NCBI RefSeq assembly: GCF_003838195.1
Contig: NZ_RCBY01000057.1
Coordinates: 1-37,771 of the forward strand
DNA from: Okeania hirsuta
GTDB lineage: Bacteria; Cyanobacteriota; Cyanobacteriia; Cyanobacteriales; Microcoleaceae
Reading direction: 5' to 3'
Length of the DNA: 37,771 nucleotides
Within the stretch, counting starts at the first letter, position 1; each line of letters opens with the position of its first letter. The notes below the pieces were generated by a model. That model saw only the letters and a list, made by a program, of their open reading frames with translations, did not search any database and had not been told where the DNA came from. This document shows, in pieces, positions 1 to 37,771 of this stretch. The position numbers and the translations under genes were made by a program.

Positions 1-134
1 GGTAGGTTGGGTTAAGCGGTAGCGCAACCCAACAGATATATATTGAAGAAGGAGTTAGGAGACAGGAGTCAGGAGACAGAATTCAGCTAGGGTAGGTTGG
101 GTTAAGCGGTAGCGCAACCCAACAGATATATATT
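1..134. repeat. 44 bp direct repeat carrying a hairpin, two copies
   Basis: Positions 1-44 and 91-134 are identical. Each copy holds an inverted repeat GTTGGGTT / AACCCAAC (6-13 with 26-33 in the first copy) around a GC-rich centre (AAGCGGTAGCGC). Between them lies a purine-rich stretch built from short GGAGACA/GGAGTCA words. This resembles the small palindromic repeats scattered between cyanobacterial genes. No coding potential is seen. The first copy starts at the window edge and may extend further. Confidence 0.8.
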
Positions 135-214
135 TTTGTTAGGTTTATCTTCCGGATAAGCTCGGCGAACATTCCTCAACTGAACCCACAGTATTAGTTA
201 GTCAAAAAAAACTG

Positions 215-750
215 ATGAAAAAACACAAAATAAGTCTGATTTTAACTGTTATATCCTGTGGAATTTTAATACTTTTATCTTTATTAAATACTCCCCCATC
301 TTTAGCTACCCAACAAGCAAGAATTTCTCAAATTATTGATGGAGATACTTTAGAAGTTACCATGTCACAATGTCGCATTCCTTGGGAAGGAAATTCACAA
401 CGATGTCGGCTACAACTTGCTTGTATTGATGGACCAGATTATCGAGATAGTCCGTTTTTTGAGGCTGCTAAAAGTAGACTTGAAACATTAATTCCTAGAG
501 GTACAATAGTATTAATAAACGATACAGGAAAGAGTAGTCATCAACGGATAGTTTCAGAAGTATTTAAAGATCATACTTCCATTAATTTACAACCAGCGAA
601 GGAAAAGCTTCCCTTTTCTGTAAACATCTAAATGATACTTGTCCTAGTTCAAAAACTGCTTATATTAATGCTCAAAATTCTGCCAAACAAGCAGGTTTAG
701 GTATCTGGAATTCTCGAAAACCTTGGCAAAAAGCCCGCACTTGTAATTAG
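215..750 (+). pseudogene. Thermonuclease-like (SNase family) secreted nuclease, frameshifted
   Basis: The first frame (215-631) starts with a hydrophobic signal segment (about residues 7-31, ending near LATQQA). It then shows the staphylococcal-nuclease hallmarks IIDGDTLEV (metal-binding Asp), a CRLQLACIDGPDY loop, and INLQ. That frame then goes out of phase. In another frame, downstream of about position 592, the sequence reads EGKASLFCKHLNDTCPSS, then AYINAQNSAKQAGLGIWN, and stops at 748-750. This is the normal C-terminal end of this family, so one frameshift near 590-600 splits an otherwise complete gene of about 178 codons. The catalytic-loop Glu found in most family members (IDxPE) is Asp here. 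Predicted role: exported Ca2+-dependent nuclease. It could be a true pseudogene or a sequencing error. No partner gene is evident, and hoxH starts 545 bp downstream. Confidence 0.75.
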
Positions 751-1064
751 AAGAAAACTGATAAACAAAGTAGAGGTAGCTTTGAGAAATAAATTTTATA
801 ATATTCTCAAAACCTAGTGCCACTACACAGAAGTTAAAAGTCGTAGGGGCGTTAACGATAGTTATGCGAAGCAAATGGCATTCGCCCTCAAAAATATTGA
901 TTGGTAAGGCTTTTAGAATTTTGTAACTGGTTAGTTATTTCTGCCATCCTACACTAGAGTTTAATTTAAGTAAGTTAGGTTTTGTTTCCTCAAGCAAAAC
1001 TACTAAAATTATTTTCTTGTTTCCTTTTTATCAAGGGCAAATTTTAACGCGAACCTAGTAGATA

Positions 1065-1168
1065 GACACAGCTAAAATGGTGCATTAGATTCAATTCAAA
1101 AGTCAAAAGTCAAAAGTCAAAAGTAAGAATTTTTAAGTTAAAAGCTAATGCACAGTTTTAGCTGTGTC
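1065..1168. repeat. Foldback element with 24 bp arms upstream of hoxH
   Basis: Arms at 1065-1088 and 1145-1168 are inverted copies matching at 22 of 24 bases. They enclose a heptamer array (AAAAGTC, about four copies, 1098-1125). Outside the arms, two similar stretches of about 35 bases (about 1000-1032 and 1174-1207, ACTACTAA...TTTCTTGTTTCC) form a flanking direct repeat, as if the foldback had been inserted with duplication of its target or arose with it. The remaining 751-1294 spacer holds no gene that I can recognise. Confidence 0.65.
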
Positions 1169-1294
1169 ACGCCACTACTAAGATTACTTTCTTGTTTCCT
1201 TTTCATCACATTAGTTACTTACTCACAAAAATAGCTTTGACAAATTTATCAAAATCTAGAGATTATTTATTTACTAAATGGAGAGAAATAAACT

Positions 1295-2722
1295 ATGTCT
1301 AAAACAATAGTCATCGACCCAGTAACTAGAATCGAAGGTCATGCCAAAATATCAGTAATATTAGATGATGCGGGAGAAGTATCCGACTGTAGATTTCATG
1401 TCGTAGAATATCGTGGCTTTGAAAAATTTTGTGAAGGGCGACCCTTTACAGAAATGGCAGGAATAACAGCTAGAATTTGTGGAATTTGCCCAGTAAGTCA
1501 TTTATTAGCTTCTGCTAAAACAGGGGATAAAATTCTCGCAGTGCAAGTTCCTTCCGCAGGAGAAAAATTGCGCCGAATGATGAATTTAGGGCAGTTAACT
1601 CAATCCCATGCTTTAAGTTTTTTCCATCTTAGTAGTCCTGATTTTCTATTAGGTTGGGATAGCGACCCAGCTAAACGAAATATCTTTGGTTTAATGGAGG
1701 AAAATCCAGATTTAGCTAGGGCAGGAATTCGACTTCGGCAGTTCGGTCAAACAGTCATAGAATTATTAGGAGCTAAAAAAATTCATGCTGCTTGGGCGGT
1801 ACCTGGTGGTGTACGTTCTCCCTTATCTGAAGAAGGGCGAAAATGGATAAAAAATCGTCTCTCAGAATCTTTTGAAACTACTAATATTGCTATTAGTTTG
1901 TTTAAGGGTTTATTAGACGATAAACTGAAAACTGAAGCCGAAGTTTTTGGTAAGTTTCCATCATTATTCATGGGATTAGTTGGCGCAAATGGTGACTGGG
2001 AACATTACGGCGGAAAGCTCAGGTTTACTGATAGTGAAGGTAATATTGTTGCTGATAATTTAAGCGAAGATAATTATCAGGAATTTTTAGGGGAAGCAGT
2101 GGAAAGTTGGTCTTATTTGAAGTTCCCTTATTACAAACCAATGGGTTATCCCGATGGAATTTATCGTGTCGGACCTCTTGCTCGTTTAAATGTTTGTTCT
2201 CAGATAGGTACAGAAAAAGCAGACCGAGAATTAAAAGAAATGCAAGAGCGGGTAGGTGGTGTTCCTACTTCTTCTTTCTTTTATCATTATGCTCGTTTGA
2301 TAGAAATTATTGCTTGTTTAGAAAGAATTGAACAATTGATAGATGACCCAGATATTGTTTCTCCTCGCACTCGCGCTACTGCTGGTATTAACTGTCTGGA
2401 AGGAGTGGGAGTTAGTGAAGCGCCAAGAGGTACTTTATTCCATCATTACAAAGTAGATGAAAATGGAATTATTCAGAAAGTAAATATGATTATTGCCACT
2501 GGTCAAAATAATCTGGCAATGAATCAAACTGTTACTCAAATAGCCAAACATTATATTCACAATAATCAAATTCCAGAAGGAATGTTAAACAGGGTTGAAG
2601 CAGGTATTCGAGCTTACGATCCTTGTCTCAGTTGTTCGACTCATGCAGCAGGTAAAATGCCATTACATATTCAATTAATTGCGGCAAATGGCAATATTTT
2701 AGATGAAGTTTATCGGAATTAA
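1295..2722 (+). CDS. hoxH: [NiFe] hydrogenase large subunit HoxH (bidirectional, NAD(P)-linked type)
   Basis: Large subunit of the cytoplasmic bidirectional [NiFe] hydrogenase, which holds the Ni-Fe(CN)2CO site and interconverts H2 with protons and electrons. Of its 475 residues, the N-terminal nickel-binding motif is [10 protein letters not shown] (Cys62, Cys65) and the C-terminal one is DPCLSCSTH (Cys444, Cys447, His450). The 25 residues after His450 are the tail expected to be removed by a HoxW-type protease during maturation, so the protein looks functional. The ATG is preceded by GGAGAG at 1280-1285. In cyanobacteria HoxH normally works with HoxY and the diaphorase HoxEFU. None of these lies in the 1.3 kb upstream, where only a broken nuclease and repeats are found, so the partners must be elsewhere. 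Downstream on the same strand follow ferredoxin, PAS and SpoIIE genes that may sense or modulate hydrogenase activity (inference). Confidence 0.96.
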
Positions 2723-3485
2723 AAGAAGGAAGAAGGAAGAAGGAAGAAGGAAGAGGGAAGAAAATTATCGATATAAAATTAACATCCTAGAAGTATCAAT
2801 AGGGGTGAAAATTTCCAACTCCCCATCACCAAAAATATCTTCCTGTAAAACAAGGAATAAATCAGAAGGAAGAAGGAAGAAGAAAGAAAATTATTAATAT
2901 CAAATTAACTTCCAAGAAGTATTAGTAGGGGTGAAAATTTCCAACTCCCTATGGCAAAAAATATCTTTCTTTTTGTTTTTTCTTGATGGCAAAGATTGAC
3001 TTTTGACTTCACCTATATTCACCTGATTCTTAGATGTAGCTTATGGCAATTAAAAGAAGGAATAAGCAAGAAGGAAAAAAATTATCAATATAAAATTAGC
3101 ATCCAAGAAGTATCAGTAGAGGTAAAAATTTCCAACTTCCTATCGCCAAAAATACAACATATTCCTCCCATAAATAAGAAGTATAGAGATTAACAATTAA
3201 ATATTTGTAGTGTGGGCATCTTGCCCGCGATGGATGTATCTCACCCTTAGTGGAATCTGTTGTATCTTTCTTTTTGTTTTTTCTTGATGGCAAAGATTGA
3301 CTTTTGACTTCACCTATATTCACCTGATTCTTAGATGTAGCTTATGGCAATTAAAAGAAGGAATAAGCAAGAAGGAAAAAAATTATCAATATAAAATTAG
3401 CATCCAAGAAGTATCAGTAGAGGTAAAAATTTCCAACTTCCTATCGCCAAAAATATCTTCCTATTTGTTTTTTATTGAGAGTTAA
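2723..3485. repeat. Direct-repeat cluster downstream of hoxH
   Basis: Positions 2962-3154 and 3263-3455 are an identical 193 bp direct repeat (offset 301). A related core of about 75 bp (AAGAAGTATCAGTAGAGGT...TTCCAACTTCCTATCGCC) also occurs in more divergent form near 2764-2840 and 2888-2965, giving four copies. AAGAAGG/GGAAGAA runs separate some copies. The interposed 3155-3262 segment contains GGGCATCTTGCCC, a small palindrome. Translated in phase, three copies give a similar peptide containing VKISN and SPKI, but one copy is interrupted by a stop and no ribosome-binding site is seen. I therefore regard this as non-coding repeat DNA. The remaining 3486-3735 has no recognisable gene. Confidence 0.8.
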
Positions 3486-3735
3486 AATTGACTTTTGACT
3501 TTACCTATACTCACCTTCTTCACTGTTAAATTTTTGTCTTTATTCTCTTAACTCTTTCTGACCAACTATTTTTATACCAATTTGAAAAAAGAATGCTAGA
3601 CTTAGATGAAACTTCAATTATTAAGTAATTAATACAGGTAAAATAACCTTTTTGATAATTATTAACCAGTTGGTGTTAATTATTATTATGTTTAGTTCTC
3701 CCCTACTCCCCCACTCCCCTACTCAAGAATGAACT

Positions 3736-4002
3736 ATGAAAAAAGAAAATTTATATCTTTGTATGGGTTCTGCTTGTCATCAACTAGGAGTTTATGAAGT
3801 ATTGCCCAAACTTCAAAGTATGATTAGCGAATATCACCTAGAAGACAAAATAGAATTAAAAGGTTCATTTTGTTTAGAATCTTGTAGTGATGGAATTGTA
3901 ATGAAATACAAAAACCAAGTATTCATCAAAATTAACCCCGAAAATATCGAACAAAAATTCCAAGCAGAAATCTTACCCACTATCAATAAACCAAAGGAGT
4001 AA
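3736..4002 (+). CDS. Thioredoxin-like [2Fe-2S] ferredoxin (NuoE/HoxE C-terminal-domain type)
   Basis: An 88-residue single-domain protein with the four-cysteine pattern of thioredoxin-fold [2Fe-2S] ferredoxins: C-x4-C at Cys9/Cys14 (CMGSAC) and C-x3-C at Cys46/Cys50 (CLESC). It corresponds to the C-terminal cluster domain of NuoE/HoxE subunits without the N-terminal helical bundle. It should be a cytoplasmic one-electron carrier. Its stop is six bases before the TTG start of the PAS gene, and AAGGAG (3994-3999) at its end serves that next gene, so the two are almost certainly co-translated. In anaerobic Firmicutes, small ferredoxins of this type sit beside PAS-containing [FeFe] hydrogenases and SpoIIE phosphatases, which matches the gene order here. 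The redox partner is unknown. HoxH/HoxY or the PAS protein are candidates by position only. Confidence 0.85.
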   Translation: MKKENLYLCMGSACHQLGVYEVLPKLQSMISEYHLEDKIELKGSFCLESCSDGIVMKYKNQVFIKINPENIEQKFQAEILPTINKPKE

Positions 4003-4008
4003 ATTATT

Positions 4009-4536
4009 TTGACTAACGAAAAAAATCTCTGGCAAATCCTCTGGGAATATGACCCCAATGGCTTAATTGTTGTTGACACCCAGATGAATATTACTCTAGT
4101 TAATCCAGCATTTTGTAAAATGTTTAATGTCAACCAAACAGAGATTATTGGTCAACCAGCATCTATAGTTTTAGAAGATTTAGCAGACTTTCAAAAAGTC
4201 TGGGAAAAAGATGAAGTAATTCGAGGAAAAGAAAAAAAATATAAACCTGAAAATCAAGCAAATTCTGAAGCAGATATTGTATATGTCAAAGAAGTAATTT
4301 TTCCCATTCGCGACCAAAATTTAATTGCTTGTATTATGGTTGATATTACCTATGAATGGCAACGAAAACAAGAAATGATTAATCTGAGAAACGAAACAGT
4401 TAGTAAAGTAAATGAAGTAGTCGATCATCAGATGAAAGTAGTGCAAGAAATTGCTGGTTTATTAGGAGAAACAACTGCTGAAACAAAAGTCAGTTTATTA
4501 AAAATTATCAAAATGGTAAATCAAGAGACTCTCTAA
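4009..4536 (+). CDS. Stand-alone PAS-domain protein with a hydrogenase-associated C-terminal helix
   Basis: A 175-residue cytoplasmic protein. Residues about 7-115 form a PAS fold (WEYDPNGLIVVDTQMNITLV, then NPAFCKMFNVNQTEIIGQPA, ending IACIMVDITYEW). Residues about 120-175 form a charged helix containing QEIAGLLGETTAETK (146-160). From memory of the family, this last motif is typical of the C-terminal end of PAS-bearing sensory [FeFe] hydrogenases (HydS/HfsB type) in Firmicutes. Here it is found without any hydrogenase domain. The start is TTG with AAGGAG at 3994-3999; no ATG lies close enough. There is no histidine kinase or GGDEF domain, so it should act through protein contact, perhaps with the ferredoxin upstream or the SpoIIE phosphatase downstream (inference). 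The ligand or cofactor is unknown. Confidence 0.8.
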   Translation: MTNEKNLWQILWEYDPNGLIVVDTQMNITLVNPAFCKMFNVNQTEIIGQPASIVLEDLADFQKVWEKDEVIRGKEKKYKPENQANSEADIVYVKEVIFPIRDQNLIACIMVDITYEWQRKQEMINLRNETVSKVNEVVDHQMKVVQEIAGLLGETTAETKVSLLKIIKMVNQETL

Positions 4537-5173
4537 TCAGGCAACAGGCAACAGGCAACAGGCAACAGTGTTATTATCCACATAAGTCCTAACCAACTCA
4601 TTCTTTGCTATAACATCTCCAGTTTAATATTAATTATGTCTGTGAAAATGGGTAATAAATAATTGATAATAAGCTGATAGCTGACCGAAAAATTTGGGTA
4701 GTTACGCCTCCTCTTTTAACAAGATAAAAAAAGAAGATTCCGTATTTCAACTCTCCTTATTGTACAGGTACTGGTAACTGATTGATATATATAGCAATCC
4801 TAAATCATTTGTGATAATTTTATCAAAATAATTGGGTCGCGCAACCCTGCCTTTAAGGCGAAATATTTTTGGAGAGTTGCTCAAATACCCGTTACAAAAA
4901 TAACTTCTGACTTCTGACTTCGTTAATGCTTAGGTGTTTCTTCCATATCTGTTCCCTGTTCCCTTTTCCCTGTTACCGAATAATTAATAATTAATAATTA
5001 AATAATTCTGGTTTAAAGCCTCCTCTTTTAAGGGAAAAAAAAAGAAAATATTCCTGATATTCAATTCCGTAACGGTTTTAACCAGAGGTAATTATCAATT
5101 ATCCATTATCCATTAATGAACTATTCCCTGCTCCCTATTCCCTATTCCCACAACTCAAATAAGATTGATATAA
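4537..5173. repeat. Spacer with heptamer array and two copies of a dispersed intergenic repeat
   Basis: After the PAS stop comes a heptamer array (CAACAGG, about four copies, 4539-4568). Two copies of a dispersed element follow, at about 4683-4759 and 4974-5092. Each carries ACCGAA, then GCCTCCTCTTTTAA, an A-rich stretch and a pyrimidine/purine end. Related copies occur at 6699-6800 and, inverted, at 15605-15690 and 15911-15950. Between them is a TTAATAA heptamer run (4980-5002). No gene is visible, so the SpoIIE gene may have its own promoter despite being in line with the PAS gene. Confidence 0.65.
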
Positions 5174-6337
5174 ATGGAAAATTTTTTAGATATTTACAAT
5201 TTTAGTCTCAATAAAAAAGGCGAAGAATTATGTGGCGACCAAGTTAAATTCCGCAAAGTCGAAAATAAAACTATTATCGTTTTGTCTGATGGTTTAGGCA
5301 GTGGTGTAAAAGCTAATATTCTAGCCACTTTAACCACAGAAATTTTGATTAATATGTTGAATAATGATGACGTTTCTTTAGAAGATGTAATTGAAACAGT
5401 CATCGGTACTTTACCTATTTGTCAAGTTAGAAAAATTGCCTATGCTACCTTTACCGTAATTCAAATTAATCCCAAAAATAATAACTTTCTAGTAATTAAC
5501 TTTGATAACCCTCCCGTTTTATATTTTAAAAAAGGTAAATTATTTCAGTTAGAAAACAAAACAGAAAAAATATTAGATAAAAAAATTACTTTCTCTGAAG
5601 GTAAGCTAGAAAAAGGCGATTTCTTAGGAGCTATTAGTGACGGAGTTTTGTACGCGGGTTTAGGAGTTAGTTTAAATTTTGGTTGGGGTTGGGATAATAT
5701 TGCTAAATATATCGAATCTTTATTTATAAATCATACTCATACTGCTAGAAATATTGTTCAAAATGTCATTAAAAAAACTCATAATCTCTATGGAGGCAAA
5801 ATTGGAGATGATGCCTCTTTCGTTGGAATTTATGTGCGAAAGAAAAATCCAGTAATGATATTTACAGGTCCGCCCCTAGATGAAAATAGAGATTTTGAAT
5901 ATGTAGAAAAATTATTAAATTTTCGCGGTCGGAGAGTTGTTTGTGGCGGAACAACTGGAAATATTGTGGCAAATTTTCTGGGAGAAACTATTGAAATGGA
6001 TATTACGACGATGACTAAAGAAATGCCACCCATAGGTAAATTAAGTGGAATAGATTTAGTGACCGAAGGAATTTTAACTATTTCCAAATGTACAGAGATT
6101 TTGAAAAAGTCTAATTGCGATATTGGCAGGTTGCCTTCAGGAAAAAATGGTGCGGTGATGTTGGCAGAAGAAATATTAGAAGCAGATTCAATTTTATTTT
6201 TAGTAGGGCAAAAAATTAATGAATTTTATCAAAATCCTTTATTACCAAAAAATATTTCGATTCGTCGTAATTTAATAGAAGACTTAGTTCAATATTTGCG
6301 GAAAAAACAGAAAGAAGTAACTATAGAATATTGTTGA
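5174..6337 (+). CDS. SpoIIE-type PP2C serine/threonine phosphatase with a hydrogenase-cluster-type C-terminal domain
   Basis: A 387-residue protein. The N-terminal half (about 1-225) is a PPM/PP2C domain of the SpoIIE class with the metal-binding acidic motifs IIVLSDGLGSGVKA, LGAISDGVLYAGLG and GKIGDDASFVGIYV. The C-terminal part (about 226-387) has VMIFTGPPLDENRDFEYVEK, VVCGGTTGNIVA and GIDLVTEGILT. From memory, this two-part architecture is that of SpoIIE proteins encoded next to [FeFe] hydrogenases in Clostridia and Thermoanaerobacter relatives; it differs from stress-response SpoIIE proteins, which carry GAF or receiver domains. Metal-binding aspartates appear to be present, so it should be active on phosphoserine/threonine. 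Its substrate is unknown and no anti-sigma kinase or antagonist gene lies nearby. It is separated from the PAS gene by 637 bp of repeats, and no clear ribosome-binding site is seen before the ATG. A link with HoxH regulation is inference. Confidence 0.88.
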   Translation: MENFLDIYNFSLNKKGEELCGDQVKFRKVENKTIIVLSDGLGSGVKANILATLTTEILINMLNNDDVSLEDVIETVIGTLPICQVRKIAYATFTVIQINPKNNNFLVINFDNPPVLYFKKGKLFQLENKTEKILDKKITFSEGKLEKGDFLGAISDGVLYAGLGVSLNFGWGWDNIAKYIESLFINHTHTARNIVQNVIKKTHNLYGGKIGDDASFVGIYVRKKNPVMIFTGPPLDENRDFEYVEKLLNFRGRRVVCGGTTGNIVANFLGETIEMDITTMTKEMPPIGKLSGIDLVTEGILTISKCTEILKKSNCDIGRLPSGKNGAVMLAEEILEADSILFLVGQKINEFYQNPLLPKNISIRRNLIEDLVQYLRKKQKEVTIEYC

Positions 6338-6964
6338 AACTAAGAAGTAATATCAAGTCTGGTAGCATCAGTCTTTTCAGGTAAAGGCAAGGAATAAGGA
6401 AGAGGGAGGAAGGCTTAAAAGTTGGAAAAAAAACTTACATTTCCTCTAGATATTCACGCTTAGGTTTACACAAACAATAAGTGTTTAAACATGAATTACC
6501 TAATCTTATTCTCTGTAATTTTTACAGCATCAGCTTTTTAGCTTGAGAGTATGTGTAATTAATTTTGTATGACTACTTACCAGCGGACATGATATAATAT
6601 CAATTATCAGTTATAGTTAAAACTTTTACTTGTAATGTTTTGAAGTTTCTTAGCTGTCCTAATTTTAATGCGTATAAAAATCATGTAGATTTTATATTCC
6701 CTTTTACCGAAAAATTGTGATATAAAGCCTCCCCTTTTAAGGGGATAAAAATAAAAAATTTCCTTTGAGTCAATCAATTCCGTTTTAAAGGAGAGGTAAT
6801 TCTAAATTCTTAATTCTAAATTATTAATTATTGAACTATTGCCTTTGACAAAAATTATATATATGGCTTAAATGTTGAACACCTTATTTCACAATTTAAC
6901 AATTAAGATTCATAATTGAAAAAGCTGTAATTAGTAAAATCAATAATCAAGAGGAGTTAGAAAT
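6338..6964. repeat. Spacer with a copy of the dispersed GCCTCC repeat
   Basis: Positions about 6699-6800 hold a well-preserved copy of the dispersed element (ACCGAAAAATTGTGATATAAAGCCTCCCC, A-rich middle, then CCGTTTTAAAGGAGAGGTAATT). The rest is AT-rich and shows no gene or RNA that I can recognise. GAGGAG at 6951-6956 is the ribosome-binding site of the next gene. Confidence 0.6.
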
Positions 6965-7546
6965 ATGGCAGCAAAAAAAATTCTGATGCTGGTAGGCGAC
7001 TATGTAGAAGACTATGAAGTAATGGTACCTTTTCAAGCATTACAAATGGTCGGTCATACTGTACACGCTGTTTGCCCTGACAAAACTTCCGGTCAAAGTA
7101 TCAAAACTGCTATTCACGACTTTGAAGGCGACCAGACCTATAGCGAAAAACCAGGTCACAACTTTACTTTAAATGCTACCTTCGATGACATAGACCCTGC
7201 TGAGTACGATGCTCTAGTCATTCCTGGTGGTCGCGCTCCAGAATATATTCGTCTCAATGACAAAATTTTGAAAATATGTCACCACTTTGCCGAGAATCAC
7301 AAAGCGATCGCTTCTATTTGTCATGGTTTACAAGTGCTAGCTGCTGCTGGCGTTTTAGAAGGAAAGCGTTGTACTGCTTATCCAGCTTGTAGTCCTGATG
7401 TTTTGAGGGCAGGTGGTAAATATGTAGAAGTGGCTGTAGACCAAGTAGTAGTTGATGGTAACTTAGTTACAGCTCCTGCCTGGCCTGCTCATCCCCAATG
7501 GTTAGCAGCATTTTTGCAAGTTTTGGGAACTAAGATCGAACATTAG
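6965..7546 (+). CDS. DJ-1/PfpI family protein (glutamine amidotransferase-like fold)
   Basis: A 193-residue single-domain protein of the DJ-1/PfpI superfamily. The nucleophile elbow is SICHG (Cys119-His120). The conserved acidic segment YVEDYE lies near residues 13-18, and VIPGG precedes the elbow as in the family. Members act as cysteine peptidases, glyoxalases/deglycases or stress proteins. The exact activity cannot be told from sequence, although the Cys-His pair suggests a catalytic protein. The ATG has a good ribosome-binding site (GAGGAG, spacing eight). It is on the same strand as the SpoIIE gene but 627 bp away, so it is probably transcribed separately. It contains a HIP1 site. Confidence 0.9.
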
Positions 7547-8219
7547 AAAATAGTAACTATCTTATATCAAATCCGGTTAAACAGTTATAGATTGGTAGTC
7601 TTTAGGAGTCAGTCCTCAGTCCTCAGTCCTCAGCTAGAGTAGCTGTCGGTAGGGCGACGTACAGGAGGAGAGAGAATCACTTTGATGAGCGTAGTTATGA
7701 GGATTGGATATTTTTTTTATGTCCAATTCCCCCGGATTTGAGATCAAACCACAGAAGAGTTTAAAACATGAAACGTCCTAGTTCTGTTTAATATCCAGTC
7801 TCATTAATTAGCCATAATAAATAGCCATAATAAAAATGTTCTTCTCTTGAGAGAGAATATTTTTTCGGTGCGGAATGCTGCGCAAACAAAATTTCCATTG
7901 TTTTCTACTCCCTAGAGATGTTGCATGCAACCTCCCTGCCCCTAAATTTTTCCGAAGTGGTTATTCAAACAGACATTAGAGTTGTCGCTAAATAAAGGGA
8001 AAAAATCACTCTAACCTAGACAGAGCAATAATTCCCAGCATTTTTGCCATCCAATAACTACAATCCTTACAGAACAAGGTTTTTGGGGAATTTTTAAGTT
8101 ATAAAGCGACAAGTCTATTATAGTCAGATTTTTTCTTTTAGCGCTGAAAATAATATCCAATACTCTTTGAGCGATTCAACAAAAATGCTAGTCACAAAAC
8201 AATGATTTAGGAAAAATTA
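7547..8219. repeat. Gene-free spacer with a heptamer array and a 63 bp repeat shared with the far end
   Basis: A heptamer array (AGTCCTC, about three copies) lies near 7606-7632. Positions 8058-8120 are identical over 63 bases to 36470-36532, beside an IS4-family remnant, so this is probably an orphan insertion-sequence end or a small non-autonomous derivative. I see no gene elsewhere in the stretch. Confidence 0.7.
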
Positions 8220-8262
8220 CCTTTTGATAGGGTTTACCAGTTTTTCACACCCTATCAAAAGG
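8220..8262 (-). terminator. Hairpin terminator downstream of sigA
   Basis: A perfect 14 bp inverted repeat, CCTTTTGATAGGGT (8220-8233) and its complement (8249-8262), with a 15-base loop. On the minus strand it lies about 140 bases after the sigA stop and is followed by GTAATTTTTCC, a short T run. This fits an intrinsic terminator, though the U tract is imperfect. Confidence 0.6.
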
Positions 8263-8404
8263 AACAATTATATTTGATCTCTTAACAAATTGAGTATCTC
8301 TACTTTGACTAATAGTATCTAGCTGACTTCTACTACTTACAATTTCTGTAGTAACAGAACTCAGAAAACTAAGTAATAGAGAACCAACTAACTTCCTAAC
8401 TTCT

Positions 8405-9571
8405 CTAGCGGATATATTCTTTGAGGATACTATTACGATTTGGATGTCGTAACTTCCTGAGAGCTTTTGCTTCAATTTGTCGAATCCGCTCGCGAGTTAC
8501 ATTAAATATTTGACCAATCTCTTCCAAAGTTTTCATCCGACCATCATCCAAACCATATCGTAAGCGTAATACATCCCTTTCCCGTGGACTTAAACTATTT
8601 AAAACACTTTCCAAATCTTCTCGTAGTAAATTTTTGGATACTTGGTCTTCAGGAGTTTCCCCATCTGACTCAATGAAATCTCCAAGTCGAGAATCTTCTT
8701 CTTTACCTATAGGAGTTTCCAGAGATATTGGCAGTTGAGCTGACTTAGCAATAAAACGCAACTTTTCGATAGTCATCTCCATGTGAGTTGCTATTTCCTC
8801 TTCTGTGGGTTTGCGACCCATTTCTTGAGAAAGAAGTTTGGTAGTTTTCTTAATCCGGGATATAGTTTCATACAGATGAACTGGTAGACGAATAGTACGA
8901 GATTGGTCTGCGATCGCTCTGGTAATAGCTTGACGAATCCACCAAGTTGCATAAGTACTAAATTTATAACCCTTTTCATGGTCAAATTTTTCTGCGGCTC
9001 GAATTAATCCCAAACTACCTTCTTGAATCAAATCTTGGAATGACAAACCTCGGTTCATGTACTTTTTGGCGATCGAAACCACTAGACGCAGGTTAGACTG
9101 TACCATCTTTTCTTTAGCTCTACGCCCAAGTATTAAGCGACGCTTAAACTTTAACAACTCCATGTCTACAGCATTTGCCCACTCACTAACTTGTGGTTCT
9201 CGATCCAAATGATACATTAGTTCTTCTCGAATTCGCTCCAATTCCAGTAAATCTGCAATTTTACGCGCTAGTTCAATTTCTTCATCAGCTCTTAATAGCC
9301 TAATTCGTCCTATTTCTTGTAGATAAAGGCGAATAGAATCTTCAGTGTAATGCTTTTTTTTGCCCGCAGTCGCAGTCTTAGTACGAGACTTAGCAACTTT
9401 ACCAGACTTCAGAATGTCCTCATCAGACTGAGTATCTGTATATCCTTCTCTCTCTGTGATTAAGATGTCTAACTCATTATCTGGTTGTCTGGCTGGGGTT
9501 TGCGGAAACAATTCGCTAGGATCTAGCTCAGGCTTAATTTTGGTTTCGATTACGTTGTTAGTCTGGATCAT
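8405..9571 (-). CDS. sigA: Primary RNA polymerase sigma factor (group 1, SigA/RpoD)
   Basis: A 388-residue housekeeping sigma-70. Region 1.2 is seen as [16 protein letters not shown], region 2 as [20 protein letters not shown] followed by [18 protein letters not shown] and [14 protein letters not shown] (-10 recognition and melting). Region 3 is the [15 protein letters not shown] segment. Region 4 is [17 protein letters not shown] and the helix-turn-helix [20 protein letters not shown] (-35 recognition). The short, basic N-terminus ([14 protein letters not shown]) is usual for cyanobacterial SigA. On the minus strand the start is preceded by AAGGAG and, closer, GAGGAA (about 9583-9578). It directs transcription of vegetative and photosynthesis genes. 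It is single in its neighbourhood, with a long gene-free leader region on its 5' side. Confidence 0.95.
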
Positions 9572-11633
9572 GTCGCGTTCCTCATGCTCCTTAAATTGAA
9601 GAATAAATTACTTTACAGAAGTTTTCTGTCTATGTTAAGACAGTATAGCTAGTGACCAAACCTATATGGTTTATGTTTTGTCTTCGAAATTGGGCATTTC
9701 TCTAAGTAAGCTTTGAATAAATATTTATTGCAGGGCTTACTTTATTAATATTGAACTTTTTTCCCTCGTGTTTAAAGTGTCAGATTATGGCTGGTAGTCG
9801 TGCCAACATCATTTTTATTATCCTTACTAAACTGCTTTGTAGCTCCTCTTGGGTCTCACAGGCCAATGCTCTTTTGGGGACATTCTCAACAGAATCTTCG
9901 TCATTCAAGACGATTCAAGTTTTACTTAACCTTTCTGGTGATGACAAACCTTGATCTCCTCATTGAGAAGAACCCGCATAGTTACCTTTTTTTCCCATAA
10001 CTTACTTTTACGTAAGTATATAGATTCAAAATTTTTGCTAGCAGACAAGTATGAACTATTCTGGAACTTTTACCTATCTGACTATGTATTTGCGTTTAGT
10101 ACGTTTCTCATCTTTTACTGAGAGCTTGAGCTAGAGTAAAAGTCTTTCTTTATCGGAAAAGTCTTTCTTTATCGGATTAGAGCCATAACTCTACTTTCTA
10201 GTTGCCTGTCTGAATGTTAGTTAGTTGAATAGGAATCTACCATACTGAGAGTTTGATCGTAACCTCGCATTGTGTTTGCTATGAACAATAAATTTTTAAG
10301 CTTTAGGCTATCTAATTATGTTAGTAACATAACTTAAGCTTTCAGCCTATTAACAATTAAAAGAAACTGACACAAGCAATCTCAAATTAATGTATCAGCT
10401 ACTCATTATCAAAAATGACAACTATTTAGACATGAAGGGTGTACCTCATAGTTGCCCCCCTTTCTCTTCCCACTTTATGAGGTAAGAATTTAGATGAGGG
10501 TTTTCATTTCTCATCTAACAGATGAAAAATAACACGCTAACCATAAACCTTTTAATCAATCCCAGAAAGGGATGAACTATAGTTATTATTTTTTTCTATT
10601 ACACCTCCTTTTTTTCTTAGCACCTACTCTTACTATTACATCTCCTATTAATCTTAGGGTTGGTTGGTAAGATTTCCAGGTGACTATTTTTATTAGTTTA
10701 ATGCTAGCAATAATCTGTACATTAATTTAGCTCCGCTATTTATCATGTTGAATTTAGAGAAGTATTCATAGTTTTTTCAAACATAGGACTTAATTTTAAC
10801 TATAGATAAAAATTTTGCCCAACTGCTGACTGCTAATATTTTCAAGACTTGTTGGTTCAGTATTATTACTGATTCCTATATTATGATAATTAATTTTATT
10901 CTATCTGCGATAGTTGAAGTCTAATTGGGGAAAAACTAAGTACTTTCCAGTATAACAACTTAATTCGAGCAAAAGTCACTCTTAATTATCCTCATACTTA
11001 TGATTTTTTTGTAGTTACGGTCATTACAGATCGATCTTTTGTTGTTTATTCTTCTGTAATCTAACACAAATTAATTAATTATTTGAATTTTTATGTTAAT
11101 TTTTACACTGTGGTGTCAATCTTTAAATAATAGCAAATTTTGATATTTGTAATTTCTTAACTGTCTTATTGTAACTTTGGAGCTGACCTGTGAGCAAAAA
11201 AACTGTCAAGGTAGACTTAATAATCTGAAAAATATCTAATTTAGAGAGTTTGCTACTGCGAATAATACTTATCCTTTACATCATTATGTACACTCAATTG
11301 GTATTATAACAGATACCCCTTATATGTAAGTTATCTCAAACTTTAGCAATTAGGGTTAAATATTTACGTTAAGATAAATTAATTTTTTGATGGTAACAGT
11401 TTAACATCAAGATTTATGAGCAAACTTTTGTAAACACAAAGTTAAGGCGAGTGAAAATAGAAAATATGAAATCAATTCATTGCCAGCGCTGAATATGAAA
11501 ATAGTTAGTATTAACTGTTGATAGATGCTCTTAACTGCTAAACATAAGTAAAATAACAAACTACAATTTTTGCCAGAAATTGATATTTATTAAGATTTAT
11601 TAATTTAAGTGTGACTTTCTCATATTTGCCTAT
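9572..11633. other. 2 kb stretch without recognisable genes, upstream of sigA
   Basis: No open frame here looks like a protein, and no tRNA or known RNA was recognised. A 17-base tandem duplication (AGTCTTTCTTTATCGGA) lies near 10140-10175. A stem-loop, ACCTCATA (10443-10450) with TATGAGGT (10476-10483), encloses a C-rich 25-base loop and is followed by overlapping GATGAG/CTCATC complements (10493-10530). The stretch probably holds the sigA promoter region and possibly a long leader or a small RNA, but this is not shown. Confidence 0.5.
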
Positions 11634-12416
11634 TTATTCCAAATAAGAACCTTTTCTCAAAAATTTGATGTAATTTTCAACAAAAGGGCGAGTAATCTTT
11701 CTGTTAGTGATTCTTTGCCCACTATGATAGTGAATCTGAGCATGAACATGATAACCAGAAGTTCTTCCTGTAAGTCCTTGAATACCAATTGGTTGTCCTT
11801 TCTTAATTCTTGTTCCTCTTCTTGGTGGAGAACCTTGAACTAAATGACCCATCAACCAATAATAATTAGTCCCATCACACATAAGTTCAACTATCTGACC
11901 TGCACCTTGGGCAGTTGTAAAACTTCCATTTGTGCCTTGAAATCTAGTTCTAAGAATAGTTCCTTGACAGGGTGCTGGAATGGGAATTTTTAATTTACCA
12001 TTTTGTTCTAGAGTAAAATCGTAAGCTCCAGGAGGACTATCGTCAATCAAATAAGGTGTATGAACTACATAAGGGAGAAACCGATCGGATTTACCATAGT
12101 ATGGGGGAAACAATGGACTAATTTTCTGGAAGTGTTCTTGTACCCATTCTTGAACAATGTCAATTTTTTTTATAGTTTGCTCGAAAATTTTGACTCCTGT
12201 TTTTACGAAAGGAGCTAGCACTGTTATATAGATCAAAGATATAAAGATCAAAAAAACTAAAAAATTTTTAATACTGCCAGTATAACGATTATCTTTTGCG
12301 TGAAAGGCAAGTTGTTTAATTATCAAAAAAAATGGTAATTGAGGGTACTTTATTGAATTTTTAGATATTTTTTTATATTTTAATTTTAGCGGAAATTTTT
12401 TCAAGAAAAATTGCAT
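11634..12416 (-). CDS. Membrane-anchored M23 (LytM-like) peptidase-domain protein
   Basis: A 260-residue protein. A basic cytoplasmic N-terminus (about 1-47) is followed by one transmembrane helix (about 48-70, IKNFLVFLIFISLIYITVLA), which would place the rest in the periplasm. Residues about 130-235 resemble an M23/LytM fold: PAPCQGTILR, GQIVELMCDGTNYYWLMGHL, RIKKGQPIGIQG and the metal-site-like GYHVHAQIH. The HxH motif is present. The upstream HxxxD half of the usual zinc site is not clear (GAYDF has the Asp but no obvious His), so it may be a degenerate or regulatory member. The likely role is in peptidoglycan or envelope remodelling. It is isolated, flanked by long spacers, and no ribosome-binding site decides the start. 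Confidence 0.72.
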   Translation of the reverse strand: MQFFLKKFPLKLKYKKISKNSIKYPQLPFFLIIKQLAFHAKDNRYTGSIKNFLVFLIFISLIYITVLAPFVKTGVKIFEQTIKKIDIVQEWVQEHFQKISPLFPPYYGKSDRFLPYVVHTPYLIDDSPPGAYDFTLEQNGKLKIPIPAPCQGTILRTRFQGTNGSFTTAQGAGQIVELMCDGTNYYWLMGHLVQGSPPRRGTRIKKGQPIGIQGLTGRTSGYHVHAQIHYHSGQRITNRKITRPFVENYIKFLRKGSYLE

Positions 12417-13604
12417 AATTGAATTTTTATTATTACAATCAATTGGGAATTATAAAGACAGTACAGTTGCACAATACTAAAGATGGTTTTCAGAAAATCA
12501 TCTTGATTTATCAAAAACTTATAGATTCTCCTATTACGTCTTCAGGGCAAATAGAAGTAAACTATGTACCAATAGATAGTTTTTAAACATACTATAACTG
12601 TAGAACTTAAAGAATAAATTTTACCTATTTTGTTTTTTTTAGTTTGATATAAAATTCTTCATTATGTATCTGCTAAATTCCAGACATTGAGATTAAAAAA
12701 TATAAAATTTTAAAATTTTTTCTATATATATTAGCAATCCTAAATCCTATGTAAAAAATTCAAAACATACTTAATAAGTTTGAAACTTTTCCTTCTATAA
12801 TTTGTTGCCTTTGTTTTCTGGATAAAAAATTGTCAGTTATATAGTAATTTCATTTGAGTTGCGTAAAAAAAATGGACGCTTTTAGGCAAAAGGCAATCAT
12901 GTTAGAAGCAACAGGTAAGAAGGTTTGCCGGACTTTTTACTGTTAGTGAATAACTAACTCTTGTTTGACATCTCATTTGAAAACGCTATAGTAATTTTCA
13001 TTTAGTTAGATAGGATACAGATGCTACAGTTTAAAGGTAGCTATACTTATAATTGATTTAGTTCAGTAAAAAAAAGTCAGTCTAACCTTATTACTTTTTT
13101 TCTCATCCTCCGAGTTAAATAATCAGCACTTACTTCTAGTTTCTAGTATTTTAAAATCAAAAACTGTAGTAATGCTACTACTAACTAATACCTATTTCAT
13201 GTAAAGCTACACAGAATGAGGTTTTAGGTATTGTATATTATACCAATTTAATCTGAAGTGGCATAGAACTATCAAATTTATTAACTTGTATATCTCGATC
13301 TAAAGTCAACTTTGACGAAAATAATTCTATGCAACTTCTGATGAATTTGGTATAAGGAAATAGCAAAAAATCAATTATCCAATTCTTGGACACCTCCTCA
13401 TCTCTGCTCCCTACTAAAGCAGGGCTGTTTCATTCTAAACTGTGCCATTTTATGCATTGACTAAACCACGTTATTTACAGCTTTAGGAATTTTATCTTTC
13501 CCTGTCTGAAAATCAATAAATTCATTGTCAAAATCTAGAATGAAATTACCCTGCTACTCAAGAAATATATTTTTATTTAAATTATTTAAAGTCCCTAATA
13601 AGAA
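12417..13604. other. Long AT-rich spacer with a MITE-like repeat
   Basis: No convincing gene. It contains the inverted-repeat element at 13238-13356 (listed separately). It also contains GCAGGGCTGTTTCATTCT at about 13421-13438, which recurs inverted near 25645-25663 next to a tnpB remnant and so probably marks an insertion-sequence end. Short lookalike segments (AGTAATTTTCATTT) recur near 12845 and 12990. Confidence 0.5.
13238..13356. mobile_element. MITE-like element with about 31 bp terminal inverted repeats
   Basis: The left arm from 13238 (TTATACCAATTTAATCTGAAG...) and the right arm ending at 13356 (...GAATTTGGTATAA) are inverted copies matching at about 24 of 28 inner bases plus the outer TTA/TAA. 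The whole is about 119 bp and non-coding. The outer TATACCAATTTAATC also occurs at about 14029-14042, suggesting a solo end. This is the shape of a miniature inverted-repeat transposable element. Confidence 0.65.
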
Positions 13605-13991
13605 TTAATTTGAGTTATCTTTAATTACCCACTTCCACAAAATATTAGTAGGTCCTTGAGCACTAATCTGACATACTTGTTCTTCTAAACGCTTTTGTTC
13701 TTCAGGAGATAAACCCCAAAGAATATGTCTACTTTGCCAAACTAAAACAGCAGTTGTCATACCAATACACAAACCTAAACCAAGTGTCGGTAACCTATGA
13801 TAAATCAAAGCGTAACGTACAGCAATCCAAGTAAAATGCTCTGCCCACAAAGAAATTTCTCTGCGTAAACTCCAGAGACTTAGAAAACCAATACTCATCC
13901 AAAGCAACCCAACTATCAGCCATCTAACGTAGATGATTAGTCTGTAAAGTCTTTCGACTCGGACTTTTAAAACTGGATCATCTTTGTTCAT
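13605..13991 (-). CDS. Small two-helix membrane protein encoded after secF
   Basis: A 128-residue protein with two hydrophobic segments, about residues 18-43 (LIIYVRWLIVGLLWMSIGFL) and 70-88 (LGLGLCIGMTTAVLVWQ), separated by an aromatic, charged loop. Its tail is polar (SPEEQKRLEEQ). It looks like a conserved cyanobacterial protein of unknown function. It follows secF on the same strand, as the last gene of the pdhB-secD-secF series, so a link with membrane protein export is possible from position only. GAGGAA lies just upstream of the ATG on the minus strand. It is separated from secF by a 245 bp MITE-like insertion and a spacer, which may have uncoupled them. Confidence 0.7.
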   Translation of the reverse strand: MNKDDPVLKVRVERLYRLIIYVRWLIVGLLWMSIGFLSLWSLRREISLWAEHFTWIAVRYALIYHRLPTLGLGLCIGMTTAVLVWQSRHILWGLSPEEQKRLEEQVCQISAQGPTNILWKWVIKDNSN

Positions 13992-14132
13992 TTTGAGGAA
14001 GAAATAAGCAAGAGTAAATTTTTATGATATACCAATTTAATCAAAGACTATGACAAAACTTTTTAGAAGAAATAGGGAAAAATTAAGTATTATAATTTTC
14101 AAATTATCATTTTCCTATAGTTATTTTTAAAT

Positions 14133-14377
14133 AGGGCTTGCTGATTAAATCTCAAAGTATTTACAGATAAAAGTTTTAGCCTTTTTGGGGTCGAATTGCA
14201 GTGCGCCTGTTTCAGTCTAAAACCCTCAAAAAGGAGCGTATTTTAGGCGCATAGTTGGGCAGAAAAATTATTCTTACAATTCTTACTCCTACCTCCTCTA
14301 AGTAACCATGTCTCCTGTCTCCTGTCTCCTATCTCCTGTCTCCTACCCTCACCCATAAGACTTTTTCAGCAAACCCT
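14133..14377. mobile_element. MITE-like element with 20 bp terminal repeats abutting the secF stop codon
   Basis: AGGGCTTGCTGATTAAATCT (14133-14152) and AGACTTTTTCAGCAAACCCT (14358-14377) are inverted copies matching at 16 of 20 bases. The interior is non-coding and includes an inverted pair near 14184-14233 (GCCTTTTTGGGG... with AAAAAGGAGCG) and a heptamer array CCTGTCT (14307-14345). The last two bases of the right end are the final bases of the secF stop codon, so insertion may have supplied or replaced the end of secF. No clear target duplication is seen. The remaining 13992-14132 holds only a partial copy of the TATACCAATTTAATC repeat. Confidence 0.65.
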
Positions 14378-15362
14378 AAACAGTATTTTCTTGGTCTTCT
14401 GGTAATTGAAAATTTTCTACTACTGGGTTAGGAATAGATTGACCAATACGCTCGCGCCACCAAGCTAAAAGTGTACTAGCAATAAAAATACTAGAGTAAG
14501 AACCTGCAATAAAACCAATAATTAAAGCTAAGGCAAAATACTTTAAAGTTTCACCACCAAATAGAAGAATGCCTACTAACGGTAATAGAGTAGTCACAGT
14601 AGTATTAATAGATCTGGTCAAAGTTTGATTGACTGCATCATCAACAATACGATCTATTGACTCTCCTGGATAGCGCTTAATTACTTCCCTAACTCGGTCA
14701 TAAATTACCACTGTATCGTTAACCGAAAATCCAATAATAGTTAGTAGAGCAACCAAGAATAAACTATCTACCTCAACACCAACTACTAAACTAATAATTG
14801 AAAAAATACCCACCGTCACTAATATGTCATGGAACAGAGCGACAAAAGCAAATACTGCATAGTCCAACTGGAATCTAAAAGTTAGATAGACAGTAATACC
14901 AAAGAAAGCAACCAGGAGAGCTGATATTCCAGAAGTAAAAATTTGTCGTCCCAAAGTAGGGCCAACAGTATCAATTTGTGTAGAACTTGGATCGAATTCA
15001 CCAAACTCTGAACTTAAAGCAGCGATTAATTTAGTTCTATTATCAACATCTAGAGTTTTGGTGCGTATGTCAAGAGCTTGTTTTTCTTCTCCTACAACTT
15101 GAATCTTGCTATTACCTAAATCTTGATTGCTCATTATTTCTCTAACAGCACCAACGTTAATAGCTTCATTACAACTGTTAGGCATACTGCAATCTAGTTC
15201 AAGTTGCAGGCGAGTACCACCAACAAAATCTAAACTTGGACGTAAAGGAGCTGCAATATCTGGCCTAGTCCAAGAAATGACCATTGCAATTAAACCACTA
15301 ATGATGATCGCTCCTGAAATTGTCCACCATAGTGATCGCTGTTCAATAACACTGATTTTCAT
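14376..15362 (-). CDS. secF: Protein translocase subunit SecF
   Basis: A 328-residue inner/thylakoid membrane protein of the RND superfamily. With SecD it uses the proton gradient to help SecYEG release and pull exported proteins. Visible features are a first transmembrane helix (about 12-32), the SecD/F signature [12 protein letters not shown] (about 46-57), a periplasmic domain to about 130, and then five further helices. These include the conserved motif [20 protein letters not shown] with its charged Asp/Arg pairs. Length is typical for cyanobacteria. It lies downstream of secD on the same strand but across a 775 bp repeat-rich gap with a terminator-like hairpin, whereas these genes are usually adjacent. 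The stop codon overlaps the end of a MITE-like insertion, so the extreme C-terminus may be altered. Confidence 0.95.
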
Positions 15363-16079
15363 TTTTTACTGATTTTATAGAATAGGTGCTAGGGAATAGG
15401 GAACAATTAATAATTAATAATTAATAATTAATAACTAGACAGTGCAAAGTTCTTGAAATAACTATTCCTAGCTAAGGCTTTCAGCGCTCTAAAGGTTAAA
15501 AACTCTTTATTCAGAGCTGTAAGTACTGTAAGGTTTTACAGTAATACTTTCAGCCTTCAATGCAAATTTTTCTTGGGAAGAACTTTGTACTCTCCAGACT
15601 AATAATCACCTTTCCTTTAAAACGGATAGGATTTACTAATCATAAAAATTTTTCTTTATTATCCTCTTATTATCCCCTTAAAAGGCTATCCATTACCCAC
15701 ATCTTCCTTAACATAAAACTTGACAAAATAGACGAGTTATGTGTAAGTCTTGGATCGGCTTTTTCGGGATAAACAATGTATGGAAAAATACATTTATTTT
15801 GACAACTTCAGTAGTTTTACTTAGCTACTATGATTTTTTCCCCTTTCTCCCCTGCTCCCTGCTCCCCTTCTCCCCACAAGGGTTTCAAGACTTATGGGTA
15901 AAGGATAGCTTAAAAGAGGAGGCTTTACACCACAAATTTTCGGTAAAAGGGTTTTAGGATTGAAAAATGTCCCCGCCCAATTCTTGTACTGCTATATAAC
16001 TGATTTTATAGAGGTCGGAACTGACCTCGCATCCCGATGTATTGTGATTAAAATAACGTTTACTTGAAAAAAGTGGGCT
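15363..16079. repeat. Repeat-filled gap between secD and secF
   Basis: Contents, in order: a TTAATAA heptamer array (about 15407-15433); an inverted copy of the dispersed GCCTCC element (about 15605-15690); a partial inverted copy of the same family (about 15911-15950, GAGGAGGCTTTACACC then CGGTAAAAGG); and a small hairpin GAGGTC/GACCTC (16011-16016 with 16023-16028). No gene is recognised. Open frames in this stretch are short and lack ribosome-binding sites. Confidence 0.65.
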
Positions 16080-16132
16080 GGACTAACCATTTAAAGACAA
16101 ATAAGCGTTTTGGTTAGATTTGTGGTTAGTCC
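16080..16132 (-). terminator. Stem-loop just after secD
   Basis: GGACTAACCA (16080-16089) and TGGTTAGTCC (16123-16132) are perfect complements with a 33-base loop. The stem lies only a few bases beyond the secD stop codon. On the minus strand it is followed by AGCCCACTTTTTTCAAG, so a T run comes about eight bases after the stem. It may terminate secD transcription before secF. The long loop makes this tentative. Confidence 0.45.
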
Positions 16133-16136
16133 TACT

Positions 16137-17522
16137 TCAATTTAACTCTGGGCAAAATAATTTTGGTTTGCGGAATTGGGAAAAACCGATCGCCCAAAAC
16201 ATTAGAGTACGACTACAAGTAACAGCAGTAAACATACTAATAGCTACACCAATTCCCAAGGTTAGAGCAAAACCTTTTACCAAACCAGTTCCTAACCAGA
16301 ATAGTGCTATGCAAGCAATCAAGGTTGTGACATTACCATCTAAAATGCTGGAAAAAGCCCGATAAAAGCCAGACTCTACAGAACGATATAAAGTTTTACC
16401 AGCTCGTAACTCTTCCCTTGTCCGTTCAAAAATCAAAACATTAGCATCAACTGCCATACCAATACTCAGAATAAAACCAGCAATTCCTGGCAATGTTAAA
16501 GTCACTCCCAAGATGGCAAAACTAGCAATGGTAAACAGAGCATAAATAACTAAAGCTACATCAGCAATTATCCCAGGAAGTCGATAATAAACGACCATAA
16601 ATATTAATACCAGAATTAGGCCACCAGCTCCAGCATAAACACTACGCTGAATACTATCTCGCCCTAGAGTAGCCCCAACAGTTCGATTTTCCACAATTTC
16701 TACTGAAACAGGCAGTGCCCCACCCCGCAGTTGTACTGCCAATTCATTTGCTTGTTGGGCTGTAAATCTACCTTGAATTACCGCATTACCACCAGTAATA
16801 CCTGTTTCTGCAAATTCTACGCCAACAGTAGGGGCACTTAAAAGTTGGTCATCTAAGAAAATACCGATACTACGTCCAGTTCCTGCTAAATTTTTGGTAA
16901 GTTCTGCAAACTTCTGCCCTCCTTCAGAGGTAAAGCGCAAGGCCACATTCCAGTTATTAGACCCAGGAGCTTCCGGTTCTGCTAAAGCATCTCTCAGATC
17001 TTGGCCTTTAATTGTGGGTTCTTTGAATAGTCCAGTGATCGCTTGATTTGTTTTTTCTAGAGATTCTAAATTTTTAGCTATAGCCTCTGGATCTTCAATA
17101 TTTTTCAGTAATTCTTGCTCTACTAAACGTTGTCTTTGTAGTTGATATTCTATTGCTAACTGTTGCTCAGTACCCTGTAGTTGTTCGCGGAAGTCCAGTT
17201 GAGCTGTCCCTCCTAAAACCCTTTCTGCTTGTTCAGGGTCGTTTACTCCTGGTAGTTGGACAAGAATTTGGTCTTGTCCTAAAGATTGAACTACTGATTC
17301 TGATACACCTAGAGCATTGACTCGATTTTCTACAATTTTTAGTACTCCTTCCATGACTCGTTCGTCGATAGTGGGAACTTCTTCAGAGGTTTGTAGTTGA
17401 ATAGTAAGTTGTGACCCACCTCGAAGGTCTAGTCCCAGTCGAATTGGAATTTGATTCAATACTGTTACTGATGCTATTACTAGAACCAGAATTAAGGCTA
17501 TATATGAATTTTGTCTGCGCAT
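16137..17522 (-). CDS. secD: Protein translocase subunit SecD
   Basis: A 461-residue RND-type membrane protein that works with SecF in proton-driven protein export. It has a first transmembrane helix (about 7-25), the signature GLDLRGGSQLTIQL, and a periplasmic P1 region with the motif ILVQLPGVNDPEQAERVLGG. This is followed by a head region and LRGGALPVSVEIVENRTVGA. A five-helix membrane block follows, with GIAGFILSIGMAVDANVLIF and ERTREEL carrying the conserved Asp and Arg residues. It appears complete. A decayed second copy of its 5' two-thirds lies just upstream (17673-18212), followed by pdhB, so the conserved cyanobacterial order pdhB-secD-secF is kept but interrupted. No ribosome-binding site is seen; the start aligns with that of the duplicate (MRRQNSYIAL in both). 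Confidence 0.95.
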   Translation of the reverse strand: MRRQNSYIALILVLVIASVTVLNQIPIRLGLDLRGGSQLTIQLQTSEEVPTIDERVMEGVLKIVENRVNALGVSESVVQSLGQDQILVQLPGVNDPEQAERVLGGTAQLDFREQLQGTEQQLAIEYQLQRQRLVEQELLKNIEDPEAIAKNLESLEKTNQAITGLFKEPTIKGQDLRDALAEPEAPGSNNWNVALRFTSEGGQKFAELTKNLAGTGRSIGIFLDDQLLSAPTVGVEFAETGITGGNAVIQGRFTAQQANELAVQLRGGALPVSVEIVENRTVGATLGRDSIQRSVYAGAGGLILVLIFMVVYYRLPGIIADVALVIYALFTIASFAILGVTLTLPGIAGFILSIGMAVDANVLIFERTREELRAGKTLYRSVESGFYRAFSSILDGNVTTLIACIALFWLGTGLVKGFALTLGIGVAISMFTAVTCSRTLMFWAIGFSQFRKPKLFCPELN

Positions 17523-17672
17523 GATTTGACTAGTTGAAATCAGTATTTTGATAACTTAGGACTTAGGCAAAAAAACTACTTGTGGTGAGCAAAAACTATA
17601 ACGTTATAGTTATAGATACATAGTCTATATATCTCAAAAATGCGTAAGTCTTGTAAATATTATTTTATTTTT

Positions 17673-18212
17673 TTATCTAATGGGTAAAACACCGCCACTT
17701 AGTTTTATGGCCAAGTTCTGTGCTTGTTCGGCCGTCAATCTAACTGGAATTACGGCCTGTTCGCTCATAATGCCTGTTTCTGCAAATTTAACAGCAACAG
17801 TTGGGGCGATCAATAATTGGTTATTTAGAAAAATACTGATACTACGTCCAGTTCCGGCCAGATTTTTGGTCAGTTCGGCAAACTTTGTTGCCGCTTCTGG
17901 TGTAAAACGGACAAGTATATTCCAATTATCTTCACTGGGGACTGGTTCTGGTACGGTGCCTCCGATGTGTTGGTTGTTAATGATGGGTGGTTTGAAAGGT
18001 TTTTAGTGATGGCCTCTTCATCTTCACTGTTTCTCAATAGCTCTTGCTTTGCTAATAGGTGTCTTTGCAGTTGATATTCTATTGCTAGTCCCTCCACCTG
18101 TGAGGTCTAATCCCAAACGAATTAGAAAACGAATTAGAATCTGAGTTAATACTGTTACTGATGCTGTGACTAGAACTAGAACTAAGGCTATATATGAATT
18201 TTGTCTGCGCAT
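17673..18212 (-). pseudogene. Decayed partial duplicate of secD
   Basis: This begins with the same ten residues as secD (MRRQNSYIAL, start codon at 18212-18210). It proceeds through LGLDLTGG, then jumps to LAIEYQLQRHLLAKQELL, which lies about 85 residues further on in SecD, so an internal segment is deleted. After a frameshift near 17990-18005 it continues PVPSEDNWN, FAELTKNLAGTGRS and FAETGI, and ends at SGGVLPIR with a stop at 17675-17673. Everything beyond the equivalent of residue about 275 of SecD, including the membrane block, is missing. It is therefore a non-functional tandem duplicate between pdhB and secD. Extensive divergence from the intact copy suggests it is not recent. Confidence 0.88.
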
Positions 18213-18936
18213 AATTTAATTAACTAAAACCAGTATATCTAGATGATTTAAAGCAGAACTCAGGAGACACCAATTAGCTTGTAGATAGGGCAGATGAGAG
18301 TGGGAAATTAGACCCCATAAGGCTTAAGGCCAGGAGCCTACTCCTCAGACCAAAGCAAACAAAATCTCCTAACTTCTAAGTTCTAACTTCTGACTTCTGA
18401 CTCTTCGACGTTTGCGCAGCGTCTCCACTAGGACAAAGTTGTAATATTTTACTTTTCTGTATACTGAGCTTTTTTAGAAAGCTTTTATTGACAAAATATC
18501 AATATCCGATGGTTCTGAACAAATATTTATCAAGTCAATTCAATTTCAATATAGGTCAATTATTTTTTACCTATAATATTAATACTGAGAAATCAATTTT
18601 TCCAGAAATTTATCTTAGCTTGAAATAGATATTAATTATATAATTTTTCATTTTCATTAATTACAGAATAGAGAATTAAGCAATCTTGAAACAGGGCAAT
18701 ATCAAGAAAAATAAAAAACTGACTCCTGAGTACTTTTCCTACTAACTAATTACTATCTTTAAATAGACAAGATAATTTAGATACAGATGCTCCTAGAGGA
18801 ACATCTATATCCATATCCACAACAAAAAATTGACAACTAATTAAAGGCAGAAGTAGAACTAAGATTTGCAGCAATTTCACCTTATAGTTAATTTAAGTCA
18901 AAAAAGTTCATCAGTTTTCTTGCTTATTACTTCAAC
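18213..18936. other. Spacer between pdhB and the secD remnant
   Basis: AT-rich and without a recognisable gene. Near 18367-18402 there are repeated CTTCTAA/CTTCTGA words. It should contain any promoter for secD, given that pdhB lies upstream on the same strand. Confidence 0.4.
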
Positions 18937-19920
18937 TTAAACTTGCATTGCCACCATTTTTTGTACTGCTTCAACAATCTGCTCTGGTTGTACAATTGTC
19001 AATCTTTCTAGCGTACCATTATAAGGTGTCGGAATATCTTGTGAAGATAAACGTAGAACTGGTGCATCTAGTTCATCAAATAACCTCTCATTAATTGAGG
19101 CAATTAACTCAGCACCAATACCACCTGTTTTCATACACTCTTCGACAATAATTACCCGGTGAGTTTTCCGAATAGAAGCACCAATAGTTTCAAAATCTAG
19201 AGGTTTGAGGGATATTAAGTCTATTACCTCTGGGTCATAACCCTGTTTTTCCAAACTTTTTACTGCTTGGGTGACGTGGTGACGCATCCGAGAGTAGGTC
19301 AAAATAGTTACATCTTTTCCTGTCCGTACCACTTCCGCTTTGTCTATAGGTAACAAATATTCCTCTTCTGGCAAGTCTTCCTTCAGATTGTAAAGGAGGA
19401 CGTGCTCAAAAAATAAGACCGGATTATCATCACGGATAGCTGCTTTGAGTAAACCTTTAGCATTGTAGGGGGTTGAGCAAGCTACTATTTTCAGACCAGG
19501 AACAGCTTGAAAGTATGCTTCTAATCTTTGGGAATGCTCTGCACCTAACTGGCGACCTACACCACCAGGGCCACGAATAACTAATGGTATTTTGAAGTTA
19601 CCACCAGAGGTATAGCGCAACATTCCAGCATTATTAGAAATTTGGTTGAAGGCTAATAGTAAAAAGCCCATATTCATGCCTTCAATAATGGGTCTTAACC
19701 CAGTCAAAGCTGAACCTATGGCCATTCCTGTGAAGCTATTTTCTGCAATGGGAGTATCAAGGACACGCAGTTCCCCATATTTTGCATAAAGGTCTTTGGT
19801 AACTTTGTACGAGCCTCCATATTGACCCACATCTTCACCAAGAACATATACAGTCTGGTCACGGGTCATTTCTTCATCAATGGCTGCACGGAGAGCATTA
19901 AATAATAAAGTTTGTGCCAT
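18937..19920 (-). CDS. pdhB: Pyruvate dehydrogenase E1 component, beta subunit
   Basis: A 327-residue beta subunit of the thiamine-diphosphate E1 enzyme, which with the alpha subunit decarboxylates pyruvate and acetylates the lipoyl group of E2 to feed acetyl-CoA synthesis. Family features are the N-terminal [26 protein letters not shown] (ThDP-binding Glu region), [30 protein letters not shown] and a transketolase C-terminal domain beginning near residue 200 ([27 protein letters not shown]). It is complete and of usual length. It is the first gene of the pdhB-secD-secF series on the minus strand. An IS200/IS605 remnant begins about 110 bp before its ATG, so that element now sits in its promoter region. 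Confidence 0.96.
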
Positions 19921-20029
19921 CTAAGGGTTTGATTATATGAATGTTAGCTAACAGTTCCCACACTAATCTCACAATCAGAAATGGGCTTCTCATTGACTTG
20001 ACCTAATTGGTTAGGACACAGCTTGACAC

Positions 20030-21080
20030 TCTCACCGTAAATAAGTGCGATTATAACGGGAGATTCTTGTATCACAGATTCTTAACTAGATAACAAATCA
20101 AACAAGTTGAATTGCAACCCCGTCAGACCATCTCCACAAGCTTTTTCTTCAACCGTGTGCCCCACGGCTATTAATCCTCTGTTTCTGATTACTTTTGCAG
20201 CAGCTACATCACAATTAGTTTGATCTCCGCAACTGCTACAAATATGTTTTCTATCAGAGAGTTTTTTCTTTTCAATCTGCCCACACTTAGGACATTCTTG
20301 AGATGTGTAATTTTTATCAACTTTTGCGTAATACTTATTGCCTACTGGATTATCTGGTACTGACTCTGATGAAGCAAAAGTAATCATCAAATAATAACCA
20401 CTAGTTTTTTTGACTATTCTAGCTTGTTTAGCTTCCATTCCTTCAGGGTAAGGTCTGCTTTGCCTTAATTTAATCCACCCCAGTTGAGGTAAGTTGAATC
20501 TACTGCAACCTAAACAATTTTTCAGCATAGCAGGAAAAACAAAGCTTCTCATCCTTTTCTTGAATCTAGGGAAGCCTTTACCTAAACTTTTCATCTGAGA
20601 AAATCCCCGTTCTAAAGTCTTCAGAGTTTGCTGTAAAACTTGAGCATTAAGTGACTTTAATTTAGGATTAGTCTTCTTAGCTATTGTTAGGCTTTTAGCC
20701 TGATTATGATAGTTAGGATAAGGGGCATTAGCAGGTATAATATATTCAGTTAGGATGGAGCAACTACTGATTGGTGACTTTCTTGAAACACACCAGTCTT
20801 TACGCTCTCTCAAAGCGTAATTGTACACACTCTTACAAACATCAAGAATATGATTAATATCTATTTCTTGCTGTCTAGTTGGCTTAAGTTTGTACTGGTA
20901 AGTTAAAGTCATCAAAGGTTGAAAATTAAACGTTAATAACTATATCATAACTGAGACTGGATTGATTAGCCCTCGGCTCTAATTTGTGGATTGAAATTCA
21001 TTAGGGGCTGTCTGCGTGGGAAACCCAGGCAGTTTCTACGCCTCGTCTCACCGCTAAATCTCGCGATTATAGCAGGAGTC
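20030..21080 (-). mobile_element. IS200/IS605-type element remnant bounded by 35 bp direct repeats
   Basis: Two similar stretches flank the tnpB remnant in the same orientation: 20030-20066 (CTCACCGTAAATAAG, then GCGATTATAACGGGAG) and 21046-21080 (CTCACCGCTAAATC, then GCGATTATAGCAGGAG). Inside the right-hand copy is an imperfect hairpin, CTGCGTGGG/CCCAGGCAG (about 21011-21031), of the kind found at IS200/IS605 ends. No tnpA is present, so this was a tnpB-only element. The stretch 3' of tnpB on the minus strand is where an omega-RNA would lie, but I cannot identify one with confidence. Confidence 0.6.
20082..20915 (-). pseudogene. TnpB (IS200/IS605 OrfB) with the RuvC-I/II core deleted
   Basis: A 277-codon open frame. 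It starts with the TnpB N-terminal domain (LTYQYKLKPTRQQE, CKSVYNYALRERKDW) and runs to YYLMITFASSESVPDNPVG (about residue 193). It then passes directly to KYYAKVDKNYTSQECPKCG, the zinc ribbon (CPKC, CSSC) and the third RuvC segment (CDVAAAKVI). Full-length relatives are about 400 residues. The missing block would hold the first catalytic Asp and the Glu of the RuvC nuclease site. The protein cannot therefore be an active RNA-guided nuclease, although the frame is still open. Either a clean in-frame deletion occurred, or a shortened derivative has been kept for binding (inference). It is transcribed divergently from dnaA, 0.9 kb away, and toward pdhB's promoter in the same orientation. Confidence 0.85.
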
Positions 21081-21853
21081 CTCTTTCAATATTTCCGATA
21101 GAGCTTTGTCGATCAAATTCTCCTCTAGCAAGTAAGCCCACTTTCAATGTCGGGTTTTTGAGTTAGTTAGATGCTAATATTAACCTTTTACTGGATTGTC
21201 TGAGCAGCTTTAATTGCTAATTTTACTATATTAATTTGATCCGGTTTTAATTTATTCTCATTCCTATACTTCATTAACTAACTTATTTGATCATTCTCAG
21301 TCCCAAATTTTGATTTACTAATTTATCCTCCCTACCCTTCTTTCTGCTTGTAGGTAGTAGCTTGTAGGTGTAGCACACCGCAGTTAAAAATTGGGTTATT
21401 AACCCCACAACTCACGCGCATTGTCTACAACTTTAGTTAGGGTTAATCAGAAGGTGTTAGGTTTTAGCCCACATTCCGCACTTCAAGAGCGTATCATTAA
21501 AAGTAGTATATGAATCTGTAGCTTGGTAAGTATTTATACTATGCAAATCATCTATACTATGCAAATCATCTCAATACTTTTTTCGTTGATCAAATTCCTA
21601 GTAAAAAATTTACGCATAAATACTTGCTCTGATGATGACTCAATCACGGCAGCTATAATTTTCTTCTAAAATTCTGTCTCCTGTCTCCTGTCTCCTGACT
21701 CCTTCTTCGGTTGCTACATTTTGTGGTGCGGAATGTGGGTTTTAGTAGCACGGTAAGCTTTTTTCACCACCTACGAACTACGACCTACAATCTACGACCT
21801 TCTTTAAATATTTAATTAATTTTTATTTGTATTCATATAAAAAGAGCTTAGCA
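21081..21853. other. dnaA upstream spacer
   Basis: No gene and no DnaA box. It contains a perfect tandem pair of 18 bp (TATACTATGCAAATCATC at 21535-21552 and 21553-21570), a CCTGTCT heptamer array (21674-21700), and two copies of the dispersed ACATT(TTGTGGTG)CGGAATGTGGG repeat (21469-21490 inverted; 21713-21742). The paired 18-mers about 285 bp before dnaA could be a regulator site, but this is a guess. Confidence 0.5.
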
Positions 21854-23221
21854 GTGGAAATTTCTCTTGATAATTTGTGGAACCAAGTTTTAGAAAGATT
21901 GCAATTACAATTAAGCCGACCTACTTTTGAAACATGGATTAAAACAGCCAATGCCCAACAACTAGAAAATAATTGTTTGGTAATTTGTACACCTAACCCT
22001 TTTGCTCGAAATTGGTTACAGAAATACTATGTAAAAACTATTGCTGATGTTGTACATGATATTCTCGGTCATCCTGTAGAAATTTACCTAACTACGACAG
22101 TGGGAGAAAGTGTGGGTAAAGATAATTCAGAACTTATATGGTCTGAAAATAAGGTTGCCGATCTTTCAGAAAGTTTATCTAATCAAAAGCCTAAACCAGC
22201 AAATCTAAATCCGAAATATATGTTTTCTAGGTTTGTTGTGGGTCCGAATAATCGTATGGCTCATGCAGCTTCTTTAGCAGTAGCAGAATCTCCAGGAAGA
22301 GAGTTTAATCCTTTATTTTTATGTGGTGGAGTAGGTTTAGGAAAAACTCATTTAATGCAAGCTATAGGTCATTATCGTTTGGATATTTTTTCTGATTCTC
22401 AAATATTTTATGTTTCTACGGAAAAGTTTACTAATGATTTAATTGCTGCTATTCGTAAAGATAGCCTCCAAAGTTTTAGAGAACATTATCGAACTGCCGA
22501 TGTTTTGTTAGTAGATGATATTCAATTTATTGAGGGCAAAGAATATACCCAAGAAGAGTTTTTTCATACTTTTAATACTTTGCATGAAGCTGGCAAACAA
22601 GTAGTATTGGCTTCCGATAGACCTCCTAATCAAATTCCTAGTTTACAAGAACGTCTTTGCTCTCGGTTTTCTATGGGATTAATTGCTGATATTCAAGCTC
22701 CAGACCTGGAAACTAGGATGGCAATTTTACTGAAAAAATCTGAGTATGAAAATATGATTTTGCCTAGGGATGTAATAGAGTATATCGCCTCTAGATATCC
22801 TTCAAATATTCGGGAGTTGGAAGGTGCTTTGACTAGGGTTGTTACTTATATTTCTATTTCAGGTTTGCCGATGACTGTAGAGAATGTCGCACCTATTTTA
22901 AATCCACAAAATGAAAAATTAGAGGCATCTCCAGAAGCAGTTATTAAGGCTGTTTCAGAAGTTTTTAATGTGTCTATAGAAGATTTAAAAGGAAGTTCTA
23001 GAAAACGAGAAATTACTTTGGCCAGACAAGTTGGAATGTTTTTGATGCGACAACATACTGATTTAAGTCTGCCAAAAATTGGGGAGTTTTTTGGTGGAAA
23101 GGACCATACAACTGTTATATATAGTTGCGATAAGATTGCCCAGCTACAAAAGAATGATTTAAACTTAGGCCAAACTCTCAGGCAGTTGAGCGATCGGATT
23201 AATTTTTCTAGTCGTCATTAA
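21854..23221 (+). CDS. dnaA: Chromosomal replication initiator DnaA
   Basis: The initiator AAA+ ATPase that binds DnaA boxes and opens the origin. From the chosen GTG start it is 455 residues beginning V(M)[19 protein letters not shown], which is the normal cyanobacterial N-terminus. An earlier TTG at 21827 would add nine unlikely residues. Domain I covers about 1-85. The AAA+ module follows, with Walker [14 protein letters not shown], Walker [10 protein letters not shown] and sensor 2 [12 protein letters not shown]. Domain IV ends the protein with the DnaA-box-binding signature [20 protein letters not shown] and [10 protein letters not shown]. All motifs are intact. The candidate origin lies 0.4 kb downstream. 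dnaN, often near dnaA, is also downstream but separated by about 3 kb of insertion-sequence debris. Confidence 0.96.
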
Positions 23222-23599
23222 AGATTGTTTCTAATGTGAATGTAAAAAAATGAATCGGGAGTTAGTACTCAGGGATTGGGAAAAATGATTTTCTATTTAT
23301 ACTGGAATCAAGGTTTTTCTTAACTACTTAAAAAAATTAATGGAGCAGTATTTTTTTAAACTGATATAATACTTTCCCTAGATGGTCTAAGTTACTTACT
23401 TCTATTGACATTTTCTCCTCTTTTTTGATCTTCACCTCTTGTCTAGAATTACAGTTTGAGGTTTTTTTTCTTGAGTCTAAATACTTACTCAAGTCCCCCC
23501 TGTTTATGTACTACATTTTGTCGTGCGGAATGTGGGTTTCAATATTTTCAAGTTTCTGAGTTCATAGATTGTATGAATAACATAATACAGGAGAACAAA

Positions 23600-23695
23600 A
23601 ATTAAGTTTTCCACAGGTTTTCCACAGGGTATTTATTGATGAAATCATCGATATAATAGGGATTTTTTGGGTTTTCCACATTTTCCACAGATATT
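23600..23695 (+). promoter_or_regulatory. oriC: Putative oriC: cluster of four exact DnaA boxes
   Basis: TTTTCCACA, a common cyanobacterial form of the DnaA box, occurs exactly four times in the same orientation within 83 bases: 23607-23615, 23618-23626, 23672-23680 and 23681-23689. The 45 bases between the two pairs are AT-rich (ATTTATTGATG, ATATAATAGGGATTTTTT) and include ATCATCGAT. Location next to dnaA supports an origin of replication. The boxes end only 25 bp before the first IS5-family terminal repeat. Upstream, 23222-23599 has no gene but holds a copy of the dispersed CGGAATGTGGG repeat (about 23472-23540). Extra boxes may have been lost or displaced by the insertion. Confidence 0.8.
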
Positions 23696-23713
23696 AACTT
23701 GAGATTTTATTAC

Positions 23714-24823
23714 GGCTTTGTTGCGGCTTTGTTGCGATCGCAACACTCCCCTGCGAGAGAAATTAATTAGAATTCTACTTTATAGCTTTCTGGCTTACAG
23801 TTCTGTATCATACGATTAAGTATAGACCATTGTATGAACAACTCCACTGCTTGAGTATCAAATTTTCGTTGTCGCAACTTGCCTCCAAATATCACTTTGA
23901 GCCTCAACATTGTTGTCTCAGATAAGGAGCACCGATGGTATCCACTCTCACGTTTCCATTTTTTACGTCCCACTCTACGAATCTCTCTAAGATTGGAGTC
24001 CCTGGGATGAGCTGGAGCCTTACAGTTGCCATGATGCCAGATGATTGCATTTTTACGGGGTGGTATGGTTGGTTTTGCTCCCCTGTTACTGGCCTCAAGG
24101 TAACACTTGCATTGATCATAGGCTCCATCACCAAAGACTTGCCTAATCTCACCTTCTACTCCCTCCAATCAGTCGGAAAATACTTGATCGTCACTAACTA
24201 TTGTTAGTTGTGACCACGGCACTAACAATCTCTCCAGTTGCTTCATTGACGCCCAGATGCAATTTACGCCATGTCCGACGTTTGCTTATACCATGAACTC
24301 TTGTTTTCAATTCTCCCTCTCCATACACTTTTACCCCTGTAGAGTCTACGACTAGATGCATGGCCTCTTGGGCGACGGGGTGGGACTACTGGTATTTCAA
24401 TATTCAATTTACTCAGGCGACGGGACAAGATACTGTGATCTGGTACTGGTAGCTCTAATTCCATTAAGGTAAATATAGATTCCAACAATCCCTCGGTTTG
24501 TCGTCCTGCCAAGTTAAATAGAGTAGCCAGGGTGGCCATTAATTCAATAGCGACGTTACTGTAGGTGTTAGATGCCCCCCGACATCCAGTTTTTTCTTGG
24601 TTTAGCCACTGCTCTATGACTTAATCACGCTCGCCAAAATGTCAGATTCCCCCTTTGTTTCAAAGAAGCATCATATTCAGACCAATTGCTTACTCTATAA
24701 CGAGACTTGGACTTAGACTTTGGTTTAGACTTACTCATCTCTGGATTAGGATTTTGGTTTTTTGTGCCACTTACAGGTATTTTTACCCTAATTCCTCTTT
24801 TTTGTTTTTTGTGCAACAAAGCC
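23714..24823 (-). mobile_element. IS5-family (IS903-like) insertion sequence, broken transposase
   Basis: The terminal repeat GGCTTTGTTGC occurs at 23714-23724 and again in tandem at 23725-23735. Its complement GCAACAAAGCC is at 24813-24823, giving an element of about 1.1 kb. The transposase runs on the minus strand in pieces. The N-terminus is YRVSNWSEYDASLKQRG (about 24730-24625). Then comes EQWLNQEKTGCRGASNTYSN, continuous with LATLFNLAGRQTEGLLESIF to about 24370. Next is VDSTGVKVYGEGELKTRVHG and RRTWRKLHLGVNEATGEIVS in a shifted frame, and finally VFGDGAYD to the C-terminus with the E-containing segment IRRVGRKKWKRESGYHRCS (stop at 23767). At least one stop and two frameshifts break it, so it is inactive by itself. 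It sits directly beside the DnaA-box cluster. Confidence 0.88.
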
Positions 24824-24832
24824 CTTAAAAGG

Positions 24833-25421
24833 AGTAGTTTTTACCCTTGATGCTTTACACTGCCAAAAAAAACCGTGGCGGGAATTATCGAAACTCAAAA
24901 TGATTATTTAGTCAAAGTTAAAAGGAATCAACCATTATTATATGCACAAATAGAACAGCAAGTTAAATCAAGCAAAACCGTTAAAAGGTATATAAATGAC
25001 GAAAAAACTAGAAATCGCAAGACCATAACAGAAGTAGAGGTTTTTCATATACCGAATAATCTTGATGATTTATGGCAAGATGCAGGTTGTGTAATCAGAG
25101 TCAAACCCAGTGGTAATCGTGGGTCAAAATCAGTAGAAAGTATCAGTTATTACCTTTGCTCTCTCTCAGGGTTATCTGCTAGTCTAGGGTCTGGGATTCG
25201 AGGACATTGGTTAATTGAAAATCAACTAAATTGGGTAAAGGATGTAATTTGAGAAGAAGATTTCAGTCCTCAAAAATCAGGCTTTTCTGCCATCAATTTG
25301 TCGATGAGCGAAAACTTGGGTGTTAACTCTACTAAGGATACATGGTTTTGCTGGAATTAAAGCAGCGAAGCGCGTACTTGAGTAATCATCTCAAATATAT
25401 ACTTTCTGTTTGTACTTAAGT
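24833..25421 (+). pseudogene. ISAs1-family transposase, C-terminal remnant
   Basis: Starting abruptly after the IS5 end, the sequence reads LTLDALHCQKKTVAGIIETQ and VKVKRNQPLL, the post-catalytic region of ISAs1 (H-repeat) transposases. It continues to IRGHWLIENQLNWVKDVI, where a TGA at 25250-25252 replaces a sense codon. It then reads EEDFSPQKSGFSAIN, and in another frame TWVLTLLRIHGFAGIKAAKR, ending near 25421. The N-terminal half is absent, so the fragment is dead. Its abrupt start next to the IS5 terminal repeat suggests the IS5 copy inserted into, or deleted, an older ISAs1 copy. Confidence 0.85.
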
Positions 25422-25644
25422 GTGGTATTAAATCGATTTTTTGATCTGAATTAATATGAAGTTGCGATCACACAGCAGAGGGCAATTTCTGGGTTAGTTT
25501 GACATTGGTTGGTGGCGATAGTACTACACACCGCGACGCGATCGCACTGCTTTGCATCACAAAAAATGGCCAGTTAAGCTAATATTAGGCCAAACTTGGG
25601 GTAAAGTCTGCTCATGACTCTATAAGTCTACACCTAGAGTGAGA

Positions 25645-25868
25645 ATGAAACAGCCCTGCCCTCCTGGCAGGGGAGCGTCGGGAGGAAAACCAATCAACCC
25701 ATGCGGTTCTTAAAATAATGTGCTATTCTCAAAAGAATAAAGCTGCTGGGGTAGCAGTTTCAGTCTGTGGAGCGACCGTAAGGCCAAAAAGAGCTTCGAT
25801 CTTGGAGGCAGGTGCTATGTTAGCGCAGCTCCTCTGTCAAGAGGCAGCAGAAGGTCTCTATGAGTGAT
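25645..25868 (+). pseudogene. IS200/IS605 end plus tnpB C-terminal fragment
   Basis: GAATGAAACAGCCCTGCC begins an end-like stretch with a hairpin CCCTGCC/GGCAGGG (about 25664-25683). Downstream, 25742-25868 encodes only the last residues of a TnpB: VSVCGATVRPKRAS, then LAQLLCQEAAEGLYE and stop. The same tail, CGATVRPEGSK...LAQLLCQEAIE, is found in the larger remnant at 34092-34640, so both came from one element family. No catalytic region remains. The surrounding 25422-25644 and 25869-25978 show no gene, apart from a HIP1 site near 25547. Confidence 0.65.
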
Positions 25869-25978
25869 TTTAGGGAATCCCGCGTTGTCGCTTAAGCACA
25901 ACGTCGGCAGAATGTTAAGTTAGAAGTCTACATTACTTAACCTAAGAATTTTAGAATTTAAGTCCCTGTTGACATCCT

Positions 25979-26000
25979 CCCCGCACCTGAAGGTGCGGGG
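25979..26000. repeat. GC-rich 10 bp stem hairpin of IS200/IS605-end type
   Basis: CCCCGCACCT and AGGTGCGGGG form a perfect stem with a two-base GA loop, preceded by GTTGACATCCT. From family knowledge, this arrangement (TTGACA..CCTCCCC-hairpin) is common at the ends of cyanobacterial tnpB elements. It lies 200 bp before dnaN and could also affect dnaN transcription. The following 26001-26199 is AT-rich and presumably carries the dnaN promoter. Confidence 0.6.
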
Positions 26001-26199
26001 ATTTTCACACTCATGTGAAAATTTCCTCTTTCGTCAAGTCTCCTCATCAGATTTTTCTGTAACAATTCGCTTAACAATTGTTCTTCAGACCTTATTACAC
26101 TGACTATAAAAAGCTATCCTTCTAGGGTGCAGCTTTAAACCCAAATTATTGGTAAATTTTTTTTAAAGCTTCTAGTTCCAGTAATAATAGTAAACTCCA

Positions 26200-27363
26200 A
26201 TGAAATTAACTTGTACTCAAAGTGACTTAAATAGTAATCTTTCTCTGGTCAGTCGTGCAGTTCCTTCTCGCCCTAACCACCCAGTATTGGCAAATGTTTT
26301 ATTAATAGCAGATGTAGAAAATCAACGCTTAGAATTAACAGGGTTTGACTTAAGTTTAGGTATTCGTTCAAATTTTCCGGCAGTTGTAGAAACAGGTGGG
26401 AGTTTTACTTTACCGGCCAAATTATTTAATGATATTGTCTCCAGATTACCAGATGGTAATATTACCATTGATGATGATGAAGGGGAAGCGATCGCCACTC
26501 TTACTTCTACATCTGGTCGTTATCAAGTTAGAGGTATGGGAGGAGAGGAATATCCGGAATTACCAGATGTGGAAGGTGGGGAGGTTGTCAATTTACCACC
26601 GGAAGCTTTGATTAATGGTTTGAGAGGAACTTTATTTGCCACAAGTCCTGATGAAACAAAACAAGTGTTAACAGGAGTACATTTAAAAGTACAAAAAGAT
26701 GGTTTAGAATTTGCAGCAACTGATGGTCATAGATTAGCAATTGTTAAGACTGAAAGTGTGGCACCAGAGGGTGAGTCAGAAGTAGAAGAGATTGAAGAAA
26801 TTGAAGAGTTTGAAGTAACAATTCCTGCAAAAGCTTTACGAGAGGTTGAACGAATGATTGGAATGCGTCAATCATCTGAAGCTGTTGCCTTGAGATTTGA
26901 TGAAGGTCAGGTAATTTTTGAGCTAGGAGAACAATGTTTAACGAGTAGAAAATTGGAGGGTCAATATCCAGCTTACGGACAATTATTACCTGATAAGTTT
27001 ACTAATCAAATTAATGTTAATAGGAAAGAATTTTTAGGAGCGGTGGAAAGAATTGCTGTTTTGGCTGACCAAAAGAATAATATTTTGAAGTGTTCTATTG
27101 ATAGTGTTAATCAGGAGATTTCTTTATCTGTAGATGCTCAAGATGTTGGTAGTGGTAGAGAGTCTATGGCAGCACAAATTTCTGCTGATGAACCGGAAGA
27201 AATTGCTTTTAATGTGAAATATTTGATTGAAGGGTTAAAGGCTATTCCTTCAGCTTCAGAAATTTCAATTCAGTTAAATACTGCTACAAGTCCGGTGGTT
27301 TTAAATCCATTGGGTGGGGTGAAAATGACTTATTTAATTATGCCTGTTCAGTTGAGAAATTAG
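26200..27363 (+). CDS. dnaN: DNA polymerase III beta subunit (sliding clamp)
   Basis: A 387-residue clamp that forms a dimeric ring on DNA and tethers polymerase III. Three clamp domains can be followed: 1-125 (MKLTCTQSDLNSNLSLVSRA, NHPVLANVLL), 130-255 (LRGTLFATSPDETKQVLTGV, AATDGHRLA) and 260-387 (FLGAVERIAVLADQKNN, ending YLIMPVQLRN, the usual C-terminal motif). An acidic stretch (EGESEVEEIEEIEEFE, about 190-205) sits in the second domain and is somewhat longer than in many relatives. The protein looks intact. It is on the same strand as dnaA, but transcription from dnaA is unlikely to reach it through about 3 kb of insertion-sequence remnants, so it should have its own promoter. Confidence 0.96.
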   Translation: MKLTCTQSDLNSNLSLVSRAVPSRPNHPVLANVLLIADVENQRLELTGFDLSLGIRSNFPAVVETGGSFTLPAKLFNDIVSRLPDGNITIDDDEGEAIATLTSTSGRYQVRGMGGEEYPELPDVEGGEVVNLPPEALINGLRGTLFATSPDETKQVLTGVHLKVQKDGLEFAATDGHRLAIVKTESVAPEGESEVEEIEEIEEFEVTIPAKALREVERMIGMRQSSEAVALRFDEGQVIFELGEQCLTSRKLEGQYPAYGQLLPDKFTNQINVNRKEFLGAVERIAVLADQKNNILKCSIDSVNQEISLSVDAQDVGSGRESMAAQISADEPEEIAFNVKYLIEGLKAIPSASEISIQLNTATSPVVLNPLGGVKMTYLIMPVQLRN

Positions 27364-27368
27364 CTGTT

Positions 27369-27690
27369 AACTGAATTTTGCCCCCCTAGCCCCCCAACTT
27401 TGGGGGGAATAAGAGTCAATTTGCTTCTAAAAGTCCCCCAAAATTGGGGGATTTAGGGGGCTTGGATGTAGCAAATTTCTCAAGCAACCTCTAATGCAGA
27501 TTAGTTGGAAACTTTTGCTAGGAATTTTCCCCTAAACTTCCTTCAAAAATTATTTGACTGATAACTGATAACTGATAACTGATAACTGATAACTGAATTT
27601 TGCCCCCCTAGCCCCCCAACTTTGGGGGGAATAAGAGTCAATTTGCTTCTAAAAGTCCCGAAAATTGGGGTATTTAGGGGGCTTGGATGA
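27369..27690. repeat. Duplicated C/G-run hairpin element and ATAACTG heptamer array after dnaN
   Basis: A segment of about 100 bp (AACTGAATTTTGCCCCCCTAG..., 27369-27468) is repeated at 27591-27690, with small differences at the right end. Each copy contains CCCCCCAACTTTGGGGGG and a second C-run/G-run pair (CCCCCAAAATTGGGGG in the first copy). Two nested hairpins are thus possible, which could act as terminators for dnaN. Between the copies is a perfect heptamer array ATAACTG x5 (27561-27595). No gene is present in 27364-27753. Confidence 0.8.
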
Positions 27691-27753
27691 GGTAATTATC
27701 AATTATTCATTATCCATTATCAATTAATTAAACAACTACTTAATAGACTTATT

Positions 27754-29106
27754 ATGGCTAATCAAAAAATAGACATAGAAGAACTTCTAACAAATCTCTA
27801 CAACTCCTTCGATCCATTTCAACCATTACCAGCAGGAGACCCTCTTTATGTTGACTGTAAAAAAGTCCGAGGAGATGGAGATGTTTTAGTAGATTTAGGC
27901 AGAAAAATTAAGCGTTCAAATAGGATGACTTGTCAACTTTATGCTGGTCATCGTGGGGCAGGAAAATCGACTGAATTACTCAGACTTAAACAATATCTAG
28001 AATCACAGAAAATATTTGTGGTTTATTTTGCTGCGGACGAACAAGATATTGATGCGGAGGATGCGGAATATACAGATATTTTACTGGCTTGTACTCGTCA
28101 TTTATTGCAAGATTTAAAAGATGCTGCTGAACCTAATTCTGTAGTTAATTGGTTAAAAGATCGTTGGCAGGAATTGAAGGATTTAGCTCTGACAGAAATT
28201 GATTTTGAGAAGGTAAATGTTGATGTAACAATATCTGCTTTTGCTAAAATAACGGCAAATTTAAGAGCAGTACCAACTCTCCGTCAGGAAATTCGGCAGA
28301 AAATTTATCCTCACACTGTTACTCTAATTAAAGTTTTGAATGAATTTATTAATGATGCTAAGAAAAATTTACCCAATGGTTGTACAGAATTAGCAGTAAT
28401 AGTTGATAACCTAGACCAAATAGTGCCAGTTATTCAAGAGGATAAACGGACTAACCACGACCATATTTTTATAGACCGCTCCGAACAATTAAAAGCATTA
28501 AACTGTCACATTATTTATACAGTTCCTATTTCTATGGTCTACTCCCATAGAGCAGCAGATTTGAGATAATTTTATACATATCCCCAGGTTTTACCGATGA
28601 TTATGGTACAGAAACCTGATGGAAGTAAATACGAACCAGGATTTAATAAAATTAAAGAGTTAATTATCAAGCGAGAGGAAAGATTTGCTCCTAATCTTTC
28701 CCTAGAAATTGACCTATTTGATAGTGAAGAAACTTTGAATCAACTTTGTATAATGAGTGGTGGTCATGTACGGAATTTACTATTATTAATTCAGTCAGCT
28801 TTTGATTATACAGATGATTTACCAATTCCGAGAAATGCTATCCGCAGGTCAATAACAGATGCTAGAGATATTTATCGGAAAACTGTGGATGATAATCAAT
28901 GGATAAGGTTAGCTGAAGTGGCATTTTCTAGGGAAGTACCTAATGATGATAATTACCGCAGTTTAATGTTTAATCGCTGTATTTTGGAATATTGTTATTA
29001 TGATGATGAGGGAAAAAAGCGACGTTGGTATGATGTTCATCCGTTGATTAAGGGAACTCCTGAGTTTAAGAAAGCTGTTGAAAGTATTACTCAGAAAGTT
29101 CAGTAG
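27754..29106 (+). pseudogene. P-loop ATPase (AAA/STAND-like) with one in-frame TAA
   Basis: A single reading frame of 451 codons with one internal TAA at 28567-28569. The frame is the same before and after, and the sequence joins naturally (SMVYSHRAADLR-stop-FYTYPQVLPMIMVQ). Visible parts are an N-terminal lead, Walker A YAGHRGAGKST (Gly65-Thr73), Walker B LAVIVDNLDQI (about 213-223), a sensor-like HIIYTVPISM, and a C-terminal helical part (GGHVRNLLLLIQSAFDY, YDVHPLIKG) resembling the lid/winged region of STAND or archaeal-type ATPases. No nuclease or protease domain is seen. The partner TPR gene lies 0.45 kb downstream across a hairpin array. Neighbouring ATPase/TPR pairs of this kind occur in other filamentous cyanobacteria as far as I remember, without a known function. 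It may be a recent nonsense mutant, or the stop may be read through. Confidence 0.75.
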
Positions 29107-29107
29107 T

Positions 29108-29486
29108 ATATGGAATTTTTTCTACTATTGCGTATAGGGCAATAATAGTTTCATTTTCTGAAGCACCATGACTTGAGAGATGAATATGGAATTTTTTCTA
29201 CTATTGCGTATAGGGCAATAATAGTTTCATTTTGTGAAGCACCATAACTGGAGAGGTGAATATGGGATTTCTCTACTATTACGTATAGAGCAATAATTGA
29301 TTCATTTTGTGAAGCACCATAACTGGAGAGGTGAATATGGGATTTCTCTACTATTACGTATAGAGCAATAATTGATTCATTTTGTGAAGCACCATAACTG
29401 GAGAGGTGAATATGGAATTTTCTCTACTATTGCTTATAGAGCAATAATTGATTCATTTCCTGAAGCACTATAACGTGGGAGGTGAA
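29108..29486 (+). repeat. Five-copy tandem array of a 75-76 bp hairpin-bearing unit
   Basis: Units start at 29108, 29184, 29260, 29335 and 29410 (marked by ATATGG) and end about 29486. Each reads ATATGGAATTTTTTCTACTATTGCG, then a short centre, GCAATAATAG, TTCATTTT, GAAGCACCAT and GAGAGGTGAA. Copies 1 and 2 can form TATTGC/GCAATA stems. Copies 3-5 carry changes on one side, which weaken or shorten the stem. The array fills the space between the ATPase and the TPR gene. It is not a CRISPR array, because there are no unique spacers. It could be transcribed with the operon as structured RNA, bind a protein, or be inert satellite DNA. Confidence 0.9.
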
Positions 29487-29570
29487 AATGAAGCAAGCGA
29501 TCGCTCAAAATAAGACTAACAAATTAATCAGTATATTCGTGGCATAATCCGTGTGAGTATCTCAAAAGCT

Positions 29571-31484
29571 ATGAACCAAGATTTAATAGACTGGGATGAG
29601 AATTTATTGAAAGACCCAGAAACAGAATATAAAGCTATAGTTAGGTCTCTCAAAAGAACGTCTGGTTTTAGATTGTTGTTTGTAGAATGTTCTCCCGCAG
29701 AAGGAACCAAATTAATTGAGAAAATTAAGGAAGATGTTCCCCAGAAAAAAATCGAAGTTTTGCGGTTAAATGAACCAACAAATAATTTATATAATCTGGT
29801 TGCTGGTTTGCCAAATAGACAGGATATTAATATTTTATTTGTGACTGGTTTGGAAAATTCCCTGTATGAATATGAGTTGAATAAACTGAAAAATGGTTGG
29901 AGTAGTAATGAGAGATATAGTTATAGTAAAAAAGGTGTTCCTCCAATTTTAAGTCACCTGAATCAACATCGAGAAAAATTCAGAGATGACTTTAAAATTT
30001 GCTTTGTTTTTATCGTACCTGTGTATGCTTTAAAATATTTTATTCATCGTTGCCCAGACTTTTTTGATTGGCGTTCTAATACATTTGAATTTAAGTCTGA
30101 CCCGGAGTTAGTAGCTCAAGAATCATCTCGAATTATTGAGGAAGGAGATTATCATAAATATAAGAGTTTAACTTGTGAAGAAAGAAGACAAAAATTTTTA
30201 GATATTCACAATTTAATCGAAGATGAAAATAATACTGATGAAGATAAAGAAAAGCTATTAGTTCAACAGGGGTTGATTCTAGGAACAGAAAGTAAATATG
30301 AAGAGGCGATCGCTGCTTATGATAAGACTATAAAAATTCAACCAAAGCAATATGAAGCTTGGCACAATAAAGGCGTTACTCTATATACTTTAGGCAAATA
30401 TGAAGAAGCGATTTATGCTTATGATAAAGTTCTATAAATTAAACCAGAATATCAGGAATCTTGGGTAAATAAAGGCGTTTGTCTGTTAATTTTAGGAAGA
30501 TATGAAGAAGCGATTTATGCTTATGATAAAGTTCTATAAATTAAACCAGAATATCAGGAATCTTGGGTAAATAAAGGCGTTTGTCTGTTAATTTTAGGAA
30601 GATATGAAGAAGCGATTTATGCTTATGATAAAGTTCTATAAATTAAACCAGAATATCAGGAATCTTGGGTAAATAAAGGCGTTTGTCTGTTAATTTTAGG
30701 AAGATATGAAAAGGCAATTTATGCTTATGATAAAGCTCTAGAAATTAAACCAGATTTTTACGAGGCTTGGAATAGTAAGGGTAATTGTATGTTATATCTA
30801 GGCAGGTATGAACAGGGTATTTATGCTTTTGATAAGGCTCTAAAAATTAAACCAGATTTTTACGAGGCTTGGAATAGTAAGGGTAATTGTATGTTATATC
30901 TAGGCAGGTATGAACAGGGTATTTATGCTTTTGATAAGGCTCTAAAAATTAAACCAGATTTTTACGAGGCTTGGAATAGTAAGGGTAATTGTATGTTATA
31001 TCTAGGCAGGTATGAACAGGGTATTTATGCTTTTGATAAGGCTCTAGAAATTAAACCAGACAAAAACGAAGCTTGGGGCAATAAAGGCATTGCTCTGTCA
31101 GCTTTAGAAAGATATGAAGAGGCGATCGCTGCTTTGGAAAAATCTCTAGAAATTAAACCAGACTATGAAGCTTCGATTAATAATCTTGGCTTAGTTAAAT
31201 ATGAAATAGGAAAAATAGATGAAGCAATAGAACATTGGCAAGCAGTAATTGAAATTAATAACCAATTTGTAGAACCTAAATTAGCAATAGGAGTTGCCCT
31301 CTACAACAAAGGCAAAATTTCTGAAAGTTTAACAATAGCTGAAGCAGCATTAAAATTAGACAAAAGTTGGGGAAACTTACAGCGTCTCAAAAAAGAACTT
31401 TGGGGCGAAAAACTATTAGCAGATGCAGCAAAATTATTAGAAAATCCTCAGATAAAAGTCTTACTATCAGAGAGCAAGGAGTAG
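29571..31484 (+). pseudogene. N-terminal NTPase-like domain plus TPR array, with three in-frame TAA codons
   Basis: The frame runs unbroken for 638 codons except for TAA at 30435-30437, 30537-30539 and 30639-30641. Each stop takes the place of the GAA (Glu) seen in other repeats at LEIKP. The ATG at 29571 is preferred (MNQDLIDWDENLL) over an upstream GTG at 29553. Residues about 20-180 look like a degenerate P-loop domain (GFRLLFVECSPAEGTKLIEK, INILFVTGLENSLYEYE, FKICFVFIVPVYALKYF). Residues about 235-615 are TPR units (AWHNKGVTLYTLGKYEEAI and relatives), several being nearly identical 102 bp copies. TPRs imply protein-protein contacts, and the ATPase upstream is the natural partner (inference). 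As it stands, translation would give a product of about 288 residues with the NTPase-like domain and two TPRs, and a downstream restart at 30789 is possible. Confidence 0.75.
30399..31049 (+). repeat. Two amplified 102 bp arrays within the TPR region
   Basis: In the first array a 102 bp unit is repeated nearly exactly from about 30399 to 30708. It includes ATTAAACCAGAATATCAGG and ends GTTCTATAA, with the TAA stop present three times. In the second array, three units at 30744-30845, 30846-30947 and 30948-31049 are identical except for the last codons. A 102 bp unit equals 34 codons, the length of one TPR, so amplification kept the frame. Near-identity at synonymous sites points to recent unequal exchange or slippage. 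Assembly collapse or expansion is possible here. Confidence 0.92.
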
Positions 31485-31578
31485 GGAGTAGAGAAAAATT
31501 ATTTTTCCCTTTCTTTCAACCGACATTCCGCACTTCATGCTGTTGTAGATATTTTTTTAGCTGTCGAGGGTAAATAAC

Positions 31579-32133
31579 TTAAAATTTCGATTTTCTCGAA
31601 TGCTTCTTCTGGGAAGACTTTTGACTTTTCCTATTTCTTTTAAGCTTTTCTCTCTGCTCAGTCACTTCCGGGGGCGGACCATAATCTCCATTCGAGAAGT
31701 AGATTCGCTCTACAATATGTTGTGGTTCCACCTCAATCCACAGCCGAGCTCCGCCTGCTTGACTGTCGTTCGGTTGATGTGGCTGATAAACGATTTGGCA
31801 AGGTCCATCAATTTTGAGAGCGTGACAATAATCTTTCTTACCTCCTACTTTCACAGCAACTGCTGGATGAGAAGTTTTATTGTCTCGGTTATAGTCAATA
31901 GTCTTTCGTAAAACATGAATAAAGGTATTGCCTGTACGTTGATTCTTGTTCCAAGTACCTTCTGGACCGCGACGACCTGGTGTAATTTCTGGCATCCCGC
32001 GACCATTAACTGGAATCATCCAAAACCTTTTAACCTTACGAGCACCTATAACTCTGCCTTCTTTTAGTAGTACCCGGAGTCTAGCAGTGGAAATATTAAG
32101 TAAAAATGCTGCTTCTGTTGTACCTATTTCCAT
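31579..32133 (-). CDS. Protein with N-terminal excisionase-like helix-turn-helix
   Basis: 184 residues from the ATG at 32133. A TTG three codons earlier is possible but less likely. Residues 1-42 (MEIGTTEAAFLLNISTARLR, KEGRVIGARKVKRFWMIPV) match the pattern of an excisionase/MerR-type helix-turn-helix in which a helix pair is followed by a wing. A central part (about 55-150) is of unknown fold and has an RGPEGTWNKNQ segment and GGARLWIEVEPQHIVERIYF. The tail is strongly basic (KLKRNRKSQKSSQKKHSRKS), suited to nucleic-acid contact. It is probably a small DNA-binding protein; its target is unknown. It is convergent with the TPR gene (94 bp gap) and stands alone on its strand before the arsA-like gene. 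Confidence 0.65.
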   Translation of the reverse strand: MEIGTTEAAFLLNISTARLRVLLKEGRVIGARKVKRFWMIPVNGRGMPEITPGRRGPEGTWNKNQRTGNTFIHVLRKTIDYNRDNKTSHPAVAVKVGGKKDYCHALKIDGPCQIVYQPHQPNDSQAGGARLWIEVEPQHIVERIYFSNGDYGPPPEVTEQREKLKRNRKSQKSSQKKHSRKSKF

Positions 32134-32347
32134 ATTTATCAAAACTATTTCGTAAGAGTTTTTAATTTAATATCAAAAAAAATAATTTTTTAGTCTGTGA
32201 GGTAATAATACATAAAAATGGCTGATGGTTCAAGTTTATCGAAGACTAACTTTTAATTTTCTCTTGTAGGAGCATACTTAAATCTAATCTTTGTGCTTTA
32301 AGCAAAAGAAAAAAATCAAAACCTGCTCCCACAAAAAAATAACTAAC

Positions 32348-33535
32348 CTAAACTTTTACCGCCTCAGCAAACCTAATCTTCAAATAATCATCCTCCATTT
32401 TTGCCCCCGCAGGTTGCAAAGCTGCCAAAGCTTGAGGCAAAACCAAATTCCGACGATGATTACCAATTCTAATATTCAACTCATCGCCAGTTTTATTCAA
32501 TTGAATTTTCTCTTTAGGAATTCCAGGCAAATATAATTGCAAATTATAATTACCCTTTTCTTGCACTACCTTAACAGTATTTTCCTTATAATAAACCTGA
32601 CTAGGATCTTCATCTCCATACAAAGTTTCTTTCAATCTTTCCAAAGCAGCCAAACCACACATCTCCTCAGAATAAAGAGGTACTTCTTTCACTGGCAAAG
32701 GTCTAAAATTATCGTGAATTTCTTGCCGATATTGCTGTTGATTTTCCTTCCACTTTTTAAAGAAAGGGTCAGTCACAGAATCAGGAATAATCCGATTAGC
32801 TACTACTAAATCTGTAGAAACATTGTACAAACTTAAATAAGCATGAGCGCGTAAAGACTCTTTAATTACCATCTTTTCAGGATTAGTAACTAACCGTACA
32901 GAAGTCTTTGTATTATCAGTTAAAACCTTTTCCAAAGCCTCAATTTGTTCATAAAATTCATAAGGAGCATCCATCACTTCCTTATCAGGCAAAGAAAAAC
33001 CAGTAATAGGTTTAAAAATAGGTTCAAAAAGAGGTCTTAATGCTACCGACATTCCCTGCAAAGGCTTATAAAACTTCCTCATATACCAACCTCCCACTTC
33101 CGGCAAACTCAAAAGTCGCAAAGCAGTACCAGTCGGAGCAGAATCAATAATTAAAACATCATATTCGCCCTCATCATAGTGACGCTTCATCCGCACCAGA
33201 CCAAAAATTTCATCCATTCCCGGCAAAATTGCCAACTCCTCAGCTTGCACACCATCCAAACCCCGCGCCTGCAAAACCTGAGTAATATAACGTTTTACAG
33301 CTCCCCAGTTTCCCTCCAGTTCCATCAAAGCGTCCAACTCAGCACCCCAAAGATTTTCCCTAACCTTCCGAGGTTCGTGGCTCATTTCCATATCAAAGCT
33401 ATCTGCTAGAGAGTGAGCTGGATCGGTGCTGAGAACCAGAGTTTTATGGCCTAACTCCGCACAACGTAATCCCGTTGAGGCGGCCACTGATGTTTTCCCA
33501 ACCCCACCTTTTCCTGTCATTAATATTACACGCAT
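32348..33535 (-). CDS. ArsA/Get3-like ATPase with C-terminal HSP20-like domain
   Basis: A 395-residue soluble P-loop ATPase of the ArsA/TRC40 (Get3) group. It has the deviant Walker [14 protein letters not shown] (Gly8-Thr15), the switch I-like [13 protein letters not shown], switch II-like [13 protein letters not shown], and [11 protein letters not shown] in the ATPase domain. Residues about 320-395 form a small beta domain like alpha-crystallin/HSP20 ([41 protein letters not shown]), an extension found on many cyanobacterial and chloroplast-lineage members. The Cys ligands for arsenite of true ArsA are not evident, so a role in chaperoning hydrophobic proteins or targeting them to membranes is more likely than arsenite export. 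No arsB or membrane partner is nearby. The protein looks complete. Confidence 0.88.
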
Positions 33536-33737
33536 TAATTACTTAACCTTTTCTGAAAAATTTTTACATATTTTAACTTTAACGGGTTTTTGAGTTTTCC
33601 AGCATATGGGGAATCTCGCATATCATACAAATCCGGGTTAAAAAAAAGGTGTATATCTAAGTAGAGTTTAGCCAGGAATAGTTGGTTAACTTTTTGATTT
33701 CTGTTGTCATTGTTGATAAAGTACGACACCTTTGAAC

Positions 33738-34073
33738 TCAAATCTCTTCCATTTCTTCTATACTTTCAAAATGTCTATTTATCAGAGGTTCATCTACTAA
33801 TGCCCATAATCTTTCTGCCGGTTGTAATTCAGGGGAATATGGAGGTAAATATTCTCTAATTATCCCTAATGGGACTTTAACTTTCTGACTTCTGTGCCAC
33901 CCAGCTCTATCTTCTACTAAGATGATTTTTTTTGTTTCTGATAATCCCGCATCAACAGCAACAGTTTCATATACTAAATTTAACCACTTGGTATTAACTC
34001 GTGGTATTAAATACCAATAAGTTTTTCCAGTTTGGAGTTCTACAAACCCATATACATACCGACGCTGCTCTAC
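33738..34073 (-). pseudogene. IS630-family transposase, C-terminal remnant
   Basis: This remnant is open without any start codon. On the minus strand from 34073 it reads VEQRRYVYGFVELQTGKTYW, then YETVAVDAGLSETKK, VEDRAGWHRSQKVKVP, LPPYSPELQPAERLWALV and stops at 33740-33738. These are the second Asp region and the final Glu region of IS630/mariner-type DDE transposases. The N-terminal DNA-binding part and first Asp are missing. The fragment ends exactly where the tnpB-type material begins, as though one element interrupted the other. The short stretch 33536-33737 upstream of arsA shows no gene. Confidence 0.8.
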
Positions 34074-34091
34074 GAGACAGGGCGGGATTCC

Positions 34092-34640
34092 CTAACATCG
34101 CTGGTAAGGGCTTTCTATTGCCTCTTGACAGAGGAGCTGCGCTAAGATAGCACCCGCCCTCCGGGATTTACTCCCTTCTGGTCTTACGGTCGCTCCACAG
34201 TACGTCGCCAATCTGACGGCTCCCCTAGACACTGCGAGTCCCACAGCCAAAATGTTTATACTTGCATTTATGTCCCGGTCATGGTGACTAGCACATTTTG
34301 GGCAATCCCACTCTCTAATATTTAGAGGTAATTTTTCTACTACATGACCACAATTAGAATAACGCTTAGAACTAGGAAAATATCGGTCAATTTTGATTAA
34401 TGTACGGCCATACCATTCAGCTTTGTATTCTAATTGCCTGACTAACTCTCCCCAGTTGGCATCACAACCCACCTCCATCTCCCTCCCGGGAGGGAGATGG
34501 AGGTGGGTTGTAATTCTTGACCATGTTTTTTACTCCTAAATCCTCAACTACTATCCTTTGGTTTTCTCTAATTAGTTGGGTTGTTAGTTTATGGGTATAG
34601 TCAAGCCTTGAATCTTTAATTTGGCCGTGTATGATAGGCA
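34092..34640 (-). pseudogene. TnpB (IS200/IS605) C-terminal half, split by a palindrome
   Basis: On the minus strand from about 34640: IKDSRLDYTHKLTTQLIREN, then IVVEDLGVKNMVKN, which includes the RuvC-II Glu. A 48 bp perfect palindrome (34464-34511) follows, then WGELVRQLEYKAEWYGRTLI, the zinc ribbon and DRDINASINIL (RuvC-III Asp), ending at YQRC. The zinc ribbon has lost its first Cys (RYSNCG in place of RCSNCG), while CPKC is kept. The RuvC-I part is absent. Its C-terminal tail matches the small fragment at 25742-25868, so the same element family has inserted at least twice in this window. It is inactive. Confidence 0.82.
34464..34511. repeat. 48 bp perfect palindrome without a loop
   Basis: The left arm 34464-34487 (ACAACCCACCTCCATCTCCC, then TCCC) is exactly complementary to the right arm 34488-34511, centred on CCC|GGG. 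It sits inside a tnpB remnant at the place where a few TnpB residues (after VKNMVKN) are missing. It is pyrimidine-rich on one arm and could extrude a cruciform or form a long hairpin in RNA. Perfect long palindromes are unstable in bacteria, so it may be young, or it could be an inverted-duplication artefact of assembly. Confidence 0.93.
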
Positions 34641-34905
34641 CTTATTCACTGTGCGACTAATTCCTCTTAAACTACTGCCCTCAAAATCAGCCTGTATAAC
34701 CATGCGCATTTGTTCAGGTTGATGGGTAGCTCCTCCCCAGGAGGCACTTGTCTACGATAGTATAAAGTGTCGAAAGTTTAACTGTTTGCCCAGCATTCCG
34801 CAGGAAAAGTTTGTTGACATTTGGGACAATAATTATTGTTGACTTCCTTTACTGGTCTTTCCATGATACCCGAGTTTGATGATGGCCATACAAAGGACAT
34901 TCCAT
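34641..34905 (-). pseudogene. IS1-family transposase, N-terminal remnant
   Basis: On the minus strand, from an ATG at 34905-34903, pieces in several frames read MECP, GYHGKTSKGSQQ, CPKCQQTF and then QPEQMRMVIQADFEGSSLRG followed by ISRTVNK. This is the zinc-finger plus helix-turn-helix start of IS1-like transposases. Multiple frameshifts and stops break it, and the catalytic half is replaced by the tnpB remnant at 34640. The assignment rests on the CP..C and LRGISR patterns only. Confidence 0.5.
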
Positions 34906-34972
34906 GATGATTGAAAGTATTTAGGAACAATAATTGTATGATCATTCCCACACTTTCTTGATGCAGAACCCA

Positions 34973-35353
34973 TTAATTTACTTGAAAAAGCTGCTTCAAA
35001 ACATCTAGTCGAGAAATATCCCAATAGTCAATATGACTGTTAATAAGTCCATCCGTATTTAGTTTCAATTCACTCCATCCTGGTATTACCATTCTAGGCT
35101 TCCAAGGCAAAGGAGCTGTCCAACTAAGTGTCCAACGGGTTTTAATTAAATCTCCTAACTGACTAATATCGTGTAATTCAAGTTCAATATCGTTAAACCA
35201 ACTTTTCATAAAACCGATCATTTTTTGATAACGCTCAATCCCTCTAAATTTATTCAATGGGTCTTTAAAGTAAACATTTTCTGCATAGATAATGTAGGTT
35301 TGATCGGCAGGAAATTTTTGATAATCTTGTTTAAGTATTGAAATAATATCCAT
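34973..35353 (-). CDS. DUF2358 family protein (NTF2-like fold)
   Basis: 126 residues from the ATG at 35353, giving MDIISILKQDYQKFPADQTY, which is the usual start of this family. An upstream GTG at 35389 would add 12 residues without support. Family features are YAENVYFKDPLNKFRGIERY (about 23-42), the tryptophan-rich centre TRWTLSWTAPLPWKPRMVIP and GWSELKLNTDGLINSHIDYW near the end. DUF2358 proteins are found in cyanobacteria and plant chloroplasts and have an NTF2/SnoaL-like cone fold. Their function is unknown to me. It appears intact even though both sides are insertion-sequence debris. It has no operon partner in the window. Confidence 0.85.
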   Translation of the reverse strand: MDIISILKQDYQKFPADQTYIIYAENVYFKDPLNKFRGIERYQKMIGFMKSWFNDIELELHDISQLGDLIKTRWTLSWTAPLPWKPRMVIPGWSELKLNTDGLINSHIDYWDISRLDVLKQLFQVN

Positions 35354-35389
35354 TTTTTTAGTTGAATTTTTTACTGTAAAATTAGACAC

Positions 35390-35794
35390 TTTTTCTCAGT
35401 TTTTGATTTGTTTTTTACTAGAGTTATTGAATTAGTTATAACTTATCAGTAAGTGCTTCAGCATTTAGACTTTATTTCCCAATGAGCCACTAAGGGAAGA
35501 CTGTCGCGGAGAACAGCGGTACAACCACGCGTCGGCGAAGCACATTAGCTCCTCTATCAGAAGCTAGAAGCAAGTTGTCACAGGAGGTTTTTCGATAAGT
35601 ATACAAATAGATTTGATATAACATAATAAAACTTAGTACTTGACTCAATTCAACCTAAAACCTAACACTTAATACCAAATTCAAAAAAGGTCGCTACAGT
35701 ATTAATCTCAAAACTCCTACCAACAGAATAAAGCACTGTAACAGTATTTTTTGAAAATGGTATAACATCTTCTTACTTATGGTTCCACTTCCGG
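35390..35794. other. Spacer without recognisable gene
   Basis: AT-rich. It contains a GC-rich patch (about 35504-35545, GTCGCGGAGAACAGCGG and CACGCGTCGGCGAAGC) of the sort left by dispersed cyanobacterial repeats, and AATACCAAATTC near 35672, similar to the MITE end at 13345. No gene or RNA is recognised. Confidence 0.4.
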
Positions 35795-36033
35795 CTATAA
35801 ACGCTCTAATTGATAACGCCAAACTGCCAAAGTTTTTTCACGACCTTCTGAATTCATATCTATTTTTCCCATTAAACCTTCTGTATAAAAGCGTTCTAAA
35901 GTTTGCATGGTTACTTCTAAAGTTTGTCCTTTAAATTTTGCTGCTTAATTACTTCGACAATCCGATTTTCTATTACTTCATTAAAATAGCTATAGATACC
36001 TTGTTCTTTTAAATCAAGCAATCTTTGAACCCA
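35795..36033 (-). pseudogene. Unidentified gene fragment, frameshifted
   Basis: On the minus strand from 36033: WVQRLLDLKEQGIYSYFNEV followed by IENRIVEVIKQQ. Then, after a one-base shift near 35940, it reads FKGQTLEVTMQTLERFYTEG, LMGKIDMNSEGREKTLAVWR and YQLERL with a stop at 35797. The composition and helical pattern look like real protein, so I believe this is the 3' end of a former gene. I do not recognise the family. It begins exactly at a copy of the dispersed CCCACATT...CTACATTTTG repeat (about 36030-36090), which may have truncated it. Confidence 0.5.
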
Positions 36034-36780
36034 CATTTTCACTACAAAATGTAGTATGTAAAAGCCAGAAAGTTTGAGTAAGTATTTAGACTTAATAAAA
36101 AAATCTGGCGTTGCTGAATTGAGCTATGAATTTGTTAATGGTACTTAGACATTTTATGGTCGAAAAATGGCTAAGAGTCAGTCTAGGCAAGGGAATTACG
36201 TCAACCCCCTAAAAAGAGCTGGAACCCTTGTTAGTTAAGGATTTATACCTTTTTGAAATAAAACTCTCTACCTGTATATATTTGAAGCTATTTTATTTTA
36301 TCACTCTATTTTGTGTAAGTCCCATTAAACTGAAGTACCCGAATACTTCAGATAGCAATCGCTATTCAGAGGAAAATTTGCTCACGGGGTGACAAGCACT
36401 TCAAAAACATTGTTAGATAGGGGTTTAAAGGCTATAGGTGAGTGTTAAAATGTGAGAGAATTTGTATAGCTACAATCCTTACAGAACAAGGTTTTTGGGG
36501 AATTTTTAAGTTATAAAGCGACAAGTCTATTAAATATTATTTAACATTGACAGAGCTTTTCATCCCCTTTGATAATTCAACTTTTTCATCCGATTAAAAT
36601 TGATCATATCTGTGACAAGTTCAACTAAATATTCCCCAGCTATGACCCACAATTCACAATTGCATTCCTACCCAAAAATTGCTATGTCTTCTATCTTTTC
36701 GTCCCAGCTGTGTTAATCTACAAATATAATTTTGATCCCCAGATTTTTTGATGAGTTTACCTTGATCAAATGAAGCTGTA
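36034..36780. repeat. Repeat-bearing spacer, including the second copy of the 63 bp repeat
   Basis: Positions about 36030-36090 are an inverted, diverged copy of the repeat at 23472-23540 (TCTAAATACTTACTCAA, TACTACATTTTGT, AATGTGGG). Positions 36470-36532 are identical to 8058-8120 (CTACAATCCTTACAGAACAA, ending GCGACAAGTCTATTA). The latter lies 250 bp beyond the IS4-family transposase stop and may be that element's end. No gene is recognised in the rest. Confidence 0.7.
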
Positions 36781-37700
36781 TCAGCACTCTTCGATAAGTA
36801 AAGTTAAATTGGTCAGACGTTGTGTATTAGCTCGACTACCTTCTAGATTATATCCCCCTGTTTGACAATCTTTAAACATAGCCTCAATGCTCATTCGAGA
36901 GGGATAAATTCTGAGAACTTCATCTAAATTATCAATATTTGTCAATAAATACCAAGGTTCTTTTTCCATCTTATTTTTATATTTTCTTTTCCAATAAGCA
37001 ACTAAATTAAAACCTCCAAATCCTTTGTAATCAGTGAGATTAATGTGACTCAAAAATATTTTGGTTCCTGGAGATACAGGTAAATTCCGATTGGGGCTGG
37101 TATTTTTGACGAGTTTTTCTATAGGTAGTATCTTGTTTTTGTCGGAAGATCAAATTAATTTTTGGAGTTCTATCTCTAACTTTTAGCCAGTGACATAACT
37201 CTACATCGTGTTAGCGGAGCTTTGCGTTAGCAAAATTCCCCCTGTCCAATAACCACCAGTTTATATTTTTTTAATCACCGTAAAACTGATTTAATAAGTG
37301 CCTTTTGCTCCGCTAAATTAGTAGAGCCTTTTTGGAGCAAAACTTGCCAGTAAATAGGTAATGCTCTTTTTTTGTAGATAGTGGCCATCACGAAGATATG
37401 ATGATTTTTCCATTGTCTTCTATCTATAGTTAAAATTAATTGACTACCATCAACAAATTCTCGACTAATAATCATCATGATCATCGGAAACCAAAACAAT
37501 GGAAGGCTCAAAGAAAATAATGTTAAAAATCTTTGTATATGTTTTCGACAACTTTCATATGTGATTGGTAAAGGAAAACAACCAGAAATGCCTTTCTATT
37601 TTGACAGTTTTCTGTACCGTTAATCACCAAACTAAAATTTTTAAAGTTTGGACTTGAGTATCACTCCAGGATTGTTGAAAATATGACTCATACAATAATG
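36781..37700 (-). pseudogene. IS4-family transposase, degenerate
   Basis: Read on the minus strand from about 37700, pieces appear in order: KHIQRFLTLFSLSLPLFWFP (about 37555-37495), QLILTIDRRQWKNHHIFVMA (first catalytic Asp), WQVLLQKGSTNLAEQKALIK and KYKLVVIGQGEF (about 37250; the second Asp would be expected here and is not seen). After a decayed stretch come INLTDYKGFGGFNLVAYWKR, EPWYLLTNIDNLDEVLRIYP and SRMSIEAMFKDCQTGGYNLE (Glu region), with a stop at 36783-36781. Frameshifts between the blocks make it inactive. The remaining 37701-37771 shows no further gene. The element's left end may be the 63 bp repeat at 36470-36532. Confidence 0.83.
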
Positions 37701-37771
37701 AAAATTGCATTTGGTTGGTCTATTTATGTAAGTGGATCGACTTTTTCTACCATAAAATGTGAGTGATGGCT

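Follow-up and report, generated by a model that had tools for sequence, protein, structure and literature searches.

Why should the gene for the large subunit of a [NiFe] hydrogenase be followed by three genes whose relatives accompany [FeFe] hydrogenases of the HydS type? The question was raised by a contig of Okeania hirsuta (NZ_RCBY01000057.1), of which a stretch of 37,771 nucleotides, here called the window, was analyzed. How the cyanobacterial bidirectional hydrogenase is controlled, and what purpose it serves, is still unsettled in biohydrogen research, and searches of an open-access library turned up no paper linking this trio to Hox. The original prediction had placed the trio downstream of hoxH on the same strand, and all four genes were indeed located on the plus strand: hoxH (1295-2722), a gene for a predicted TRX-like [2Fe-2S] ferredoxin (3736-4002), a gene for a stand-alone PAS protein (4009-4536), and a gene for a predicted SpoIIE/PP2C phosphatase (5174-6337).

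HoxH is full length in the window (475 aa, including the C-terminal extension), and the motif RICGICP and the Ni-binding CxxC pairs were read in its translation. Doubt over its identity, raised by a best NCBIfam match to VhuA that stayed under the cut-off of that model, was removed by the gene order of relatives, which shows it to be hoxH. While hoxY, hoxU, and hoxF are absent from the window, they lie directly upstream of hoxH in congeners, from which the hox partners were read (hoxF-U-Y in loci L024 and L041, hoxU-Y in L026); the window therefore starts late in the hox cluster. The spacer between hoxH and the trio (2723-3735) measures about 1 kb, is shorter in most cyanobacterial loci compared, and carries a 193-nt repeat, with positions 2962-3154 identical to 3263-3455 and a third copy (60%) at 2771-2963. 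A gap of 0.64 kb separates the PAS and phosphatase genes. A chimera or contamination was ruled out by the identical gene order in congeners and in other families. Comparison with related genomes gave dN/dS values of 0.03-0.13, indicating purifying selection; together with the repetition of the order in many relatives, these values argue that the arrangement of the trio is not due to chance.

The TRX-like protein (88 aa) resembles the C-terminal half of the NuoE/HoxE type. It matched Pfam PF01257 with 21.6 bits, under the curated cut-off of 24.8, over profile positions 65-139 of 145, and the NuoE and HoxE models gave weak matches far under their cut-offs. Its four Cys residues (9, 14, 46, and 50; pattern Cx4C...Cx3C) are invariant in nine aligned cyanobacterial and clostridial proteins, and by this pattern the protein is a TRX-like [2Fe-2S] ferredoxin with a predicted cluster. 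The phosphatase (387 aa) scored 55.9 bits against PF07228 SpoIIE (cut-off 25), and its structural model showed a PP2C fold with 5mqh (SpoIIE) as the best PDB match. The conserved acidic residues D39, D156, D212, and D213 are kept, among them the presumed metal ligands. A C-terminal alpha/beta domain (residues 226-386; 5849-6331, plus strand), for which a Pfam search returned no match, is also present in clostridial phosphatases. With both domains present, the protein belongs to the HydS-associated (HfsC-type) SpoIIE/PP2C phosphatases, its activity being predicted; HfsC of T. saccharolyticum is what we take to be the same type.

The PAS gene begins with TTG, preceded by AAAGGAG, and encodes 175 aa that several PAS models recognized above their cut-offs. 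Its tail, QEIAGLLGETTAETK, matches the tail of clostridial HydS, so that the PAS domain and the LLGETTAETK tail of HydS/HfsB are both present. The conserved output tail (residues 137-166; 4417-4506, plus strand) lies within a predicted helix (114-174), and in the alignment QMxxxQEIAxLLGETTAETK was common to 38 cyanobacterial and 79 HydS rows. The PAS core differs: W8, W12, Y14, C36, and W65, near-invariant in cyanobacteria, were not found in HydS. In the structural model of the core, LOV domains were most alike, with the NifL-FAD and FixL PAS domains lower in the list. The Cx2Cx4Cx16C [4Fe-4S] motif that precedes the PAS domain in the HydS-type C-terminus, as described in PMC8163306, is missing from the window protein, which has only two Cys (36 and 108). 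As the original prediction had it, the protein corresponds to the C-terminal part of HydS and has no H-domain. The other lineage of the phylum has LLGEHMV in the tail, so that the motif does not require TT; the idea that a phospho-Thr in the tail serves as phosphatase substrate was weakened by this HM variant.

The HydS family of anaerobes, named in the original prediction, was confirmed in records of Ruminococcus albus and Monoglobus and in the Acetoanaerobium sequence. We compared 80 named non-cyanobacterial loci, the best 80 of at least 568 ranked by likeness to the Acetoanaerobium phosphatase rather than to that of the window. An H-domain HydS adjoins the phosphatase in 75 of them, and a frame-broken HydS in 3; the other 2 are truncated at the end of their contig. 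Stand-alone PAS trios among the 80 loci were rejected: L192 and L230 resembled such trios but are the truncated ones and have the HydS Cys motif upstream, with the H-domain itself out of view, and L206, L254, and L259 contain a frame-broken HydS. Neighbors recurring in at least 6 of the 80 loci, named by eye, were HydS-like proteins (77), the phosphatase (75), TRX (50), bifurcating-hydrogenase subunits, ABC-transporter parts, a Rex-like protein, AdhE, and a MATE-like transporter, with no kinase among them; likewise, neither a kinase nor a STAS partner was seen in the cyanobacterial hox clusters. Relatives in unrelated stress loci, which the original prediction had named as evidence against itself, were not seen, the partners in these 80 loci being of the HydS type.

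The HydS cassettes (R. albus; hfsABCD of T. saccharolyticum) likewise contain a PAS-bearing protein followed by a phosphatase, usually with TRX before them. Their C-terminal PAS tail is the same as in the cyanobacterial trio, and their phosphatases are 36-44% identical to the cyanobacterial one over its length, C-terminal domain included. In contrast, the cyanobacterial PAS protein has neither the H-domain nor the Fe-S cluster motifs, and the trio's partner is the [NiFe] Hox operon, with no second [FeFe] hydrogenase adjoining. The cyanobacterial phosphatases formed one clade on a long stem in two trees, from both of which four short or broken rows (L040-L043) were left out, and from the second also eight cyanobacterial rows that were nearly identical to others and six further rows with long branches. 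Cyanobacteria, a Bacillota-centered set, and the phylum's other lineage were separate groups, the root not being placed. A transfer from Firmicutes, as proposed, was not evident from these trees, in which no donor lineage stood out; because the 80 loci were picked by likeness to the Acetoanaerobium protein, closer outgroups may be missing.

To follow the distribution of the trio, 388 genomes from 160 genera were sampled across the class. The PAS profile (A7) was built from 16 carrier rows and the phosphatase profile (A1) from 9, and these rows match by construction. Phosphatase and PAS protein occurred in the same 27 genomes, after a weak phosphatase match in G027 (E 2e-4) had been left out, and TRX was found in all 27. 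Every carrier has HoxH, which is present in 127 of the 388 genomes, and the trio was absent from all 261 genomes under the HoxH threshold (Fisher p 1e-14, with phylogenetic relatedness ignored). Trio and Hox co-occur in 18 of the 160 genera. Since 100 of the 127 HoxH genomes have no trio, Hox works without it. A search for the [FeFe] H-domain at E<=1e-5 found none in the 27 trio genomes and recovered both positive controls (2/2), so that the supposed absence of an [FeFe] hydrogenase held and a hidden enzyme elsewhere in these genomes was rejected. The trio without hox, an outcome set beforehand as contrary, was met in 0/27 genomes of the class sample and in 1/20 of a family sample, the latter in an 83%-complete assembly with a contig starting 81 bases before the PAS gene.

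In most carriers the trio sits inside the Hox gene cluster. The whole trio lies behind hoxH on its strand in 18 of 27 genomes, at a distance of at most 3.5 kb (the maximum, in G194) and with hoxW next in 13 of the 18; it is linked in part in 2 and unlinked in 7. The predicted link to hox therefore stands as co-occurrence, but adjacency is not universal. In G443, hoxH, TRX, and PAS lie together and the phosphatase elsewhere; in G417, only TRX lies beside hoxH. The unlinked trios are on different contigs of draft assemblies (G099, G323, G375, and G419) or inside large contigs (G309, G358, and G381), G358 and G381 having TRX-PAS at one place and phosphatase-hoxW at another. Although their trio genes are scattered, the four f8 genomes (G443, G417, G358, and G381) retain all three. 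G052 has the cluster of its sisters with the trio absent between hoxH and hoxW, which indicates that the three genes are gained and lost together. The HoxH tree gave about 11 gains or losses, of which at least 5 are forced.

From the observed gene content, gene order, three-way co-occurrence, H-domain absence, conservation of tail and acidic residues, and purifying selection, we consider it probable that the trio is a HydS-type cassette without the [FeFe] domain and the C-terminal Fe-S cluster, rewired as a partner of Hox, in which the PAS helix controls the phosphatase in trans. A sensor lost with its output kept suggests unrecognized H2 or redox reporting in cyanobacteria. The signal, the substrate, and the direction of control we infer as follows. 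In the dark or under anoxia, the small [2Fe-2S] protein would be oxidized or reduced according to the Hox enzyme or its diaphorase. Either its redox state or a cofactor bound in the altered PAS core could change the PAS dimer, and the QMxxxQEIAxLLGETTAETK face of the C-terminal helix would then engage and switch the phosphatase in trans, by analogy with the coiled-coil linkers that act in cis in RsbU. The phosphatase might in turn dephosphorylate a Ser/Thr phosphoprotein through which fermentation or hydrogenase metabolism is adjusted. Tentatively, and at somewhat less than an even chance, the PAS tail and phosphatase may be a portable output module cut from an [FeFe] H2 sensor, with Hox itself as the H2/redox sensor of Ser/Thr phospho-signaling.

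Alternatively, the trio may be kept with hox for a shared condition, dark fermentation, sensing oxygen, flavin redox, or a metabolite and controlling fermentation enzymes without contact with Hox. The five core residues absent from HydS, as if for a new PAS ligand, would fit such a sensor, as would the likeness to LOV ahead of NifL-FAD and FixL, the 7 of 27 unlinked trios, and the raised adhE expression after hfsB deletion in T. saccharolyticum reported in PMC5707799; the dependence on HoxH (27/27 carriers, 0/261 below threshold) is, however, stricter than such a sensor needs, and we judge this explanation unlikely. It is very unlikely that TRX is an extra, HoxE-like electron carrier of the Hox diaphorase with PAS and phosphatase as passengers: TRX lies nearest to hoxH, stays there in G417, and weakly matches the NuoE and HoxE models, but PAS and phosphatase are kept in 27/27 genomes, even when moved, under purifying selection. 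Finally, a single cyanobacterial phosphatase clade means that linkage may date from one event, an ancient insertion between hoxH and hoxW that persisted without having a function; yet the repeated gains or losses left no carrier without HoxH, and low dN/dS and joint retention after scattering also make mere inheritance barely credible.

Among known systems, RsbU/SpoIIE-type PPM phosphatases, switched by coiled-coil linkers (PMC12143880), have the PP2C fold in common with the phosphatase of the trio, and the long predicted PAS helix is the candidate switch here; the cyanobacterial helix, however, is on a separate protein, the phosphatase has an extra C-terminal domain, and no RsbT, RsbW, or STAS partner was seen near the trio. 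The regulatory HoxBC hydrogenase and PAS histidine kinase HoxJ of R. eutropha (described in PMC5707799) also combine a [NiFe] hydrogenase and a PAS protein in one locus, whereas the cyanobacterial HoxH is part of the HoxEFUYH enzyme, the PAS protein stops after one helix without a kinase domain, and a phosphatase, rather than a histidine kinase, presumably provides the output. The Lyngbya, Synechocystis, and Anabaena clusters, as described in PMC2674450 and PMC3858816, comprise hoxEFUYH, with hoxW downstream and sometimes with hcp, and the ORFs given there behind hoxH (a transmembrane protein, xisH, xisI, and others) do not correspond to the trio.

In T. saccharolyticum, according to PMC5707799, ethanol rises when hfsA or hfsB is deleted, but not when hfsC and/or hfsD or the entire operon is deleted, and hfsA/B therefore seem to act through hfsC/D. 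That source also relates that Zheng et al. proposed that HydS signals by way of PAS to a neighboring Ser/Thr kinase, a component with no part in the model proposed here. H2 does not reduce the C-terminal cluster of TamHydS, a relative in group D that has no PAS (PMC13104023), which leaves the signal route open even in the hydrogenase type; that paper calls it critical to identify the partners with which such hydrogenases interact. The trio, found with Hox in 18 genera, offers concrete genes for studying Hox regulation, and its natural PAS proteins without hydrogenase isolate the output half of putative [FeFe] H2 sensors, making the PAS-phosphatase step approachable without the oxygen-sensitive enzyme.

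Across 388 evenly drawn genomes of the class Cyanobacteriia, the SpoIIE-type phosphatase (E<=1e-20) and the PAS protein (E<=1e-25) were each detected in 27, and HoxH (E<=1e-100) in 127. Carriers of the phosphatase and of the PAS protein were the identical 27 genomes, and all 27 were among the 127 with HoxH. Tabulating the trio against hoxH, a check proposed with the original prediction, gave no carrier without hoxH (0/27; Fisher p 1e-14 over the 388 genomes, uncorrected for relatedness), and the TRX-like [2Fe-2S] protein was present in every carrier (27/27).

In Okeania hirsuta (genome G000), hoxH (1295-2722) is followed on the same strand by the genes for the TRX-like protein (3736-4002), the PAS protein (4009-4536), and the phosphatase (5174-6337), the arrangement that had been claimed. 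A complete trio behind hoxH and on its strand was found in 18 of the 27 carriers, including G000 and G047; gaps range from a few bases up to 3.5 kb (in G194), and hoxW was the next hox gene in 13 of these 18 loci. In G443, hoxH, TRX, and PAS lie together with the phosphatase at another place, and in G417 only hoxH and TRX are still together. The trio was unlinked from hoxH in the other 7 carriers, on other contigs of draft genomes in four (G099, G323, G375, and G419) and within large contigs in three (G309, G358, and G381); in G358 and G381, the phosphatase adjoins hoxW and TRX adjoins PAS. Scattered carriers still have every gene; therefore, all parts of the trio were retained when linkage was lost. 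Of the hydrogenase types searched for, none neighbored the unlinked trio at loci L174, L175, L176, and L181. Comparison with congeners (L024 and L026) gave dN/dS values of 0.06 for HoxH and 0.03-0.07 for TRX; with another genus (L027) added, values were 0.10-0.13 for PAS and 0.07-0.09 for the phosphatase.

Among 61 genomes of the family, phosphatase matches at E<=1e-3 occurred in 21, or 20 after dropping G027 (a 46-residue match, E 2e-4), and HoxH at E<=1e-50 in 27, four further genomes having only a partial, 28-30% identical match to another large subunit. HoxH was found in 19 of the 20 phosphatase-bearing genomes; the one without it is G004, an assembly of 83% completeness in which the contig begins 81 bases before the PAS gene. 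Eight family genomes had HoxH and no phosphatase. In G003 (L043, 8491-11408), the reading frames of hoxH, TRX, PAS, and the phosphatase all look broken, and the same holds for hoxU and hypF on this contig; decay or poor assembly may be the cause. The order in a related genus (L032, L031, and L036) is hypC (opposite strand), hoxE, hoxF, hcp, hoxU, hoxY, hoxH, TRX, PAS, phosphatase, hoxW, hypA, and hypB, with hypF farther on. The hybrid cluster protein gene hcp (L032, 4020-5669) has hoxF and hoxU as its neighbors within the hox operon, an arrangement also reported for Lyngbya (PMC2674450).

Twelve trio-less hoxH loci were inspected. Here, hoxW was next to hoxH in six (G052, G345, G013, G032, G110, and G078), separated from it by one small opposite-strand ORF in G002, and not seen near hoxH in the remaining five. 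G052 (L355, 9542-11577) has a full hox-hyp cluster like that of the related genus, with hoxW directly after hoxH and the trio cleanly absent; on the HoxH tree, G345 is sister to G439, which has the trio. This tree covers 76 of the 127 HoxH genomes (27 with and 49 without the trio), and on it the trio requires 11 gains or losses (10-12 in bootstrap), of which no fewer than 5 are forced, compared to 22.4 in shuffles. The pattern suggests loss of the trio as one unit.

Outside the class, three Bacillota plasmid records matched both the phosphatase and the PAS part in a tblastn search. Ruminococcus albus pRUMAL01 carries, in this order, rex, adhE, a phosphotransferase, two (2Fe-2S) proteins, an [Fe-Fe] hydrogenase with the PAS part, a SpoIIE phosphatase, and a 4Fe-4S protein, whose match to a HydA2-type hydrogenase follows from the construction of the query; the arrangement in Monoglobus is similar. 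In Acetoanaerobium noterae, the phosphatase (L184, 6983) and the putative sensory hydrogenase HydS (L185, 5774) are about 0.9 Mb apart and so represent the hydrogenase type in unlinked form. Scanning genomes yielded at least 568 phosphatase relatives, and in the best 80 by likeness to the Acetoanaerobium protein, mainly from Bacillota and also from Bacteroidota, Treponema, and Calditrichales, the protein upstream of the phosphatase combined an H-domain and PAS in 75, was a frame-broken HydS in 3, and was cut off by the contig end in 2. The company that sensory [FeFe] hydrogenases were said to keep in Firmicutes was thereby recovered; TRX before HydS was usual, not universal. The HydS frames broken beside an open phosphatase frame are at L206 (3347-5084), L254 (3397-5225), and L259 (6303-7995). 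Of 292 genomes sampled from the same phylum, 101 both fall outside the class and have the phosphatase (224-312 bits), with H-domain HydS beside it in 20/20 opened loci. An H-domain search of the 27 trio-bearing class genomes found none (positive controls 2/2), in line with the predicted lack of an [FeFe] hydrogenase.

Compared with HydS, the PAS protein is changed in its input and kept in its output. Across 38 cyanobacterial PAS and 79 HydS rows, Q141, M142, I148, A149, L152, G153, E154, T156, and A157 were invariant, and V137, Q146, L151, T155, T159, K160, and L163 reached at least 96% in both; the tail of the part that follows the hydrogenase domain in HydS has been retained, as proposed. 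Neighboring tail positions differ between the two sets (V/I138, K/R143, and G/S150), and the PAS core residues W8, W12, Y14, C36, and W65, at 97-100% in cyanobacteria, are not the HydS majority. LLGEHMV replaces LLGETTA in 19 of the 20 opened HydS loci of the same phylum outside the class (L326-L345, e.g., L326 HydS at 7902; L341 gave none). The change is specific to this lineage, in a motif that is otherwise near-invariant. The predicted structure of the PAS protein (mean pLDDT 91) comprises a PAS domain and then a single helix (114-174); among solved folds, short LOV proteins and LOV kinases came nearest, and NifL and FixL ranked below them.

The phosphatase model (pLDDT 92.7) comprises a PP2C domain and an alternating alpha/beta domain, with SpoIIE 5mqh as the best solved-structure match. 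D39, G40, D156, G157, D212, and D213 were invariant in 56 sequences; some of these presumably bind metal, as assigned in SpoIIE work. The C-terminal alpha/beta domain (5849-6331) is conserved across phyla (CGGT and DLVTEG) and gave no family match in a Pfam search. Cyanobacterial phosphatases all fell on one side of one branch (42/42 rows; 34/34 in a second tree).

RsbU is reported to become active once its linkers assemble into a coiled coil, through which the phosphatase domains dimerise; an exchangeable toolkit is proposed in that study (PMC12143880). RsbU uses its own linkers, whereas in the trio the conserved helix sits on the separate PAS protein. Because the PP2C domain begins at the phosphatase N-terminus and the helix is on the PAS protein, we propose that this helix would control the phosphatase in trans. 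TRX may pass electrons from Hox or its diaphorase. In the open-access literature searched, we saw no paper on a link between hox and a PAS/SpoIIE-phosphatase trio, and passing mentions may exist within it. In the Thermoanaerobacterium saccharolyticum hfsABCD operon (PMC5707799), deleting hfsA/B raised ethanol, an effect not seen when C and/or D, or the four genes together, were deleted; expression of B, C, and D was also down after hfsA deletion. These results from the hydrogenase type would lend genetic support to the proposed mechanism.

The contig is one complete 37.8-kb piece of an 8.8-Mb draft genome (716 contigs). It probably begins inside the hox cluster, because congeners have hoxF-hoxU-hoxY (L024 and L041) or hoxU-hoxY (L026) upstream of hoxH. 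A directly repeated 193-nt element lies in the hoxH-TRX spacer (2771-3455): two of its copies are identical and spaced by 301 nt, and another matches at 60%. At the contig start (1-134), a 44-nt sequence (GGTAGGTTGGGTTAAGCGG...) occurs twice, identical and 90 nt apart. dnaA and dnaN (21827-23221 and 26200-27363) lie about 19-24 kb from hoxH, and the contig also carries a sigma-70 factor (8405-9571), SecF/SecD-like genes (14376-17522), and ArsA (32348-33535), all on the minus strand.
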